From contig NZ_CP100350.1 in NCBI RefSeq assembly GCF_024204685.1, positions 992,001 to 1,056,000 on the forward strand: a stretch of DNA of 64,000 bases. Direction: 5' to 3'. A program made the translations under genes and the position numbers. The notes beneath the pieces are model-generated. The model worked only from the letters and a program-made list of their open reading frames with translations, was not told where the DNA came from and did no database searches. This DNA comes from Gilvimarinus sp. DA14 (lineage in GTDB: Bacteria > Pseudomonadota > Gammaproteobacteria > Pseudomonadales > Cellvibrionaceae). Below, piece after piece: positions 1 through 64,000 of this stretch (position 1 is its first letter; the number at the start of each line of letters is the position of its first letter).

Positions 1-977
1 GGCACCCCATTCATAACCACCAGAGCGCCACCAAAACGAGAGCCAGTCAAACCCGACATATAGTTGTTCTTAACTACTTGGTCGGCATTAATCACCCGAA
101 TACCGCCGGTATGATCGACGCCATTGCCGATAAAAGCATTTCCTTCCACCAGGTTCCCATTACCGTGACGTAATGTCAGGGTGCCGCGCGACTCGAAAAA
201 TACATTATCCCGGAAGACATTCTTACCGGACTTGTTAGAAATGATTTCCACTTCACCGTCGCAATGCTCAAAGTAGTTATTGGCAACAGTCGTTAGAGAA
301 TCACTCAGAGAGTAGTGGCTAGTACCAATGCGCAAGGTCTCACCACCATTCGAGCCCAATACAGGCCGGGGGCCAAAGTAGTTGTACTCAATTACATGAT
401 TGTTCTCGCGGCTGTGCTCTGTATCCAGACGCACCGCCATGGTTACACCTTTATTGCGCTTAAAACTGAAGTGATTGTGATCAATACGGTTATTCTTTCC
501 GTAGATGCTGACCCAGTAATCAGTTTCATAGCGATCTGGATTACTGAAATCATCAATAACCACTTCAGTTAGACGACTATTAACCGCGACCGTAGAATAA
601 TCACTATCAGACTCAGGCTTAGCGGTACGAAATGAGATAACCGTATCCGAAGGGGTGTAGCCGTTTTTGAACACCAAGCCACGCACTACCAGATGTTCAC
701 CTGCCAGCTTTAAATTTGAACGCCCGCTGATCACTGCCTTGCCGGGGTTTTCCGCGGCCAAAGTGATAGGAGCTTGCTCGGTGCCTACCGCAGCAAACAC
801 AAGCTCAACATCGCGCCACACGCCGTCTTGCAACAGAACTCGATCTCCAGGCTGCAATTTTTCAACGGCCTGCTGATATTCTGAGTAATCTGAAACGGAA
901 TAATCTTTGGCCGCGCTCAGCGCAGAAGCGATGGATAGAAGGAAGAATCCCGAGAAGATAAAAAATTTATTATTCAT
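1..977 (-). CDS. Polysaccharide lyase family 6 (alginate lyase / chondroitinase B-like), C-terminus beyond window edge
   Basis: Read directly from the minus strand; 325 codons are visible with no stop before the window edge. Residues 1-22 form a hydrophobic signal peptide, so the enzyme is exported. The body is a right-handed beta-helix type sequence rich in Asn and Gly turns. The motifs NKSGKN (K249) and TLTLRHGN (R270) match the catalytic base Lys and acid Arg of PL6 enzymes, which are 21 residues apart in chondroitinase B and in AlyGC; the acidic CDGEVEI stretch before K249 fits the calcium site. PL6 enzymes cleave alginate or dermatan by beta-elimination. The neighbouring hexuronate transporter, DEH reductase-like gene and TonB receptor favour alginate; the exact substrate is inference. 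Transcribed divergently from a GntR regulator. Confidence 0.9.
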   Translation of the reverse strand, partial: MNNKFFIFSGFFLLSIASALSAAKDYSVSDYSEYQQAVEKLQPGDRVLLQDGVWRDVELVFAAVGTEQAPITLAAENPGKAVISGRSNLKLAGEHLVVRGLVFKNGYTPSDTVISFRTAKPESDSDYSTVAVNSRLTEVVIDDFSNPDRYETDYWVSIYGKNNRIDHNHFSFKRNKGVTMAVRLDTEHSRENNHVIEYNYFGPRPVLGSNGGETLRIGTSHYSLSDSLTTVANNYFEHCDGEVEIISNKSGKNVFRDNVFFESRGTLTLRHGNGNLVEGNAFIGNGVDHTGGIRVINADQVVKNNYMSGLTGSRFGGALVVMNGV

Positions 978-1161
978 ATTAACTACACCACACTTTTGCC
1001 CAAAAAAGCGGCCGGACCTCCATAGGAAGTCCGGCCCAAGGAGAGCCACACACTAGAACCAGCGCTATCGCTTGCTTCTAGCCTGGGACCAGTGCTCGTA
1101 TTCGCAAACTCAATGCACAACCCTGAACCTAAAACTCGCCTGCATTGATCACTTGCAAACT

Positions 1162-1196
1162 AGACTACCAATCAGAATACAATTGTGTCAACCAAT
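1162..1196 (-). promoter_or_regulatory. Predicted PL6 promoter with overlapping FadR-family operator
   Basis: Reading the minus strand, ATTGGTTGACACAATTG (plus strand 1180-1196) contains a perfect -35 box TTGACA (1186-1191), an 18-base spacer and a weak -10 TAGTCT (1162-1167). The ATTGGT half-site overlaps the -35 box, so a bound repressor would block polymerase. The same 17 bases occur upstream of the dehydrogenase gene at 5249-5265. The promoter lies about 185 bases upstream of the PL6 start codon. Promoter function is inferred from the sequence only. Confidence 0.6.
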
Positions 1197-1427
1197 CTTT
1201 ATTACAGAATAGCCAATGACAGCTCCCAGAAAGGCCCGGGCAGCGGCATCACACCAGCCGATAGCCCCCGACCCGCATAGGAACTTGAAAACCTGCCAAA
1301 AAGTAAAAGCCCATAAATAACCCATAAGACACTGATTTTATTATCAAAAATTTGCTTTGGGAGATATAAATGTTAGAAATCGCTAGACCCAACGTCACTT
1401 TTGCACCGATTCGTCTACCACAATGTA

Positions 1428-1456
1428 TTACCAATTGATAATATTCATGTTAGGAT
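1428..1456 (+). promoter_or_regulatory. Predicted promoter/operator of the first GntR gene
   Basis: TTACCA (1428-1433), a 17-base spacer, then TAGGAT (1451-1456) form a plausible sigma-70 promoter. The -35 box lies inside GTATTACCAATTGATAA, whose complement carries ATTGGTAATAC. The second regulator gene has the same arrangement (TTACCA, 17 bases, TAATAT at 5510-5538), which supports a conserved autoregulated promoter. Confidence 0.55.
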
Positions 1457-1505
1457 CAGCGGAAATCTTTAGACGTCTTGATAAAAATTCGTGGACCACA
1501 GACTA

Positions 1506-2285
1506 ATGAATAAGCCAAGCGGCACCAAAACCCAAAGAACCTACCGCAAAGTGGCAGAAAAAATGCTGAAAGCCTTAGATTCAGGAGAATTTCCTGCTGG
1601 CGCTCGACTGCCGCCAGAAAGAGAGCTCTCAGAAAGATATGGCGTTAGCCGCCCTACTGTTAGGGAGGCCATCATCGCCCTGGAGGTAATGGGACGAGTT
1701 GAAGTGCGGACAGGTTCAGGGGTCTACGCCGTTAAGTCCTTCAAGGCAAAAAGCGACAACCCTCGCGAGTACAGTCCCTTTGAAATAACCGAAGCCCGAG
1801 TTCTGATTGAGTCAGAAACCGCCGCCCTGGCCGCATCCACAATGAGCGAAGAGGACCTGCAAGAACTGGCCGAAGCGCTGGAAGAGATGATTCTGGAGAA
1901 CAAGAGCGGCGACCTCACCTCCGAGGTCGCTGATAAAAAGTTTCATACAATCATTGCTCAGTCCACACGCAACCGCCCTCTAATGAGCATCATTGAGCAT
2001 CTATGGGACATTCAAGCAAACTTGCCGGAAATCAAGACGGCCCATCAGTCCGTATGCAAAACCGATGGCCAAAAGCGAATTGAAGAACACCGTCAAATAC
2101 TCAACACCCTTAAGGCCAGAGATGCTCATGCAGCGAGAGTATCAATGCGGAACCACTTCTGCCGCTCTCTAGATGCCCTGCACGCCACCACTGAAAAAAA
2201 CGCCGTAGAAGAAATACAAAGACAACTGAACGCCCGCAGAGAAAGGTTTTCTCTCAATCGCATCCAGTACTCTAGTAAGAATTAA
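1506..2285 (+). CDS. FadR-subfamily GntR transcriptional regulator (uronate-type), copy 1
   Basis: A 259-aa regulator. The N-terminal winged helix (about residues 12-80) carries LPPERELSERYGVSRPTVRE, the classic GntR recognition region. The C-terminal FCD domain (about 90-235) keeps His positions typical of its metal/ligand pocket (KKFHTIIA, MRNHF). A GTG at 1491 would add five residues, but the ATG at 1506 aligns with the paralogue at 5588 and is preferred. The two paralogues are nearly identical through most of their length, for example across the DNA-binding helix and in NRPL...HLWDIQ. Family members of this kind (ExuR/UxuR, KdgR-like) sense sugar acids. Likely controls the surrounding alginate genes; the ligand (KDG or DEH) is inference. 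Confidence 0.9.
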   Translation: MNKPSGTKTQRTYRKVAEKMLKALDSGEFPAGARLPPERELSERYGVSRPTVREAIIALEVMGRVEVRTGSGVYAVKSFKAKSDNPREYSPFEITEARVLIESETAALAASTMSEEDLQELAEALEEMILENKSGDLTSEVADKKFHTIIAQSTRNRPLMSIIEHLWDIQANLPEIKTAHQSVCKTDGQKRIEEHRQILNTLKARDAHAARVSMRNHFCRSLDALHATTEKNAVEEIQRQLNARRERFSLNRIQYSSKN

Positions 2286-2445
2286 ATCATTGCAACCCCT
2301 AACAAGAGGTAAATAAGATGGAAGGAGACTCACAGCTTAAAGCCATTCAAATAAATCAACGCCATTATCGGCAAAGCCAAAGGTAATGCAGACCAACAGG
2401 CCAGAAATTCACACCATATAAAACACCTTCTTAGGGAGTAAAATA

Positions 2446-3750
2446 ATGAAAGTAAAAAATTTACGATGGTGGGTGATTGCCCTAATCGCTCTAGCAACCA
2501 TTATTAATTACATCGACCGCCAAACCATGAATGTGCTCTGGGCCACCAGCATGGGCGAAGACCTTTACCCAGAGCTGGACGCCGACGGCCGCAAAGCTAT
2601 TTACGGCACTATTTCAGGCTTTTTTATTCTTGCCTACGCATTAGGCCAGGCAATCTTTGGCAAAATTTTCGACTGGATTGGCACTCGTATTGGATTTGCT
2701 GTCTCCATTGGCGTATGGTCCATTGCCACAGCGCTTCACGCATTTGGGCAAGGCGTTATCTCTCTGAGTATTTTTCGCAGCCTTCTCGGTGTGGCAGAAG
2801 CCGGTAACTGGCCAGGGGCTGCAAAAGGTAATGCAGAGTGGTTTCCGTCTAAAGAGCGTGCCTTAGCGCAAGGTATATTCAACTCAGGCGCCGCAATAGG
2901 CGGTTTAGTTTCCATACCAATTATTGCTTATTTGGCTGTGCATTTCAGCTGGCAGGCTATTTTCGTTATTGTGGGTTTAATCGGTTTGCTGTGGCTGGTT
3001 CCCTGGTTAGTATTGGTTAAGTCGCCTCCCAAAACTCACCCATGGATTACCGAAGAAGAACGCGAGTACATTCTTACCGGACAAAAAACAACGCCCGCAA
3101 CCGACGACAATAACGTCGAAACCGAATACGCTCCGGACACCAAGGAAATGCTCTCGCGCAAACAAAGCTGGGGGGTAATTATCGCTTCCGCAGCTATCGA
3201 CCCAATCTGGTGGCTATTTGTTTTCTGGATTCCGACTTACCTTGCCGAAGTGTATAACATGGACGTTAAAGGTATTGCGCTATACGGCTGGGTTCCCTAC
3301 GTGGGCGCAATGTTCGGCGCCTGGTTCGGCGGACTATTATCGCAAAACCGAATTAACGCCGGCTGGACCATCAACAAGACCCGGAAATTCGTTATCACCT
3401 TAGGCTGCCTGCTAATGCTGCCCTGCCTTCTGGCTATGGCCAACCCCGGCGGCCCGGTTACTGCAGTACTGTTAATGGGCGTTATCCTGTTCGGTTTCCA
3501 AACCACCATCAGCAGCGTACAAACTTTGCCTGCCGACATGCTGAGCCAGAAATCTGTTGGCTCCCTGTCAGGCTTTGCCGGTATGGCTGCTAAATTCTCA
3601 GCCTGGGGATTGACTATATTTGTACCTTGGTTGACACAGGGCGGAAACTACACCCCGGCATTCGTTATTGGTGCCTCACTGGCTCTGATTGCACTGGCCG
3701 CCATCTGGATTCTTATTCCGACGGTTGAGCCATTGAAGGCCAAGAAGTAA
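2446..3750 (+). CDS. MFS transporter, ACS family (hexuronate / unsaturated monouronate uptake)
   Basis: A 434-aa inner-membrane protein with about 12 hydrophobic segments. Features of the anion:cation symporter branch (ExuT, GudP, GarP) are visible: YIDRQTMNVLW after the first helix, and NWPGAAKGNAEWFPSKERA followed by QGIFNSGAAIGG around helices 4-5. GGGAG (2434-2438) precedes the start with normal spacing. It lies 160 bases downstream of the GntR gene on the same strand and ends at a clear intrinsic terminator. In this context the substrate is probably DEH, the monomer released by exo-acting alginate lyases, or a related hexuronate. Substrate identity is inference; family assignment is firm. 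Confidence 0.88.
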   Translation: MKVKNLRWWVIALIALATIINYIDRQTMNVLWATSMGEDLYPELDADGRKAIYGTISGFFILAYALGQAIFGKIFDWIGTRIGFAVSIGVWSIATALHAFGQGVISLSIFRSLLGVAEAGNWPGAAKGNAEWFPSKERALAQGIFNSGAAIGGLVSIPIIAYLAVHFSWQAIFVIVGLIGLLWLVPWLVLVKSPPKTHPWITEEEREYILTGQKTTPATDDNNVETEYAPDTKEMLSRKQSWGVIIASAAIDPIWWLFVFWIPTYLAEVYNMDVKGIALYGWVPYVGAMFGAWFGGLLSQNRINAGWTINKTRKFVITLGCLLMLPCLLAMANPGGPVTAVLLMGVILFGFQTTISSVQTLPADMLSQKSVGSLSGFAGMAAKFSAWGLTIFVPWLTQGGNYTPAFVIGASLALIALAAIWILIPTVEPLKAKK

Positions 3751-3780
3751 ACCTAAGTTTTCCCTTCAAATTTAGGCATT

Positions 3781-3809
3781 AAAAACCCGGGTTAAACCCC
3801 GGGTTTTTT
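3781..3809 (+). terminator. Intrinsic terminator after the MFS gene
   Basis: Inverted repeat AAAAACCCGGG (3781-3791) / CCCGGGTTTTT (3798-3808) with a 6-base loop and a T tract. It lies 30 bases past the transporter stop codon. Confidence 0.9.
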
Positions 3810-4036
3810 ATATCGGATAACCGCACACGCCAATACAAAACTCAAGCCTGATCTGACGATGCTTATTGCATACACCACCTCTACACTCAGAGAGTTTTTC
3901 ACCAAGCAAGCTCAAACACGAGAGCAACACCCCACTAAAGTCCCCCACTCTCTTTACTTTAGTTATACCGCTCAACAGCATGAGTCCCAACTTCACCTGA
4001 GCAGCCCCGCTTTCAGCATCGGCAAAATTCAGACAC
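3810..4036. other. Intergenic stretch without a recognised gene
   Basis: About 230 bases lie between two convergent terminators. Short open frames occur on both strands, but none has a ribosome binding site or a recognisable protein pattern. Confidence 0.6.
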
Positions 4037-4076
4037 AAAAAAACCGCGCCTGGCGATCAACCAAAGCGCGGCTTTT
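4037..4076 (-). terminator. Intrinsic terminator after the dehydrogenase gene
   Basis: CCGCGC (4044-4049) pairs with GCGCGG (4066-4071). On the minus strand the hairpin is followed by seven T residues (plus-strand A run 4037-4043). It lies just past the stop codon at 4090. Confidence 0.85.
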
Positions 4077-4089
4077 ATTTTTACTCGAC

Positions 4090-4968
4090 TTACTTCTCTA
4101 GCTTGAGATAATAATCGAAGATTTCCGGAACATTGCCATTACCCATGCCTGCATCAAAAGCCGCTTGCAAGCCGGCCGAGGTACCCTCTGCGATCGGCGC
4201 CTGAGTGCCCAGATCTTTCACCATTTCCAGAAAGTAACCCAGGTCTTTATTGGCATTAGCGATTGAAAAGCCCAGATCGCTCACGCCGTCCACCGCATAA
4301 TTTTTACAGAAGTTCATAAATGGTGAAGCCGAAGGACCAGTAGACATAATGTCATACAGCTGTTGGCGATCCACCCCGGCACGGTCGGCTACCGCAAAAG
4401 CCTGCGACATGGCGCAAACGGTGGTCATACCCATAAAGTTATTAACTAATTTAGTGGTATGACCCGCACCCAACTCACCTAAGTAAAAAATATTTTCGCC
4501 TTGCTGCTCGAGAATCGGCTTAACCTTCTCGAAGGTTTCTTTATCACCAGCAGCCATAATATTCAGCAAGCCATCTTTAGCGTGTGCGGGGGTACGGCCC
4601 AATGGAGCATCGACCATACCGGCACCTTTTTTGGCAAGATCAGCACCGATTTTGCGGGTAGAGGCGGGAATTGAAGTGCCAAAATCAATAAGTACAGCAC
4701 CTTCTTTGATGCCGGCAAGAATACCGTCATCGCCATAGACCAGCTTTTCCACAACATTAGAAGTGGTAAGGCATAGCATAATAATATCACTGGCTTCAGC
4801 CAGCTCTTTTGCAGTTTTTGCCTGCTTTGCACCGCGAGCCACGACGGCATCAACGGCCTCCTGATTCAAATCCATCACTATGGGCTCGTGACCTTTCTTT
4901 TGCAGGTTCTCGACCATGTTGCCACCCATAAGGCCCAGCCCAATAAATCCAATAACAGGGTTTGCCAT
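4090..4968 (-). CDS. Beta-hydroxyacid dehydrogenase, probable DEH reductase (GarR/HIBADH family)
   Basis: A 292-aa NAD(P)-dependent enzyme. The Rossmann fingerprint GFIGLGLMGGNM is at residues 7-18, the family segment DFGTSIPASTRKI near 95-107, and the catalytic Lys is K173 in GHTTKLVNNFMG. The substrate loop reads DAPLGRTPAHAKDG (120-133), differing from the usual DAPVSGG of 3-hydroxyisobutyrate and tartronate semialdehyde reductases. Known alginate DEH reductases such as Vibrio splendidus DehR belong to this superfamily. Beside a PL6 lyase and a uronate transporter, reduction of DEH to 2-keto-3-deoxygluconate is the best-fitting role. Tartronate semialdehyde reductase remains possible. Divergent from the second GntR gene, with a shared operator-bearing intergenic region. 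Confidence 0.85.
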   Translation of the reverse strand: MANPVIGFIGLGLMGGNMVENLQKKGHEPIVMDLNQEAVDAVVARGAKQAKTAKELAEASDIIMLCLTTSNVVEKLVYGDDGILAGIKEGAVLIDFGTSIPASTRKIGADLAKKGAGMVDAPLGRTPAHAKDGLLNIMAAGDKETFEKVKPILEQQGENIFYLGELGAGHTTKLVNNFMGMTTVCAMSQAFAVADRAGVDRQQLYDIMSTGPSASPFMNFCKNYAVDGVSDLGFSIANANKDLGYFLEMVKDLGTQAPIAEGTSAGLQAAFDAGMGNGNVPEIFDYYLKLEK

Positions 4969-5230
4969 AATAATTAACTCCTAAAAATACAGTATCAATC
5001 TCGGTTGCGGCTTTGACTTATCGATCAATAGCCTTCAGCACCCGTTTAAGATTCGATGAAACCGGTCACAGGCCCAACCGAACAAAGCTCTGAAATCAAT
5101 CGATTGTCACAATAAGAAATAGACCTAGAAAAATATAAAAACTGATACTTTCAATTTTTTATTATTCGAATCTATTACACGTTACGCAGTCGCTGAAAAC
5201 AGGCAAACTTGCACCAAAACAGCTGGGCTT

Positions 5231-5265
5231 AGGCTACCACCTGTACTACAATTGTGTCAACCAAT
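5231..5265 (-). promoter_or_regulatory. Predicted dehydrogenase-gene promoter with overlapping operator
   Basis: On the minus strand, ATTGGTTGACACAATTG (5249-5265) again contains TTGACA (5255-5260), followed by an 18-base spacer and TAGCCT (5231-5236). It is identical over 17 bases to the element upstream of the PL6 gene, with the same spacer length. The promoter lies about 260 bases upstream of the dehydrogenase start codon. Confidence 0.6.
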
Positions 5266-5509
5266 TATTATTACCGAACACCTGTCTGTTTAGCGCCAGA
5301 TGGTGCATCTCGCACATGTTTCTTACAAACTGAATACGCATCAAAAAACCGCGCGCGACCCACCCTATTGGCCCTTATTTAAAGGGTATAGAAGGAGTTA
5401 GGAGAAAATAATTTTATCTCCTCACGAGCTACAACCCTTGTCTACCAAACTGAAAACCAGAGGCTTTCAGACCACTTCAACTCTGCCTACCGGCGTTAAC
5501 CAACCTGTA

Positions 5510-5538
5510 TTACCAATTTATGAAAATCGTGTTAATAT
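5510..5538 (+). promoter_or_regulatory. Predicted promoter/operator of the second GntR gene
   Basis: TTACCA (5510-5515), a 17-base spacer and TAATAT (5533-5538). The -35 lies in GTATTACCAATTTATGA, whose complement reads ATTGGTAATAC, the same element as in front of the first GntR gene. Because transcription would begin after about 5545, the upstream in-frame start at 5438 cannot be the real one. Confidence 0.6.
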
Positions 5539-5587
5539 CGGTTACACAGCAATAAAAAGCATCTGTAGATTTGGTTGGAGATACTTC

Positions 5588-6364
5588 ATGACTAAAACCG
5601 GTGGCAATGGCAACAAGCGCACCTATCGCAAGGTTGCGCAGAAAATGCTTGCAGCCCTTGATTCGGGTGAGTTTCCAGCGGGTGCTCGCCTCCCCCCCGA
5701 GCGTGAACTTTCAGAGCGCTATGGAGTGAGCCGCCCGACAATTCGTGAAGCGATCATCGCCCTAGAGGTCATGGGGCGAGTAGAGGTTCAAACGGGCTCC
5801 GGTGTCTACGCTCTTAAGGCTTTTAAAACTAACAGTGACAACCCCCGCGATTACAGCCCTTTCGAGATTACCGAAGCCCGTGTGCTGGTGGAATCGGAGG
5901 CGGCAGCTCTGGCCGCATCGACATTAAACGAAGAGCAGTTCGAAGAGCTGCAAGCGGCGCTGGATGAGATGATCCAAGAAAACGAAAACGGCGACCTCAC
6001 ATCGGAAGTGGCAGATCGAAAGTTTCATGCAGTCATTGCTGATTCAACGCAAAACCGTCCTTTAATCAACATTATTCGCCACTTATGGGATATTCAAGAG
6101 AATTTGCCGGATATTAAGATGGCGCACCAATCCGTCTGCAAAACCGATGGCGCCCGCCGTATCGCTGAGCATCAGGCAATTTTGGACGCCCTGAAAGCCC
6201 GAGATGCCCATGGGGCACGCGTCGCCATGCGCAATCATTTCTCCCGCTCACTGGAGGCGCTTCACGCCACCACCGAGCAACGCGCGGTCGAAGAGATTCA
6301 ACGACAACTACACGCCCGCCGGGAGAGGTTTTCGCTTAACCGCATTCAATACGCAGCCGAATAA
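5588..6364 (+). CDS. FadR-subfamily GntR transcriptional regulator (uronate-type), copy 2
   Basis: A 258-aa paralogue of the regulator at 1506. The winged helix has LPPERELSERYGVSRPTIRE and the FCD domain has HLWDIQENLPDIKMAHQ and MRNHFSRSLEALH. An in-frame start 50 codons upstream (5438) would precede the predicted promoter and adds residues absent from the paralogue; the ATG at 5588, with GGAG at 5577-5580, is preferred. The main differences from copy 1 are conservative substitutions in the FCD domain and the extreme N-terminus. It sits between the dehydrogenase and TonB receptor genes and probably binds the ATTGGT sites in front of both. Whether the copies are redundant, sense different ligands or form heterodimers cannot be read from sequence. 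Confidence 0.9.
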   Translation: MTKTGGNGNKRTYRKVAQKMLAALDSGEFPAGARLPPERELSERYGVSRPTIREAIIALEVMGRVEVQTGSGVYALKAFKTNSDNPRDYSPFEITEARVLVESEAAALAASTLNEEQFEELQAALDEMIQENENGDLTSEVADRKFHAVIADSTQNRPLINIIRHLWDIQENLPDIKMAHQSVCKTDGARRIAEHQAILDALKARDAHGARVAMRNHFSRSLEALHATTEQRAVEEIQRQLHARRERFSLNRIQYAAE

Positions 6365-6379
6365 CCCTCCTCTACCAGC

Positions 6380-6399
6380 CCGGCAGCTTAGGCTGCCGG
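6380..6399 (+). terminator. Hairpin after the second GntR gene (weak terminator)
   Basis: CCGGCAGC (6380-6387) / GCTGCCGG (6392-6399), a perfect 8-bp stem with a 4-base loop 15 bases past the stop codon. It lacks a good T tract, so termination would be inefficient or factor-assisted. Confidence 0.45.
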
Positions 6400-6490
6400 A
6401 CTGCTTAAAATACCCAAGCTAGCCTTCTATCTGAACACCAACATTTCATTGGCGTGCGACAATAAAGCTCTCATCATTTTTTAGCGGGCA

Positions 6491-6519
6491 TAAAAAAGGC
6501 CGGGAATAAATCCCGGCCT
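6491..6519 (-). terminator. Intrinsic terminator after the TonB-dependent receptor gene
   Basis: AGGCCGGGA (6497-6505) / TCCCGGCCT (6511-6519) with a 5-base loop. On the minus strand it is followed by a run of T residues (A run at 6492-6497). It lies 20 bases beyond the receptor stop codon. Confidence 0.9.
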
Positions 6520-6539
6520 AAGCTCAGCTCTAATCGCAC

Positions 6540-9467
6540 TTAGAACTTGTAGCTAGCACCTAAGGTGATACGACGATCGGTCAAGCCTTGGAAGCACAGC
6601 AGCGCGCCTTCGTTAACACAAGATTGCTCGATGTCAGACTCGGTCAGGTTAACCCCTTCGATGCCTACCGCGAACTGATCGGTGACATCGTAGTTAACGC
6701 TGGCATTCAACTGGCCGCGAGCCTCTTGTACCACGGGGAAGCCCCAGGGATAACTTGAGGTGCTGCCAAAGTCTTCCGAACGGAAGGCATCACGCCAGGT
6801 GTAGCGAGCACGAGCAGACAAACCGTACTTCTCGTAGTACACGGTAAAGTTGTAAGCGTTTTCAGAGTTATCCAACAACTGAGCACGCATGGTTACATCT
6901 TCGTTACCCAAAGCCGAGAAAACAGTGCTGGCGCGGCTGGTAGCGTTGTAGTAAGAATCGCCACCTTCAAATTCTTGCCAGGTGTAGTTGGTTACGATAC
7001 CGAAACCCGATGCCCAGCCCAGAGTGTCTTCAAAGCCCGACAGATCGTACTGGAAAGCCAGCTCGATACCTTTTTGCGTGGTTTCGCCATCACCGTTAAC
7101 TGTAACCGATGTTGGCACACACACGCCCGGAGGCGAACCTGGAGGGCCAAATACGTTCGGGTCGGCAATTGGGTTGAAGATACCACCACCCTCACAAGGA
7201 GCGGTCATATCCCGGAAGCCGGTATCTGGGTCAATGGCCGGATCTTCCTGCTGGCCAACGAACAAACCAGTACGGGTTTTATGGAAAAAGCCCGCGCTCA
7301 CCATGCTCGAAGGCGCAAAGTACCACTCGGCAGAGATCTCCCAGGACTCTACTTCTTCAGGCTCCAGACCAGGGTTACCAATAGCGGCAGCCGGGTTGGG
7401 GCTGGTATCGAATGAGAATGACGTAGACAGAGCGTCAAAGTCCGGACGACGAATGTCTTGCGACCAGGCGGCACGCAGCATGATTTCGTCGGTGACATCG
7501 GCCACAATGTTGATTCGCGGCAAAAGGAAGTCGTAGCTACCGGTTGTCTCGGTTTGTACTACTTCACCGTCGGTTGTGCGGTTCCCAACAGAGCTTACTT
7601 CGGTTTCCAGGTAACGCAAACCGAAATTACCGCGGAAAATACCAGCCTGGAAATTGGCCTGCGCATAAAGCGCGTTGGTTTCTTCGGTAATATCGAAGAA
7701 CGAGTTAGTGGTTGACGTCGGCTCGTCGATCGGCGGCTGACCAATAGCGTTCATAGCCGAGTTAATAGAGTCCAGAACTCCACTTGGATCGGAGTTCGAC
7801 AGCGCCGGGTTAATTACCAGGAAGTCTCCAACATACAAATCACGACCGTCTGCGTCGTTGAAGTTGTCCGGACCAGCGGTCAGAACATCGGCGTAAAGAT
7901 TACCGCGAGGTGATTCAGCCATGTCGCGCAAACCAGTATTGTTAGCACTGTCGTTGTTTACGCTTTGCGAGCTGTTAAAGCGGTAACCAAAGTCCAAGGT
8001 GGTGAAAATAGAAGCATCCAAGTCGTAGCTTACGTCGATACGGAACGCATCTTCAGTGTTTTCTACCACATCGTGCGACTGGTTGAGATCGCGCAGCACG
8101 TAGTTGGCCGGATCCAGTAATTGCTCGGTGGTTGGAGCATTGGCAACATCGGCGATACCAAAGGCCAGTGAGCCACCAGACAGATCATATTCAATTGGAG
8201 TGCCGTTATCGTTGGCAGTACCCGTTGCGGTGTTGGGGTTAATGAAGTTCAGAGTGGTGCTGAAATCCGGATTGATGGTGTCGTTTGTAGAGCGCGCAAT
8301 CTCAACCTTACCCGAGAATTTACCCAGGTTAAAATCCGTACCCAAGCTGAAAATATCACTTGAAGTATCGCGCGAACCGGTATCAGAAGATAAACGCAGG
8401 TTCGGATCGTAACGATCATCGTTTTGCGCATCAATCACGCCAGTCAGAGCAGCCTGAATAGAGCCCAAATTTTGCGTGCCGTTCTCACCATCAACAGAAC
8501 CGAAGTCAACGGTTTCGTAGGAATCGGGGATAGAGGTGCCAATCAGAGTACTAACCCCAGAGGCCTGTACACGGGTACTTTCCTGGTAACGCTCTTGCTC
8601 GTTCATCACCGCATCGAAATAGAAGGTGAAAGCATCGCTTGGCGCCCACTCGAAGGTACCCACTAAGTTCGTAGTTTCATACTGGAAGTTGTCGTAATCC
8701 TGTACGAAGAACTGAATCGGCAAATAGTTAGTGCCGTCGGGCAGCGTGTCCAGGTTATCGCGGTCGGCACGAGGGCGGAAGGCTGATACATCCTGCTCAG
8801 AATAGCTGGCACTCAGAACCACACCAAACTCACCAGCACTGGTATCCCAGTTATTACCGAATGAGCCAGACAAGCGCGGACTCCAACCGCCGTCATCAGA
8901 CAGACTGCTCTGCTCGCCCTGCGCTCTAACGGCAATCAGAGGCTCGCTCAAGCTAAGAGGACGGATAGTTTTCAGGTTGATGGTACCACCCACAGAGCCT
9001 TCAACAGTTTTCGCGTCCGGGGCTTTAGTGACCTGAACTTCGGAAATAATGGCTGCAGATACGTCATCGAAGCTGATACCACTACGACCCGCACCAGAAC
9101 CTACGGTAGAAACACCGTTGATCTCAGTGCGGTTGGCATTAGTACCACGAATTTGCACACCGGTACCCACACCCGCCGAACGGGTAATTTGCACACCGGT
9201 GATATTTTCCATGACTTCTGCAAGGTTCTGATCTGGGAGCTTACCAATGTCTTCCGACTGGATAACTTCCATCACATTATCGGCAGCGCGTTTTTCCTGA
9301 ATAGCGCTTTCCAGAGATGCACGAATACCCGTTACCACAACCTCTTCCAGCATTTCAGATTCTTGCGCCATGGCTGTTTGGGCAAACGCCAGTGTTGACG
9401 CCGTCATCATTGCGCCACTAATGGCGGCAACGGCTTTGGACAGATTAAATTTATTATCGTTGCTCAC
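6540..9467 (-). CDS. TonB-dependent receptor, large oligosaccharide-uptake type
   Basis: A 975-aa outer-membrane protein. A signal peptide with TLAFAQTAMAQ is followed by the TonB box EEVVVTGIR, the plug domain (about 55-170, with IGKLPDQNLAEVMENITGV and GGTINLKTIRPL), then a long beta-barrel ending in ITLGASYKF with the expected terminal Phe. The length and the VTGIRASLESAIQEKR/DQNLAE pattern are those of the Xanthomonas/Caulobacter-type receptors (TIGR01782 style) that import plant or algal oligosaccharides. Co-location with lyase, transporter, reductase and regulators, plus the same operator motif upstream, suggest import of alginate oligomers. Substrate is inference. It ends at a strong terminator and is probably monocistronic. 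Confidence 0.92.
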   Translation of the reverse strand: MSNDNKFNLSKAVAAISGAMMTASTLAFAQTAMAQESEMLEEVVVTGIRASLESAIQEKRAADNVMEVIQSEDIGKLPDQNLAEVMENITGVQITRSAGVGTGVQIRGTNANRTEINGVSTVGSGAGRSGISFDDVSAAIISEVQVTKAPDAKTVEGSVGGTINLKTIRPLSLSEPLIAVRAQGEQSSLSDDGGWSPRLSGSFGNNWDTSAGEFGVVLSASYSEQDVSAFRPRADRDNLDTLPDGTNYLPIQFFVQDYDNFQYETTNLVGTFEWAPSDAFTFYFDAVMNEQERYQESTRVQASGVSTLIGTSIPDSYETVDFGSVDGENGTQNLGSIQAALTGVIDAQNDDRYDPNLRLSSDTGSRDTSSDIFSLGTDFNLGKFSGKVEIARSTNDTINPDFSTTLNFINPNTATGTANDNGTPIEYDLSGGSLAFGIADVANAPTTEQLLDPANYVLRDLNQSHDVVENTEDAFRIDVSYDLDASIFTTLDFGYRFNSSQSVNNDSANNTGLRDMAESPRGNLYADVLTAGPDNFNDADGRDLYVGDFLVINPALSNSDPSGVLDSINSAMNAIGQPPIDEPTSTTNSFFDITEETNALYAQANFQAGIFRGNFGLRYLETEVSSVGNRTTDGEVVQTETTGSYDFLLPRINIVADVTDEIMLRAAWSQDIRRPDFDALSTSFSFDTSPNPAAAIGNPGLEPEEVESWEISAEWYFAPSSMVSAGFFHKTRTGLFVGQQEDPAIDPDTGFRDMTAPCEGGGIFNPIADPNVFGPPGSPPGVCVPTSVTVNGDGETTQKGIELAFQYDLSGFEDTLGWASGFGIVTNYTWQEFEGGDSYYNATSRASTVFSALGNEDVTMRAQLLDNSENAYNFTVYYEKYGLSARARYTWRDAFRSEDFGSTSSYPWGFPVVQEARGQLNASVNYDVTDQFAVGIEGVNLTESDIEQSCVNEGALLCFQGLTDRRITLGASYKF

Positions 9468-9522
9468 TACTCATTCTCCATCGTTATGTTTATTAGCAGA
9501 ATAATTTCTCACTCGCCGGAGA

Positions 9523-9556
9523 ACATTACCGAACATTCTGCATTACTGTCAACCAT
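9523..9556 (-). promoter_or_regulatory. Predicted promoter of the TonB receptor gene
   Basis: On the minus strand TTGACA (9547-9552), an 18-base spacer and TAATGT (9523-9528). The -35 is preceded by ATGG, giving ATGGTTGACA, a one-mismatch version of the ATTGGTTGACA element in front of the lyase and dehydrogenase genes. It lies about 55 bases upstream of the receptor start codon. Confidence 0.6.
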
Positions 9557-9748
9557 TTTGAATTCAAATTGCCAATACCAATCTGAAGACAAGTTTAATT
9601 AATTTATTAATAAATAAAATCAGTAACTTACAAACATGACGAATTCTATCAACGTAATTCTGGATACACAGATTAAGCGCTCAGAAGTCGAAATTTGTCA
9701 TACTATTTACGACTCACACGCTTTAAACCACACCTTTCGGAAAACTTT

Positions 9749-9781
9749 TTGGTCAACCAATAGAGGTCGATTGGTAACAAT
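9749..9781. promoter_or_regulatory. Pair of ATTGGT operator-like sites upstream of the TonB receptor
   Basis: TTGGTCAACCAA (9749-9760) is a symmetric TTGGT-2-ACCAA palindrome, the form expected for a FadR/UxuR-type GntR dimer. A second site ATTGGTAACAAT (9770-9781) starts 21 bases later, two helical turns away. They lie about 200 bases upstream of the predicted receptor promoter and could be a looping or upstream control region. The rest of the 9468-9843 gap is AT-rich and holds no gene. Confidence 0.5.
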
Positions 9782-9843
9782 CTAATGCTTTATTTGGATC
9801 GGAGGAATCAAAGGCTGGATGAAAGGGGCGCATTAAAAATGCG

Positions 9844-11316
9844 TTAGCGGCAATTCTCTAAACGCCGCCGTTGCCCGCTGAGCAAAGCTTCAAGCTGAGC
9901 CAGCACGCAGGGGTTTTCTCCCATTACCACATGCCCGGTGGCGGGAAATACGGTGAGTTCGCTCCCCTGCCAGGATGATTGCAATTGCTCGGCCCAATGG
10001 CTGGGCGTAATAGGATCGAAAGCACCATTAATCATTATCACCTTTACCCTTTCGGGTAAATTTGGCACGGCGGGAGGGTCCGCTTTTGGCCAAAGATGGC
10101 AAACCTGATCGTTCCAGCCGCGCTCAAGATAACGGCCCAGTCCCGCAAGTTGTTTTACCTGCTGCTGATAATCCTGCTTGGTTCCCAGCGGGTTATCCCG
10201 ACAGTCTACCGCCAGAAAAACCAGTGAATTAACACTTTCAGACACCACCTGATTGGCGTAGCGCTCGATCAAAGGCACCATATCCTTACGGGCACGCTGG
10301 GGGGCTCCTGCCATTGCACGAACTGCCAGTGCCCAGCGGTCGCGACGATAACTGGCGGCAAAAAAAGCGGCGATAAAACGCTGATCATTAATTGCCACCC
10401 GCTGAGGTAAACCATCTAAAGATACATCCACCTGCACAGGTAGGCGCGCTAAATATTCGAGCGTATTGCTGAGCGCCGCGAGAAGGTTGTCGCGGTTAAG
10501 CACCTGTTGTGGGTAGTACTGGCGCCAGGCAGTTCGGCACGCCTGGTCACTGGCACAGGCAGCGGCAAAACGATTTATGCTGTCCCCAAACACGCTCGGC
10601 CACTGCGCCACTCCACCCACACCCGGTGGGTAAACTGCATCCAACACCAGAGTATTAAGCCCGGGTAAATCCGCCGCGGCAATGGCAAGGCGCGAGCCAT
10701 AGGATGCACCGTACAAATTGAATTCAGTAAAATCCCAGAGCCGCACCAGCGCCGCTAAATCAGCGCGATTGTGCCACGTGCCGAACTGGCGCGGGTCAAA
10801 GCCATTAAGCGTCTCCAGACACTGCAACAGGGTCGCCCGACCAAGCTCAAACTCCCGCTGTAAAGACAGAGATTGTGCCAAAAGCTTGCGCCCCAAAGAT
10901 TCGTATTGAGGGCAGCGCCACCGACTGTCCGGGCTGGTGCCACGCCTTTGCATCAGGATTAAATCGCGCTCAAGCCCGGCAAAGTCCCGCCAGCTTTGCC
11001 AGGATTGCAGCTCTTTTGGGCTAAAACCCGCATCCACACCCGGGCCGCCCTGCAGGTAAATAAGCGGCGCCTTACCGTCTGAGCCATCACCCTTGAGACG
11101 GCGCACTTCTAGGATAAAACCCTCAGGCGTTGTCAGGCGGGCGCAGCGCCACGCCAGATCAATTCGCAGAGCATCTGCACAGGGATATTCACTAAAACCG
11201 TAAGTAGTGACGACAGCGGAATCCGCTGAGCGCTCAACCGCTAACCACTGCCATAGGACGAGCGCGACGCCCAGCACCAATAGTAGCCCTACAACCGGAC
11301 TTAAACGCGCGGCCAC
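9844..11316 (-). CDS. Alpha/beta hydrolase, proline iminopeptidase / tripeptidyl aminopeptidase-like, membrane-anchored
   Basis: About 490 aa. An N-terminal hydrophobic segment (VGLLLVLGVALVLWQW) is a signal anchor. Residues following give an alpha/beta-hydrolase fold: oxyanion region LQGGPGVDAG, nucleophile elbow GASYGS, and near the C-terminus DPITPSHW and TGHVVMGENPC, which supply the catalytic Asp and His of the TAP-like domain. Likely a periplasmic peptidase releasing N-terminal residues. A GTG at 11340 is possible, but GTG 11316 has GGAG eight bases upstream and the N-terminus then begins directly before the anchor. It overlaps the end of the pseudouridine synthase gene by 16 bases, so the two are probably co-transcribed. 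Exact substrate unknown. Confidence 0.8.
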   Translation of the reverse strand: MAARLSPVVGLLLVLGVALVLWQWLAVERSADSAVVTTYGFSEYPCADALRIDLAWRCARLTTPEGFILEVRRLKGDGSDGKAPLIYLQGGPGVDAGFSPKELQSWQSWRDFAGLERDLILMQRRGTSPDSRWRCPQYESLGRKLLAQSLSLQREFELGRATLLQCLETLNGFDPRQFGTWHNRADLAALVRLWDFTEFNLYGASYGSRLAIAAADLPGLNTLVLDAVYPPGVGGVAQWPSVFGDSINRFAAACASDQACRTAWRQYYPQQVLNRDNLLAALSNTLEYLARLPVQVDVSLDGLPQRVAINDQRFIAAFFAASYRRDRWALAVRAMAGAPQRARKDMVPLIERYANQVVSESVNSLVFLAVDCRDNPLGTKQDYQQQVKQLAGLGRYLERGWNDQVCHLWPKADPPAVPNLPERVKVIMINGAFDPITPSHWAEQLQSSWQGSELTVFPATGHVVMGENPCVLAQLEALLSGQRRRLENCR

Positions 11317-11975
11317 GACAACTGCTCCGGCGGACTCCACGCTGCCAGCGCCTGGGGCAATTCGGGGCGCATAAAGTGCTCACCAAAATCGGGCGTTTGG
11401 GTAAAAACATAGCCCTGCCCGGCTAGCTGAAAGCCCAGGCGCCATGCATGTAAGTAGACTCTGTCGGCGGGCTCGCCAGCGTAGAGAGTATCGCCCAGAA
11501 TGGGCGCGCCGATACTTTTTAACGCCACCCGCAACTGGTGGGTTTTGCCGGTAAAAGGCTTGAGTAAAAACAGACGTAATCCAGGAGCCAGGGAGCTGGA
11601 CACAAACACCGTGCGCGCAGGGTTATCCATACTGCGCGCCAGGCGCCAGGCGCCCCGTCTGGCCGGTTGCATATCACCCGCGATGGCACCCTGCTTTTTC
11701 ACCGGCTTTTTAGCACTGATGGCGAGGTAATACTTTTGCACTTGCGCCTGACGAAACTGCTCACACAGCTCGCGATTGGCGTCGGCGGTGCGTGCCATCA
11801 CCACCAGACCCGAGGTGACTTTATCCAAGCGATGTACCGGGTAAAGCTCCTCCTCGCGCAAATGCTGGCGCACCTGTGTAAACAAACCGGGTGTCCCCTG
11901 GTCATCGTGAAAATCGCAACCCGCGGGTTTATTCACCACCACAAAGGCGTCGCTTAAGTGAACAATTGAGACCAT
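11301..11975 (-). CDS. RluA-family pseudouridine synthase
   Basis: A 224-aa protein with the RluA-family catalytic motif HRLDKVTSG (Asp51) and downstream KPFTGKTHQLRVALKSIGAPILGD, the conserved RNA/uracil-binding region. It starts immediately with the catalytic domain (VHLSDAFVVVNKPAG) and lacks an S4 domain, as in the RluA/TruC-like short branch. It converts a uridine in rRNA or tRNA to pseudouridine; the site modified cannot be assigned from sequence. First gene of a probable two-gene unit with the overlapping hydrolase. Confidence 0.88.
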   Translation of the reverse strand: MVSIVHLSDAFVVVNKPAGCDFHDDQGTPGLFTQVRQHLREEELYPVHRLDKVTSGLVVMARTADANRELCEQFRQAQVQKYYLAISAKKPVKKQGAIAGDMQPARRGAWRLARSMDNPARTVFVSSSLAPGLRLFLLKPFTGKTHQLRVALKSIGAPILGDTLYAGEPADRVYLHAWRLGFQLAGQGYVFTQTPDFGEHFMRPELPQALAAWSPPEQLSWPRV

Positions 11976-12519
11976 ATTTATTACTTAAACTAGTTTCAAA
12001 ACAGCTGTTAAGTCGGAGAAAAACTAACCAGCCTATAGCCAGAAAGTAACACAGTGCTAAACTGCAGTTGGGTGTCCGTTCGCCGCAGCGCCCCGTCAAA
12101 ATGGCCATTTAAGTTAATCTTAAACGCAGGTAGCAGGCCAGTGGGTGCAATGCAAAGTCATCCACCTCTTAGGGATTGAGGCTGCCATTTTGGCAAGGCA
12201 ATACCGGAACTCAAGCACGGGAAAGCCGCCAGCGTTTGTGAGCGCGCAAGGAAAGCGTCGGCAGCGCGAAGGCAACCTGAGAGCGTCCACTCGATGCTCC
12301 ACCGATGTTTCAACCACGCCCTGGTTCCGCGTGATACGGTGAACTTTCCGTTCAACTGAAACGCTTACCGGCGGCGGGCACCTTCTCTCACCCTCCCTTC
12401 ACCGCCCGGGCCAATTCCCGGCGGTGTGCTTTTACCTTCCAAGTGTGCGCTGTCGCATCGCCACCTCTGAACACAAGCTCAAGCAATCATTTACAATAAT
12501 GCTTTTGTGCACCTTCATT
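11976..12519. other. 544-base gap with no recognised gene
   Basis: Open frames of about 65 codons occur on both strands between 12120 and 12355, but they have no ribosome binding site and no recognisable protein pattern. The first 150 bases are AT-rich, probably carrying the promoter of the pseudouridine synthase gene. The middle is GC-rich with no clear terminator. A decayed gene or an RNA cannot be excluded. Confidence 0.5.
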
Positions 12520-13116
12520 ATGATCGACTACACCGAGCAACATAAACAACGCTTAAACTACATGCCATGGCTGTACTACAGCCTCAAACCAAAGCACCTT
12601 GCTTGGGCAGAGCCCTGGCAGGCCCAGATTCAGCAGCAATTGTGCGCGCTGGAAACCGTGCATATTGGCAGCAACGTATTTATCGCACCCAGCGCGCGAA
12701 TATTTGCCGAGCCAGGTCGCGACATTGTTATTGGCGATAACACCTATATCGCCGCCGATACTTTTATTCACGGCCCGGTTACTTTAGGTACAGGTGTTTC
12801 GATCAATCACCACACCTGCCTGGACGGTGGTAGCGCCGGCATTGTTATCGGTGACAACAGCCGTTTAGCCCCCTACTGCCATTTATACGCATTCAACCAC
12901 GGCACAGATTCGCAGCGTTTAATCAGCGAGCAACCCGTAACCTCTAAGGGAATTGTCCTCGGACGTGATGTATGGCTTGGTAGTCACTCTGGTGTGACCG
13001 ACGGCGTTAACATCGGCGACGGCGCGGTGGTGGGCATGGGTAGCATAGTCACTAAGTCCGTTAACGCTAGCACTAAAGTGGCGGGTAACCCGGCCCGGCC
13101 CATTGGCAAGCGCTAA
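12520..13116 (+). CDS. Hexapeptide-repeat acyltransferase (maltose/galactoside O-acetyltransferase-like)
   Basis: About 198 aa from the ATG at 12520. The central and C-terminal parts show left-handed beta-helix hexapeptide repeats (IGSNVFIAPSARI, IVIGDNTYIAADTFI, IVLGRDVWLGSHSGV, IGDGAVVGMGSIV) and the closing VAGNPARPIGKR typical of LbH acyltransferases. AFNHGTDS resembles the catalytic His loop of this family. It probably transfers an acetyl group to a sugar. Frame is open for 32 codons further upstream, but that segment does not look like protein from this family; the start is uncertain because no strong ribosome binding site is visible. Confidence 0.82.
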   Translation: MIDYTEQHKQRLNYMPWLYYSLKPKHLAWAEPWQAQIQQQLCALETVHIGSNVFIAPSARIFAEPGRDIVIGDNTYIAADTFIHGPVTLGTGVSINHHTCLDGGSAGIVIGDNSRLAPYCHLYAFNHGTDSQRLISEQPVTSKGIVLGRDVWLGSHSGVTDGVNIGDGAVVGMGSIVTKSVNASTKVAGNPARPIGKR

Positions 13117-13137
13117 GCGTCGGCCGGCCCGGCGCCA

Positions 13138-14052
13138 CTACATATTCACCCAGCTCGACAGCGCCCGCAAGCGAAAATGGTGATCCTGGTAGCGCAGCAC
13201 CACACCATCGGCCGCGATCACTTCAACCACTATATTGCCATTAATGCGCTCGCCTTCGCGCAAGGTCTGGCCGTTAATCACCACATTGCTGTCACCGCCT
13301 CTGCGGTAGTTATGCTGGCCGTACATTAAAGTGGGAATGTCATTTTGTATGGCTAAGGGTAAAGATCTGACACCTCCAACATTGTCGTAGCCGTCTAGGT
13401 TGTCTGGATTAACCGTTTGCGCAGGTGGCTCGGATTGAACCTCAGGCTGTTGTACAGGTGCGCTTTGCTGTTGCGCATTTTGGCTGTACAGGCGGGCCAC
13501 CGCGTCGCGATCTTCAGCGCCGGCGGTTGCGCTGTTAGCGGCGCGCGTTTGTTTTGTTGCTGCACTGTCTTTGTCAGTTGTTGCCGTACTGTCTTTGTCA
13601 GAGGCTAAGGAGGCTGCTGGCTCTGTTACCGTAACTGCCGCAAAAGCCTCACCCACCTGGGAAGGTGTAACTGGTTGAACCTGGTCGGGGCTTTCGACCG
13701 TTGCGGCGCTGGAAATAGATGAGGAGTTTGCCGAAATCTTAGTGCTCTGATTGTTTTCAGATTCTTGGTTAGCATTAACCGTATCTTTTTGCGCCGAGTC
13801 CAGCGCCGGTGCATTTTGTTCAGGGGTTGGCCGTACTGCGGGCTGCAATTCGCCAGAGCTTTGTTGACTGGGCCAAAGCCAAATGACCAGGGCAATCAGC
13901 AACAGCAGCACCATCGCCAACAGCGCCAACACCGCCCACAACAACGGAGATTGGTTCTTGCCGGGCGAGTCGCCCGCACCGATTCCCGCCGGAGCCTGCT
14001 GTTGATTACGCTCGCGATCGGCTTTGCGCAGTGCATCTAATAGTAAAGACAT
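13138..14052 (-). CDS. gspB: Type II secretion assembly protein GspB
   Basis: A 304-aa inner-membrane protein. The N-terminal MSLLLDALRKADRER is the GspB/ExeB signature, followed by a transmembrane helix (LLWAVLALLAMVLLLLIALVIW), a long Ser/Thr/Gln/Ala-rich linker (about 70-210), and the conserved C-terminal periplasmic domain (IPTLMYGQHNYR ... VINGQTLREGERI ... GVVLRYQDHHFRL). With GspA it inserts the secretin through peptidoglycan for type II secretion. Its start overlaps the gspA stop by one base (TAATG), indicating translational coupling. No other gsp genes are in the window. Confidence 0.9.
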   Translation of the reverse strand: MSLLLDALRKADRERNQQQAPAGIGAGDSPGKNQSPLLWAVLALLAMVLLLLIALVIWLWPSQQSSGELQPAVRPTPEQNAPALDSAQKDTVNANQESENNQSTKISANSSSISSAATVESPDQVQPVTPSQVGEAFAAVTVTEPAASLASDKDSTATTDKDSAATKQTRAANSATAGAEDRDAVARLYSQNAQQQSAPVQQPEVQSEPPAQTVNPDNLDGYDNVGGVRSLPLAIQNDIPTLMYGQHNYRRGGDSNVVINGQTLREGERINGNIVVEVIAADGVVLRYQDHHFRLRALSSWVNM

Positions 14053-15671
14053 TAGCGCGGCTCCTCATCGCTTAACACCGGGTCGAGCCCTAGTACTTGG
14101 TTTAATGTAAGCACCGTCTGCTGCCCGGCTATGCCGTCAGCCTTAAGCCCATGGGCTCGCTGAAACAGCTTAACCCGCGCAGCCAGGGCCTGATTATAGG
14201 TTTGCTGCGCCAAGGGCTCCTGCTGGCCATCCATGCGGGCAAACTGCTGCGCCAGCCAGGCTACCGCGGCGCTGCGATCGCCCAGTGTCAGCGCGCCAGT
14301 GTAGCCCTCGGGCCTGTGCCAGGCGTACTGCACCTGGCCGGTCCACATGGGGCCGAGCTTGGTGAGCGGCACAAATCGGCGCTCGCCGTCTGCAGTGATA
14401 AGCTGTGCATGCTGTTCGGTTAGCCCCACCAGCACGGCATAGGCGGTAAACCGCTCCTCGGTGGTAAGTGTAAGCACCACCGGTCGGTTAAGCTCCTGTA
14501 ATTCACGCCAAGTCATTAAGCGTGCGGTTTCGCACTCCAGCCCCTGACTTTGCCCCTGCCAACACGACTGCACACCCAGGCCGCCAAAGCGCGCCAGCAA
14601 CAATGCCTGGGCATCGCCCAAACGGCGTACGATAAAATCTGGGTCCGGGCTCTGTGTAGGCGTGGGCTCTGGCGCGGCGGCAGGCGCTTGGGTGCTCCCC
14701 GATGACGCAGGCACTTCCTGTTCTACCGCGACCTGTGGCACAACCTTAGCGGGCTCACTTGCCTGCCACCACCAAAAACCTAATCCCGATAACACTAACA
14801 CCAGCAGCAAAAGTGCCGTCAGCCAGTACCAGTGGCTCATGCTGCGCCCGGTGCCTTCGACGCTGCCGGTCACTTCTTTTTTTGCCAAGCGTAAAATGGC
14901 GTTATCCACTTTCACTTTGTTATGGCCGTACAAACCCACTAAGGCCCGCTCGCATAAAATGTTAATGCGCCTTGGGATACCACCACTGAATTTATGGATT
15001 TTGCGTACCATGGCAGGCGAGAAGGGGTTGCGGTCGGCGCTCAAACCCGCCACCTGTAAGCGGTGGGCGATATAGGCCTGGGTTTCCTGTAGGGTTAGCG
15101 GGTGTAAATGAAAGCGCGCGGTAATCCGTTGGGCCAGCTGGCGCAAGCGCGGTTGCGCCAGCAGTTTATTTAGCTCGGGCTGGCCCACCAGCACAATTTG
15201 CAGCAGTTTCTGAGTATTGGTTTCAAGGTTAGTGAGCAGGCGAATTTGCTCCAGCGCCTCGGCGGATAGTAGCTGCGCCTCATCAATCAACAGCACTGTG
15301 TTGTGCCCACGACGGTGGTTGTCCAGCAAATACTGATGCAGTGCATCGGTAAGCGCTTTTACCGAGGGCTGATTCTTGGGGTAGTCCGCTCCCAGCTCGT
15401 CGCAAATCATTGCCAGCATTTCGGGCACGGCGGCCATAGGGTTGAACACCATGGCAATATCGGTGTTCTCTGGCAGTTGTTCGAGCAGCGAGCGTATGAT
15501 GGTGGTTTTACCCGTGCCCACCTCGCCGGTAAGCAGCACAAAGCCGCCCCCGCCTACGCCGTAGAGCAGATGCGCCAGCGCCTCTTTATGCTGGTCGCTC
15601 ATATACAGATAGCGCGGATTAACCGCGATGGAAAACGCAGGCTCGGTTAACCCAAAATACTGATGATACAT
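14052..15671 (-). CDS. gspA: Type II secretion AAA+ ATPase GspA/ExeA with peptidoglycan-binding domain
   Basis: A 539-aa protein starting MYHQYFGLTEPAF, the standard ExeA beginning. An upstream in-frame start would add 13 residues unlike the family, while AAGGA lies upstream of ATG 15671. Walker A is GEVGTGKTT and Walker B is LLIDEAQLL in the AAA domain (about 35-260). A transmembrane helix (HWYWLTALLLLVLVLSGLGFWWW) leads to a Pro/Ala/Thr linker and a C-terminal peptidoglycan-binding domain ending in FQRAHGLKADGIAGQQTV. It works with GspB in placing the outer-membrane secretin. The two genes are translationally coupled. Confidence 0.92.
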   Translation of the reverse strand: MYHQYFGLTEPAFSIAVNPRYLYMSDQHKEALAHLLYGVGGGGFVLLTGEVGTGKTTIIRSLLEQLPENTDIAMVFNPMAAVPEMLAMICDELGADYPKNQPSVKALTDALHQYLLDNHRRGHNTVLLIDEAQLLSAEALEQIRLLTNLETNTQKLLQIVLVGQPELNKLLAQPRLRQLAQRITARFHLHPLTLQETQAYIAHRLQVAGLSADRNPFSPAMVRKIHKFSGGIPRRINILCERALVGLYGHNKVKVDNAILRLAKKEVTGSVEGTGRSMSHWYWLTALLLLVLVLSGLGFWWWQASEPAKVVPQVAVEQEVPASSGSTQAPAAAPEPTPTQSPDPDFIVRRLGDAQALLLARFGGLGVQSCWQGQSQGLECETARLMTWRELQELNRPVVLTLTTEERFTAYAVLVGLTEQHAQLITADGERRFVPLTKLGPMWTGQVQYAWHRPEGYTGALTLGDRSAAVAWLAQQFARMDGQQEPLAQQTYNQALAARVKLFQRAHGLKADGIAGQQTVLTLNQVLGLDPVLSDEEPR

Positions 15672-15737
15672 GCTCCGCTTTTCCTTTTTATCTCGCGCCC
15701 GGCCGATCATACACGTAAGCGCACAGGGTGCGAAATG

Positions 15738-17087
15738 TCAGCGTTCAAACAATGCCATGGATTCGACATGTGCCGTCTGCGGGAACATGTCCATAACACC
15801 CAAGCGCGCTAAGCGATAGCCACCCTGGGTTAAGGTTTGCGCGTCGCGGGCCAAGGTGGCCGGATTACAGGACACATAGAGCACGCGCTTAATTGCGCTG
15901 TCTGGCAGCTGTTCGCACACTTGCTGAGCCCCGGCACGAGGTGGGTCCAGTAGCAGCGCGTCGGCAGTGCCTAGCTCTGTTAACAAGTCCGACAGAGAGG
16001 TGCGAGTAAGATCGCAAGCACGAAACTGAGCTTGTGACAAACCATTGCGCTCGGCATTTTCGCGGCCCCGCTGTACCATGGTTTCCACCGCTTCTATGCC
16101 CGTCACCTCAACCCCGAGACTCGCCATCGGCAGGGTAAAGTTGCCCATGCCGCAAAATAAGTCCAGCACTTTTGTGCCTGGCTCGGCGTTTAGCCAAGTC
16201 ATGGCCTGGCGCAACATTAACTGATTAATGTGCGTATTCACCTGAGTGAAATCGGCGGGATGAAACCCCAGCTCAAGTCCGTACTCGGGCAGAGGCAGGC
16301 TCAATCGCGGATCAACACTCTGGCCGTCTAAATCGATTAATAAACTGGGATCCTTCTGCGCCTGTAGCCATAGCTGCAGTTGATGCTCCTGCGCCAGCTC
16401 CCTAAGCGCCGCCAGCGCGTTATCGGGTATGGCTTGGGTATGGCGCAGAACACATGCCGGGCGCGCTTGCGTCGCGATTAAATCGATATGGGTGACGGCA
16501 TACAACTGGAACTGCTGTAGCCATTTATTTAGAGGATCGAGCAGCGCTTCAAGCTCGTTTGCCAACACTGGGCACTGACGCAGATTGACCAATTGCTTAT
16601 CGCGCCATTGCCGAAACCCCAGACTGACCTGTCCGGCCTTATCAAAGGTCACCCCGAGTCTGGCGCGAGTACGGTAACCATAGCTCTGTGCCACCAGGGG
16701 CTGGGCTATCTGCTCTGGTGCCGGCACCCCGGCGCGCGCCAGCTGGTTCAGCAACCCCTGTTGTTTGACTAAGGGCTGATGGCGGGCGTCCATAAACTGT
16801 AGCTGGCATCCGCCGCAGTGACCAAAGTGGCGACAGCGGGGCTCGACACGCTCGGCAGCAGGTTGCAGCACCTCAAGGCAGCGCGCCTCGCTGTAACGGG
16901 ACTGATCACTGGTAAGACGCGCGCGCACCCGTTCGCCCTCAAGGGCTCCAGAGACAAAAACGGTCTTGCCATCCACACGGCCAATACCACGTCCGTCGTG
17001 GCTGGTCGCAGTGAGGTTTAGCTCAATGTCGCGCGCAACAAACTCGCGTGCAGGGCGCCGCGAGCGGTTAGGCTTGTGACGTTTCAT
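15738..17087 (-). CDS. rlmD: 23S rRNA (uracil-1939-C5)-methyltransferase RlmD
   Basis: A 449-aa enzyme from ATG 17087. An N-terminal TRAM domain (about 18-75) is followed by the iron-sulfur cluster cysteines C85, C91 and C94 (CRHFGHCGGC) and a fourth Cys in NLRQCPVL. The SAM site is DLFCGMGNFTLPMA, and the catalytic region has DPPRAGAQQ and YVSCNPATLARD, where the Cys forms the covalent uracil adduct. It methylates U1939 of 23S rRNA. The start overlaps the cysM tail by 20 bases. The cysM-rlmD order next to a GacS-type kinase is the same as in Pseudomonas, where relA follows; relA is absent here. Confidence 0.93.
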   Translation of the reverse strand: MKRHKPNRSRRPAREFVARDIELNLTATSHDGRGIGRVDGKTVFVSGALEGERVRARLTSDQSRYSEARCLEVLQPAAERVEPRCRHFGHCGGCQLQFMDARHQPLVKQQGLLNQLARAGVPAPEQIAQPLVAQSYGYRTRARLGVTFDKAGQVSLGFRQWRDKQLVNLRQCPVLANELEALLDPLNKWLQQFQLYAVTHIDLIATQARPACVLRHTQAIPDNALAALRELAQEHQLQLWLQAQKDPSLLIDLDGQSVDPRLSLPLPEYGLELGFHPADFTQVNTHINQLMLRQAMTWLNAEPGTKVLDLFCGMGNFTLPMASLGVEVTGIEAVETMVQRGRENAERNGLSQAQFRACDLTRTSLSDLLTELGTADALLLDPPRAGAQQVCEQLPDSAIKRVLYVSCNPATLARDAQTLTQGGYRLARLGVMDMFPQTAHVESMALFER

Positions 17088-17973
17088 TAAATAGGCCCGA
17101 TGACAAATAGCGATCGCCGCGATCACAGACAATCGCCACAATCACCGCATTCTCGACCCGCGCGGCCAACTCCAGCGCAGCGGCTACCGCACCGCCCGAC
17201 GAAACGCCCGAGAAAATACCCTCGCGCCTGGCCAACAAACGCATGGTTTGCTCGGCTTTGGCCTGCGACATACTGACAATTTCATCCACCCGCGACTCGT
17301 CGTAAATTGCCGGCAGATACGCCTGCGGCCAGCGGCGGATACCGGGAATACTGGCTCCCTCTTCGGGCTGCAGGCCTATAATCTGCACCCGCGGGTTCTT
17401 TTCTTTTAAATAGCGCGAGCAACCCATAATAGTGCCGGTGGTACCCATGGAGCTGACAAAATGGGTAACCCGCCCCTGGCTCTGCTGCCAAATTTCGGGG
17501 CCGGTGCCCCGGTAATGAGCTTCTGGATTATCCAGATTACCAAACTGATCCAGCACTTTACCCTCGCCCTCTGCCTGCATTTTTAGCGCGAGATCGCGAG
17601 CCCCTTCCATGCCTTCTTCTTTGCTTACCAAAATCAGGCGCGCACCGTAAGCGGCCATAGAAGCCTTGCGCTCGGCGGTGCTGTTATCCGGCATAATCAG
17701 GGTAAGCGGATAGCCTTTAATGGCCGCCACCATCGCCAGGGCGATTCCGGTATTGCCGCTGGTCGCCTCAATCAAACGATCTCCGGGTTTGATATCACCG
17801 CGCGCCTCGGCGCGGTTAATCATTGACAGCGCCGGGCGATCTTTTACCGAGCCGGCCGGATTGTTGCCCTCAAGTTTTAATAACAGGGTATTAGTACTGC
17901 CGGCATCCAGCAGACGTTGAGCCTTGACCAGGGGCGTATTGCCCACACAGGCTTCAATGGTAGGAAAATCCAT
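17068..17973 (-). CDS. cysM: Cysteine synthase B (O-acetylserine sulfhydrylase)
   Basis: A 301-aa PLP enzyme. K44 in NPAGSVKDRPA binds the cofactor; EATSGNTGIALA is the substrate-binding loop, and SSMGTTGTIMGCSRYL binds the PLP phosphate. It makes cysteine from O-acetylserine and sulfide or thiosulfate. A TTG five codons upstream is possible, but ATG 17973 has AGAGG just before it and gives the family's usual beginning (IEACVGNTPLVKAQRL). Divergent from the hybrid kinase gene and overlapping the following rlmD. Confidence 0.93.
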   Translation of the reverse strand: MDFPTIEACVGNTPLVKAQRLLDAGSTNTLLLKLEGNNPAGSVKDRPALSMINRAEARGDIKPGDRLIEATSGNTGIALAMVAAIKGYPLTLIMPDNSTAERKASMAAYGARLILVSKEEGMEGARDLALKMQAEGEGKVLDQFGNLDNPEAHYRGTGPEIWQQSQGRVTHFVSSMGTTGTIMGCSRYLKEKNPRVQIIGLQPEEGASIPGIRRWPQAYLPAIYDESRVDEIVSMSQAKAEQTMRLLARREGIFSGVSSGGAVAAALELAARVENAVIVAIVCDRGDRYLSSGLFNETSQA

Positions 17974-18233
17974 GAGGACCTCTGACAACTTGCAGCGACG
18001 CGCAAAAGCCGACTATTCTAAGGAGCCGTCAAAAAAGTATCAATTGGCGATCAATGTCGCACTAATAGGTGATGGGGAAAATTAGGTGGCAAAGAAGCAA
18101 CGTCAAGGCGGCCAGAACCTATTGGAGTACTGGGGCTGTTTCGAGCATTTCCAACCCAGCTCTGGGCACTTTGACAAAACAAACCGTTACTTAACTTTCC
18201 ACCCACCCCACTAACAACCCCGTAAGAGCAATA

Positions 18234-21002
18234 ATGAAAGCAAACAGCGTAAAATCCGAACTCTGGCGTCTTATCTTACTTCCTGCCATCAGTATCACGC
18301 TGTTGCTATCGGCAACCCTGACCCTGCTGTATATGAGTGCGCTGGACCGCTTTATCGACCAGCGCGGTCGCCTGCTGGCCGAAAAAACAGCGCATTTGGC
18401 TCACATCGCTATTCGCAACCACAATCCGCAAATGTTGCAGCAGGTTTTACAGTCGACCCTTGAAGAACCAATGATTCGTGCCATTCATGTGGATGATCAT
18501 GAGCAGCAACAAAGCCAGCATTTTGGTCCCAGGTTTCTCGAAATCACCCAAAAGGCCCCCTCGCGGGAAGACTTGGCACAGATTGCCTACTCGGACTATA
18601 CCGCGCGTTTTTCCTACCCAATCGTCAACGACCAGGGAGAGGACCCGGTGGGCAAGCTGGAGATTGAGCTGGCGCTTTCCTCTTACTGGGTCACCATTTA
18701 CCAAACTCTGCTAATTGTGGTGTTAGCGACCACCGCCTGCCTGTTATTGGCGGGTTATTTTGCGGTTAAGCTGCATGGCAACATTGTTCGACCCGCCAAT
18801 ATTATCAATGCCGCCATAGGCAAACTAAGCGCCGGCCAGCTAGACACCCGAATTGAGGGCGAATTCGCCTATGAATTTCAACAGCTGGCACAAAACGTCA
18901 ATACCATGGCGAGTATTCAGGAGCACGCTCAGCAAGATATGCAGCAACATATCGAGCAGTCCATGGACGATTTGCGCGAAACGCTGGAAACCATTGAGAT
19001 TCAAAATATCGAGCTGGATATCGCGCGTAAAGAAGCTGTGGCGGCCAGCCAGATAAAATCCGAATTTCTCGCCAACACCAGCCATGAAATCCGCACCCCG
19101 CTCAACGGGATTATCGGCTTTACCAACCTCGCCATGAAAACCCCGCTGAACGACAAACAACGCAGCTACGTTCAGACCATTCATGACTCCGCGCAAAACC
19201 TGCTGACGATCATTAATGACATTCTCGATTTTTCAAAAATCGAATCGGGTAAAATTGTGCTGGACTATATTCCCCTGGCGCTACGGCAAGTGGTTGAATC
19301 CTCCGTCGACACCCTGGCTTACGAGGCCCAGGAAAAGAACCTGCAAATTCTCACCATTATCGACAACAATATTCCGCCGCAATTGATGGGTGACCCACTG
19401 CGCTTCTCGCAGATCATTACCAACCTGCTGGGCAATGCGGTTAAGTTCAGCAACAAGGGGACAATTATCATCGAACTTAGCCTTGAGCGGTTTGAAGAAA
19501 ACCGAGTAACCCTAAAAGGTGCGGTAACCGATGAAGGTATTGGCCTGAACGAGGAGCAACAGCGCGAACTGTTCAGCGCTTTCACCCAGGCGGACACGTC
19601 TGTTTCCAGAGAATACGGCGGCACGGGACTGGGGCTGGCAATCTGCAAAGGCCTGGTAAACCGTATGAATGGTTCTGTAGGTGTAGACAGTGCGCCAGAC
19701 AAGGGCGCCACTTTCTGGTTTACCGTAGAACTGGGAGTAGACCCCCATTTTGCGGCCACTGAGTACCACTATCTGCAGAACAAGCGGCTGTTAATCAGCA
19801 GCGATATTGAAGCCGGCTATCGTCAACTGGCAAGCCTTACTGAATCCTGGGGCGCGCAAACCAGCTGGATTCAATCGGTTCACGACATTTTCACCACCCT
19901 GCGCGGCGAGCAGCAATCGGGGCAGAGTTACGACTTGATTTTGCTGGATGTATCACCGGGCGAACGCCGCCTGCCGCTCGGGTTGCTGGACAATCTGGCC
20001 GAGCAACTGGAAAGCGAATTTGGCTGCAAGCTGATTATCTGCTGCACCGCCGGGCATAAAATGTTGTTCGCCCAACATGCCAGTAGCAGCACGATTGAAT
20101 TTGTCACCAAACCCATAACCCAGGCGCACTTGCTACAAGCCTGCGGCCACGCCATGAACATGGATTTGGAGAACGGCGACGAACCCGCCACCGGCGAGCA
20201 GCCGGAGCAATATCATGTGCTACTGGTGGACGATAACGAAGCCAACCTGCAACTTGCCAGTGAATTTCTGCAAGATTTAAACGTTCGGGTAACCCAGGCT
20301 AAGTCTGGCGAGCAGGCCCTGCAAATGTACACCGACGGCGCTTTTGACCTGGTGTTTATGGATATTCAAATGCCGGGCATGGATGGTATGCAGACTACTC
20401 AGGAAATGCGCAAAATAGAAAGCGGCAAACGCACCCCTATTATTGCGCTCACCGCCCACTCTATGACTGAGCATAAAACTGATTTGCTGATTTCGGGTAT
20501 GGACGACTGTATTCGTAAACCCGTTGCGCAAGATCAACTGGCACATATGCTCACCCGATGGCTGGGGCTAAATCAAAACCGAATCACTCCAGAACCACGA
20601 GTCATCGGTCTGGCTCCGCCTCCTCAAGCGATAGACAACAGTGGCCCGGTCAATATCAGCCAGTGTCTCGGGCTTGCCAATCAAAAGGCAGATTTGGCAA
20701 AAGACATGCTCTCGATGCTGATTGATAATTTGCACGAAGAAAAGAAAGCCATCAACGATGCGTTTCGCGCGCAAAACTGGGCAGTGCTGCAGGATTTAAT
20801 TCACAAGCTCTATGGCAGCAGTTGTTACACAGGGGTGCCACATTTACGCGGTTTGTCGGGTTTGATCGACAAAACACTCCAAGCGCGCCAAACCGATGCC
20901 CTGGCGCCGATGATACGCAGCTTAAACACAGCCATTGACCAGTTAACTAAATGGCAGAAAAACACCAATATCGATAAGCTGTTTAACGCTTATGCTGAAT
21001 AA
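18234..21002 (+). CDS. barA: Hybrid sensor histidine kinase GacS/BarA
   Basis: A 922-aa tripartite kinase. Transmembrane helices are near 12-34 and 155-178 and bracket a periplasmic region; then come HAMP (about 180-235), HisKA with phospho-acceptor H284 (SHEIRTPLNGIIGF), the ATPase domain (DEGIGLNEEQ, GGTGLGLAICKGL), a degenerate receiver-like segment (about 515-635), a true receiver with D710 (LVFMDIQMPGMDG), and an HPt domain with H857 (IHKLYGSSCYTG). This layout is that of BarA/GacS, which signals to the UvrY/GacA regulator and the Csr/Rsm small RNAs controlling exoproducts and metabolism. The cognate regulator is not in the window. The 3' end overlaps recO tail-to-tail by 20 bases. Confidence 0.93.
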   Translation: MKANSVKSELWRLILLPAISITLLLSATLTLLYMSALDRFIDQRGRLLAEKTAHLAHIAIRNHNPQMLQQVLQSTLEEPMIRAIHVDDHEQQQSQHFGPRFLEITQKAPSREDLAQIAYSDYTARFSYPIVNDQGEDPVGKLEIELALSSYWVTIYQTLLIVVLATTACLLLAGYFAVKLHGNIVRPANIINAAIGKLSAGQLDTRIEGEFAYEFQQLAQNVNTMASIQEHAQQDMQQHIEQSMDDLRETLETIEIQNIELDIARKEAVAASQIKSEFLANTSHEIRTPLNGIIGFTNLAMKTPLNDKQRSYVQTIHDSAQNLLTIINDILDFSKIESGKIVLDYIPLALRQVVESSVDTLAYEAQEKNLQILTIIDNNIPPQLMGDPLRFSQIITNLLGNAVKFSNKGTIIIELSLERFEENRVTLKGAVTDEGIGLNEEQQRELFSAFTQADTSVSREYGGTGLGLAICKGLVNRMNGSVGVDSAPDKGATFWFTVELGVDPHFAATEYHYLQNKRLLISSDIEAGYRQLASLTESWGAQTSWIQSVHDIFTTLRGEQQSGQSYDLILLDVSPGERRLPLGLLDNLAEQLESEFGCKLIICCTAGHKMLFAQHASSSTIEFVTKPITQAHLLQACGHAMNMDLENGDEPATGEQPEQYHVLLVDDNEANLQLASEFLQDLNVRVTQAKSGEQALQMYTDGAFDLVFMDIQMPGMDGMQTTQEMRKIESGKRTPIIALTAHSMTEHKTDLLISGMDDCIRKPVAQDQLAHMLTRWLGLNQNRITPEPRVIGLAPPPQAIDNSGPVNISQCLGLANQKADLAKDMLSMLIDNLHEEKKAINDAFRAQNWAVLQDLIHKLYGSSCYTGVPHLRGLSGLIDKTLQARQTDALAPMIRSLNTAIDQLTKWQKNTNIDKLFNAYAE

Positions 21003-21693
21003 AGAGTTCCCGTGAGCGCAAGGGTTTGCTGCCCAGTAGCGGTTGTAACAATTGGCGATTGGCAAGCTTGGCCGTTTTACGTGCTGTAGCCAAATCGAAG
21101 CGCTGCCCTGCCACCTGTAAGATGTGCTCACCGTAAAACAGCCCTGCCGTTTTTTCACCGGCCACAACCGGCACAAAACCCTGCTCTGTTTCCAGCCGAT
21201 AATATGCATCAGCCTGAATTGGGCCTCCATCCCAGGCGGCTTCGCGCCAACTGATACCCACCCCTAACGCCAGCAACAGCGACATTTCAAAACGGCGCAA
21301 TGACGGTTCAAGCGCCTCTTGCGCCACCAAAGACTCGATAGCCGTTTGATAGGCGGTAAAAATTTCCGGGTGGGGGTCGGCCTCGGGCAGCAAGCGGTGC
21401 AACAGTTCATTGAGGTATAGGCCCGAGTATAAACTAGCACCGGTTAAAAAATGCGGCTGCCCACGGGCCTCAAAATGAGTCATCAACAGCATACCGCCCT
21501 TGCCTTGCGCAGAGATTAGCAGAGGGATAAAAGGGTTGAGCAGGGAGCGCTGGGATTTCTTTTTTTGCCGCTGGCCGCGCACGACAGCCGCAACAATGCC
21601 ATATTGAGGAGTAAAACAGTGGACTATAAAACTGGTATCGCGGTAAGGGCGAGCATGAATAATATACGCCGGTTGCAACTCGACCCGCTGCAT
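20983..21693 (-). CDS. recO: DNA repair protein RecO
   Basis: A 236-aa protein starting MQRVELQPAYIIHARPYRDTSFIVHCFTP, the OB-fold N-terminus of RecO, followed by the basic stretch RGQRQKKKSQRSLLNPF and the helical C-terminal domain (LYLNELLHRLLPEADPHPEIF). It loads RecA onto SSB-covered single-stranded DNA together with RecR. Last gene of the lepA-lepB-DUF4845-rnc-era-recO run, with a 12-base gap after era. The C-terminal codons overlap the convergent kinase gene. Confidence 0.93.
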   Translation of the reverse strand: MQRVELQPAYIIHARPYRDTSFIVHCFTPQYGIVAAVVRGQRQKKKSQRSLLNPFIPLLISAQGKGGMLLMTHFEARGQPHFLTGASLYSGLYLNELLHRLLPEADPHPEIFTAYQTAIESLVAQEALEPSLRRFEMSLLLALGVGISWREAAWDGGPIQADAYYRLETEQGFVPVVAGEKTAGLFYGEHILQVAGQRFDLATARKTAKLANRQLLQPLLGSKPLRSRELFIQHKR

Positions 21694-21705
21694 AAGCTAC
21701 AACCT

Positions 21706-22605
21706 TTACAGGTCGTCGTAACCTAAGCTGCGCAGTGCCCGCTCGTCGTCAGACCAACCAGATTTAACCTTAACCCAGAGCCGCAGCATAATTTTGCTAT
21801 CCAACAACTTCTCCATATCAAGGCGCGCCTGCTGACCTATCTGCTTGATCCGGTCGCCCTTGTTACCGATTAAAATACGCTTCTGCCCGTCGCGCTCAAC
21901 CAGAATAACGGCGCCAATATGCAGGGTGCGCCCCTGCTGTTTGTACTCTTCAATTTCTACCGCCATCTGGTGGGGTAGCTCGTCGCCCAGCTGGCGAGTA
22001 ATTTTTTCACGAATAATTTCCGCCACCATAAACCGGGCGGAGCGATCGGTGATCTGATCTTCGTCAAAAAAATGCGGCCCCTCGGGGATATAACCCAGAA
22101 TAACCTCCTGCAAGCGATCTAAATTAGTGCCGCGCAGTGCCGACATAGGTACGATTTGATCGGCATTTAATCGCTCGGACAATTTCTGCAAATGGGGCAG
22201 CAAAGTGTTTTTATCGTCAATTTTATCGATTTTATTCACCGCGAGAATAATTGGTGAACGGATAGCCTCGAGTCGCTGCGCCACCATTTCATCTTCTTCG
22301 GTAAAGGTTAAACGATCCACCACAAAGATCACCAAATCCACGTCTTTCATGGCGGAGCCAGCGGCGCGATTCATGTAGCGATTAATTGCACGCGGCTCAT
22401 TCTTATGTAGCCCGGGAGTGTCTACAAAAACTATTTGATCAGCGCCATCGGTAAGAATACCGGTAACATTATTACGCGTGGTTTGCGGTTTGCGCGAGGT
22501 AATACTCACCTTCTGCCCCAGCAGATGGTTCAACAGCGTCGACTTGCCCACGTTGGGCCGCCCGACGATTGCCACATAGCCACAGCGGGTGGTTTGTTCA
22601 GACAT
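21706..22605 (-). CDS. era: GTPase Era
   Basis: A 299-aa GTPase. G1 is GRPNVGKST (15-23), G3 is DTPGLH and G4 is NKID. The C-terminal KH domain contains [18 protein letters not shown]. It binds the 3' end of 16S rRNA during 30S assembly. It lies nine bases after rnc in the conserved rnc-era-recO order. Confidence 0.96.
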
Positions 22606-22614
22606 AGTATTTTC

Positions 22615-23295
22615 CTAACTGACCCCAAGGCGCTTCAGCGCTTGCGCGGCGGATTGTTTTTCGGCGGCGCGACGACTGCTGGCGCGCGCACTTTCGGGAG
22701 TATCTAGCAGCGACACATGACACTCAACGGTGAACATTTGCGCGTGTGCCTCGCCAGCCACGGCCACCACCTGGTAATCCGGCAGCGGCTCGCGCCTGGA
22801 TTGCAAATACTCTTGCAAGCGGGTTTTGGCGTCTTTGGCCGGGTTTTCCAAACTCAGGGCTTGTAAGCGTGAGTCGTACCACTGCAGTACCCGCGTGCGG
22901 CAGCTGGGCATATCTGAATCGAGATAAATAGCACCAATAATGGCCTCTACTGCATCGGCCAGAATTGAATCGCGTCGGTGGCCGCCGCTTTTCATTTCGC
23001 CTTCACCCAAGCTCAGGCACTCGCCCAACTCAAACTCACGAGCCAGCTCAGCCAGGGTTTCGCCTTTGACCATTTGCGAGCGCAGGCGACTCAATTGCCC
23101 CTCTCGGGCCTTGGGGAATTGTTCAAAGAGCGCTTCACCTACCAGGAAGTTGACAATCGAGTCCCCCAGAAACTCCAATCGCTCGTTGTTTGCTGCACCC
23201 ACACTGCGATGGCTTAGGGCGAGCTGTAGCCGGGTTATGTCTTTAAACTGATAACCCAAGCGCTGTTGCAGACGTGTCAGTAAAATATCGCTCAC
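22615..23295 (-). CDS. rnc: Ribonuclease III
   Basis: A 226-aa enzyme. The catalytic signature NERLEFLGDSIVNFLVGEAL (about 37-56) and a second acidic pair in DAVEAIIGAIYLD coordinate Mg ions; the C-terminal dsRNA-binding domain is about 152-222 (DAKTRLQEYLQSRREPLPDY ... SSRRAAEKQSAAQALKRL). It processes rRNA precursors and other double-stranded RNA. The start overlaps the previous stop by four bases (ATGA), indicating coupling. Confidence 0.95.
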   Translation of the reverse strand: MSDILLTRLQQRLGYQFKDITRLQLALSHRSVGAANNERLEFLGDSIVNFLVGEALFEQFPKAREGQLSRLRSQMVKGETLAELAREFELGECLSLGEGEMKSGGHRRDSILADAVEAIIGAIYLDSDMPSCRTRVLQWYDSRLQALSLENPAKDAKTRLQEYLQSRREPLPDYQVVAVAGEAHAQMFTVECHVSLLDTPESARASSRRAAEKQSAAQALKRLGVS

Positions 23296-23708
23296 TGGTC
23301 TTCAAGTTTCTCTGGGGCGTCACAGCATTCGTCCGGGAGACTGCTGTCCAGTACATTGTGAAAACTCAGCACCACATCGATGTTGGATATCAGAGGCACG
23401 CGAGTTTCGTATTTATTGACAATAATAATACCCTTACTGCTCTGTACAAACTCAAGCTCTTTAGCGCCAGCGCTGCGTACATTATTGATACTGAAGTAGC
23501 TGTTCAGCTTGCGGGTAATCTCGCCTTTACTCATGCGCTTGAGAGCTTCACCTTCGTCGGCCAGGGCCTTTAAACCGTTAACAATGTAGTAGTTTTCGGC
23601 ATATACCGGTACCAGCTTGGCCGCACACAGGCCAAAAAACGCCACCACCATAATGACCAATAACCAACCTATGGACGACAATCCCCGTTGCGATGAACCT
23701 GTACGCAT
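23292..23708 (-). CDS. DUF4845 membrane-anchored protein
   Basis: A 138-aa protein with one N-terminal transmembrane helix (LSSIGWLLVIMVVAFFGLCAAKLVPVYAENYYI) and a small periplasmic domain. The position between lepB and rnc, the GxxS/IxxLxxxxx anchor and the length match the DUF4845 family common in gammaproteobacteria. Function unknown. Translationally coupled to rnc. Confidence 0.85.
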   Translation of the reverse strand: MRTGSSQRGLSSIGWLLVIMVVAFFGLCAAKLVPVYAENYYIVNGLKALADEGEALKRMSKGEITRKLNSYFSINNVRSAGAKELEFVQSSKGIIIVNKYETRVPLISNIDVVLSFHNVLDSSLPDECCDAPEKLEDQ

Positions 23709-23762
23709 AGTCGCTATCCTCAGCTTAAGTGTTGTTTCGCTTTTACGATTTTTTGTCTGGCA

Positions 23763-24623
23763 CTAGTCAATGGCACCAACACGGTCAAAACTGGGCAAAC
23801 TGAACAGTGAATCCCAGTGCATCCATACCGCTACAGCTTTACCAACGATATGATCTTCCGGCACAAAAGGATCATCCCAACCGCGACTGTCGAAGCTGTT
23901 ATCGCGGTTATCCCCCATCATGAAATAATGCCCCTCGGGTACAGTCCATAAGCCGTGGCGGCTGAATTGTCCGGGGCGCAGATACTTGCGCGAGGTGTAG
24001 GTGTGCTCTCCCAAGCTCTCCTCAACCAGCCGAAATTGCGGGCGCTGGGGCGGCAATACAGCCTGCAGTTTCTCGGGTACTGGCTCACCATTAACAAATA
24101 GCTCATGGTCGGTGTATTCAATGGTATCGCCAGGCAATCCGATTACTCTTTTAATGTAGTAAGTATCGGGCAAATGCGGTGGAAAAAATACCATTACGTC
24201 GCCGCGCTCGGGCTCATTTATGGGAATAACTTTTTTATTGATTACCGGCAGGCGAATGCCATAGGTGTATTTATTGACCAGAATAAAATCGCCAATATCC
24301 AAAGTTGGCTCCATTGAGCCCGAAGGGATTTGAAAAGGCTCGGCGACAAAGGAACGCAACACAAACACCACCAGTAGAACTGGAAAGAACGACTTGCTGT
24401 ACTCCACCAGCGTAGGTTCGCGAGACGCTTCGTCTACCGCGCGGTGATACAACTTGCGGCTATCGCTGCCCTCTTCCCCCAGGTCTTTGCCATCAAACTG
24501 CGCCTTGGCGGCCGCTACTTTTTGCTTGCGCGGACCGGCCAATACCAATGCATCAAACAGCCAAACCAAGCCGGTAAAAAAAACCCCGATGGTTAGAATC
24601 AGGGGCAGGTTTATGTTTCCCAT
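23763..24623 (-). CDS. lepB: Signal peptidase I
   Basis: A 286-aa inner-membrane serine protease. Two N-terminal hydrophobic segments (about 5-28 and 78-95) precede the catalytic Ser103 in IPSGSMEPTL and Lys158 in YYIKRVIGLPGD; the box GDNRDNSFDSRGW is near 237-249. It cleaves signal peptides from exported proteins such as the lyase and receptors encoded here. The gap to lepA is 15 bases. Confidence 0.95.
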   Translation of the reverse strand: MGNINLPLILTIGVFFTGLVWLFDALVLAGPRKQKVAAAKAQFDGKDLGEEGSDSRKLYHRAVDEASREPTLVEYSKSFFPVLLVVFVLRSFVAEPFQIPSGSMEPTLDIGDFILVNKYTYGIRLPVINKKVIPINEPERGDVMVFFPPHLPDTYYIKRVIGLPGDTIEYTDHELFVNGEPVPEKLQAVLPPQRPQFRLVEESLGEHTYTSRKYLRPGQFSRHGLWTVPEGHYFMMGDNRDNSFDSRGWDDPFVPEDHIVGKAVAVWMHWDSLFSLPSFDRVGAID

Positions 24624-24638
24624 GTATTTGCCTTGTAA

Positions 24639-26456
<1,818 letters not shown>

Positions 26457-26664
26457 TCTGTCTCAACTCATGCGCCGGCGCAGTGCGCAGGCGGCGAAAT
26501 GTGGCTTGCCGCACAGGTGTTAAAGCCTTACCACCGGCGGGCTGGTCAAAGGCGGCAAGTTTAGCTTATTTGCCCGGGCCATGCTATGACGCGCTTTCGC
26601 CCTGACGCTTGCGATTTGCTAGAATCGCCGCCAATCAAATACTACCGACCCAAGCGAACCGCAC

Positions 26665-27801
26665 ATGAATGCAAATACCCCCACCCTAGAGCTCGCCTGC
26701 GACCTGATTTCGCGCCAATCTGTCACCCCCGAAGATGCTGGCTGCCAGGCACTGATGATCGAACGATTAGAACGCATTGGCTTTACCGTCCACCGCCTGC
26801 GTTTTGGCGAGGTGGATAACTTTTGGGCGGTGCGTGGCGACTCTGGCCCATTGTTGGCTTTTGCCGGCCATACCGACGTGGTGCCCACCGGCCCCGCCGA
26901 GCATTGGCAATACCCCCCATTCGAACCTTGCATTGTTGATGGCATGCTCTGCGGCCGTGGCGCGGCAGATATGAAAGGCTCCCTCGCCTCCATGGTGGTG
27001 GCCTGCGAAGAGTTTATCGCCCAGCACCCCGAGCATCACGGCCGGATTGGCTTTTTGATTACCAGCGATGAGGAAGGTCCCGCCGACAACGGCACCGTAA
27101 AAGTGGTGCAATGGTTAGAAGATAATGGCGAGAAAATGGACTGGTGCATTGTGGGCGAGCCCTCTAGCACCGATAAGCTTGGCGATGTAATCAAGAACGG
27201 CCGGCGCGGCTCGCTGGGCGCCGAGCTGAGCGTAAAAGGCGTGCAAGGCCATGTGGCCTACCCGCACCTGGCGGAAAACCCTATTCACACTCTGGCACCG
27301 GCCTTGGCCGAGCTGGCGAGCACCGAGTGGGACAAGGGGAATGACTTCTTTCCCGCCACCAGTTTTCAGGTGTCCAACCTTAACGCTGGCACAGGCGCTA
27401 CCAACGTGATTCCCGGTGAAGCTCACGTGATATTTAACTTTCGCTTCTCCACCGAGGTTACCGAAACCGAGCTGCGCGAGCGCACTGAGGAAATTTTAAA
27501 TCGCCACGGACTCAATTATGAAGTCAATTGGAAACTGAGCGGTCAGCCATTTTTAACCGCCGAGGGCTCACTGGTAGACGCGGTGGTGCAAGCCGTTGAA
27601 AACACCACCGGTTATAAGCCTCAGCTGTTGACCACCGGCGGCACCTCGGACGGGCGCTTTATTGCCCCCACCGGCGCCCAGGTGGTAGAGCTTGGACCGC
27701 GCAATGCCACCATTCACAAGGTCGATGAGCGTATCAGTGCCGCAGATTTAGAACTGCTGACCCAGACTTATCGACGCACCCTGGAATTATTGCTGACGTA
27801 G
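26665..27801 (+). CDS. dapE: Succinyl-diaminopimelate desuccinylase
   Basis: A 378-aa M20-family dizinc hydrolase. The metal ligands and catalytic residues are H69 ([10 protein letters not shown]), D102 ([10 protein letters not shown]), E136/E137 ([11 protein letters not shown]), and a late His in NATIHKVDE. It hydrolyses N-succinyl-L,L-diaminopimelate in lysine and cell-wall synthesis. Transcribed divergently from lepA. dapA lies elsewhere in the window at 40.2 kb. Confidence 0.95.
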
Positions 27802-27902
27802 ATTATCAGCTACGGCAGCGGCGCTGGCATACAGGCAAAGCTCGGGGCAAAAGCCGAGCGCCGCTGGTATGATGACAAAAAATTTCTCGATAGGGATTGA
27901 TC

Positions 27903-28610
27903 GTGCGTTTATCGTCCGTGCTCTGGCCTCTGTTTTTTCTCAGCCACTGGCTTTTGTGTGGCTTTATTGCCTGGCACCTGTTCGCCAAGGTGGATTTTGC
28001 CTACCCGCTCGCCTACCAGGCCCTGAACATAGAAGAACACATCCAAACCTACGGCCCGCAAAATCGCTACCGCGACGGCTTTGCCAATACCGATGAAGCG
28101 CAACACCTAAGGCTATTTGCCGAGATTAATCAGGCGATTCATCAAGATCCTGCGGCCCTGGCAGACATTACCTATACCACCGAGGCGGGAAGCGCCGAAT
28201 TGCTGCTGCGCCGGGATGAGGTTATTCATTTGCAGGATGTAGCCCGCCTGGTAGAGGGCGTTTACACCCTGGGCTGGGCTTGCCTCGCGCTAAGCTTGCT
28301 CAGCGTTTTAATCTTACACTTCAGGCGCAGTCCGCTACCGCGCGCGCGAAATATCATTGCGGTGTTTACCGGCGTCATTAGTCTCGCCTGTATAAGTGTC
28401 TTGTTGATCGGCCCCAAAAAGGTGTTTTACACATTGCACACCTGGGTTTTTCCTCCGGATCACCCGTGGTTTTTTTACTACCAGGACTCCCTGATGACCA
28501 CTCTGATGAAAGCCCCTGACTTGTTCGGTTTTATTGCCGTGTTGTTATTGCTGCTGTGGATGGCTCTGTGGGGTATTAGCTTACCGATATTGGTGCGCCT
28601 GTGGCGCTGA
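27903..28610 (+). CDS. DUF1461 integral membrane protein
   Basis: About 235 aa starting at a GTG with TAGGG eight bases upstream; a TTG two codons earlier (27897) is the alternative. Four or five hydrophobic segments are visible: LWPLFFLSHWLLCGFIAWHLF, TLGWACLALSLLSVLILHF, IIAVFTGVISLACISVLLI and FGFIAVLLLLLWMALWGISLP. An extracytoplasmic loop contains FPPDHPWFFYYQDSLMTTLM, typical of DUF1461 (TIGR01906-type). Function unknown. It probably follows an independent promoter after dapE. Confidence 0.75.
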   Translation: MRLSSVLWPLFFLSHWLLCGFIAWHLFAKVDFAYPLAYQALNIEEHIQTYGPQNRYRDGFANTDEAQHLRLFAEINQAIHQDPAALADITYTTEAGSAELLLRRDEVIHLQDVARLVEGVYTLGWACLALSLLSVLILHFRRSPLPRARNIIAVFTGVISLACISVLLIGPKKVFYTLHTWVFPPDHPWFFYYQDSLMTTLMKAPDLFGFIAVLLLLLWMALWGISLPILVRLWR

Positions 28611-28631
28611 GTAAACCGAGAGATTGAATTT

Positions 28632-29369
28632 ATGATCATTAAAAATGAAACCGTCGATATTCCCACCCCCACCGGCACCATGCGCACCTACGTGTATCGC
28701 CCGGCAGCCGAAGGACAGTTTCCGGCGGTGATTTTTTACTCCGAGATTTTCCAGCAAACCGCGCCTATCGCCCGTTCGGCCGCCATAATGGCGGGCCACG
28801 GTTTTGTCGTGCTGGTTCCCGAGGTGTTTCATGAGCTCAACCCGATAGGCACAGTATTAGCTTACGACGACGCGGGAAAAGATAAAGGCAACCAGGATAA
28901 GTTCACCAAGCCCTTAACGGATCACGACAGCGACACCGCCGCTATGCTGAGCTTTTTGGATGACAGTGATTACTGCAATGGCCATGTGGGCAGCATGGGA
29001 GTCTGCATCGGTGGCCACCTGGCATTTCGCGCGGCACTCAACCCCCGTATCCAGGCGGCGGCCTGCCTGTACGCCACCGATTTGCACTCCAACACCTTAC
29101 CTGCGACAGAATCAGATCAAACCCTGGCGCGCTGCGCCGATGTCAAAGGCGAGCTGATGATGATCTGGGGGCGCCAGGACCCTCACGTGCCTGACACAAA
29201 CCGCGCCGACATCAACCAGGCGCTGCGCACCGCCGGATGCAATTTTACCTGGCATGAATTTAACGGCCAGCACGCCTTTATGCGAGATGAAGGTGAACGC
29301 TATGACGCAGAACTGGCCCTAAACGCCTACCGTATGTCGGTGGACTTGTTTCGACGCACGCTTAATTAA
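28632..29369 (+). CDS. Dienelactone hydrolase family protein
   Basis: A 245-aa alpha/beta hydrolase. The nucleophile is Cys125 in GVCIGGH, as in true dienelactone hydrolases; D183 (WGRQDPHVP) and H214 (NGQHAFMRDEGERYD) complete the triad. It probably acts on small esters or lactones; the natural substrate is unknown. It starts 21 bases after the DUF1461 gene on the same strand, suggesting a two-gene unit. Confidence 0.87.
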   Translation: MIIKNETVDIPTPTGTMRTYVYRPAAEGQFPAVIFYSEIFQQTAPIARSAAIMAGHGFVVLVPEVFHELNPIGTVLAYDDAGKDKGNQDKFTKPLTDHDSDTAAMLSFLDDSDYCNGHVGSMGVCIGGHLAFRAALNPRIQAAACLYATDLHSNTLPATESDQTLARCADVKGELMMIWGRQDPHVPDTNRADINQALRTAGCNFTWHEFNGQHAFMRDEGERYDAELALNAYRMSVDLFRRTLN

Positions 29370-29395
29370 GCTGCGCCAGTAGCTGTTTCTGACGC

Positions 29396-29872
29396 CTAGG
29401 GCTTGGCCAGTTGCTGAGCCTCGTCCCGCAGCTTAGCCCGCACATTCATCAGCACCTTACCGTAGTGATTGTCGCCGCGTTTATCGCGGCCACAGCCCCA
29501 AAAGTAATCGAACTGACTATCTTCCACCAATGTCTCGTTGCCGGTTGCCAGTAACTTCTCGGTAAGCGGCGGATAGCTGCGCATTTTGGTGTACACGGCT
29601 CGGGTCATCACCACGGTTTGCACCTGCTTCCAGTCGCCACGCTTTTTGCGAAACCAACCTTTGGCCGCTTTGCGTGCCGCCATAACACCCGTGGCCTGCC
29701 TTACCTTTTCCTGATCTTCCTCGCGTATAAGTCGCATTGCCAGATAGTAATGCTCAACCGTGGGCCAGTGTTTACCCTCAAGCTCAAACGGGTGGGGTGA
29801 GACACGGCTCAAACCGTCGTCAGGATTTTCCATGGAAAGATACAACGCCTGCTCAGGTGCCGCTGTGAACAT
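29396..29872 (-). CDS. NADAR-domain protein (YbiA-like N-glycosidase)
   Basis: A 158-aa protein covering a single NADAR (DUF1768/YbiA) domain. Its signature is seen as WPTVEHYYLAMRL in the first half and YFWGCGRDKRGDNHYGKVLM near the end. Characterised members cleave the N-glycosidic bond of riboflavin-pathway intermediates (YbiA) or reverse guanine ADP-ribosylation. Here the start codon shares one base with the folA stop codon, so translation is coupled to dihydrofolate reductase. This links it, by inference, to damage control in GTP-derived cofactor metabolism (folate and riboflavin). Confidence 0.85.
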   Translation of the reverse strand: MFTAAPEQALYLSMENPDDGLSRVSPHPFELEGKHWPTVEHYYLAMRLIREEDQEKVRQATGVMAARKAAKGWFRKKRGDWKQVQTVVMTRAVYTKMRSYPPLTEKLLATGNETLVEDSQFDYFWGCGRDKRGDNHYGKVLMNVRAKLRDEAQQLAKP

Positions 29873-30366
29873 CAGACGCCTCCAGGAACGCTGGATTGGC
29901 GCTGCCAGATTTGATAACGGTAATCAATATTGGAATGGAACTGTTGCTCAAAGACCTTATGCAAAAAATCGGGCAACGCCGGAAAACTCACGTCCCCCTC
30001 GGGGCGACACTGAATCACCGACAGATGCAGAGTATCGATATGCGGCAGCAACTGCCGATATATCTGGCCACCGCCGGCGACCATCAGGTGGTCGGTGCGC
30101 TGTGACATCGCCTCAAGCGCCTCGTCGATAGAGGCAAACACGACCACAGAGTCGTCTTCTGCCACCGCTTTAGTACGCGAGACCACGGCATAGCGCCGAT
30201 TGGGCAGCTTTCCCATGGACTCGAAGGTGGTGCGCCCCACCAATAGCCATTGATTAAACGTCAGCGCTTTGAACAATAATTGTTCGCCCTTGGCCTGCCA
30301 GGGGATATCTGCACCGGCCCCGATTACACCATTCTCGGCGCAGGCGGCCATCATTGATAATTTCAC
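29872..30366 (-). CDS. folA: Dihydrofolate reductase, DfrA1-like
   Basis: A 164-aa dihydrofolate reductase that makes tetrahydrofolate from dihydrofolate and NADPH. The N-terminus is MKLSMMAACAENGVIG, followed by DIPWQAKGEQLLFKA, NQWLLVGRTTFESMGKLPNR, AGGGQIYRQLLP and SNIDYRYQIWQ. The acidic active-site residue is E28, not the Asp of E. coli FolA. From memory this sequence follows the integron-encoded trimethoprim-resistant DfrA1 much more closely than enterobacterial FolA, for example in PW.AKGEQLLFKA, NQWLLVGR.TFESMG.LPNR.YAV and SNI.Y.YQIWQ. No attC-like recombination site is apparent on either side, and the gene is coupled to NADAR, so it looks chromosomal rather than a captured cassette. 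Confidence 0.93.
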   Translation of the reverse strand: MKLSMMAACAENGVIGAGADIPWQAKGEQLLFKALTFNQWLLVGRTTFESMGKLPNRRYAVVSRTKAVAEDDSVVVFASIDEALEAMSQRTDHLMVAGGGQIYRQLLPHIDTLHLSVIQCRPEGDVSFPALPDFLHKVFEQQFHSNIDYRYQIWQRQSSVPGGV

Positions 30367-30620
30367 TGTTTGTCCTTATATCGACTTCAAGAGCTGCAGG
30401 ATAACATCGAACAGCCGGCTTTCGCCCGCGCCTATTACGGACACGGCAGGGTAAAGTCCTTTTAGACGGCTGCTCCGCGTTGGTGTCTGTAACCACCTGG
30501 CAGCTAGGCCCCATCAACATCCAGCAGACACATTTTTCAACGCAATCGGCGCTTGACGCTCCGTGGATTCGAACTTAACCTAGCCCACCTATCTACCCCT
30601 GTTCCTAAACTGTTTACCTT

Positions 30621-31376
30621 ATGACCTATTGCGTTGCCATCACCATGAATGCCGGATTGGTATTCTGCTCTGACTCACGTACCAATGCCGGGGTTGACCA
30701 AGTCAGCACCTACGGCAAGATGTACCATTACAGCGTGACGGGTGAAAGGGAGTTTGTGATCTTATCCGCGGGCAATCTGGCCACTACCCAGGCCGTGGTG
30801 TCTCAGGTTAAACGCGATATTCGCGACAATGCGGCCACCAGCTTAAAAACCGTACCGGATATCAGCGAAGCGGCGAGCTATTTGGGCGAGATCAATCGCC
30901 TGGAGCAAGATAAACACGCCTCCGGAGGTGGCCCCAACGGCGGTATGAGCTTCGAGGCCAGCTTTATTATTGGCGGTCAGATAGCCGGTGACAAACCCCG
31001 CTTGGCGATGGTTTACCCACAGGGCAATCACATCACCACCTCCAAAGACACACCTTACCTGCAAATTGGCGAGAGCAAATACGGCAAACCGATCCTCGAC
31101 CGGATTCTGACCGCTGCTACCAGTTTAGAGAATGCCGCGCGCTGCGCTCTGGTATCCATGGATTCGACCATGCGCAGTAACCTGACTGTAGGCCCGCCAA
31201 TTGAGCTTGCCATCTACAATGCCGACAGTTTTTCACTACAGCGGTTTCGCTTTGACGATGATGACGAATACCTGCGCGAGCTGAAAAAAGCCTGGGACCA
31301 GTACTTAAACGAAGCCTTCGACCGCCTGCCCCCGCTTAATTGGGGCGACTCGTTACAATCCGATGAACAAGCCTGA
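30621..31376 (+). CDS. Anbu proteasome-like peptidase (proteasome-type protease)
   Basis: A 251-aa Ntn hydrolase. Removal of Met would expose Thr in MTYCVAITMNAGLVFCSDSRTNAGVD, matching the N-terminal nucleophile of Anbu (COG3484, ancestral beta subunit). The LSAGNLATTQ and GGQIAGDKPRL segments fit the proteasome beta fold. Anbu proteins assemble into open helical or lock-washer particles; their substrates are unknown. The usual genomic partners (ATP-grasp COG2308, alpha-E COG2307, zincin) lie on the opposite strand immediately downstream. The gene's last 41 bases overlap the end of the metallopeptidase gene. No obvious ribosome binding site precedes the ATG. Confidence 0.9.
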   Translation: MTYCVAITMNAGLVFCSDSRTNAGVDQVSTYGKMYHYSVTGEREFVILSAGNLATTQAVVSQVKRDIRDNAATSLKTVPDISEAASYLGEINRLEQDKHASGGGPNGGMSFEASFIIGGQIAGDKPRLAMVYPQGNHITTSKDTPYLQIGESKYGKPILDRILTAATSLENAARCALVSMDSTMRSNLTVGPPIELAIYNADSFSLQRFRFDDDDEYLRELKKAWDQYLNEAFDRLPPLNWGDSLQSDEQA

Positions 31377-32355
31377 GTTTATCGCTGATAGCCGGCGTAA
31401 TCACAAAAGGATAGGCATCGCCTAACCCCATACTGCGATTGAGCGCATTGAGTGACACGGATAACTCCAGCCAATGCGCCAACAGTGAATCCATACTGTT
31501 AAAGTCAATCTCGCCTTTTAGTAGCCCAAATGAGCGGGCCGTTTCCAATGTATCGACTATGTGCAGGTAATGGGCCCAGGTTTCGGCCCAGTCCTCCATT
31601 GGGTGTGACTGGGCGTAGTGACTGATATAACTCTGCTGCCAATTGTCACTGACCGGTGTCTGGTAGTGCGCCTTCAGCGCCTGCTGATAATCCAGATTCG
31701 GGTCGCCAAACAAGCGGCAAAACTCATCCAGCCACGGCGAATCGGCCACCAGTAATTCATAGTAATAATGGCCGATTTCATGTCGAAAGTGGCCGAGAAT
31801 AGTACGGTAGTGCTCGCCCAATTCGAGACGGGTTTTTTCTCGATACGCGTCGTCTGCCTCAGCCAAATTAATCGTAATCAACCCAAGGCTGTGCCCGGTT
31901 GCGACAAAAGATTCGGCCACCGCTGGGTTACTGCGACTGTCCTCCAAAAACTCGAACGCCAGGCGCAGGTTTTTATCGTTGGCCGGAGTCAGGTTAAGCC
32001 CCATGGACAGCAGCGAGTAGATCAAATGCCGTTTCGCGGCTTCAAGTTTTGCCCATTGAGTGACGTTATCAGCGTGAGATAAGTCCGGCACAGTATCGTT
32101 TAGACGACAGCTTAAACAGTACGGCTCTGAGTCGTGTTCGTGCAACAGCCAATTACATGCACCGTAATCATAGTGATTTTTACAATAGCGATAGCGTGTG
32201 CCATCGGCTGAGGTCAGGGCCGAATCCCCTTCACTAGAATCCAGACTCAACATTTGCATTTGCTGCGGTGCAAATCCCAAACGCCGCTGGCAATTAAGGC
32301 ACTGGGTGTTGCGAAAAAACACCCGCGCGCCGCAGCGACAATAAAAATCCTTCAC
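31336..32355 (-). CDS. Zinc-ribbon metallopeptidase (DUF2248 / Peptidase_Mx-like)
   Basis: A 339-aa protein. The N-terminal zinc ribbon has Cys6, Cys8, Cys19 and Cys22; a second cysteine set lies at 58, 67, 80 and 83 (HYDYGACNW, EPYCLSC). The zincin motif HEIGH is at 192-196 (FRHEIGHYYYE), with a plausible third metal ligand in the later MEDWAETWAHYLHI segment. It is therefore predicted to be an active metallopeptidase of the COG4307 type. The start overlaps the alpha-E stop by four bases, so it is the third gene of the ATP-grasp/alpha-E operon. Its 3' end overlaps Anbu tail-to-tail. Role unknown; processing of the peptide made by the ATP-grasp protein is a reasonable guess. Confidence 0.85.
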   Translation of the reverse strand: MKDFYCRCGARVFFRNTQCLNCQRRLGFAPQQMQMLSLDSSEGDSALTSADGTRYRYCKNHYDYGACNWLLHEHDSEPYCLSCRLNDTVPDLSHADNVTQWAKLEAAKRHLIYSLLSMGLNLTPANDKNLRLAFEFLEDSRSNPAVAESFVATGHSLGLITINLAEADDAYREKTRLELGEHYRTILGHFRHEIGHYYYELLVADSPWLDEFCRLFGDPNLDYQQALKAHYQTPVSDNWQQSYISHYAQSHPMEDWAETWAHYLHIVDTLETARSFGLLKGEIDFNSMDSLLAHWLELSVSLNALNRSMGLGDAYPFVITPAISDKLRLVHRIVTSRPN

Positions 32356-33305
32356 GCGCTAACCTGCACTTGCGGCAAAAACCAAGTAGCAGCAATGGCC
32401 TGATGAATTGCGGCGATCTCGGATTGCACCGTATCGATATAATCGTGCAGCCCGGAGTCCATCAAGGCCGCAAAGTCAGCGCCTTTTAACTGTCGCCGTA
32501 ATGCAGCTACTTCATGCAACGCTTGATCGCTGTTAGGCAACTTGGCAAAACAGTCTGTCAGCTCTGACAAACAGTGTTCTACCGCGCGGGGAAATAGCGG
32601 ATCTTGAAATAAGAACATCACCACGTCCTCGGCATTAACTCTGTCCAGCACATGCTGACGATACATCTGATAGCCACTTAATGAGCGCAACACGCTCATC
32701 CATAAAATATTACTGTAGGGTTCATTGGCACTGTTATCTTCAACGGCTTTGGGCAGAATACGGCTGGCCCCTACATCGACAATGCGCGAGGTCATATCCG
32801 CTCGCTCAAGGTTGCGCCCCAGGCGAATAAAGCTGTAAGCATCGTTTTGACTCATACAGCCTGCCAGCATACCGGTAAACTGCTGCACACGCTGAATCAC
32901 AGCTTCAAGCAGTAAATGCCGCTCGCGCCTGGCGACAGCGCCGGAGGCGTAATCATTTAAATACCAATAGGTGTCGTTGATCAGCTCGTAGACCTCCGAG
33001 GGCATGATCTCGCGGGTAATACGTGCGTTTTCCCGGGCGTTGGCCATTGACGTTAAAAGCGAGCTGGGATTGTGGGTGTCGGCCAGCATAAACCGCATCA
33101 CGCTGCGCTCGTCGGCATTTTGCGTATCGCGGGAAAAGTAATCGTCCAGGCCCATAATTTCTACCAGGGTGCCCCACCCCACGCTGACGCCGCGCGGTAA
33201 ATCCAACAACAGCTTGGTGTTTACATTGATCAGGCGAGCGGCATTTTCACACCGCTCCATGTAGCGTCCCATCCAGTAAATTCGCTCTGCGACTCGAGAT
33301 AACAT
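32352..33305 (-). CDS. Alpha-E domain protein (DUF403)
   Basis: A 317-aa, almost entirely alpha-helical protein beginning MLSRVAERIYWMGRYMERCENAARL, the hallmark of the alpha-E (COG2307) family. No catalytic motif is known for it. It is translationally coupled on both sides: its start shares a base with the ATP-grasp stop and its end overlaps the metallopeptidase start. Families of this kind almost always accompany circularly permuted ATP-grasp ligases and are thought to act with them in forming an amide or peptide product. Confidence 0.9.
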   Translation of the reverse strand: MLSRVAERIYWMGRYMERCENAARLINVNTKLLLDLPRGVSVGWGTLVEIMGLDDYFSRDTQNADERSVMRFMLADTHNPSSLLTSMANARENARITREIMPSEVYELINDTYWYLNDYASGAVARRERHLLLEAVIQRVQQFTGMLAGCMSQNDAYSFIRLGRNLERADMTSRIVDVGASRILPKAVEDNSANEPYSNILWMSVLRSLSGYQMYRQHVLDRVNAEDVVMFLFQDPLFPRAVEHCLSELTDCFAKLPNSDQALHEVAALRRQLKGADFAALMDSGLHDYIDTVQSEIAAIHQAIAATWFLPQVQVSA

Positions 33306-34759
33306 TATTTGTCCTCCTCAACCACGACCCAGGTATCTTGACTGCCGCCGCCTTGCGACGAGTTGACCACATAGGAGCCTTTGCGCATGGCCACTCGGGT
33401 CAACCCCCCCGCGGTCACCGAACTGTGACGTCCCTGCAAAACAAAAGGTCGCAAATCGATATGCCTAGGCTCAGCGTTTTTACTGCCAATAATGGGTGTT
33501 GTCGATAGTGAGATTAACGGTTGTGCCATGTAGTTACGAGGCTGGGCTTTGATGCGCGCTGCGAATTCCTCACGCTCTTTCTTGCTCGACTGGGGGCCTA
33601 TCAACATGCCGTAACCGCCAGACTCATTGGCCGGCTTAACCACTAACTTATCGAGATTTTCCAGCACGTAATCGCGCTGCTTTTTATCCACACATAAGTA
33701 GCTGGGCACATTGGGCAGTATAGGGTCTTCACCCAGATAATACTTAATCATCTGTGGCACGTAGGTATAGATGACCTTGTCGTCGGCCACGCCGGCACCC
33801 GGTGCATTAGCAATCGCCACATTGCCTTTAAGCCAGGCCCGCATCAGCCCCGGCACCCCTAATACCGAATCGGGGTTGAACATTTGCGGGTCGAGAAACA
33901 GGTCGTCGATACGGCGATAAATCACATCCACCCGCGCCAAACCATTGATGGTGCGCATAAACACATGATCATCTTCAACCACCAGGTCGCTGCCCTCTAC
34001 CAGCTCTACCCCCATTTGCTGCGCAAGATAGGAGTGCTCAAAATAGGCTGAGTTGTAGATACCGGGGGTTAGTACGACAATTTCGGGAAACTCCAGCGGT
34101 CGGGGCGAAATAGCGGCCAGGGTGTCGAACAGCTGGCTCGGATATTCGGTAACCGGCAGAATATTGTGGTTTTCAAACAATTCGGGAAAAATGCGTTTGG
34201 TGACTTTGCGGTTCTCCAGCATATAAGACACGCCAGAAGGCACCCGCAAATTATCTTCCAGCACATAAAAGCGACCATCGTTATCGCGAATCAAATCGCT
34301 GCCACAAATATGTGCCCAAACACCTAATGCAGGCTTCATCCCCACGCATTCAGGGCGAAAATTAACTGAATCGGCCAACAGCTCCGCTGGCAGCACTTTG
34401 TCTTTGACAATGCGCTGTTCGTTATAGACGTCGTCGATAAAGCAGTTGAGCGCTTGCAGGCGTTGGATCAGCCCCTTTTCGGTGTGCAACCACTCTTTAT
34501 GCGCGATCACCCGCGGAATGATATCGAAGGGCCAGGCGCGGTCGATATTGCCCGCCTCCGAATAGACAGTAAACGAGATGCCCATGGTTTTAATGGCAAG
34601 CTCCGCCGAGTGTTTGCGCTCGGCGATCTCTTCACTGCTAAGCCCCGCCAAATGCTTCGCCAGCTGCCGCGCCACCTTGCGTGGATGCCCTGGTGAGCTG
34701 ATCAATTCATCGTAGAAATCGCCGCTGTGATAGTCACGCCAGTTAATTTCCATAGCCAC
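33305..34759 (-). CDS. Circularly permuted ATP-grasp protein (COG2308)
   Basis: A 484-aa protein of the type-2 circularly permuted ATP-grasp family. Conserved segments include LEDNLRVPSGVSYMLENR, PGIYNSAYFEHSYLAQQMGVELVEG, KPANESGGYGMLIGP, PRHIDLRPFVL and MRKGSYVVNSSQGGGSQDTW. These supply the ATP and Mg sites expected of a carboxylate-amine ligase. It is first in the tightly coupled ATP-grasp/alpha-E/metallopeptidase operon opposite Anbu. The product is unknown; published comparative analysis of such operons proposed a small peptide or amide tag. Confidence 0.9.
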   Translation of the reverse strand: MAMEINWRDYHSGDFYDELISSPGHPRKVARQLAKHLAGLSSEEIAERKHSAELAIKTMGISFTVYSEAGNIDRAWPFDIIPRVIAHKEWLHTEKGLIQRLQALNCFIDDVYNEQRIVKDKVLPAELLADSVNFRPECVGMKPALGVWAHICGSDLIRDNDGRFYVLEDNLRVPSGVSYMLENRKVTKRIFPELFENHNILPVTEYPSQLFDTLAAISPRPLEFPEIVVLTPGIYNSAYFEHSYLAQQMGVELVEGSDLVVEDDHVFMRTINGLARVDVIYRRIDDLFLDPQMFNPDSVLGVPGLMRAWLKGNVAIANAPGAGVADDKVIYTYVPQMIKYYLGEDPILPNVPSYLCVDKKQRDYVLENLDKLVVKPANESGGYGMLIGPQSSKKEREEFAARIKAQPRNYMAQPLISLSTTPIIGSKNAEPRHIDLRPFVLQGRHSSVTAGGLTRVAMRKGSYVVNSSQGGGSQDTWVVVEEDK

Positions 34760-34824
34760 TCCCGACTGATTAACCTGATTACGCCACTAGAGCAGCATAA
34801 GTCAGGCCAGCGTGACTGGCAAAA

Positions 34825-35493
34825 TTATTCCGGCGGATCTAAGTGGGTAGCGGTACTGGTATTAACCCTAAACCAGCCGGCAATACTGTAGCGCTCGCGA
34901 TGGGCGGGTAACACCTCGTGGGGAAAGTCCTCACTGAGAAAGACCACCAAACGCCCGCCTTGGGGCACTATCGCTTCCATTAATGTCTTATCCGCCCTGT
35001 CATAGAGCAAAAGCTCGCCGCCATCGGATTCACGCCAATTCTGGTTGAGGTAAAACACAGTGGATAACACCCGGTTTGAGCGCCCTTTAAAAGCGTCCCA
35101 GTGTTTTTTATAAAATGCGCCCACGGGGTAATACGCTAGGTGGCTTTCGTAATCGAACAAGCCCATAAACAGGCGTCGGTTTAGACCATGGCGAATCGAT
35201 GCCATGGTATCGAGAAAAAAAGCGGCCGCGCCGGTGCGCCCCTCAAGCCAGCAGATGCGATCGCCACGCACCTGGCGGGCAATGGTAAAATCTTCCTGGC
35301 GGCCGATACCGGCATTTTTAAACCGGCAATCGGGGTGCTCAAACTCGGCCCTTAAAGAGGCTACCGCGGCCGGACAAAACACATCATCCAAAATGGCATA
35401 GCCGTGCTCGGTGAGTTGATCAGCTAACTCATCGAGAAACAACTCATCGACGCGGGAGGTAAATTTTTGATGCACAAGCGGGCTAATCGTCAC
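34825..35493 (-). CDS. 2-oxoglutarate/Fe(II)-dependent dioxygenase (prolyl-hydroxylase-like)
   Basis: About 222 aa from GTG 35493, which has AGGA seven bases upstream; the frame stays open further upstream but that part is cysteine-rich and unlike the family. Iron ligands are H131 and D133 (KKHWDAFKG) and H192 (FPHEVLPA), and R201 or a nearby Arg (HRERYSIAGWFR) binds 2-oxoglutarate. SDGGELLLYD is typical of P4H-like oxygenases that hydroxylate proteins. It lies 65 bases upstream of the ATP-grasp gene on the same strand and may be co-transcribed, but the family is widespread and the link is unproven. Confidence 0.85.
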   Translation of the reverse strand: MTISPLVHQKFTSRVDELFLDELADQLTEHGYAILDDVFCPAAVASLRAEFEHPDCRFKNAGIGRQEDFTIARQVRGDRICWLEGRTGAAAFFLDTMASIRHGLNRRLFMGLFDYESHLAYYPVGAFYKKHWDAFKGRSNRVLSTVFYLNQNWRESDGGELLLYDRADKTLMEAIVPQGGRLVVFLSEDFPHEVLPAHRERYSIAGWFRVNTSTATHLDPPE

Positions 35494-35561
35494 ACAGTAT
35501 CCTCGGAAGCAGGAGCAGCTTATACCCTCGCTGGTATCAATGCGCAAGTGAAAGCTAACCA

Positions 35562-35822
35562 ATGAAACTAAAAGAGAGGTTTATCGCCTACTGTTCGGTA
35601 CCCCTGGCGCAGAGCTTTAAACAGTTTCGCCTGGGCGCGGTACTGTTTTTTATCGGCTTACTCGTGGTGTATTTGGCCTCACAACTGCTCGCTCCCTCTC
35701 TGCAGCAAGAGCTGGCAACTCTAGCCGGCCTGTGTGTTATCGCGGTGGGGTTCGCGATTGCCATTTGCGCGCAGATGCGCATGCTGGCTTCGCGCTTGCT
35801 GGCGTTTTGGCGCAAACGTTAA
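35562..35822 (+). CDS. Small two-helix membrane protein, unknown
   Basis: An 86-aa protein with two transmembrane helices (about 24-44, [20 protein letters not shown], and 50-70, [19 protein letters not shown]), a basic N-terminus and a basic tail ([10 protein letters not shown]). Not recognised. It is divergent from the dioxygenase gene and its stop overlaps the rsmJ stop by four bases. The ribosome binding site is weak, but the clean two-helix pattern argues for a real gene. Confidence 0.6.
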
Positions 35823-36619
35823 TTCAGACTATCGGGAAATTTCTGCAGGGCGTAGATATCAAAACGCCCCGATTTACCTTCTAATCGATAACTGGGGGCG
35901 CGCTCGGCTAAATCCGGCGCATTGCGCGGGCGCTTTACCACAACACGATAACGAGCCACCTCAAGCGCCGCTTGCAACAGGCCATCGGCGTCTTCATCCG
36001 CTCCCACGAGAGAGTGGAAAGCCCGCATCTCTTTTTTCACCGCCGCCGACTTTTGCCGCTCAGGAAACATGGGGTCCAGATAAACCACGTCGAACCCATT
36101 GCTGCGCTCGGTCAAAAGGCTGGAGCTATCGCCGTAATCCAGGCTGAGCCTGGCTATAATCTCGGCCAGCTCGCTGTCGGCCTGTTCAGCGGCGCGGGCC
36201 AACCCATCGCTTAGCAGCGCATGCACAGCAGGGTTGCGCTCATGCATATGCACCTGACAGCCCAGAGTGGCCAACACAAAGGCATCGCGGCCCAGTCCTG
36301 CGGTGGCATCCAGCACATAGGGTTTTACCCGCGCCGCAATCCCCACCGCTTTGGCAATGGCCTGCCCCTTGCCACCACCAAACTTTCGACGGTGATTCAC
36401 CGCGCCGGTAACGAACTCAGCTCGCACCGGCCCCGGGGCCTTGCGCCCGGTTTGCTGAAGGCTAAGCCCTGTGTCATCAAACACCAGCGCAAACTCGGGA
36501 CCTTCGCGAATATCCTCCAGCCCAAGATCAAATAGCAATTCCGCCTCCAGCGCCGCTGCCAAGCGACTGGCAGGCATGCGCCGCGAAGCGGTGTTACACA
36601 CTACGACGATATCGGTCAT
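35819..36619 (-). CDS. rsmJ: 16S rRNA (guanine-1516-N2)-methyltransferase RsmJ
   Basis: A 266-aa SAM methyltransferase. The RsmJ-specific [25 protein letters not shown] precedes the SAM motif [15 protein letters not shown], and the catalytic motif is [20 protein letters not shown]. It methylates G1516 in 16S rRNA. Convergent with the small membrane protein. Confidence 0.92.
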
Positions 36620-36625
36620 TGAGGA

Positions 36626-37273
36626 TTAACGCGGTACCAATTCAATTTCTACACGACGGTTCTGCGCCCGGCCCGATGCCGAGGAGTTGCTGGCGATAGG
36701 ATATCGGGGGCCATAACCAGTCGCATTCAGACGACCGTAATCCACCTTGCGCTGGCCCAGGTAATCGCGCACGCTCTGGGCACGGCGTTCACTCAGCATC
36801 TGGTTGTAACTGTCTGAACCTGTGGAATCAGTATGTCCGGCGATATTCACGTTAGTCTCTTTGTACTCGGCCAACACCAGCGCCACCGAATCCAACACAT
36901 CGTGAAACTCGGGGCGAATGGAATACTGGTCCGTTTCAAAAGTAATATTGCCCGGCATAATCAGCGAGATGGTGTTACCGTCGCGGCGTACCTGCACCCC
37001 ACTACCCTGCAATTTCTGGCGCAGCTCGGCCTCCTGGCGGTCCATATAATGACCCACGCCGCCGCCAATAGCACCGCCTGCCACAGCACCTGTAAGGGCG
37101 CCCTTGCCCCGGTCTTTTTTACTCGAGGAGGCAACACCAATAGCCGCCCCGGCCACGGCACCAATGACTGCACCTGTAGTCGAGTTAGAGGTTTTCTGCT
37201 CCCCGGTGTAGGGATCGGTGGTTGTACAGGCAACTAAGCCCAGCACACTTGCCATTGCAATTAGTTTTTTCAT
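36626..37273 (-). CDS. OmpA-family outer-membrane lipoprotein (YiaD-like)
   Basis: A 215-aa lipoprotein with lipobox LVAC (Cys16). Glycine-zipper segments (TTGAVIGAVAGAAIGVASS, GALTGAVAGGAIGGGVGHYM) precede a C-terminal OmpA peptidoglycan-binding domain (about 105-215) with NIAGHTDSTGSDSYNQMLSE RR and NRRVEIELVPR. It likely tethers the outer membrane to peptidoglycan. A clear start follows its own promoter region; rsmJ follows after six bases, so the pair may be co-transcribed. Confidence 0.9.
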   Translation of the reverse strand: MKKLIAMASVLGLVACTTTDPYTGEQKTSNSTTGAVIGAVAGAAIGVASSSKKDRGKGALTGAVAGGAIGGGVGHYMDRQEAELRQKLQGSGVQVRRDGNTISLIMPGNITFETDQYSIRPEFHDVLDSVALVLAEYKETNVNIAGHTDSTGSDSYNQMLSERRAQSVRDYLGQRKVDYGRLNATGYGPRYPIASNSSASGRAQNRRVEIELVPR

Positions 37274-37402
37274 TTTGACTCCTGAATCTGGCCAATGAAT
37301 ATCTGGCGATAATCCTATACCATTGTCCGCCTGGACACACTGGTAGTTATCACATTTGCATGAACTCCCTTAACCAACACTGAACACTGCAACAGGATTA
37401 TC

Positions 37403-37903
37403 ATGAAAACACTTATTCGCGCTGCGGCGCTAACGCTCATCGGCGGTTGCAGTCAGTACGATATCTCCGTTAACGACAATGTCGTTTACACTCCCAAACC
37501 GCTGCTAAAAGAATCCAGCATAAGCGACGAGAATCTCAAAACTTGCATTGAGCAAGCGATTCAAGACCGTAAAGTAACTGCCGTAAGCCAGCTTACCCGC
37601 CTGCAGTGTAGCCATGCAGGAGTGACAAATCTCGCCGGCCTTGAGCGCTATTTTGCCATTGCCGAGCTCGATCTGGCAGACAACCAGATTACCGACATCA
37701 GCACACTGGGAAGACTGGGGAAATTAACTCTTTTACACCTGGAAAATAACCATATTAGCGATGCCGCGCCGCTGCTCAGCCTAATTAAGCTGACCGACGT
37801 AAACCTGGAGGGAAACAGTGACGTTCAGTGCCGAGATCTACAACAGGTGAAACAGGCGGTAACAGAAAACAACGGCTCAATTCTTCTACCAGAACACTGT
37901 TAA
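37403..37903 (+). CDS. Leucine-rich-repeat lipoprotein
   Basis: A 166-aa predicted lipoprotein with lipobox LIGGC (Cys16). Residues about 72-140 form three or four internalin-type repeats of about 22 residues (LAGLERYFAIAELDLADNQI, ISTLGRLGKLTLLHLENNHI, AAPLLSLIKLTDVNLEGN). Capping cysteines lie before and after the repeats, and the protein ends in Cys. AGGA stands nine bases before the ATG. Function unknown; such surface or periplasmic proteins usually bind other proteins. Confidence 0.8.
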   Translation: MKTLIRAAALTLIGGCSQYDISVNDNVVYTPKPLLKESSISDENLKTCIEQAIQDRKVTAVSQLTRLQCSHAGVTNLAGLERYFAIAELDLADNQITDISTLGRLGKLTLLHLENNHISDAAPLLSLIKLTDVNLEGNSDVQCRDLQQVKQAVTENNGSILLPEHC

Positions 37904-37914
37904 AGCCGCTGTTC

Positions 37915-38178
37915 TTATACAGCGAAGGACAAACCAATCGTGTTGCGAAACTGGTGCACGACTTTCATGGTCACCGGCTCAGCATTGATAGGCCCCACCA
38001 CTTTGCGAAACAATACCTGCAACTCGGTCCCCACTGGCGGGATCGCTTGGTTTTCAAGCATAACCTGCGCGCCCCCATCTGAGATATCCGTGGTAAATCC
38101 CACAATGGTGCCGATACTTGGATGCAGCATTTCTACCCGGATGCTGCGACTGGTGCGTTCGTGCTGGCGACGTTCCAC
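37915..38178 (-). CDS. PilZ-domain protein (probable c-di-GMP binder)
   Basis: An 87-aa single PilZ domain. RRQHER near the N-terminus matches the RxxxR motif and TDISDGGAQVML the DxSxxG motif that together bind cyclic di-GMP. Starts at a GTG with AAAGG nine bases upstream. The short stand-alone form usually acts as a c-di-GMP-responsive adaptor; partner unknown. Confidence 0.85.
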   Translation of the reverse strand: MERRQHERTSRSIRVEMLHPSIGTIVGFTTDISDGGAQVMLENQAIPPVGTELQVLFRKVVGPINAEPVTMKVVHQFRNTIGLSFAV

Positions 38179-38250
38179 TTTTCTACCTTTGTTACTTTGC
38201 TGAACCTACCCTGCACTATAGCAAAGCTTTGGCGCACTATAGAACACGCG

Positions 38251-39036
38251 CTAAGCGGTTGCCGCTGTTTGTGCAGCGGACGAGATTTCGAGCCAGCCAA
38301 AACCTTCATCCTGACAGGCATAAATCGTATTCGCGATACCGGCCGTAAACGGCTCTAGCGCCAGCTTAGCCAATGCCAGGGTATTGTTTTTTTGGCTGAT
38401 GTGCGCCACCACCAAGTGCTGTAACCGCTGGACGTCAACTCGCTGTAAAAAACCGGCCGCCTGCTGATTGCTCAGGTGCCCCCACAGGCCGCCAACCCGC
38501 TGTTTTAGCGACGGCGGGTAAGGTCCCCCGGCGAGCATCATAGGATCATGGTTTGCCTCAAGAATCAGTGCATCGCAATCGCAATAGGCGCGCTCGACAT
38601 GGGGGGATATATTTCCCAAATCCGTGAGAATACCCAGACTGCGACCATTGCAACGAAACACAAACTGCGCTGGCTCTCGGGCATCGTGAGGCACCGCTAC
38701 AGGCTTAACCTCCAGCCCCCCCAGAGTGAAAGGCTGGTAGTTTTCTATCAACTTTAACTCGGGAATGCGACCGTGATCGCGACTGTGATAGGTGCCGGGC
38801 GTCATATAAACCGGCATCTGATAGCGCCGCGCCAGCGCGGCGACGCCTTTAATGTGATCGCTATGCTCGTGGGTAACAATGACCGCGGTTAGATCCTTGG
38901 CGGCTCGCCCCAGGCGTGCTAGGCGCGCCTCGGTTTCTTTTACGCTGAAACCACAGTCCACCAGCAGCGCGCCCCCAGGCCATTCAATCAGCGTGCTATT
39001 GCCCTTGCTGCCGCTGCCTAAGGAGGCAAACCTCAT
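38251..39036 (-). CDS. Metallo-beta-lactamase fold hydrolase (YycJ-like)
   Basis: A 261-aa MBL-fold protein. It begins MRFASLGSGSKGNSTLIEW; the metal motif is VTHEHSDHIKG, with later ligands in LTDLGNIS and VVAHISQKNN. This is the YycJ/PhnP-like branch with likely nuclease or phosphodiesterase activity. It follows bamC by ten bases on the same strand, as part of a dapA-bamC-MBL run. Confidence 0.88.
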   Translation of the reverse strand: MRFASLGSGSKGNSTLIEWPGGALLVDCGFSVKETEARLARLGRAAKDLTAVIVTHEHSDHIKGVAALARRYQMPVYMTPGTYHSRDHGRIPELKLIENYQPFTLGGLEVKPVAVPHDAREPAQFVFRCNGRSLGILTDLGNISPHVERAYCDCDALILEANHDPMMLAGGPYPPSLKQRVGGLWGHLSNQQAAGFLQRVDVQRLQHLVVAHISQKNNTLALAKLALEPFTAGIANTIYACQDEGFGWLEISSAAQTAATA

Positions 39037-39046
39037 GGGGAGCCTC

Positions 39047-40210
39047 TTAAATCAGGTTTTTGCGCAACAGCGTAAGCATTTCGCGTGCAGTACGTGGGTC
39101 CAGTCGCTTGCCATAGGGATCGCGCAGATGCACGGTGTAATCCCCAGGCTGGCCTTTGATAAACAACAGATAACCGGGCGCATCCGGATTCACCGTCTCG
39201 GCACTGCGCTTAGACAGTGGCGCAGTGGTAAAGGCTTCTGCGGTGGGCACATTTGGCAGCAGCTGCGCCAATGTGTAAGGACTGGTATGGACCACCTCGC
39301 GGTCACTCTCAAACCAGCCGCTGAACCAACCCTCGCCCTCGGGCTCGACCGGCTCATAATGCAGGTAATAAACCCCCTGATCCGGTGCGCTGTCATAGAT
39401 GGCAAAGCCATCTTGCTTCATGGCGTGGAATAAAGTGGCTTTGGCGCGCTCTTCGTTCAAGCGTATTTTCATTACCGGCTCACTGGCCTCTACTACCAGC
39501 GCCGATTTGGCCTCACCGCCAATGGCCTGTGCCAGCAGCGAGGTGCCACCTATGGTTTCGTCCTGAGCCAGCGCGGCGGCAAGCTCATCCAGCAGCCAGG
39601 CTTCGCGCTCAGCAGAGCTGGACTGAGCTGGCCACTGGGGGCTGTCGGGCGGCGTGGTGCCGCTGACCGATTGGTGCAGCACGTGAATTTCGCTGGTTTC
39701 AGGCTGGACGCCCTGATCAATCTGGATACGATAGCGGTCCGTGGTGCTCAGGTCCGTTTTAAACTGCAGCCAGTGACTTTCAATCAAGCCGCGGCCGATA
39801 TCGGCACTGGCCACATCCACATTGTTCTCGTTCATAAAGCTGCGCACCCGAGGCCAAACTTCACCCGGAGATACGTTCATCAAAATCCAGCGTTCATCGC
39901 CAAGACGCTGAATTTTTACGTTCTCCTGCATTAAGTTGGTCGCCAACGGCTGCGGCCGTGGCACTTCGTTGTGATCGGCCGCCACCGCCTCGTCGAACTC
40001 GCTTTCCTGAATAGGAGGTATGGGATAAATTTCCCCCAACCTCTCACCGCTCATCCCCTCGGGAACTTTCAACGGCTCGATTTTATCGGCCTTTTGGTAG
40101 TCACCGTCGCGGTTGCGAAAATAGGCTTGGTCGCCCCAGAACACACCGCAACCGACCAATTGCGCCATTAAGGTCAAAACGAGCCCGCGAAGGGCGATAG
40201 TTTTTATCAT
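39047..40210 (-). CDS. bamC: Outer-membrane protein assembly lipoprotein BamC
   Basis: A 387-aa lipoprotein with lipobox LVGC. The N-terminal region includes the conserved YFRNRDGDYQKADKIEPLKVPEGM that binds BamD, followed by two helix-grip domains. It is a component of the BAM complex inserting beta-barrels such as the TonB receptors. It lies downstream of dapA (20-base gap), the same order as in enterobacteria. Confidence 0.92.
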   Translation of the reverse strand: MIKTIALRGLVLTLMAQLVGCGVFWGDQAYFRNRDGDYQKADKIEPLKVPEGMSGERLGEIYPIPPIQESEFDEAVAADHNEVPRPQPLATNLMQENVKIQRLGDERWILMNVSPGEVWPRVRSFMNENNVDVASADIGRGLIESHWLQFKTDLSTTDRYRIQIDQGVQPETSEIHVLHQSVSGTTPPDSPQWPAQSSSAEREAWLLDELAAALAQDETIGGTSLLAQAIGGEAKSALVVEASEPVMKIRLNEERAKATLFHAMKQDGFAIYDSAPDQGVYYLHYEPVEPEGEGWFSGWFESDREVVHTSPYTLAQLLPNVPTAEAFTTAPLSKRSAETVNPDAPGYLLFIKGQPGDYTVHLRDPYGKRLDPRTAREMLTLLRKNLI

Positions 40211-40229
40211 AGGATTGTCTTCAGCTTAC

Positions 40230-41105
40230 TTAAATCAGTCCGGCATCTCGCAGCGCAGTGCGAACCTGCTCGTGATAAACATCGGATAGCGGCGTCATCG
40301 GCAATCGAATACCCTCGCCAATTACCCCCATTTGCGCCAGCGCCCACTTCACTGGAATCGGGTTGGCCTCGAGGAACATGGCGCGGTGCAACGACATCAG
40401 CGAGTCGTTAATTGCGCGAGCCTCATCAGCTTTACCGGCGATAGCGAGCTCGCACATCTGCGCCAGCTTGCCGGGTATGACATTAGCGGTGACAGAAATA
40501 TCCCCGTGCCCACCCAATAACATCAACTCTACGGCTGTTTCGTCATCGCCGGAGATAATTTTAAAACCGGCGGGAGCGGCATCTATAATTGCCTTGGCAC
40601 GCACCATATCGCCGGTCGCTTCTTTAATACCGATGATATTAGGCAGCTTAGCCAGCTCCAACACAATCTCCGGCTGCATATCCACCGCAGTGCGTCCAGG
40701 CACATTGTATAAAAGCTGGGGAATGTCTACGGCCTCGGCAATGGCTTTATGATGCAGGTACAAACCCTGCTGGGTCGGCTTGTTGTAGTATGGAGTAACC
40801 AGTAGGCAGGCATCGGCACCGGCGTTTTTCGCACCCTCGGTAAGCTCGATCGCCTCGGAGGTGGAGTTCGCCCCTGTGCCGGCAATCACAGGAATTCTGC
40901 CAGCCACCTGATCCACCACATGTTTGATGACCGCCAGATGGTCATCGACATCTAAGGTGGCCGACTCGCCGGTGGTGCCCACAGCAACGATGGCGTGAGT
41001 ACCCTGCTCCAGATGCCAGTCCACCAGGGCGGACAGTCGCTGCCAATCCAGCGAGTTATCAGCGTTCATCGGGGTTACCAGGGCAACCATACTGCCTTGA
41101 ATCAT
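40230..41105 (-). CDS. dapA: 4-hydroxy-tetrahydrodipicolinate synthase
   Basis: A 291-aa enzyme. GTTGESATLD is the pyruvate site, LLYNVPGRT holds the catalytic Tyr and GIKEATGD the Schiff-base Lys. It condenses pyruvate and aspartate semialdehyde in lysine/DAP synthesis. ATG 41105, with GGAGAG just upstream and the family's normal beginning (MIQGSMVALVTPM), is preferred over an in-frame start seven codons earlier. Confidence 0.95.
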   Translation of the reverse strand: MIQGSMVALVTPMNADNSLDWQRLSALVDWHLEQGTHAIVAVGTTGESATLDVDDHLAVIKHVVDQVAGRIPVIAGTGANSTSEAIELTEGAKNAGADACLLVTPYYNKPTQQGLYLHHKAIAEAVDIPQLLYNVPGRTAVDMQPEIVLELAKLPNIIGIKEATGDMVRAKAIIDAAPAGFKIISGDDETAVELMLLGGHGDISVTANVIPGKLAQMCELAIAGKADEARAINDSLMSLHRAMFLEANPIPVKWALAQMGVIGEGIRLPMTPLSDVYHEQVRTALRDAGLI

Positions 41106-41239
41106 AATCTCTCCACTGCGGAACAAGGGGCGCCTTGGCGGCGGCGCGCTCGACGAGCAGTGCGGCTCATCGATTACTGTTTACAAAAACTGGCGACATG
41201 TTACGCACAGCCGCCCATGGACACAAGCGAGGCTGAAAG

Positions 41240-42307
41240 CTAACCCTTTTTAAACGCCAGCATTCTATTGAGCGGCCGCATGGCCTGCTCGGCCAAGGCC
41301 TCGTCCACAAAAATTTCGTTGTCGTCCTGCTCAAACACTTTTGCCAGAATCTCCAGCTCATTCAGTGCCATCCATGGACAGCTGGCACAACTACGGCAGC
41401 TTGCGCCACTGCCAGCAGTCGGCGCCACATGAAACACCTTATCTGGACACAGCTGCTGCATTTTGTAGAAAATGCCCTGATCGGTCGCGACAATAAACTC
41501 GCGGTTAGGCAGGTTTTTTGCCGCGTTAATCAACTGCGATGTAGAACCAGCGACATCCGCAAGCTCCACCACCGATTGCGGCGACTCGGGGTGCACCAAT
41601 ACCGCAGCATCCGGGTATAGAGTTTTTAAATCTTCAATGCCGCGGGCTTTAAATTCCTCGTGCACAATGCAGGCACCATCCCAAAGCAGAACATCGGCAC
41701 CGGTTTGTTTCTGCACATAGGTGCCCAAATGTTTATCCGGCGCCCAGAGAATTTTCTCGCCTTTTTTATCCAGATAATCCACCACATCCAGGGCAATACT
41801 GGATGTGACCACCCAGTCGGCGCGTGCTTTTACCGCCGCCGATGTATTGGCATAAACCACTACCGTACGATCCGGATGCTGATCGCAAAACTCGGCAAAC
41901 TCATCCGCCGGACAGCCGATATCCAGTGAGCAGGTGGCTTCGAGCGTGGGCATCAAAACGCGTTTATGCGGCGTAAGAATTTTAGCCGTCTCACCCATAA
42001 ATTTAACGCCAGCCACAATCAGTGTGGACGCTGGGTGGTCGCGACCAAAACGCGCCATTTCCAGTGAGTCTGAGACACAGCCACCAGTCTCTTCGGCCAG
42101 TGCTTGAATCACGGGGTCGGTGTAGTAATGAGCCACCAGAACCGCATCGCGCTCGACCAGCATCTGCTTGATCTGCGCCTTATAGGCCTCTTCCTGCTCG
42201 GGAGTTAAATCACTGTGCCGACCAATTCCAGCCAGATGGTCCTTAACCACTTGGCGATCAGAGGCCAGTGTCTGGGCATCAGTATTTTCGAGGGCTTCAA
42301 CGGACAT
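41240..42307 (-). CDS. nadA: Quinolinate synthase A
   Basis: A 355-aa iron-sulfur enzyme. The three cluster ligands are visible: C126 (LEATCSLD), C213 ([10 protein letters not shown]) and C310 in the [14 protein letters not shown] motif. It condenses iminoaspartate with dihydroxyacetone phosphate to quinolinate for NAD synthesis. nadB is not in the window. A short unassigned gap separates it from dapA. Confidence 0.96.
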
Positions 42308-42435
42308 ACTTGGGTACCACGGTTGGCGCCATAATCTATTCAGCCGGGCGCTTTATAAAGGGCGCATTCTAGCATAAGCCGCCAAACTGGCGAGAGCGTC
42401 CGCCCTGCCCGCTCAGGAATTGTTACGGACAATAA

Positions 42436-42467
42436 AAAAGCGCCAAGTGCTGACACTTGGCGCTTTT
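42436..42467 (-). terminator. Terminator of the tRNA-Lys pair (bidirectional)
   Basis: AAAAGCGCCAAGTG (42436-42449) / CACTTGGCGCTTTT (42454-42467), a perfect 14-bp stem with a 4-base loop, directly after the second tRNA on the minus strand. Confidence 0.9.
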
Positions 42468-42470
42468 GAA

Positions 42471-42546
42471 TGGTGGGTCGTACTGGATTCGAACCAGTGA
42501 CCAATTGGTTAAAAGCCAACTGCTCTACCAACTGAGCTAACGACCC
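42471..42546 (-). tRNA. tRNA-Lys (anticodon TTT), distal copy
   Basis: A 76-base cloverleaf read on the minus strand: acceptor GGGTCGT pairs with ACGACCC, the D-arm has AGCTCAGTTGGTAGAGC, the anticodon loop is CTTTTAA (TTT), the T-arm GGTTCGAATCC, and CCA is encoded. Confidence 0.97.
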
Positions 42547-42621
42547 GTAAAAAGAAACTGTTTGTCTGCCAAATCCTGTGGCGGGCGACTGGCGGCGCTC
42601 AGTAAACTGCCGGTCAAAATA

Positions 42622-42697
42622 TGGTGGGTCGTACTGGATTCGAACCAGTGACCAATTGGTTAAAAGCCAACTGCTCTACCAACTGAGCTAACGACCC
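42622..42697 (-). tRNA. tRNA-Lys (anticodon TTT), proximal copy
   Basis: Identical in sequence to the copy at 42471-42546, including the encoded CCA. The two are separated by 75 bases and are probably processed from one transcript. Confidence 0.97.
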
Positions 42698-42743
42698 GTG
42701 ACCCTGACACCTGCTTCTGAAGGCGCCCAAATCAGAGGCGCAC

Positions 42744-42771
42744 ATAATAATGATTTAGTCAGAAAACACAA
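42744..42771 (-). promoter_or_regulatory. Predicted stringent-type promoter of the tRNA-Lys genes
   Basis: On the minus strand TTGTGT (42766-42771), a 16-base spacer and TATTAT (42744-42749), followed by a GC-rich discriminator GTGCGCC. That discriminator is typical of promoters repressed by ppGpp/DksA. Confidence 0.55.
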
Positions 42772-42843
42772 GCGCTTTTTTGCAATTTATTGGTAATAAT
42801 CACCAACTGATCAATAACTTACCAATGTGTGCAGTTTACACTC

Positions 42844-43521
42844 TCAGAGCCGGTAGCGAGTGGGGTCTGCCACCCCAGCCTGTTCGAAGCCAGCGCAACG
42901 CAAACGGCAACTGTCGCAGCGCCCGCAGGCACGACCGTCGTCATCGGCCTGATAGCACGACACCGTCAAACTGTAGTCGACCCCCAGCTCAATACCCTGA
43001 CGAATGATATCGGCCTTGCTCAAATCAATTAACGGCGTACGGATGGAGAGCTTTTGCCCCTCAGTTCCCGCTTTAGTCGCCAAGTTGGCCATGGTTTCGT
43101 AAGCGGCAATATATTCCGGTCTGCAGTCTGGGTAGCCAGAATAATCCACGGCGTTCACACCGATAAAAATATCCGCCGCTCCAAGCACCTCTGCCCACCC
43201 CAAGGCGATCGATAAAAACACCGTATTGCGTGCCGGCACGTAGGTAACGGGGACCCCTTGGGTCTCTTCCTCAGGCACAGCTATGCCATCGTCGGTGAGC
43301 GCCGAGCCACCAATTGTGCGTAAGTCCAGCTGTATTACTTTGTGGGCGGCACTGCCCAAGGCTTCGGCGGCGCGCTCGGCCGCCAGCAACTCAGCGCGCA
43401 TGCGCTGACCATAATCAAAGCTAATGGTGTAGCACTGGTAGCCTTGGCTACGCGCTATGGCGAGAGCCGTGGTTGAATCCAGACCACCCGACACCAGTAC
43501 CACTGCTTTTTTATCCGTCAT
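42844..43521 (-). CDS. queC: 7-cyano-7-deazaguanine synthase QueC
   Basis: A 225-aa ATP-dependent enzyme. The PP-loop is [12 protein letters not shown] (9-20) and the C-terminal zinc site is [14 protein letters not shown]. It converts carboxydeazaguanine to preQ0 for queuosine in tRNA. queE lies 13 bases upstream on the same strand. Confidence 0.95.
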
Positions 43522-43534
43522 TCAATATCTCCAC

Positions 43535-44185
43535 TCAGTGCCCAGGAACATCATCCCACAGCAATTTGTGCAACTGCAGCTGAAAACGCACAGGCAGATT
43601 ATCTTCGATCACCCACTCGGCCAGCGCGCGCGGCTCAATTTCACCGTAACTGGGCGACATCAGCACATCGGCGACTTTCTCGTGCAGGCAATGCTCGTGA
43701 ATTTTTAACTTGGCCCACTGATAATCCTCGCGCGAGCAAAGGACAAATTTTATCTGGTCCCGGTCCGTGAGAAGCTCAAGGTTCTCCCAGCGATTGCGAT
43801 GCGACTCCCCCGAGCCAGGGGTCTTCAAATCCATCACTTTGACCACCCGAGTGTCTACACTGTCGAGCGCCATGGCACCACTGGTTTCCAGAGATACCTG
43901 ATAGCCCTGCTCACAAAGCGCCACAAGAAGCTCGGGCGCATGCTTCTGCGCCATGGGCTCACCGCCGGTAACGCACACATAGGTGGCACCATATGCAGCC
44001 ACTTTCTCCAGCACCTCGGCGATACTCATACGCTCGCCACCATAAAACGCGTATTCACTATCACAGTAACCGCAGCGCAACGGGCAACCAGTCAGGCGCA
44101 CAAATACCGTGGGCAGCCCCACGGTATTGGACTCCCCCTGCAGGGAGTAAAAAATTTCAGTGATTTTGACGTTCGCTTCTGCCAT
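43535..44185 (-). CDS. queE: 7-carboxy-7-deazaguanine synthase QueE
   Basis: A 216-aa radical SAM enzyme with cluster motif CPLRCGYCDSEYAFYGG (CxxxCxxC) and the SAM-binding VTGGEPMAQK. It forms the deazapurine ring of queuosine. It pairs with queC. Confidence 0.94.
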   Translation of the reverse strand: MAEANVKITEIFYSLQGESNTVGLPTVFVRLTGCPLRCGYCDSEYAFYGGERMSIAEVLEKVAAYGATYVCVTGGEPMAQKHAPELLVALCEQGYQVSLETSGAMALDSVDTRVVKVMDLKTPGSGESHRNRWENLELLTDRDQIKFVLCSREDYQWAKLKIHEHCLHEKVADVLMSPSYGEIEPRALAEWVIEDNLPVRFQLQLHKLLWDDVPGH

Positions 44186-44272
44186 AACTTCGCCATTTGC
44201 TGCCGTAGCTTCACGCCCACGGGGCCAGATGATATTCTAATCGGCTTTGCTACCGTCGCCTCGGATTGCAGT

Positions 44273-44590
44273 ATGAAACCGGTCAAATCCAAAAAGGAGC
44301 AGCGCCAAGAGCTGGAGGCTCAAATTCGCGAGTATCAGTCTCGCGGTGGTGTTGTGAAACAAGTTCCTCAGGGAATTTCCGGCCGCGAAGAAACTCGCCA
44401 GCCACTTCCCCATGTGTTTGAAAAAAAATCAGAGGGCGACACTCGCACCGCCGTGAACGATGTTATTGCCGCGATCGAGCAGCGTCGCAAACCCAGCAAA
44501 CCGCAAAAACCCACCAGTCTGAAACGGCCACGCAAAAAAATCATCTACGATGAGTTTGGCGAGCCACTGCGCTGGGAATGGGACAACTAA
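44273..44590 (+). CDS. Small basic conserved-type protein, unknown
   Basis: A 105-aa, highly charged, lysine- and arginine-rich protein starting MKPVKSKKEQ. A segment SRGGVVKQVPQGISGRE in the first third resembles a short RGGxVxxVPxGxSG motif that I associate with uncharacterised gammaproteobacterial proteins; the C-terminus is KKIIYDEFGEPLRWEWDN. The frame continues upstream but overlaps queE in antisense, so the ATG at 44273 is preferred. Divergent from queE, convergent with purC (three-base gap). Basic, probably largely disordered; nucleic acid or ribosome binding is possible but unproven. Confidence 0.7.
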   Translation: MKPVKSKKEQRQELEAQIREYQSRGGVVKQVPQGISGREETRQPLPHVFEKKSEGDTRTAVNDVIAAIEQRRKPSKPQKPTSLKRPRKKIIYDEFGEPLRWEWDN

Positions 44591-44593
44591 AGT

Positions 44594-45700
44594 CTACTCG
44601 TCAATCAACCCGTACTCGTCGCGCAGGATATCAATAATCTCCTGCTTGGGACTTTCCGACAGTTCAATTTTCACACCGGTTATCTTTTCCGCGATACCGC
44701 AGTAGGTTTGCGACACCTGCATCAGCACAGCCTCGGGTAAAGCGTTATTTGCCGCCAGAGCGCTGCGCTCATCCATGCGCTGCTTGTTAAGCAAAATGTC
44801 CGGATCATCAAAATGGTTGAGCAACAACTGGCGGAACGCCTCTTTAGACTGCTCCACCACCTCCCCATCACGGTAGCGGGGGCCATCCCAAATGCGAGAG
44901 GAATCGGGCGTGCCCACCTCGTCCATATAAATCAACTTATCTTCACCGGCGGCATCGGTCACATAACCAAACTCAAACTTGGTATCGACAAAAACCTGAT
45001 CCAACTTAGCCAGCTCCGCACTGATCAATCCAAAACCTTGTTTCAACAGCTTTTCGTATAAATCGATATCGCTTTTTGCACGAAAGTTGAAAGCAGCGTA
45101 GTTGTTCTCGAGGTTTTTCCGGGTGACATTCACATCATCCACCTCGGGCACCCCGGGAATGCCGCGCAACACACCTTTGGTGGAGGGAGTAATCAACAGT
45201 TCGGGTAGCTTCTGATCTTTCTGCAGACCATCGGGCAACTTTATACCGCAAAACTCGCGCTCACCCCCGGCATAAGCTCGCCACATTGAGCCGGTAATAT
45301 ACTGGCGGCAAATCGCTTCGATCATCACCGGCCGCGCTTTTTGCACGATCCAGACCAGTGGGTGGGGAATATCCAGAATGTGGCTGTCTGCCAGGCCCTG
45401 CTCACGAAACAGGCGAAACCAGTGATTGGAAATCGCATTGAGCGCAGCGCCTTTGCCCGGCACACCATTCATTCCGCCTTCACCGTGCCAAATACAGTCA
45501 AAAGCAGAAATACGGTCGCTAATGACCATTATGGCCAGGCTGGTATTCTCGCTGACATCATAGCCTTTCTCTGTTATCAGGCGCTTGCTGTCAGCATCGC
45601 TCAACCAGTACACCGAGCGGACCTTACCGCTGTGCACAGGCAGCTCGGTGCGAATCGGAAGATCGTTGTTTACAGCCAGAACTCTGTCGGCAAGCCCCAT
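44594..45700 (-). CDS. purC: Phosphoribosylaminoimidazole-succinocarboxamide synthase
   Basis: A 368-aa SAICAR synthetase of the longer type. [50 protein letters not shown] and [16 protein letters not shown] are family segments for ATP, CAIR and aspartate binding. It catalyses step seven of purine synthesis. Confidence 0.94.
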
Positions 45701-45770
45701 AGAACCACCCTATCGGCAAAGGTCGAAAAACCGGCGATATTAACACATTTAGGCCCTGCACCAAGATTAT

Positions 45771-46478
45771 TTACCAGGGCAAACGCTCGCCGCTCCAGTG
45801 CAAAAACTCGCCATTACTCTCGGCGCCACTACTGCACAACACGGTGAACAATCGCTCTGCGGACACTTCGGGGCTGTAGAGCCGCTGGGTCGGAACTCTT
45901 TCGGTAAAAGGCGCCGAGAGAGGAGAGCGGGTGGTGCCTGGGTGCAACGCGAGAACGCAGATACCCTTGTGGCGCCGAGCCAGCTCAATCGCCGCGGTTT
46001 TCACAAGCATATTCAAAGCCGCTTTGCTGGCGCGGTAGCCGTACCAACCACCCAGATGATTATCGCCAATACTGCCCACCTGCGCACTCAAAAACGCCAC
46101 TTTGGGACTATCGACACCACTTAAAATAGCGCTAAGTTGCTTGAGTAACAGCGCGGGAATTATGCTGTTGACGAAAAAGTAATGCCCCAGTGAATCGGCG
46201 CTTAGGGCTTCCAAACGCTTTTCCGGGGCCAGTTCATCCCCGTGCAAGGTTCCAATACAGGAGACCACCACCTGAGGCTTAACCTCACCCAGGCGCAGCT
46301 GATTGACGACATCAGCCAACGCAGCCTCTGTGTAATCGCACGTATAATATTGATCGTAGGCCGCTGGCGCATCACTGGCTCGCCCCACCCCCACTGTGCG
46401 GTAACCCTCCCTTGCGTAACGCTCGGCCAAAGCACAGGCGATGGCGCTATTCGCGCCAAAAATCAGCACATCAGACAT
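45771..46478 (-). CDS. Short-chain dehydrogenase/reductase (CsgA-like)
   Basis: A 235-aa SDR. The N-terminal nucleotide motif is relaxed (FGANSAIACALAERY rather than TGxxxGIG). The active-site pattern YGYRASKAALN carries Tyr and Lys, with Ser in FLSAQVGSIGD. Resembles C-factor/CsgA-like SDRs acting as oxidoreductases of unknown substrate. It stands alone between purC and corA. Confidence 0.85.
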   Translation of the reverse strand: MSDVLIFGANSAIACALAERYAREGYRTVGVGRASDAPAAYDQYYTCDYTEAALADVVNQLRLGEVKPQVVVSCIGTLHGDELAPEKRLEALSADSLGHYFFVNSIIPALLLKQLSAILSGVDSPKVAFLSAQVGSIGDNHLGGWYGYRASKAALNMLVKTAAIELARRHKGICVLALHPGTTRSPLSAPFTERVPTQRLYSPEVSAERLFTVLCSSGAESNGEFLHWSGERLPW

Positions 46479-46532
46479 AAAACCTCCGGTTGCCAGGCCT
46501 CAGCCTTGTTTCATCCGGCGGCTGCCGGACAT

Positions 46533-47486
46533 CTACAACCAGTCTTTACGTTTGAAATACCAAAGTGGTGCAATCGCCGAGGCCAGCATAATCAAAATAC
46601 CGGTGATGTAACCCCACTCCCAATGCAGGCCGGGGATAAACTCAAAGTTCATTCCGTAGAAGCTGGCCACCACGGTGGGCGGCAGGAAGATCACCGCAGC
46701 GATGGAAAAAGTCTTGATGATTTGGTTCTGTTCGATATTGATAAAGCCCTGCGTAGAGTCCATTAAAAAGTTAATCTTATCGAACAAGAACGCGGTGTGA
46801 GACATCAGGGTGTCCACGTCGCGTTTGATCTCGCGGGCGGTCTCTTGCAACTCGAAATGCTCGCGCAAATGCCGCTGCAAAAATGAAATAGAGCGCTGGG
46901 TATCCATCAGGCACAGGCGTATCTTACCGTTACTGTCTTCAAGCTTGGCGAGCCGATCTATGGCATCCTCCAAATCCGCATCGTCATCTTCCAGCACGGT
47001 ATGACTAACATCTTCGAGCTTGCGGTGAATATCCTCCAGCACGTCTGCCAGATTTTCCACTTTTTGTTCGAACATGGTAATCAGCAGGTCCTGCGGGGAG
47101 TGCGCCTGCACCTGCCCACGGCGAGCACGCATACGCAACAGGCGAAAATCGGCCAGCTCGCCATCGCGCAGGGTGATTAATCGCTTGTCCTGCAAGATAA
47201 AGGCGACCGTGGTGGTACTGTGCCGCCCTTCGGTGGGCGCCAAAAACAGGGAGTGAACATGAATACCGGCCGAGTCGAGAAAGTAGCGGGCCGAGAACTC
47301 AATTTCTTCCACGTCGTCCGACTCGGGCAGCTCGGCGCGCAAAAAGGTATTAAGCTGATCGCGCTCTTCGTCGGTTGGCTCGTGGGCATCGATCCAGACG
47401 GCCTGATTCATGGCCTCGCGCACGCCCTCTGGATCAACATTTTGATCCCGCAATTTCGCGCCCTGAATTTCAAACATTCTCAGCAT
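46533..47486 (-). CDS. corA: CorA-family magnesium/divalent-cation transporter
   Basis: A 317-aa protein with a long helical cytoplasmic domain, two C-terminal transmembrane helices (TFSIAAVIFLPPTVVASF and YITGILIMLASAIAPLWYF) and the signature YGMNF between them. The GMN loop is the ion selectivity filter. ZntB-type zinc transport is a less likely alternative. Monocistronic as far as can be seen. Confidence 0.9.
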   Translation of the reverse strand: MLRMFEIQGAKLRDQNVDPEGVREAMNQAVWIDAHEPTDEERDQLNTFLRAELPESDDVEEIEFSARYFLDSAGIHVHSLFLAPTEGRHSTTTVAFILQDKRLITLRDGELADFRLLRMRARRGQVQAHSPQDLLITMFEQKVENLADVLEDIHRKLEDVSHTVLEDDDADLEDAIDRLAKLEDSNGKIRLCLMDTQRSISFLQRHLREHFELQETAREIKRDVDTLMSHTAFLFDKINFLMDSTQGFINIEQNQIIKTFSIAAVIFLPPTVVASFYGMNFEFIPGLHWEWGYITGILIMLASAIAPLWYFKRKDWL

Positions 47487-47542
47487 GCGTCACTCCCCTA
47501 CTGCCAACTGTATCGTTACATAAGTGTACTGCGTTATACGTT

Positions 47543-48490
47543 TTATTTCTTACGTCTGGGTGAATAAGGTGAGGCCTCCCCCTCTGGACGGGTTTTGAAA
47601 CGCCGATGCACCCAAAGATACTGGGTGGGATACCGTCGTACCACAGACTCGACAACCCCATTAGCCGCCGTCGCATCAGCGATGTCATCACCACTGGGAA
47701 AGTCTGCCAGCGGCTCTTTAATCTCTACATGATAAATACCTTTGTCATCGCGATAGTGCTCAAAAGGCACAACCGCCGCACGCCCCATTTGCGCCATCCT
47801 GGCCGTTGCGGTCACCGTTGCCGCCTGAACACCAAAAAAGGGGGCAAACACTGTGTTTTGCACGCCGTAGTCCTGATCAGGGGCATACCAGATACGGTGC
47901 CCCTTGCGCAGGTTTTTGACCAAAAGGCGCACATCATCGCGTGGAATGGTACTGCCGGAATAACCCTCGCGGGCACGCGCCATGGCTGCCGCCAATAGCG
48001 GGTTGCGATCAACCCGGTAGATCATGTCGCACTCAATATTGAGCCCCATAATGCGCCCGGCCACATCCAAGGTAGTGTAGTGACCTCCCAACAAGAGCAC
48101 CCCTTTACCCTCGTTTTCCAGGCGATGCAGCACATCAAGCCCCTTCAGGGTATAACGATTGGCAAATTTACTGTCCGGCCCCCATAGCGCAATGGCAGTT
48201 TCCACAAAGCTTAAGCCCACATTGCGCAAAACCTCTCGCACGCGCTGTTCGACCTGCTCCTGATTTAACTCGGGAAAACACAGCTTGACGTTCACCCGGG
48301 TAATATCCCGCCGGGATTTTGCATAGCGGTAAAACAGCGCCCCCAACCACTCACCTAATTTGCGCGAGACACACCAGGGCAGATGCGCCACCAACCAAAA
48401 CACCCCCAAAGCCATCCAAGTAGTCCAGTAGCGGGGATGTACGTAACCCTGAAGGCTGGTGCGCTGATCGTGTTTAACCGGGGATACCAT
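47543..48490 (-). CDS. lpxL: Lipid A biosynthesis acyltransferase (LpxL/HtrB family)
   Basis: A 315-aa inner-membrane acyltransferase. An N-terminal hydrophobic segment (TWMALGVFWLVAHLPWCVS) precedes the HX4D motif in LLGGHYTTLDVAGR and the YAPDQDYG substrate segment. It adds a secondary acyl chain to Kdo2-lipid IVA. LpxM is possible, but similarity in order and length favours LpxL. Confidence 0.88.
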   Translation of the reverse strand: MVSPVKHDQRTSLQGYVHPRYWTTWMALGVFWLVAHLPWCVSRKLGEWLGALFYRYAKSRRDITRVNVKLCFPELNQEQVEQRVREVLRNVGLSFVETAIALWGPDSKFANRYTLKGLDVLHRLENEGKGVLLLGGHYTTLDVAGRIMGLNIECDMIYRVDRNPLLAAAMARAREGYSGSTIPRDDVRLLVKNLRKGHRIWYAPDQDYGVQNTVFAPFFGVQAATVTATARMAQMGRAAVVPFEHYRDDKGIYHVEIKEPLADFPSGDDIADATAANGVVESVVRRYPTQYLWVHRRFKTRPEGEASPYSPRRKK

Positions 48491-48604
48491 GTGAGCTTCC
48501 GTAAATTCGCGGTGGAAAAATCCGCGAGATTATAGCAGGCGCACACTTGCGTTGTGACGAATCTGGTATGGTTGCAACTCTCAGATCGCAGATGAGGCCA
48601 CACC

Positions 48605-48949
48605 TTGCAATCAGATACAGACCAGAGACTCGCCGAGCTGAGCGCTCGCATCGATAAAAATCACCTCGCGCTGAACAAAAAACTCGACGAACTCTACCGC
48701 CTGCGCGAAGCGTCAAGTGGCGAGCAATGGCGCCACTATGAAGAGCAAATACGGGCACTGAAAGAACAAGAAATACGTCTTTTAAAGTCAAAAAATACAG
48801 CCTGGATGGCACACTGGCTGCGCCGCGACGGCGAAGTGGAGGTTGTCGAAAGACCACACCGGAAACTGGGATTAAGCTTAATCGGCATCAGCCTGGCCGG
48901 CCTGGCAATACTGGCTTATCTGGCTTGGAAACTAAACGCGGGTACCTAA
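48605..48949 (+). CDS. Coiled-coil, tail-anchored membrane protein, unknown
   Basis: A 114-aa protein starting at TTG with GAGG seven bases upstream. Residues about 5-65 are a charged heptad-like helix (LAELSARIDKNHLALNKKLDELYRL ... IRALKEQEIRLLKSK), and a single C-terminal transmembrane helix follows (LGLSLIGISLAGLAILAYLAW). Not recognised. It is divergent from lpxL. The strong ribosome binding site and amphipathic helix support a real gene. Confidence 0.65.
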   Translation: MQSDTDQRLAELSARIDKNHLALNKKLDELYRLREASSGEQWRHYEEQIRALKEQEIRLLKSKNTAWMAHWLRRDGEVEVVERPHRKLGLSLIGISLAGLAILAYLAWKLNAGT

Positions 48950-49040
48950 CCTGTAAGGCGGCAGAGAGAGGGAAGCGAGAAGCTAGGAAAAAGAAACGGG
49001 CAGCGCCCGGAGCCGGGAGCTGCCCCAACAGGAGCATGAA

Positions 49041-49370
49041 TCAATCAGAAGAATCTTCTGAGACGGCGGACTCAATCAACGTCTTGAGCTCACCGCTTTC
49101 GTACATCTCGGTCACGATATCGCAACCGCCTACCAACTCGCCGTTTACCCACAACTGCGGGTAAGTCGGCCAATTAGCGTACTGCTTCAATCCTTCGCGA
49201 AGATCTGGATTGGACAAGACATCCACGTAAGCGAATCTTTGTCCACACGCCATCACAGCCTGTGATGTGCGTTGCGAAAACCCGCATTGAGGGGCGTTTG
49301 GAGAGCCCTTCATGTACAAAATAACCGGATTTTCAGAAAGCTGTTGTTTGATGGTTTCCATCACGTCCAT
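49041..49370 (-). CDS. grxD: Monothiol glutaredoxin GrxD
   Basis: About 109 aa with the monothiol active site CGFS (PQCGFSQRTSQ) and the glutathione site WPTYPQLWVNGELVGGCDIV. It coordinates a [2Fe-2S] cluster and delivers it to targets. Starts at 49376 (TTG), 49370 (ATG) or 49361 (ATG) are all possible; 49370 gives the usual MDVMETI. Confidence 0.93.
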   Translation of the reverse strand: MDVMETIKQQLSENPVILYMKGSPNAPQCGFSQRTSQAVMACGQRFAYVDVLSNPDLREGLKQYANWPTYPQLWVNGELVGGCDIVTEMYESGELKTLIESAVSEDSSD

Positions 49371-49719
49371 AGACAATGTATACCTCTGTGGCTTTGGAAA
49401 ACCCGCCGGGATACCCCTTTAGGCTCAGATGATTCAAAGAATAAAAACCGGATAACCTAGCGGCTTACTCAGGTATTTCATTCTACCGTAACAGTGACAC
49501 CTGTTCCAAATAACCTTTTTCATGTCCTCTATGGACCTCCCCACCCCCAGCCGATTACTCAAACTGTGTTACAGGGAGTTGACCCATCATACCTGATAAT
49601 GTTGGACAATGGGACTCCAAATCGGCAGCAATTTGCCACTTTCGGCTAATTTTTGCGCTTTTTTACCTACAAAAATGACACTTTTATGAATACCGCACTG
49701 CTTTTTTCAAATGTCAGCG
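49371..49719. other. Intergenic stretch, no gene seen
   Basis: About 350 AT-rich bases lie between the grxD start and the end of the downstream receptor gene. Contains no convincing open frame, no strong terminator and no recognisable RNA. It should hold the grxD promoter. Confidence 0.6.
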
Positions 49720-51756
49720 CTACCAGGTGCGGGTTAGCTCCATGCCAATATTCAACTGCCGCGGCGGTGCGGGCTCAAGGGTGCGACCACGACTCTGATT
49801 CACAATAACAGCGCCGACATATTCCTCGTCCAATAGATTATCCACCTTGACCCAGGCAGAAGCCTTAATCTGAGTAAACTGTTTCTCGCTCTGCGCGGCG
49901 ATATCCCACACCAGCGAATCCGGCGCCCATTCTGTATTGTCATCACCCGTCGCAACCTTACTGCGGTAGCGGGCGGTAGCACTAAGAGTCAGCCATTGCG
50001 GTATTACTCGCCAGTCGAGCTGAGCATATAAGTTTTGCTCGGCCACCCCGGGTAAGTTGTTGCCGTCATCCGGCCCTGCCGTGTATTGCGCATCGAGCCA
50101 GGTCGCCCCCAAACGCCCCGATAACTTTTCACTCAGCGCCCACTGCCCCTGCGCCTCTAGCCCAAGACGTTCGGTATCGGCACCATTGCGGTAGGTGGTA
50201 CGCCCTCCTTCTGAGCTATCCACCACCAGTTCGTCGCGACTTCGCATAGCAAAACCCACCAAGCTCGCCTCTAGCGTGGCCTCACTGTAGCGCCAACCCA
50301 ACTCCACCTGCCGGTTGCGCGCACTGCGCAAATCCAGGTTTAAACCCGTGCCCTCGTTGCGATAGGCCATCTCCGTCAATGTCGGCGTTTCAAAGCCTTC
50401 GCCTGCACTGGCGAACAGCCGCCAGTCACCCTCGCCGTAGCTCAGCCCAGCACCATAAGAGGGTTCTTGATAATCCAGAGCTCCCGAATCGTCGGGGTTG
50501 CTACCCTGTACATAGTAATCGCTGACTTTAAAATCGATGTGGTTATAGCGGGCGCCGGCCTGTATGCGCCAATGCTCATTCGGCGTCCAAGTCAGGCCGG
50601 TATAAAAGTCGCGGTTTTGTACCTCGCCAAGCTCTGAGCGCTTCAACTCACCCTGCTCCCCCCGATCATTCACAAAGCCTTTACGTCTGTCGCGCATCTG
50701 TCCGAACTCCGCCCCCAGTGACCATTCCAGCGAGCCAAACTGCCGGGCGAAGCGAAGATTACTGCCGGCAAAGTCTCGCATCAGATCAATCACCGCGCCA
50801 TTGTCGTTCTCACCGTCGCCGGGGAAACTCAGAAACTGCTTGATCTCGCGCTCACCCGCCCAGCCAGCCCACTGCCAACTGCCCCACTCGGCACGCTGCT
50901 TTAATGACAACGACGCCTGCCGGTGCTGGATGGTTTTGCGCGGATCAAAAATAAGCGCCACCGGGTGCACCTGGGTGGGATCTTCCTGCCACTGCTCATA
51001 AGTCAATCCCTGAGGATCCTCGGTGTCGGGGTCTTGACTGATATCCACCCGAGCCACGACCTCGATACCCGACTGACTGCGGTAAAACCACTGCCCGGTA
51101 AACTGATTTCGTTCGGCGCTGGAGTGCTCGCGAAAGCCATCGGTACTGAACTGGCTGACTTGTACCCGTGCGCTCGCGCGCTCGCCGGCCCACTCACCGC
51201 GCAGCCGATAGCGTCTTTGCCGCGCATCCCCAGCCGCGCCCAGCAAGGCGACCGAGCTCGTCTCGGGAGCACTGGTGTGAAATAAGATCGTCCCCCCCGC
51301 CGCATTGCCGTAAAGAGTCGCCAGAGGCCCCCGCATGACCTCCACTCGATCAAAGGTATCCAGCGCGATACTGGAAGTCTGGCTTTGGCCGTCGGGCATA
51401 GTGAGGGGAATATCGTCCACACGCATATTAATGCCCCTGACGCCAAAGGCCGAGCGGGCGCCGAAACCGCGCAGGCTGATGCGAGTATCCTGAGCAAAAT
51501 TGGAGCGACTGTCCGCCTGCACCCCCGGCAAGCCCGCCAGCAGTTCGGCGCTGTCAAAGCGAAATCCCGGCAGCTGTTGCTCAACCCTCAATGCGTCTAC
51601 CGTGGCGGCGCTATTGAGCCAGGGCTCGGCGCTGCGATTGGCGGTGACAATGACGGTTTCTTGCAACCCCCAGGGCTCTGAGTTCTCTTGGGTATTCTCG
51701 GCTTGCACGGCAGCGCTCAAGGCTGCAAACAACCAGCTCAAGTGAAAGGTACGCAT
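49720..51756 (-). CDS. TonB-dependent receptor, siderophore/metal-complex type
   Basis: A 678-aa outer-membrane receptor. Signal peptide (LSWLFAALSAAVQAE), TonB box ETVIVTANR, plug domain (about 45-165, ISLRGFGARSAFGVRGI and VEVMRGPLATLYGNAAGGTI) and a 22-strand-type barrel with VDNLLDEEYVGAVIVN and terminal aromatic Trp. Size and plug resemble iron-siderophore receptors such as the PA2089/FecA-like group, rather than the 975-aa oligosaccharide receptor at 6.5 kb. Ligand unknown. Its start shares one base with the hrpB stop (TAATG), so it is translationally coupled to a helicase gene, an unusual pairing. Confidence 0.88.
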   Translation of the reverse strand: MRTFHLSWLFAALSAAVQAENTQENSEPWGLQETVIVTANRSAEPWLNSAATVDALRVEQQLPGFRFDSAELLAGLPGVQADSRSNFAQDTRISLRGFGARSAFGVRGINMRVDDIPLTMPDGQSQTSSIALDTFDRVEVMRGPLATLYGNAAGGTILFHTSAPETSSVALLGAAGDARQRRYRLRGEWAGERASARVQVSQFSTDGFREHSSAERNQFTGQWFYRSQSGIEVVARVDISQDPDTEDPQGLTYEQWQEDPTQVHPVALIFDPRKTIQHRQASLSLKQRAEWGSWQWAGWAGEREIKQFLSFPGDGENDNGAVIDLMRDFAGSNLRFARQFGSLEWSLGAEFGQMRDRRKGFVNDRGEQGELKRSELGEVQNRDFYTGLTWTPNEHWRIQAGARYNHIDFKVSDYYVQGSNPDDSGALDYQEPSYGAGLSYGEGDWRLFASAGEGFETPTLTEMAYRNEGTGLNLDLRSARNRQVELGWRYSEATLEASLVGFAMRSRDELVVDSSEGGRTTYRNGADTERLGLEAQGQWALSEKLSGRLGATWLDAQYTAGPDDGNNLPGVAEQNLYAQLDWRVIPQWLTLSATARYRSKVATGDDNTEWAPDSLVWDIAAQSEKQFTQIKASAWVKVDNLLDEEYVGAVIVNQSRGRTLEPAPPRQLNIGMELTRTW

Positions 51757-54209
51757 TAAGACTCCAAACGCTTTTTAGTGAATCCGGTAGCGACATGCTC
51801 CAGAGGGTTTTCCGGCCAGGGATGCTTGGCATAGCGCCCGCGCATTTCTTTGCGAACTTGCGGATAAACTTCCGCCCAGAAGTAGGCCAGATCGCGGGTG
51901 ATCGCCAGGGGCCTTGCGGCCGGGGAGAGCAGCTCGATGGTGAGGGGTACGGTGCATGACGGCAGAGTGAAGGTGGCGGCGCCAAAAAACTCTTGTAGCT
52001 TGCCGCTAATCACAGGCTCGGGAAGCTCTGCCCCACTCACCAAGGCTGCAGTCTCGACCTCCCCGCGATAATTAACGGCGACTTTGCGGCCGCTGGGTAG
52101 CGTCATAACCTCAGGCAAAAGTGTATCCAGCTGCGCTACCGACTCGAACCCCAGGTAAAAAGTTAACGCTTCAGCCAAAGGCAAAGCTTCAAGCTGGCTG
52201 GCGCCATCGAGAAAGGCTTGCAGCCATTGCTCCAATCGCTCGGTTAGAGCGCTCTCACTCAGGTCAGGCAGATCCAACAGACCAAAGCTCTGCGCCAACC
52301 GCGCCCGCAACAATAAAGTCAAGGCCGCTGCAGGCCAGGGAATCGACGGTAAACCCCGTTGACGCACGAATTCTACAATAGCGTAGGGCACCTGCTCGGG
52401 CGACAAAGTCTGGCGCACCTCATCCACCACCTGACCGCCCATGCGATAGCGACGCGTTTCCACCCAGCGGCGCCTGGTACCGGCGCCGGCCGGCTCAATC
52501 GCGGTTTCGATCTCAGCCAGCGAGTGTATCTGACTGTCATCGAGCGCAATATCAAGCCCCACTCCCAACAAGGTTTTGCCACGACTGCTTAGGTGCAGCA
52601 CCATTGCCCAGTCAGCGCTACAGGCAAGCGATACCGTGACACCAGTGTTGAGCCGATACTGGCCGGGCGAAGTCGCACGGCCAATACGATCGGCAAATAC
52701 CCTGGCCATAGTTGCCAGCAAAGCCGCCGGCAAACGGCTTACCTGCGCCTCGGGTTTGAGCTTTAAACCGAGCACTCGATTCCAACGAGCCAGCAACAGT
52801 TGCCAGCGCTTCTCCCGAGTCAGTTGGCGCTGCGCCTCTTGCAGCCACACCGACAAATCACTGCCCGGGGGCAGATCAAAATGCAGCGCCAAAGCCAGCA
52901 GCGCTAGCCAGGATTGCTCCGGCAAGTTCTGCTGCGCGTGCAATAAAATAGCGGCAATTCGAGGGTGAGTGCCAAGCTCGGCCACCCGCCGCCCCGCCGC
53001 GGTAATGTTGTTATCCTTATTCAGTAACTCCCAGCGCCGCAGTTGAGCTTGCGCGTGCTGCATAGCCAGCGGGCCCGGCGCTTCCAGCCAGGGCAATTGC
53101 GCCACCGGGGTGCCCCAGTGAGCCAGGCGCAGTGCCAGGGGTACATAATCCGTGCGGCGAATCTCCGGCAGGGTTTGCGGCGCCAGCGGCTCCGACTCGG
53201 CCCACAGGCGAATACACTGTCCTGCCTGCACCCGGCCGGCCCGACCGCGTCTTTGCTCGGCGCTGGCAGCGGAAATTCGCCGGGTTTTGAGGCGGGTAAC
53301 GCCAGTGCGCTGCTCGTAATCCGGTTCCCGCGCGAGGCCAGAGTCCACCACCAAAGTGACATCGACAATAGTCAGAGAGGTTTCGGCAATATTGGTCGCC
53401 AGAATAACCCGGGGGCCGCTCGTCGGATCCAGCGCGGCCACCTGCTCGGCGCGCGCTACCCGGCTGTGCAAACTGAACACTCTCGCCGCCTTGCCCTGCT
53501 GCTCCAGCGCCTGTTGGCATCGCTCTATCTCCCGCCAGCCGGGCAAAAATACCAAGACGGTTTGAGTGTGCCAGTCGGCAATATTGGCCAGCGCACGCAG
53601 CACCTGTTGTTCCAACGACTCGGTTTGACCGCGCACTTGCTGCGCCGGGCAATAGCCGACATTTACCGGAAAGCAGCGGCCGGGACTGTAGAGTGAATGA
53701 TCGACCTGGGTGCGCAGGCCTTTATCCGCGGTGGCGGACATCAGCACCAGCTTTAAGTCCTCCCGCAGCATTGCGGTTTCCTGCACCATTGCCCAGGCTG
53801 TGTCTTGATTCACCGAGCGCTCGTGAATCTCATCCAGCATCACCACCGCGACGGACTCTAACTCCGGGTCTGCCAACAGGCGCTGCAAAAATACCCCCGG
53901 CGTCATCAGTAGCAGTTGTGTACTCTCTGACTCGGCGCGATCAAAAGGCACCTGGTAGCCCACTCGCGCTCCGACTTCAGAGTCGTCAAGTTCAGCCAAA
54001 CGCCCGGCCAACGCCACCGCTGACAGTACCCGGGGCTGGATTAGCCACACTTGCTGCCCGGGCGCCACCCACTCTAAAGCCCACAGAGGGGCCAAGGTTG
54101 ATTTGCCCGCGCCCGGCTCGGCCTCCAGCAACAGGCTGACACCGGCGCTCAAAGCATCGATAAACTCACCGCGTAGCGGTGTTAACGGCAAATTGGGAAG
54201 CTCGGGCAT
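51756..54209 (-). CDS. hrpB: ATP-dependent RNA helicase HrpB
   Basis: An 817-aa DEAH-type helicase from ATG 54209. Walker A is AEPGAGKSTLAP and motif II is DEIH; SATAD and the HrpB-specific C-terminal domain (YAKHPWPENPLEHVATGFTKKR) are visible. Frame is open for 27 codons upstream, but those overlap hyuB and are unlike HrpB. Role in bacteria is poorly defined, probably mRNA processing. Two bases separate it from the hyuB-like gene; it overlaps the receptor start by one base. Confidence 0.93.
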   Translation of the reverse strand: MPELPNLPLTPLRGEFIDALSAGVSLLLEAEPGAGKSTLAPLWALEWVAPGQQVWLIQPRVLSAVALAGRLAELDDSEVGARVGYQVPFDRAESESTQLLLMTPGVFLQRLLADPELESVAVVMLDEIHERSVNQDTAWAMVQETAMLREDLKLVLMSATADKGLRTQVDHSLYSPGRCFPVNVGYCPAQQVRGQTESLEQQVLRALANIADWHTQTVLVFLPGWREIERCQQALEQQGKAARVFSLHSRVARAEQVAALDPTSGPRVILATNIAETSLTIVDVTLVVDSGLAREPDYEQRTGVTRLKTRRISAASAEQRRGRAGRVQAGQCIRLWAESEPLAPQTLPEIRRTDYVPLALRLAHWGTPVAQLPWLEAPGPLAMQHAQAQLRRWELLNKDNNITAAGRRVAELGTHPRIAAILLHAQQNLPEQSWLALLALALHFDLPPGSDLSVWLQEAQRQLTREKRWQLLLARWNRVLGLKLKPEAQVSRLPAALLATMARVFADRIGRATSPGQYRLNTGVTVSLACSADWAMVLHLSSRGKTLLGVGLDIALDDSQIHSLAEIETAIEPAGAGTRRRWVETRRYRMGGQVVDEVRQTLSPEQVPYAIVEFVRQRGLPSIPWPAAALTLLLRARLAQSFGLLDLPDLSESALTERLEQWLQAFLDGASQLEALPLAEALTFYLGFESVAQLDTLLPEVMTLPSGRKVAVNYRGEVETAALVSGAELPEPVISGKLQEFFGAATFTLPSCTVPLTIELLSPAARPLAITRDLAYFWAEVYPQVRKEMRGRYAKHPWPENPLEHVATGFTKKRLES

Positions 54210-54211
54210 GA

Positions 54212-55792
54212 TTAATCCTGGCTGACTTCGCCGCCGCGTAAGGCAAGATCGCCCCAGCCGCCCCCACCGGCGGTGGCCAAACTCAGACAATCACCTCGGG
54301 AAACCTTTAACGCCACTTTCGCGGGCAGCGGTTTGCCGTTAAGACAGTTCTCTCCCGCCGCGCCCGGCTCGCCGCCCGCCAAGCCCCAGGGCTGATGCAC
54401 GCGACGCTCGGTCAACAAAGTTACCTGCGCGGGGGCGAGGAACTCATATTCACGCAGCAGGCCATCACCACCCGGACGAGCACCGGCCCCGCCACTGCCG
54501 CGACGTATCTGATAGCGACGAATGCGCAGCGGATAATGAGTTTCCAGGCTTTCGATGGGGGTGTTCAATGTATTGGTCATATGTGTCTGCACCGCCGACC
54601 AACCGCCACCGCTCTTGCCCGCCCCCATACCGCCGCCATTAGTCTCGTAATAGTCCCAACGCGGCTGATGGGCGCTGGCCTCGGCGCCCATGGCGACATT
54701 GTTCATTGAGCCTGAGCTGGCGGCAGGAATTGTCTCCGGCAGCGCCTGTGCCAACGCGCCCAGAACAGCGTCCACCATGCGGGTCGAGGTTTCCACATTG
54801 CCCGCCGCCACAGCGGCCGGACGACGGGCATTCACCAAGCTGCCCTGGCGGGCCTTAAGCCGAATGGGACGGAAGGTTCCGGCACAGGCCGGGGTCTGCT
54901 CGGGCATCAAACAGCGCAGCGCGTAAAATACTGCCGCAGCAGCCACTGCGAGCGGGCAGTTGATATTGCCTGCAACCTGCTCGCTGGTGCCGTTAAAATC
55001 CGCTTCCAGCTGTCCATTGGCCACGGTCAAGACCACATTGATGGCAATGTCCTGATGGCCCAGACCGTCATCATCCATGTAATCGCAGAACTTATAGCAA
55101 CCGGCGGGAATTACACGCAGCGCCTCGCGCGCCAGGCGCTCAGCGTAATCGTTCAACTCGGCAAGTGCGGCTCGGTATTCCTCTAACCCCATCGCCGCAA
55201 CCTGATCGGCGAGACGTTCGCATCCCAGGCGGCAGGCGCTGATCTGCGCGGCAAAATCACCGCGCGCCTGAATGGTATGAGTGGATTGGGTATCGGTACC
55301 ACAGAGTCTGGCCAGCACCGGCTCGACGACTTTACCGGCGCGCACGATATGCGTCGGGGCGATTACCTCTCCCTCTTCCTCGAGCCTGCGAGAGATAGGC
55401 ATGGACCCCGGAGAAGTCGCGCCAATGTTGGCGTGGTGAGCGCGGTTTGCGGCAAAACCGATTAGGTGTCCGGCATGCCAAACGGGTGCTATCACCGTCA
55501 CATCCGGTAGATGAGTCCCCCCTAAATACGGGTCGTTCACCACCAGCATATCGCCCTCGCGCCACTCGATGCCGCTCACAATATCCGCCATGGCGTAAGC
55601 CATACTGCCCAAGTGGACAGGAATATGAGCGGCCTGGGCAGCGAGCTGGCCGTCGGCGTCAAACAGGGCGCAGGAAAAGTCCAGCCGATCTTTGATATTG
55701 GGAGAGAAAGCCGAGCACTTCAGCACTGCGCCCATCTCATCGCATACCGCAGCCATGCGACTGGCAAACACACTCAGTTCTATCGCGTTCAT
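54212..55792 (-). CDS. Hydantoinase B / oxoprolinase family protein (HyuB-like)
   Basis: A 526-aa protein from ATG 55792, which has a GGGGG box just upstream; an earlier start would add 28 residues unlike the family. Conserved segments include CDEMGAVLKCSAFSPNIKDRLDFSCALFD, VVNDPYLGGTHLPDVTV, HHANIGATSPGSMP and the glycine-rich GGGMGAGKSGGG. HyuB works with HyuA or as the C-terminal half of 5-oxoprolinase, cleaving 5-oxoproline or hydantoins with ATP. No hyuA lies next to it here. It heads the hyuB-hrpB-receptor operon. Confidence 0.88.
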   Translation of the reverse strand: MNAIELSVFASRMAAVCDEMGAVLKCSAFSPNIKDRLDFSCALFDADGQLAAQAAHIPVHLGSMAYAMADIVSGIEWREGDMLVVNDPYLGGTHLPDVTVIAPVWHAGHLIGFAANRAHHANIGATSPGSMPISRRLEEEGEVIAPTHIVRAGKVVEPVLARLCGTDTQSTHTIQARGDFAAQISACRLGCERLADQVAAMGLEEYRAALAELNDYAERLAREALRVIPAGCYKFCDYMDDDGLGHQDIAINVVLTVANGQLEADFNGTSEQVAGNINCPLAVAAAAVFYALRCLMPEQTPACAGTFRPIRLKARQGSLVNARRPAAVAAGNVETSTRMVDAVLGALAQALPETIPAASSGSMNNVAMGAEASAHQPRWDYYETNGGGMGAGKSGGGWSAVQTHMTNTLNTPIESLETHYPLRIRRYQIRRGSGGAGARPGGDGLLREYEFLAPAQVTLLTERRVHQPWGLAGGEPGAAGENCLNGKPLPAKVALKVSRGDCLSLATAGGGGWGDLALRGGEVSQD

Positions 55793-55920
55793 TACGCCCC
55801 CACACTTTAACGGCAACCGGATCAAAGGCGGCATCTTACCAGCCAGCGAATGGGCCGTCAGGCGGCTATTTGCCAAGCCTCAGGATTCCATATACTATCG
55901 GTTGTTTGGTGTTCGGTCTG

Positions 55921-55949
55921 TTGACGGCCATTGGAACACGCCGTACTAA
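55921..55949 (+). promoter_or_regulatory. Candidate promoter of the argD leader
   Basis: TTGACG (55921-55926), a 17-base spacer and TACTAA (55944-55949). It would start a transcript about 240 bases upstream of the argD start codon. No gene on the plus strand lies before it. Confidence 0.45.
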
Positions 55950-55991
55950 ACGCGGCGAGACAAGCGCAGACAAGCGAGCTATCGCTAACAA

Positions 55992-56029
55992 AGCTGCCAT
56001 AAACGCCTTCGGCGCTGTGGCGGCTTTTT
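55992..56029 (+). terminator. Terminator-like hairpin in the argD leader (attenuator or sRNA end)
   Basis: AGCTGCCA (55992-55999) pairs with TGGCGGCT (56018-56025) around an inner CGCC/GGCG stem, followed by TTTTTC. It lies about 40 bases after the predicted transcription start and 160 bases before argD. No plus-strand gene ends just upstream, so it is either an attenuator or the end of a small RNA. Confidence 0.55.
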
Positions 56030-56191
56030 CGTTTGCGCTTTTGGTTAATACGACAGACTCACACTCCCGTCCGGGATCGGCAAGCGATTAGGTTCGCCAA
56101 CCCAGCAAGACGCGAGAACCAGATTCCCTAAAATTGATGACGGCCAGAGCCCCTGCAAGGGTTCGGGTTTTATTTTTGTTGGAGAAAGCTC

Positions 56192-57367
56192 ATGTCAACG
56201 TTAATGAACACATACGGCGCCAGAACCCTTACCCTCACCAAGGGCTTGGGCAGCCGAGTGTGGGACGATGCGGGCAACAGCTACCTTGATGGCATTAGCG
56301 GTATCGCCGTGTGCGGCCTGGGCCACTCCCATGCGGCCGTAACCCGTGCCATTAACGAGCAGGCAGATACTCTTTTACACGTCTCTAATCTATACAACAT
56401 CCCCGCGCAAATGGCGCTGGGCGACAAGCTGTGCCGCGCCGCGCAGATGGACAAAGCGTTTTTCTCCAACTCCGGCGCTGAAGCAAACGAGGCGGCGATC
56501 AAGCTGGCCCGAAAATATGGCAACGATAAAGGCATAGAAAACCCCACTATTGTGGTGATGAACAGCGCTTTTCACGGCCGCACCATGGCTACCTTAACCG
56601 CCACTGGCAACGCGAAAATTCAGCAGGGCTTTGAACCGCTGCTGTCCGGTTTTGTGCGCGCACCATTTAACGATATTGCCGCTATTGAGGTATTGGCCGC
56701 CGAGCACAAGAACATTGTCGCGGTGCTAGTCGAGCCCGTTCAAGGCGAAGGCGGCGTGCGCATTCCCGATGCGGATTACCTGCCCAAGCTGCGGGAGCTG
56801 TGCGATCGCCACCAATGGCTGATGATGCTGGACGAAATTCAAACCGGTAACGGCCGCACCGGTAAATACTTTGCCTACCAACACACCAACACTCTGCCCG
56901 ATGTGGTCACCACCGCCAAGGGTCTGGGCAACGGCGTGCCTATCGGCGCCTGCCTGGCACGCGGGGCAGCGGCAGAAGTATTCGGCCCCGGCAACCACGG
57001 CTCTACCTTCGGCGGCAACCCTCTGGCCTGCCACGCGGCTGAAGCGGTAGTCGACACTCTGACTGGCGGCGACTTAATCGAGCGCGTGGCCGCACGAGGC
57101 GCGCAAATGCTGCAGAGTTTTAAGACCAAGCTTGCTGGCAACGACAAGGTGGCAGACATTCGCGGTCACGGCTTGATGCTGGGCATCGAACTGGAAGCCC
57201 CTTGCCTTGAGCTGGTAGCGAAAGCGCGCGATCTCGGCCTGCTTATTAACGTCACAGCGGGCAATACAATTCGCCTGTTGCCAACTTTCATCATGACTGA
57301 TGAAGAAACCGATGAACTGATCAACGGCGTTGTGCAGCTCATCGAGCAATTTGAACCAACCGAATAA
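56192..57367 (+). CDS. argD: Acetylornithine aminotransferase
   Basis: A 391-aa PLP enzyme of aminotransferase class III. FFSNSGAEANEAAIKLARK, MLDEIQTGNGRTG and TTAKGLGNGVPIGA (cofactor Lys) are diagnostic. GGAG stands ten bases before the ATG. It transaminates N-acetylglutamate semialdehyde in arginine synthesis and may also act on succinyl-DAP in lysine synthesis. argF follows after 18 bases, so the two probably form an operon. Confidence 0.94.
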   Translation: MSTLMNTYGARTLTLTKGLGSRVWDDAGNSYLDGISGIAVCGLGHSHAAVTRAINEQADTLLHVSNLYNIPAQMALGDKLCRAAQMDKAFFSNSGAEANEAAIKLARKYGNDKGIENPTIVVMNSAFHGRTMATLTATGNAKIQQGFEPLLSGFVRAPFNDIAAIEVLAAEHKNIVAVLVEPVQGEGGVRIPDADYLPKLRELCDRHQWLMMLDEIQTGNGRTGKYFAYQHTNTLPDVVTTAKGLGNGVPIGACLARGAAAEVFGPGNHGSTFGGNPLACHAAEAVVDTLTGGDLIERVAARGAQMLQSFKTKLAGNDKVADIRGHGLMLGIELEAPCLELVAKARDLGLLINVTAGNTIRLLPTFIMTDEETDELINGVVQLIEQFEPTE

Positions 57368-57385
57368 AACAGTAAAGGCATTACT

Positions 57386-58321
57386 ATGGTTGCAATTAAA
57401 GCACCACAGACAGCAAACAAAGTGCGGCACTTTCTTACCCTTAACGACATCAGCAAAGACGAGCTGAAGTCAATCATCGACCGTGCCATTGAAATGAAAC
57501 AGGCACTGTACGAGGGCCGTGCCCAACCTTTACTGGAGCGCAAGGTGATGGGGATGATTTTTGAAAAATCCTCCACCCGTACCCGTGTATCGTTTGAAAC
57601 CGGCATGGCGCAGCTGGGCGGCCACGCGCTGTTTTTATCACCGCGCGACACCCAACTTGGCCGCGGTGAGCCGATTGAAGACTCGGCCCGGGTGCTGTCG
57701 CGTATGGTCGACATCGTGATGATTCGCACCTTTGGTCACGACAAAATTGAGCGTTTCGCCGAGTTCTCTCGCGTACCGGTAATCAACGCCCTGACCGATG
57801 ACTTTCACCCTTGTCAGCTGCTGGCCGACATTCAAACCTTTGTCGAGCTGCGTGGCTCCATGGCGGGCAAGTCAGTCGCCTGGGTGGGCGACGGCAACAA
57901 TATGTGCAACTCGTACATAAACGCCGCCGCCATGTGCGACTTTGAGCTGCGCATCGCCTGCCCCGAGGGTTTTAACCCTTCCAGCGACTTGATAAATACA
58001 CACAGCGACAGAGTTAAACTGTGCGCAACGCCGCAAGAAGCGGTGCAAGGAACCGACTTAGTGGTCACAGATACCTGGGCCTCCATGGGTCAGGAAGAAG
58101 AAAAAAGCGAACGTGAACGCGCTTTTGCCGATTACCAGGTTAACGCCGAGCTAATGAGTCACGCCGCCAGCGACGCGCTGTTTATGCACTGCCTGCCCGC
58201 TTACCGCGGCAAAGAAGTGAGCGCTGAGCTATTGGACGCTCCGGATTCAGCCGTATGGCAAGAAGCAGAAAACCGGCTGCACGCGCAAAAAGCTCTGATA
58301 GAATTTTTGCTGACGCAGTAA
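57386..58321 (+). CDS. argF: Ornithine carbamoyltransferase
   Basis: A 311-aa enzyme. [10 protein letters not shown] binds carbamoyl phosphate, [11 protein letters not shown] and [13 protein letters not shown] are the ornithine-side motifs. It forms citrulline from ornithine in arginine synthesis. In frame and spacing with argD as an operon. An ornithine/lysine decarboxylase is encoded 3 kb away. Confidence 0.95.
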
Positions 58322-58391
58322 CCCTGCCAGCAAGCAATATCTCGGACCCAACTACTCGCCAAACAACAGCGTATTGAGTTAAGGAGTGAGT

Positions 58392-59408
58392 ATGAGCCAT
58401 TGGCAGGAATTTCTCGAAAGCCAGGGCGCCCGGCGCCGCGACAATGGCGGCTATGCCTTTGCCGGTGACACACAGCCACTTTGCAGCACCAGCACCTGGC
58501 TCAGCCCCCTGGGTCATCAAGGATTTATCAGCCTAACCGGCCCTGATGCGACTAAATTTTTGCAGGGTCAGGTGACCTGCGATGTACGTGAACTGGAAAA
58601 ACAGCAGTGGCTACAGGGTGCCCAGTGCAATTTAAAAGGCCGCATTGTTGCAAGCTTTAAGCTTGCCGCTCTGGACAGTGAAAACTTACTCCTAAAAACC
58701 AGCGCCGATCTTCTGCAGACTCTTTTAACCAGCCTGCAAAAGTACGCGGTTTTCTCCAAGGTAACCCTTGCGGCCGACTCCCAATGGCTGGCCTTTGGCC
58801 TCTGCGGCCCCAGTGCCGCTGCACTGGTTGAGCAGCAAACTGGCCTTGCGCCAGACATCCACGGTTTTCAGGCATCCGACACAGTGATCGCCCTGCAACA
58901 CGAGCCCGACCGTTACGAACTTTGGGTAAAAGTCGAAAATGCGCAAAAGCTCTGGTTGAGCCTGGCCGAGCACTGCCAACTGGCTGGCACTGAGCACTGG
59001 CAGCTGAGCGATATAGGCGCCGGCATCGCCGAGGTCGACGCCGCCACCAGCGAACGCTTCACTCCACAGGACTTAAACTATCAATTGATTGGCGCCGTCA
59101 GCTTTAAAAAAGGCTGCTACACCGGTCAAGAGGTGGTAGCCAGGCTACACTACAAGGCCACATTGAAAAAACACCTCTACCGCATTGCCGGTGCAGGCGA
59201 GCCTCCGGCAGCTGGCACCAGCATTTGTGACGCGCAAGGTAAAAATCGCGGCGAAGTAGTCCAGGCAATCGCCACAGACCAGGGCTTTGAAGCTCTGGCC
59301 GTGCTACCTAGCGCTGACGAAAATACACTGCAGCTGAGTGACTCTGGCGAGCCGGTTACCCGATTAAGCTTGCCCTATAGCATTCCCTCGGCAGACAATA
59401 GCGACTGA
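58392..59408 (+). CDS. ygfZ: Folate-binding protein YgfZ
   Basis: A 338-aa GcvT-fold protein. The YgfZ signature KKGCYTGQEVVARLHYK is present. It helps iron-sulfur cluster assembly or repair using folate. ATG 58392 has AAGGAG six bases upstream; the earlier GTG (58386) lies inside that ribosome binding site region and is not preferred. It follows argF by 70 bases and may or may not be co-transcribed. Confidence 0.92.
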   Translation: MSHWQEFLESQGARRRDNGGYAFAGDTQPLCSTSTWLSPLGHQGFISLTGPDATKFLQGQVTCDVRELEKQQWLQGAQCNLKGRIVASFKLAALDSENLLLKTSADLLQTLLTSLQKYAVFSKVTLAADSQWLAFGLCGPSAAALVEQQTGLAPDIHGFQASDTVIALQHEPDRYELWVKVENAQKLWLSLAEHCQLAGTEHWQLSDIGAGIAEVDAATSERFTPQDLNYQLIGAVSFKKGCYTGQEVVARLHYKATLKKHLYRIAGAGEPPAAGTSICDAQGKNRGEVVQAIATDQGFEALAVLPSADENTLQLSDSGEPVTRLSLPYSIPSADNSD

Positions 59409-59429
59409 ATACAAAAAACGGGACAACCG

Positions 59430-60266
59430 ATGAGTCAAGTAGTAGACACTGTCCGCCAGGACATTATCGCCGCCATTAAATCTGACCGCCTGGTACTGCC
59501 CACCCTGCCCGAAGCGGCCCTGCGGGTGCGTGAAGTAGCCGAAGATCCAGATGCGAATATGGATCAATTAACCAACGTTATCGGCAACGATGCGGCCCTC
59601 TCAGCTCGCATTGTGCGCGTGGCAAATAGCCCTTTGATGCGTTCCAGCAAAGCCATTGAAGATTTAAAGTCCGCCGTAATGCGGCTGGGCATTCAATACA
59701 CTTGCAACATTGCCACCGGCCTTGCCATGCAGCAGATGTTTCAGGCTACGTCGGATTTAGTCGACTCACGCCTGCGCGACACCTGGAATCGCTCCAGCGA
59801 AATCGCCGGCATTTGTCATGTGCTGTGCCGCCACTACACCAAGCTGCGTCCCGACCAGGCTACCCTGGCCGGGTTGATTCACCGTATCGGTGTGCTGCCC
59901 ATTCTTACCTATGCCGAAGAGCACCCCTCTTTGCTCAAAGACAGCCTGACTCTGGACCGAGTGATCTTCCAGTTGCAGGGGGCCATTGGCGATCTCATTT
60001 TAAAAACCTGGGATTTTCCCGCCGAAATTGCCAATGTGCCTTCACAACACATGAAATTTAACCGCGAAGCCGACAAGGCCGATTACGCCGACATAGTTAC
60101 CGTGGCGATGCTGCAAAGCTACCTGGGTACAGACACAGCCCTGGGCCGCGTGGACTATCACAAAGTCACAGCGTTCGGCCGCCTGGGCATGGACCCGGAC
60201 ATGCAAATGGCTGAAGCCGAAGACCTATCGGCGGAAATGGAAGCGGCAATGACGTTGTTGCAATAG
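59430..60266 (+). CDS. HDOD-domain signalling protein
   Basis: A 278-aa protein made of one HDOD domain (about 15-210), recognised by LPTLPEAALRVREVAEDPDANM, TNVIGNDAALSARIVRVANSP and AGLIHRIGVLPIL. The catalytic HD pair is lost, as is normal in the family. Such proteins act in c-di-GMP or surface-related signalling. It follows ygfZ by 21 bases. Confidence 0.85.
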   Translation: MSQVVDTVRQDIIAAIKSDRLVLPTLPEAALRVREVAEDPDANMDQLTNVIGNDAALSARIVRVANSPLMRSSKAIEDLKSAVMRLGIQYTCNIATGLAMQQMFQATSDLVDSRLRDTWNRSSEIAGICHVLCRHYTKLRPDQATLAGLIHRIGVLPILTYAEEHPSLLKDSLTLDRVIFQLQGAIGDLILKTWDFPAEIANVPSQHMKFNREADKADYADIVTVAMLQSYLGTDTALGRVDYHKVTAFGRLGMDPDMQMAEAEDLSAEMEAAMTLLQ

Positions 60267-60274
60267 AAAGCCCG

Positions 60275-60317
60275 ACGTCTGAAGTCGGATGTCTGATGCG
60301 TCCGACTTCAGACGTCC
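60275..60317. repeat. Perfect 16-bp inverted repeat between the HDOD and ung genes
   Basis: GACGTCTGAAGTCGGA (60275-60290) is the exact reverse complement of TCCGACTTCAGACGTC (60302-60317), with an 11-base loop. No T tract follows in either direction. It begins eight bases after the HDOD stop and sits between convergent genes. It could serve as a bidirectional transcript end or be a copy of a dispersed palindromic repeat; no second copy was found in this window. Confidence 0.8.
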
Positions 60318-60332
60318 GACCTTGGACACACT

Positions 60333-61016
60333 TCACAGCCGCCAATCAATCGGCTCTACCCCTCTGGCCTGTAAATACTCATTCGCTTTAGCAAAATGCC
60401 CGTTACCTATAAACCCGCGATGGGCGGACAGCGGCGAGGGGTGAGGCGAGGTTAGCACCAGATGTTTGCGAGTATCGATCAACCGCCCTTTTTTCTGTGC
60501 GTAGCTGCCCCACAGCAAAAACACTAGCCCTTCGCGGTCTCGGTTGAGTGCATCGATGGCCGCATCTGTGAATTGCTCCCACCCCTGATTTTGATGCGAC
60601 CCAGCTCTGCCTTGCTCGACACTGAGCGTGGCGTTTAACAGTAGTACGCCTTGGTCAGCCCAGTTTTGCAGGCAGCCGTGATCTGGCCTCGGAATACCCA
60701 GGTCACGCTCTATCTCTTTAAACATGTTTTGCAGCGAGGGGGGCGGGCGCACCCCAATGGGCACGGAGAAGCTTAAGCCGTGGGCCTGCCCTGGGCCGTG
60801 ATAGGGGTCCTGCCCCAAAATCACCACTTTGACCTGCTTAAACGGGGTGGAATTGAACGCGTTAAACATTAACGGCGACGGCGGATAGATAGTTTTACCC
60901 GCTTGCTTTTCGCGCTGCAGAAAAGCTTTTAACGCCTGCATATGGGGCTTTTCAAATTCGCCCTCAAGCTCGGCCAGCCAGCCGGGCTCCAGTTGAATGG
61001 GTTTTGCCTCACTCAC
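60333..61016 (-). CDS. ung: Uracil-DNA glycosylase
   Basis: A 227-aa family-1 [21 protein letters not shown] holds the catalytic Asp70, and [11 protein letters not shown] the catalytic His192. It removes uracil from DNA. Monocistronic, convergent with the HDOD gene. Confidence 0.96.
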
Positions 61017-61054
61017 AATCTAACTCCTTTGCAAGCGAGGCAATGTATCACTGT

Positions 61055-62239
61055 TTACTCGTCGATGCAGTATTCGGCGAGGGGCGGAAAGCCGTTAAAC
61101 TCAACCGCGCTGTAGCTGGTGGTGTAAGCGCCGGTAGAGAGCCAGTACAAGCGGTCTCCCGAGGCCAAATCCAGCGGCAGCGGATACTTGAAGTTTTCGT
61201 ACATAATGTCGGCACTGTCGCAGGTAGGTCCGGCCAGCACAGCGCCCTCTAATTCGCCGCTTTTTTCTGTATAAACCGGATACTTGATCGACTCATCCAG
61301 GGTTTCAATCAAACCCGAAAATTTACCCACATCGGTAAACACCCAGCGATGCAAGGCGGTGCGCGATTTGCGTGAAATCAGCACCACCTCACTGACCAGC
61401 ACACCCGCATTGGCAATCAGTGAGCGGCCGGGCTCGAGAATAATGCGCGGAAACTCATCGCCAAAATCCTCGTGTAAAAAGCGCGTGATCTCTTCGGCGT
61501 AAGTCGCTAGATCGTTAGTGCGGCTAATATAATTGGCCGGAAAGCCACCGCCCATATTGATCATTTTCAGGGTGATCCCCTGCTCTTCAAACAAACGCTC
61601 AAAAATAACCTTAACTTTTGCCAGTGCCGCATCCCAGCTGCCAATCTCACGCTGTTGTGAACCCACATGGAAAGACACACCGTAGGGTTCCAGCTCCAGC
61701 TCGCGCGCCAGTGTCAGCAGCTCTACCGCCATCTCAGTTTCACAGCCAAACTTGCGTGACAGAGGCCAGTCGGCGGTTTGCGAACCGTCAGTCAAAACGC
61801 GAACGTAAACCTGCGCGCCGGGCGCCTCGCGGGCAATAGTGTGCAAGTCAGCTTCAGAGTCGGTAGCGAACAGGCGCACACCACGCTCGTAAAAATAGCG
61901 AATATCTGCAGCCTTTTTAATGGTGTTGCCATAGCTGATGCGCACAGGCTCAACCCCCAGGCCCATGACTTTGTCCAACTCGTAGCGCGAGGCGATATCA
62001 AAATTGGCGCCGCGATCACGCAACAGCTTTAAAATAGCTTCGGCAGGATTGGCTTTGACCGCGTAGTAGATATCCGCATAGGAAAAGCTGTTCACCAGCT
62101 CATCATACGCTCGGGCAATGGTCGGCAAGTCGATAACCACAAAGGGCGTTTCGCGCTGATCGGCGAATGCTTTTATCCGTGCAAAGGTCTCCGCACGGTA
62201 GTAATCAGCAACGTCGGTTACACCATTAAATTCGTTCAT
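61055..62239 (-). CDS. Type III PLP ornithine/lysine decarboxylase
   Basis: A 394-aa fold-III decarboxylase. K62 in YYAVKANP binds PLP; FHVGSQQ, GGGFP, EPGR and GPTCDSADIMYE are the cofactor and active-site segments, with the catalytic Cys in the last. It is related to eukaryote-type ornithine decarboxylase and to the bacterial lysine/ornithine enzymes. It makes putrescine and/or cadaverine. A hairpin lies just upstream of its ribosome binding site (CAGGAGGC). Confidence 0.9.
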   Translation of the reverse strand: MNEFNGVTDVADYYRAETFARIKAFADQRETPFVVIDLPTIARAYDELVNSFSYADIYYAVKANPAEAILKLLRDRGANFDIASRYELDKVMGLGVEPVRISYGNTIKKAADIRYFYERGVRLFATDSEADLHTIAREAPGAQVYVRVLTDGSQTADWPLSRKFGCETEMAVELLTLARELELEPYGVSFHVGSQQREIGSWDAALAKVKVIFERLFEEQGITLKMINMGGGFPANYISRTNDLATYAEEITRFLHEDFGDEFPRIILEPGRSLIANAGVLVSEVVLISRKSRTALHRWVFTDVGKFSGLIETLDESIKYPVYTEKSGELEGAVLAGPTCDSADIMYENFKYPLPLDLASGDRLYWLSTGAYTTSYSAVEFNGFPPLAEYCIDE

Positions 62240-62254
62240 TACTTGCCTCCTGGG

Positions 62255-62276
62255 CTTTTTTGTTGCGGCAAAAAAG
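62255..62276 (-). promoter_or_regulatory. Palindromic hairpin in the decarboxylase leader
   Basis: CTTTTTTG (62255-62262) / CAAAAAAG (62269-62276) with a 6-base loop. It ends about 15 bases before the decarboxylase start codon, next to its ribosome binding site, so it could affect translation. The function is speculative. Confidence 0.4.
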
Positions 62277-62465
62277 AAGGGGCAACCCGCCGCAACGAAT
62301 CACCCCAAAACCGTTGGAGCCTAAAGAGTAGCAGCTCCGAAAACGCGCGCATTAAAAGACCAAACCCAGCGCTTGGCAATCAATTTATTAGGTTAATTTC
62401 TTCTAGGCGCTGGCAAGAAAAGCTTCAAAGACGAAACTTTAGTTATAAGCAAAACCAACAGACAC

Positions 62466-62492
62466 AAAAAACCCGGCTTGCGCCGGGTTTTT
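62466..62492 (-). terminator. Terminator after the peroxiredoxin gene (bidirectional)
   Basis: ACCCGGC (62471-62477) / GCCGGGT (62482-62488) extended by A5/T5 flanks, with a 4-base loop. It lies 28 bases past the peroxiredoxin stop codon. The remaining 62277-62465 stretch holds no gene and should contain the decarboxylase promoter. Confidence 0.9.
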
Positions 62493-62520
62493 GCGGAATA
62501 AACCGAGGTAGAACCTGAGC

Positions 62521-63123
62521 TTACAGCTTGCCAGAGTTCTCAGACAGGTAAGAAGCAACGCCCTGGGCAGATGCGTCCATACCTTTGTCGCCTTCCTGCC
62601 AGCCTGCGGGACATACTTCGCCGTGCTCTTGGTGGAACGCCAGAGCGTCAACCATGCGCAGCATTTCGTCAACGTTACGCCCCAGAGGCAGGTCGTTAAC
62701 TACTTGGTGGCGAACCACACCGTCTTCGTCGATCAGGAAAGAGCCGCGGAAAGCAACACCGGCGTCAGCTTCTACGTCGAAAGCCTGACAAATTTCGTGT
62801 TTAACGTCGGCAACCATGGTGTATTTAACTTGGCCGATGCCACCTTCGTTCACGGGGGTGTTACGCCATGCGCTGTGGGTGAACTGAGAATCGATAGATA
62901 CCGCAATCACTTCAACGCCGCGATCCTGGAACGCCTGGAAGCGGTTGTCGAAAGCAATCAGTTCAGAGGGGCATACGAAAGTAAAATCCAGAGGGTAAAA
63001 GAATACCACTGCTTTTTTGCCTTTAATGGCTTCAGACAGCTTGTACTCATCAACGATTTCGCCGTTGCCCAGAACAGCTGCTGCAGTAAAATCCGGTACT
63101 TGTTTTCCTACTAATACGCCCAT
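62521..63123 (-). CDS. Typical 2-Cys peroxiredoxin (AhpC/Prx family)
   Basis: A 200-aa peroxidase. The peroxidatic Cys51 is in DFTFVCPSE and the resolving Cys171 in EVCPAGWQ. It reduces hydrogen peroxide and organic peroxides. GGAG lies nine bases before the ATG. It is divergent from the iron-storage genes bfd-bfr, consistent with linked peroxide and iron control. Confidence 0.94.
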   Translation of the reverse strand: MGVLVGKQVPDFTAAAVLGNGEIVDEYKLSEAIKGKKAVVFFYPLDFTFVCPSELIAFDNRFQAFQDRGVEVIAVSIDSQFTHSAWRNTPVNEGGIGQVKYTMVADVKHEICQAFDVEADAGVAFRGSFLIDEDGVVRHQVVNDLPLGRNVDEMLRMVDALAFHQEHGEVCPAGWQEGDKGMDASAQGVASYLSENSGKL

Positions 63124-63462
63124 GTCTTAATCTCCTAAGTTAACGGACTGAGAAATAAACTCCCTGCAAAGGTGGGGCTTGTTTAAACAAAAACAACCCC
63201 GCTTCGCAAAGAGAGTGACAAACTTGTGTGACAATGCTGCGGACAGCTCCAGAGTTGAGCTGCCTTGGCAATCAACAATCAATTGCCCGATATTGCGGAG
63301 TTATCTTACACCCTCTATTTCCGCGGTCACATTGATTTTCTATATGGCTGCTATTGCATTTTTTTGCCTGCAGCGCGATTGATCGCCAATTTGCCCACAA
63401 TAGCGCCAAAAATCGTTATAACCAGAAGCGCAAAGCCAAACAACAATTATTCTCAGAAATTA
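63124..63462. other. Divergent intergenic region between the peroxiredoxin and bfd genes
   Basis: About 340 bases hold the peroxiredoxin leader and promoter. Short open frames on the plus strand (63179-63471) have no ribosome binding site and overlap the predicted bfd promoter; not considered genes. Confidence 0.55.
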
Positions 63463-63491
63463 TTGACATAAATTCTCATTAGCAATACTAT
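63463..63491 (+). promoter_or_regulatory. bfd promoter with Fur-box-like sequence
   Basis: TTGACA (63463-63468), a 17-base spacer and TACTAT (63486-63491) make a strong sigma-70 promoter. The spacer contains AATTCTCATTAGC, whose complement GCTAATGAGAATT resembles a Fur half-site array, and TTATTCTCA just upstream gives a second half-site. Fur repression under iron sufficiency is expected for bfd. Confidence 0.6.
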
Positions 63492-63532
63492 CGCGATATG
63501 ACAATGCTGTGAATAATAGGCTTTTATCTCTC

Positions 63533-63742
63533 ATGTACGTTTGTCTTTGCCAGGGTATTACCGATCGCCAAATACAGGCCGCCGTCCACGACGGTGCCCA
63601 CAGTCTAGGTAAGTTACGCAAAAGCCTGGGCGTAGCAAGCCAATGTGGCAAATGCGCATCGCTCACCCGTGAGATTCTTGACGATACCTTGCAGGAAATA
63701 CCGGAAATAGGTGGATTACCACAGTTTTTCGCAGTCGCCTGA
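63533..63742 (+). CDS. bfd: Bacterioferritin-associated ferredoxin
   Basis: A 69-aa [2Fe-2S] protein starting [14 protein letters not shown]; the four cluster cysteines are in CLC and SQCGKCA. It reduces bacterioferritin iron for release. An upstream GTG in frame (63509) would add eight residues and is not preferred. bfr begins 154 bases downstream. Confidence 0.93.
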
Positions 63743-63896
63743 TGCTGTTTGTCAGGCGCAAACGAGAATAAGAACACCTCTCCCAATCATTCAAAAATCC
63801 CTTTCATTTCAAAGACTTACGCTTGACAAGGGCGCATTTCGAGCCCACACTTACGCGTGTTTTCCACTGTGCCACTGCACCGGTAAGGAGTCGATC

Positions 63897-64000
63897 ATGA
63901 AAGGCGATCCCAAAGTAATTGCATATTTAAATAAAGTACTGGGTAACGAGCTGGTTGCCATTAACCAGTACTTCCTTCACGCCCGTATGTACAAAGACTG
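63897..64000 (+). CDS. bfr: Bacterioferritin, N-terminus only (cut by window edge)
   Basis: 34 codons are visible, preceded by TAAGGAG six bases before the [23 protein letters not shown] then [15 protein letters not shown]. The first ferroxidase Glu ([10 protein letters not shown]) is present. It stores iron as a haem-containing 24-mer. A TTGACA (63823-63828) upstream may give it its own promoter. Confidence 0.93.

Follow-up and report, generated by a model that had tools for sequence, protein, structure and literature searches.

A zinc-ribbon metallopeptidase recurs in Anbu/COG2308/alpha-E gene cassettes and may stand in for the transglutaminase-like protein

The four-gene cassette described here, from a window of 64,000 nucleotides of the marine bacterium Gilvimarinus sp. 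DA14 (the whole stretch of DNA that was analysed), is a zincin-bearing form of the known Anbu/COG2308/alpha-E ligase system, and this form recurs. An initial annotation had described a proteasome-like protease with threonine after the initiator methionine on the plus strand, facing three overlapping minus-strand genes for an ATP-grasp, an alpha-E protein and a zinc-ribbon protein with a HEIGH motif; open reading frames and Pfam matches agree with this throughout, as do PDB matches for Anbu (Table 1). The further proposal that the metallopeptidase replaces the transglutaminase as second hydrolase appears partly supported by sequence comparison, while mutual exclusion of the two proteins as a general rule is not supported.

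Table 1. Features of the cassette, numbered by position in the window.
Feature	Position	Strand	Basis or remark
Anbu (ancestral beta-subunit, proteasome-like Ntn-hydrolase)	30621..31376	+	ORF, Pfam Proteasome 1e-5
Zincin: zinc ribbon and gluzincin-like metallopeptidase, 339 aa	31336..32355	-	PF10005 and PF15887 (Peptidase_Mx)
Zincin HEIGH (HExxH) zinc site, residues 192-196	31768..31782	-	H, E, H invariant 27/27
Zincin EDWAE, residues 254-258	31582..31596	-	Glu254, Asp255, Glu258 invariant 27/27
Alpha-E protein	32352..33305	-	PF04168; the genome's sole match
Circularly permuted ATP-grasp (COG2308)	33305..34759	-	PF14403; the genome's sole match
Sigma-54 (-24/-12)-like element TGGCCTGACTTATGCT	34794..34809	-	34 bases 5' of the annotated ATP-grasp start

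The genes are tightly packed, with overlaps of 1 base between ATP-grasp and alpha-E and 4 bases between alpha-E and zincin, and the convergent, tail-to-tail zincin and Anbu genes share 41 bases at their 3' ends. Judged from homologues, the ATG at 34753 is a more probable start for the ATP-grasp than the GTG at 34759. The ATP-grasp assignment draws on CP_ATPgrasp_2 (4e-169, 562.9 bits against a cut-off of 32) and on a match to PDB 3n6x at 9e-160, while the alpha-E protein scores 290.5 bits (2.5e-86) and the zincin 318.5 bits (3e-95) for Peptidase_Mx and 1e-26 for the ribbon. A profile built from 25 Anbus, with the window's at their head, matched five distinct Anbu sequences of the PDB (E 1e-107 to 3.6e-86). 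NCBIfam at E 0.001 returned no match for alpha-E or ATP-grasp, and none of the four proteins matched in the PHROGs and PADLOC searches.

None of the four genes looks decayed, since the conserved columns (the same residue in at least 95% of alignment rows) are retained almost wholly, the window departing from 0 of 29 in alpha-E, 0 of 40 in Anbu, 0 of 57 in the zincin and 1 of 138 in the ATP-grasp. In alpha-E these include the ER motif (E17 R18) and 27 further columns. Thr2, Asp18 and Lys33 of Anbu (Thr1, Asp17 and Lys32 without the methionine) are invariant across 25 aligned Anbus; the key residues are given as the N-terminal Thr, Asp17 and Lys32/33 in the consulted part of PMC6376114. Likewise, H192, E193, H196 and Glu258 of the zincin are invariant in 27 aligned sequences, and little or no variation is seen at the ribbon cysteines; EDWAE likely supplies the third zinc ligand. 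Our literature search found no peptidase assay for a Peptidase_Mx (PF15887) protein.

To place the cassette in a wider setting, we analysed 369 genomes of the window's class, counting 56 full-length zincin places (above 250 bits) and 113 stand-alone COG2308 rows, two of which are pieces of one gene, giving 112 loci, with fused rows of about 850 aa and fragments left out. A stand-alone COG2308 gene lies within 6 kb of 31 of the 56 zincins, spread over 24 sampled families. PF14403 is moreover present in 51 of the 52 genomes with a full-length zincin, as compared to 56 of the 317 others. On a zincin tree of 136 rows (133 distinct; a combined set that may hold a few loci twice over, e.g. L206 and L234), the window's zincin falls inside a starred set of 27 rows, each with a system gene nearby, and wherever an ATP-grasp is near in this set it lies upstream of the zincin (22/22). 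It is very improbable, then, that the genes are chance neighbours with the zincin unrelated to the ligase: although 68 of the 136 zincins have no system gene in their stretch, some of these stretches ending at contig ends, the linkage spans those 24 families and two gene orders, almost all zincin genomes have COG2308, and COG2308 and zincin are both absent from an otherwise syntenic locus of a congener. Clustering of neighbouring genes pointed to no further partner, as each of the 25 largest clusters reaches at most three zincin loci.

In that congener (G404), all four cassette genes are missing from the same site, where dhfr, the oxygenase and rsmJ are retained, and the genome has no COG2308 or zincin match. 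The 5' end of the ATP-grasp survives there as a relic of 35 aa with 80% identity, so the cassette was deleted; this natural deletion offers a ready comparison.

The tightest linkage is between zincin and Anbu. Both are in the stretch at 24 loci, 23 of them convergent, and at 19 the convergent pair lies within 263 bases, with 10 pairs overlapping; at one locus (L081) the pair persists in a 14.7-kb stretch without ATP-grasp. Such an arrangement would suit a zincin that serves as maturation protease for a cassette member, e.g. Anbu, and never acts on the ligase product. We nevertheless regard this as improbable, considering that 8 of the 31 genomes with a COG2308-linked zincin have no Anbu match, that within COG2308 genomes Anbu shows no association with the presence of zincin (38/51 with zincin, 43/56 without), and that Anbu, as the alignment suggests, should need removal of the methionine alone to bare Thr1.

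No transglutaminase-like gene lies within the cassette cluster, and Bact_transglu_N (PF08379) has no match at E 0.001 in the 3.96 Mb genome; at this sensitivity the description of the system as lacking a transglutaminase extends to the whole genome. A transglutaminase of the Anbu kind in another locus of the genome, which would have undercut the proposal, was also sought with PF08379 and PF01841, and none was found. PF01841 gave three matches, one under the family cut-off: judged by their sequences, a TgpA-like membrane protein (666 aa), a TPR-like protein (416 aa) and a third protein of 635 aa.

Across the class we scored a transglutaminase strictly as a PF08379 match of at least 46 bits (73 genomes; 80 lie above the tool's cut-off). 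By this measure it is present in 9 of the 31 genomes with a COG2308-linked zincin, as opposed to 49 of the 56 COG2308 genomes without zincin (p 5e-8), and the anticorrelation persists when each family is represented by a single genome (median p 2e-5) and when all weak matches are counted (15/31 versus 50/56, p 6e-5). In the window's family strict matches separate the two groups fully, 0 of 6 linked-zincin genomes versus 32 of 32, or 2 versus 16 when tallied by genus (p 0.0065), with four of the six holding a PF08379 match of 22-26 bits, below the cut-off. Thus, for this cassette, zincin and transglutaminase do not co-occur in most related genomes, and here the replacement proposal finds support.

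As a general rule, replacement is not supported. In the family, a transglutaminase is present in 9 of 10 genomes whose zincin is exclusively unlinked, and of all 52 genomes with a full-length zincin in the class sample, 24 have a strict and 32 a strict or weak match. Among the best 80 of 468 zincin loci, 18 have a transglutaminase or DUF2126 gene nearby, with Burkholderiales or alphaproteobacteria accounting for 13. Moreover, the large transglutaminase-DUF2126 protein does not differ significantly between zincin loci and others (8/31 versus 35/81, p 0.13), so that a clear deficit is seen for the small stand-alone transglutaminase alone (1/31 versus 25/81, p 0.001). Phylogenetically independent contrasts on an ATP-grasp tree, built without one fragmentary and one fused locus, leaned the same way as the anticorrelation but were not significant (median p 0.375 for zincin at the locus, 0.219 in the genome), the 11 contrasts dividing into 4.1 opposite, 1.0 same and 5.9 without difference. 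This coexistence, together with the contrasts, would be congruent with the zincin being an added third hydrolase with a job of its own, the anticorrelation reflecting shared ancestry of transglutaminase-less lineages. We hold this for a rather unlikely, though appreciable, alternative: the anticorrelation among COG2308 genomes survives the reduction to one genome per family and is complete for strict matches in the window's family, and the zincin label, counting starred branches alone, switches 11 times or more over the ATP-grasp tree and so does not descend as one inherited block. A second hydrolase may not even be obligatory, because seven COG2308 genomes (six when weak matches count) have neither zincin nor transglutaminase, a list that includes one (G209) whose locus L144 matches an in-house transglutaminase profile.

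Upstream of the ATP-grasp, the sigma-54-like element retains 15 of 16 bases in a congener, while a scan of the window allowing two mismatches gave such matches at chance frequency, and no NtrC-like site was found within one mismatch upstream of the window's ATP-grasp. Compared across loci, sigma-54-like scores above 10 occur upstream of 39 of 705 control ORFs, whereas the ATP-grasp has one at 8 of 31 zincin-type loci (p 4e-4) and at 35 of 79 others (p 5e-19); the controls were drawn from these stretches by a mechanical rule, and some of them may not be genes. Zincin loci exceed the controls at three of four thresholds, and three loci of a sister genus score low. A first scan had suggested that zincin-type loci lack the site; over-long ORF starts were trimmed before the final scan, after which zincin and other loci no longer differ significantly (p 0.07 to 0.18 over the four thresholds), and the claim of a regulatory difference was dropped. 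Predicted sigma-54/NtrC-like sites are enriched upstream of the system's ATP-grasp genes, zincin-type included, fitting the published nitrogen-limitation data and pointing to a condition under which to look. In the available parts of the reports, the system's genes in P. putida are induced under nitrogen limitation (PMC7801951, PMC8050072) and the Burkholderia cluster depends on NtrC/sigma-54 (PMC5491218); for P. putida Anbu itself (PP_2685), a clear rise was seen in just one strain out of three (1.12, 4.81, 1.45; PMC7801951).

A 2OG-Fe(II) oxygenase gene 66 bases upstream of the ATP-grasp was considered as a fifth member. It adjoins the ATP-grasp in four of six cassette loci of the family, and also in two transglutaminase genomes (G369, G401). 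However, it is found in 39 of 61 family genomes, the cassette-less congener included, and we rejected it as flank. A phmmer search over 97 sequence sources returned only the window's own stretch.

Aggregated, these findings lead us to favour, if by no wide measure, one functional cassette, a zincin-type variant of the Anbu/COG2308/alpha-E system working as follows. The ATP-grasp with its partner alpha-E would use ATP to form an acyl phosphate to which an amine is joined, yielding a conjugate or peptide-like product, which the zinc-ribbon metallopeptidase would cut or trim in place of the papain-fold transglutaminase-like protein; and Anbu would be a second, Ntn-type hydrolase, with a sigma-54 promoter driving the cassette, probably when nitrogen is limiting. 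We infer the substrate, the directions of the reactions, the role of alpha-E, the equivalence of zincin and transglutaminase and the nitrogen control in this species. As far as the consulted parts of PMC6376114 go, the Yersinia ATP-grasp frees orthophosphate from ATP, while none of the proteasome substrates offered to purified Anbus was cleaved and no specific complex was observed. Structures of Anbu have been solved, and the accessible portions of the literature gave no substrate or function for it.

More tentatively, zincin and transglutaminase-like protein could be interchangeable de-conjugating peptidases of one ligase/Anbu cycle controlled by nitrogen limitation. A zincin standing in for the transglutaminase hints that the usual protein cuts rather than glues, and exchange of a papain-fold protein for an unrelated zinc peptidase within one cassette would confine the roles open to either to hydrolysis. 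If true, the classic Anbu operon's transglutaminase-like protein would be a hydrolase and not a cross-linker, and the system would be a bacterial cycle that makes and breaks a peptide tag or peptide pool with an exchangeable cutter. The swap also offers a clean test, by cross-complementation, of the transglutaminase-like protein's role.

Our search found no published link of the zincin (COG4307, Peptidase_Mx, PF15887, PF10005) to Anbu, and the terms 'zinc' and 'metallo' are absent from two Anbu structure papers; Iyer et al. 2009, reportedly the first description of Anbu gene neighbourhoods, may hold one. With the gluzincin fold group of PPEP (Pro-Pro endopeptidase), MtfA-like proteins and the catalytic domain of lethal factor, the zincin shares a fold resemblance only, at middling Z, and a shared fold shows no function. 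It differs from them in its N-terminal zinc ribbon, in that no signal peptide or delivery domain was noticed, and in belonging to a metabolic-looking cassette on the chromosome.

The pairing of an ATP-grasp ligase with a dedicated protease has a precedent in RimK/RimB, where the target of RimB is the RimK product. According to the part consulted of PMC12239564, RimK is a glutamate ligase and cleavage is by RimB, a dedicated aspartic peptidase. Unlike the window, this pair has an unrelated peptidase fold, another ATP-grasp family, and neither Anbu nor alpha-E. Also related is the transglutaminase-DUF2126 cluster of Burkholderiales and many gammaproteobacteria, often with a fused ATP-grasp-alpha-E, which has the same ligase families and is often adjoined by a zincin of the same Pfam family, but retains the large transglutaminase-DUF2126 protein. 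Where that protein occurs at a COG2308 locus without zincin, only 15 of 35 stretches contain Anbu; of the 18 zincin loci, from the best 80 of 468, that have a transglutaminase or DUF2126 gene nearby, one does. The Anbu operon of Pseudomonas and Yersinia comprises ATP-grasp, alpha-E, a transglutaminase-like protein and Anbu in the consulted parts of PMC6376114 and PMC5666114. Common to both are Anbu, the circularly permuted ATP-grasp (COG2308) and alpha-E in a compact cluster, with sigma-54/NtrC-like upstream sites in the family, whereas the window has a zinc-ribbon metallopeptidase in place of the transglutaminase-like protein, and its Anbu lies on the opposite strand, facing the zincin.

The four-gene feature proposed by the initial annotation is present, with Anbu opposite in strand to ATP-grasp, alpha-E and the zincin. 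By alignment, the columns conserved in relatives are kept by all four proteins, the sole exception being one of 138 in ATP-grasp, and the genome, a single contig of 3.96 Mb, contains one match each to alpha-E, CP-ATP-grasp and Peptidase_Mx. At the search sensitivity used, the claimed lack of a transglutaminase extends to the whole genome, where a family search returned no Bact_transglu_N match and the three Transglut_core matches resemble other kinds of protein. Collectively, the locus is a real, intact and recurrent form of an already described but poorly understood system, one that carries a zincin.

Cassette genes, neighbouring genes and promoter-like element in the window
Feature	Position	Strand	Observation
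Membrane protein	27897-28610	+	Lit lipoprotein transacylase family match, E 2.8e-9
NADAR-domain protein	29396-29872	-	Riboflavin-intermediate N-glycosidase model above cut-off (NCBIfam); anti-phage NADAR family match below cut-off; weak PADLOC match; also in congeners
Dihydrofolate reductase	29872-30366	-	Adjoins Anbu; DfrA1-like family score 258.2 (NCBIfam cut-off 250)
Anbu	30621-31376	+	Cassette member
Zincin	31336-32355	-	Cassette member
Alpha-E	32352-33305	-	Cassette member
ATP-grasp	33305-34759	-	Cassette member
Sigma-54-like element	34794-34809	-	Score 11.1
2OG-Fe(II) oxygenase	34825-35562	-	Directly upstream of ATP-grasp in 4/6 family cassette loci and two transglutaminase genomes; without cassette in congener G404

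Full-length zincins occur at 56 places in 52 of the 369 sampled genomes of the class, and at 31 of these places, spread over 24 families, a stand-alone COG2308 gene lies within 6 kb. The zincin is nearly restricted to COG2308 genomes, PF14403 being found in 51/52 zincin genomes of the class compared with 56/317 others; in the window's family, COG2308 is present in 38 of 61 genomes overall and in 15 of the 16 with a zincin. Neighbourhoods were compared at 112 stand-alone COG2308 loci, 31 with and 81 without zincin, and Anbu was recovered in the stretch at 22 of the former and 37 of the latter (p 0.02, uncorrected for kinship, with several stretches ending at contig ends). Where zincin and Anbu are both present, they converge in 23 of 24 loci, 19 of those with a gap of at most 263 bases, 10 overlapping. 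Two gene orders exist, with ATP-grasp upstream of zincin or the reverse. In the zincin tree (136 rows), the window belongs to a starred set of 27, all with a nearby system gene (20 Anbu, 4 COG2308 only, 3 transglutaminase type), and ATP-grasp is upstream in all 22 rows of this set that have it near. Across the entire tree set, the fetched stretch lacked a system gene at 68 zincins. Among the best 80 of 468 relatives, the closest named match to the window's zincin is that of Gilvimarinus sp. 2_MG-2023 (L173, 61% identity).

Does the zincin replace the transglutaminase, as was originally suggested? Among 107 COG2308 genomes, 24 have both, 27 zincin only, 49 transglutaminase only and 7 neither (p 8.5e-6). 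Transglutaminase is found in 9/31 genomes with a COG2308-linked zincin compared with 49/56 COG2308 genomes without zincin, a contrast that holds at one genome per family (70 families, median p 2e-5) and when weak matches are counted (15/31 and 50/56). In the window's family, strict matches (46 bits or more) occur in none of six linked-zincin genomes and in all 32 other COG2308 genomes, with a genus-level p of 0.0065 because the six represent two genera; in four of the six, the best score is 22-26 bits, below the cut-off.

Other findings weigh against replacement, and the zincin could instead be an added hydrolase with its own job. A transglutaminase is present in 9 of the 10 family genomes and 15 of the 21 class genomes with an unlinked zincin, and 18 of 80 named loci (the best 80 of 468 relatives) have a gene for a transglutaminase or DUF2126 in the neighbourhood of the zincin. 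Of 11 supported pairs contrasted on the ATP-grasp tree (110 rows), 4.1 changed in opposite directions and 1.0 in the same direction, with a median p of 0.375. At the COG2308 loci themselves, only the small stand-alone transglutaminase was under-represented beside the zincin (1/31 zincin loci, 25/81 others, p 0.001); for the large TG-DUF2126 protein the difference was not significant (8/31 and 35/81, p 0.13). We read these results as a tendency of the cassette zincin to stand where the small transglutaminase-like protein would be, a tendency that zincins elsewhere do not share; replacement is well supported in the window's family and suggestive in the class, but is not a universal rule.

Two further arrangements were observed. 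Three genomes of one sampled family (L148, L154, L164) have ATP-grasp, alpha-E and Anbu without a full-length zincin or PF08379 match, possibly a minimal form of the system. In Burkholderiales and alphaproteobacteria loci (L194, L196, L199, L213, L216, L217, L222, L225, L231, L233, L252), a zincin of the same family neighbours a cluster of the transglutaminase-DUF2126 / fused ATP-grasp-alpha-E type, and Anbu is missing from the stretch.

Congener G404 retains the window's order of dapE, lit, dlh, nadar, dhfr, oxygenase and rsmJ but has lost the cassette, and its genome gave no match to COG2308 or the zincin. The 636-base gap holds sequence that aligns with the window starting inside the ATP-grasp gene and running outward (1,040 bases at 75%, the oxygenase among them), and it encodes a 35-residue relic of the ATP-grasp N-terminus (L288 9549-10185; 80% identity, E 1.3e-17). 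Hence, at least ATP-grasp was formerly present and then deleted. Convincing remnants of alpha-E, the zincin and Anbu were not found; from the three sampled cassette-bearing congeners (G000, G372 and G422), we infer that all four were once there. The dihydrofolate reductase is kept in G404 (82%) and therefore looks like a resident chromosomal gene. At the same rsmJ-oxygenase site, the transglutaminase genome G369 carries ATP-grasp and alpha-E, and the sequence retrieved around them contained neither a zincin nor Anbu.

Using a sigma-54 matrix built from the consensus, sites scoring >10 within 300 bases upstream of ATP-grasp were detected at 35/79 non-zincin and 8/31 zincin loci, compared with 39/705 control ORFs drawn from the same stretches. 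The score of the window's element is reached by 3.5% of controls, and 15 of its 16 bases are kept in L173, compared with 39/95 other aligned window bases. A two-mismatch scan of the window gave matches at chance level, and the sigma-54 case therefore rests on conservation and family-wide enrichment. The other five family cassette loci score 10.6 (L272, the L173 locus), 10.3 (L273) and 1.9 to 4.4 (three of a sister genus). Enrichment extends to NtrC-like half-site pairs with one mismatch or fewer (11/31 zincin and 28/79 non-zincin loci, 119/705 controls); none lies upstream of the window's ATP-grasp. These upstream sites fit published nitrogen-limitation data: PMC7801951 ascribes control of the P. 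putida PP_2685-PP_2688 operon to NtrB/NtrC and reports that nitrogen limitation raised its last three genes 11- to 37-fold, with a clear rise of Anbu (PP_2685) in one strain out of three. PMC8050072 has PP_2685 and PP_2688 both elevated on nitrate relative to ammonium, and PMC5491218 describes NtrC/sigma-54 dependence of a cluster in Burkholderia that encodes these domains.

Carboxylate activation is an activity of ATP-grasp enzymes, and in PMC6376114 the Yersinia member frees phosphate from ATP, while Anbu left proteasome substrates uncut and displayed no specific interaction with neighbour proteins. In the favoured mechanism, the ligase and alpha-E would form an amide-linked product, which the zincin would cut instead of the transglutaminase-like protein, with Anbu as a putative second hydrolase. 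In RimK/RimB, described in PMC12239564, an ATP-grasp ligase is likewise served by a dedicated peptidase, which provides a precedent.
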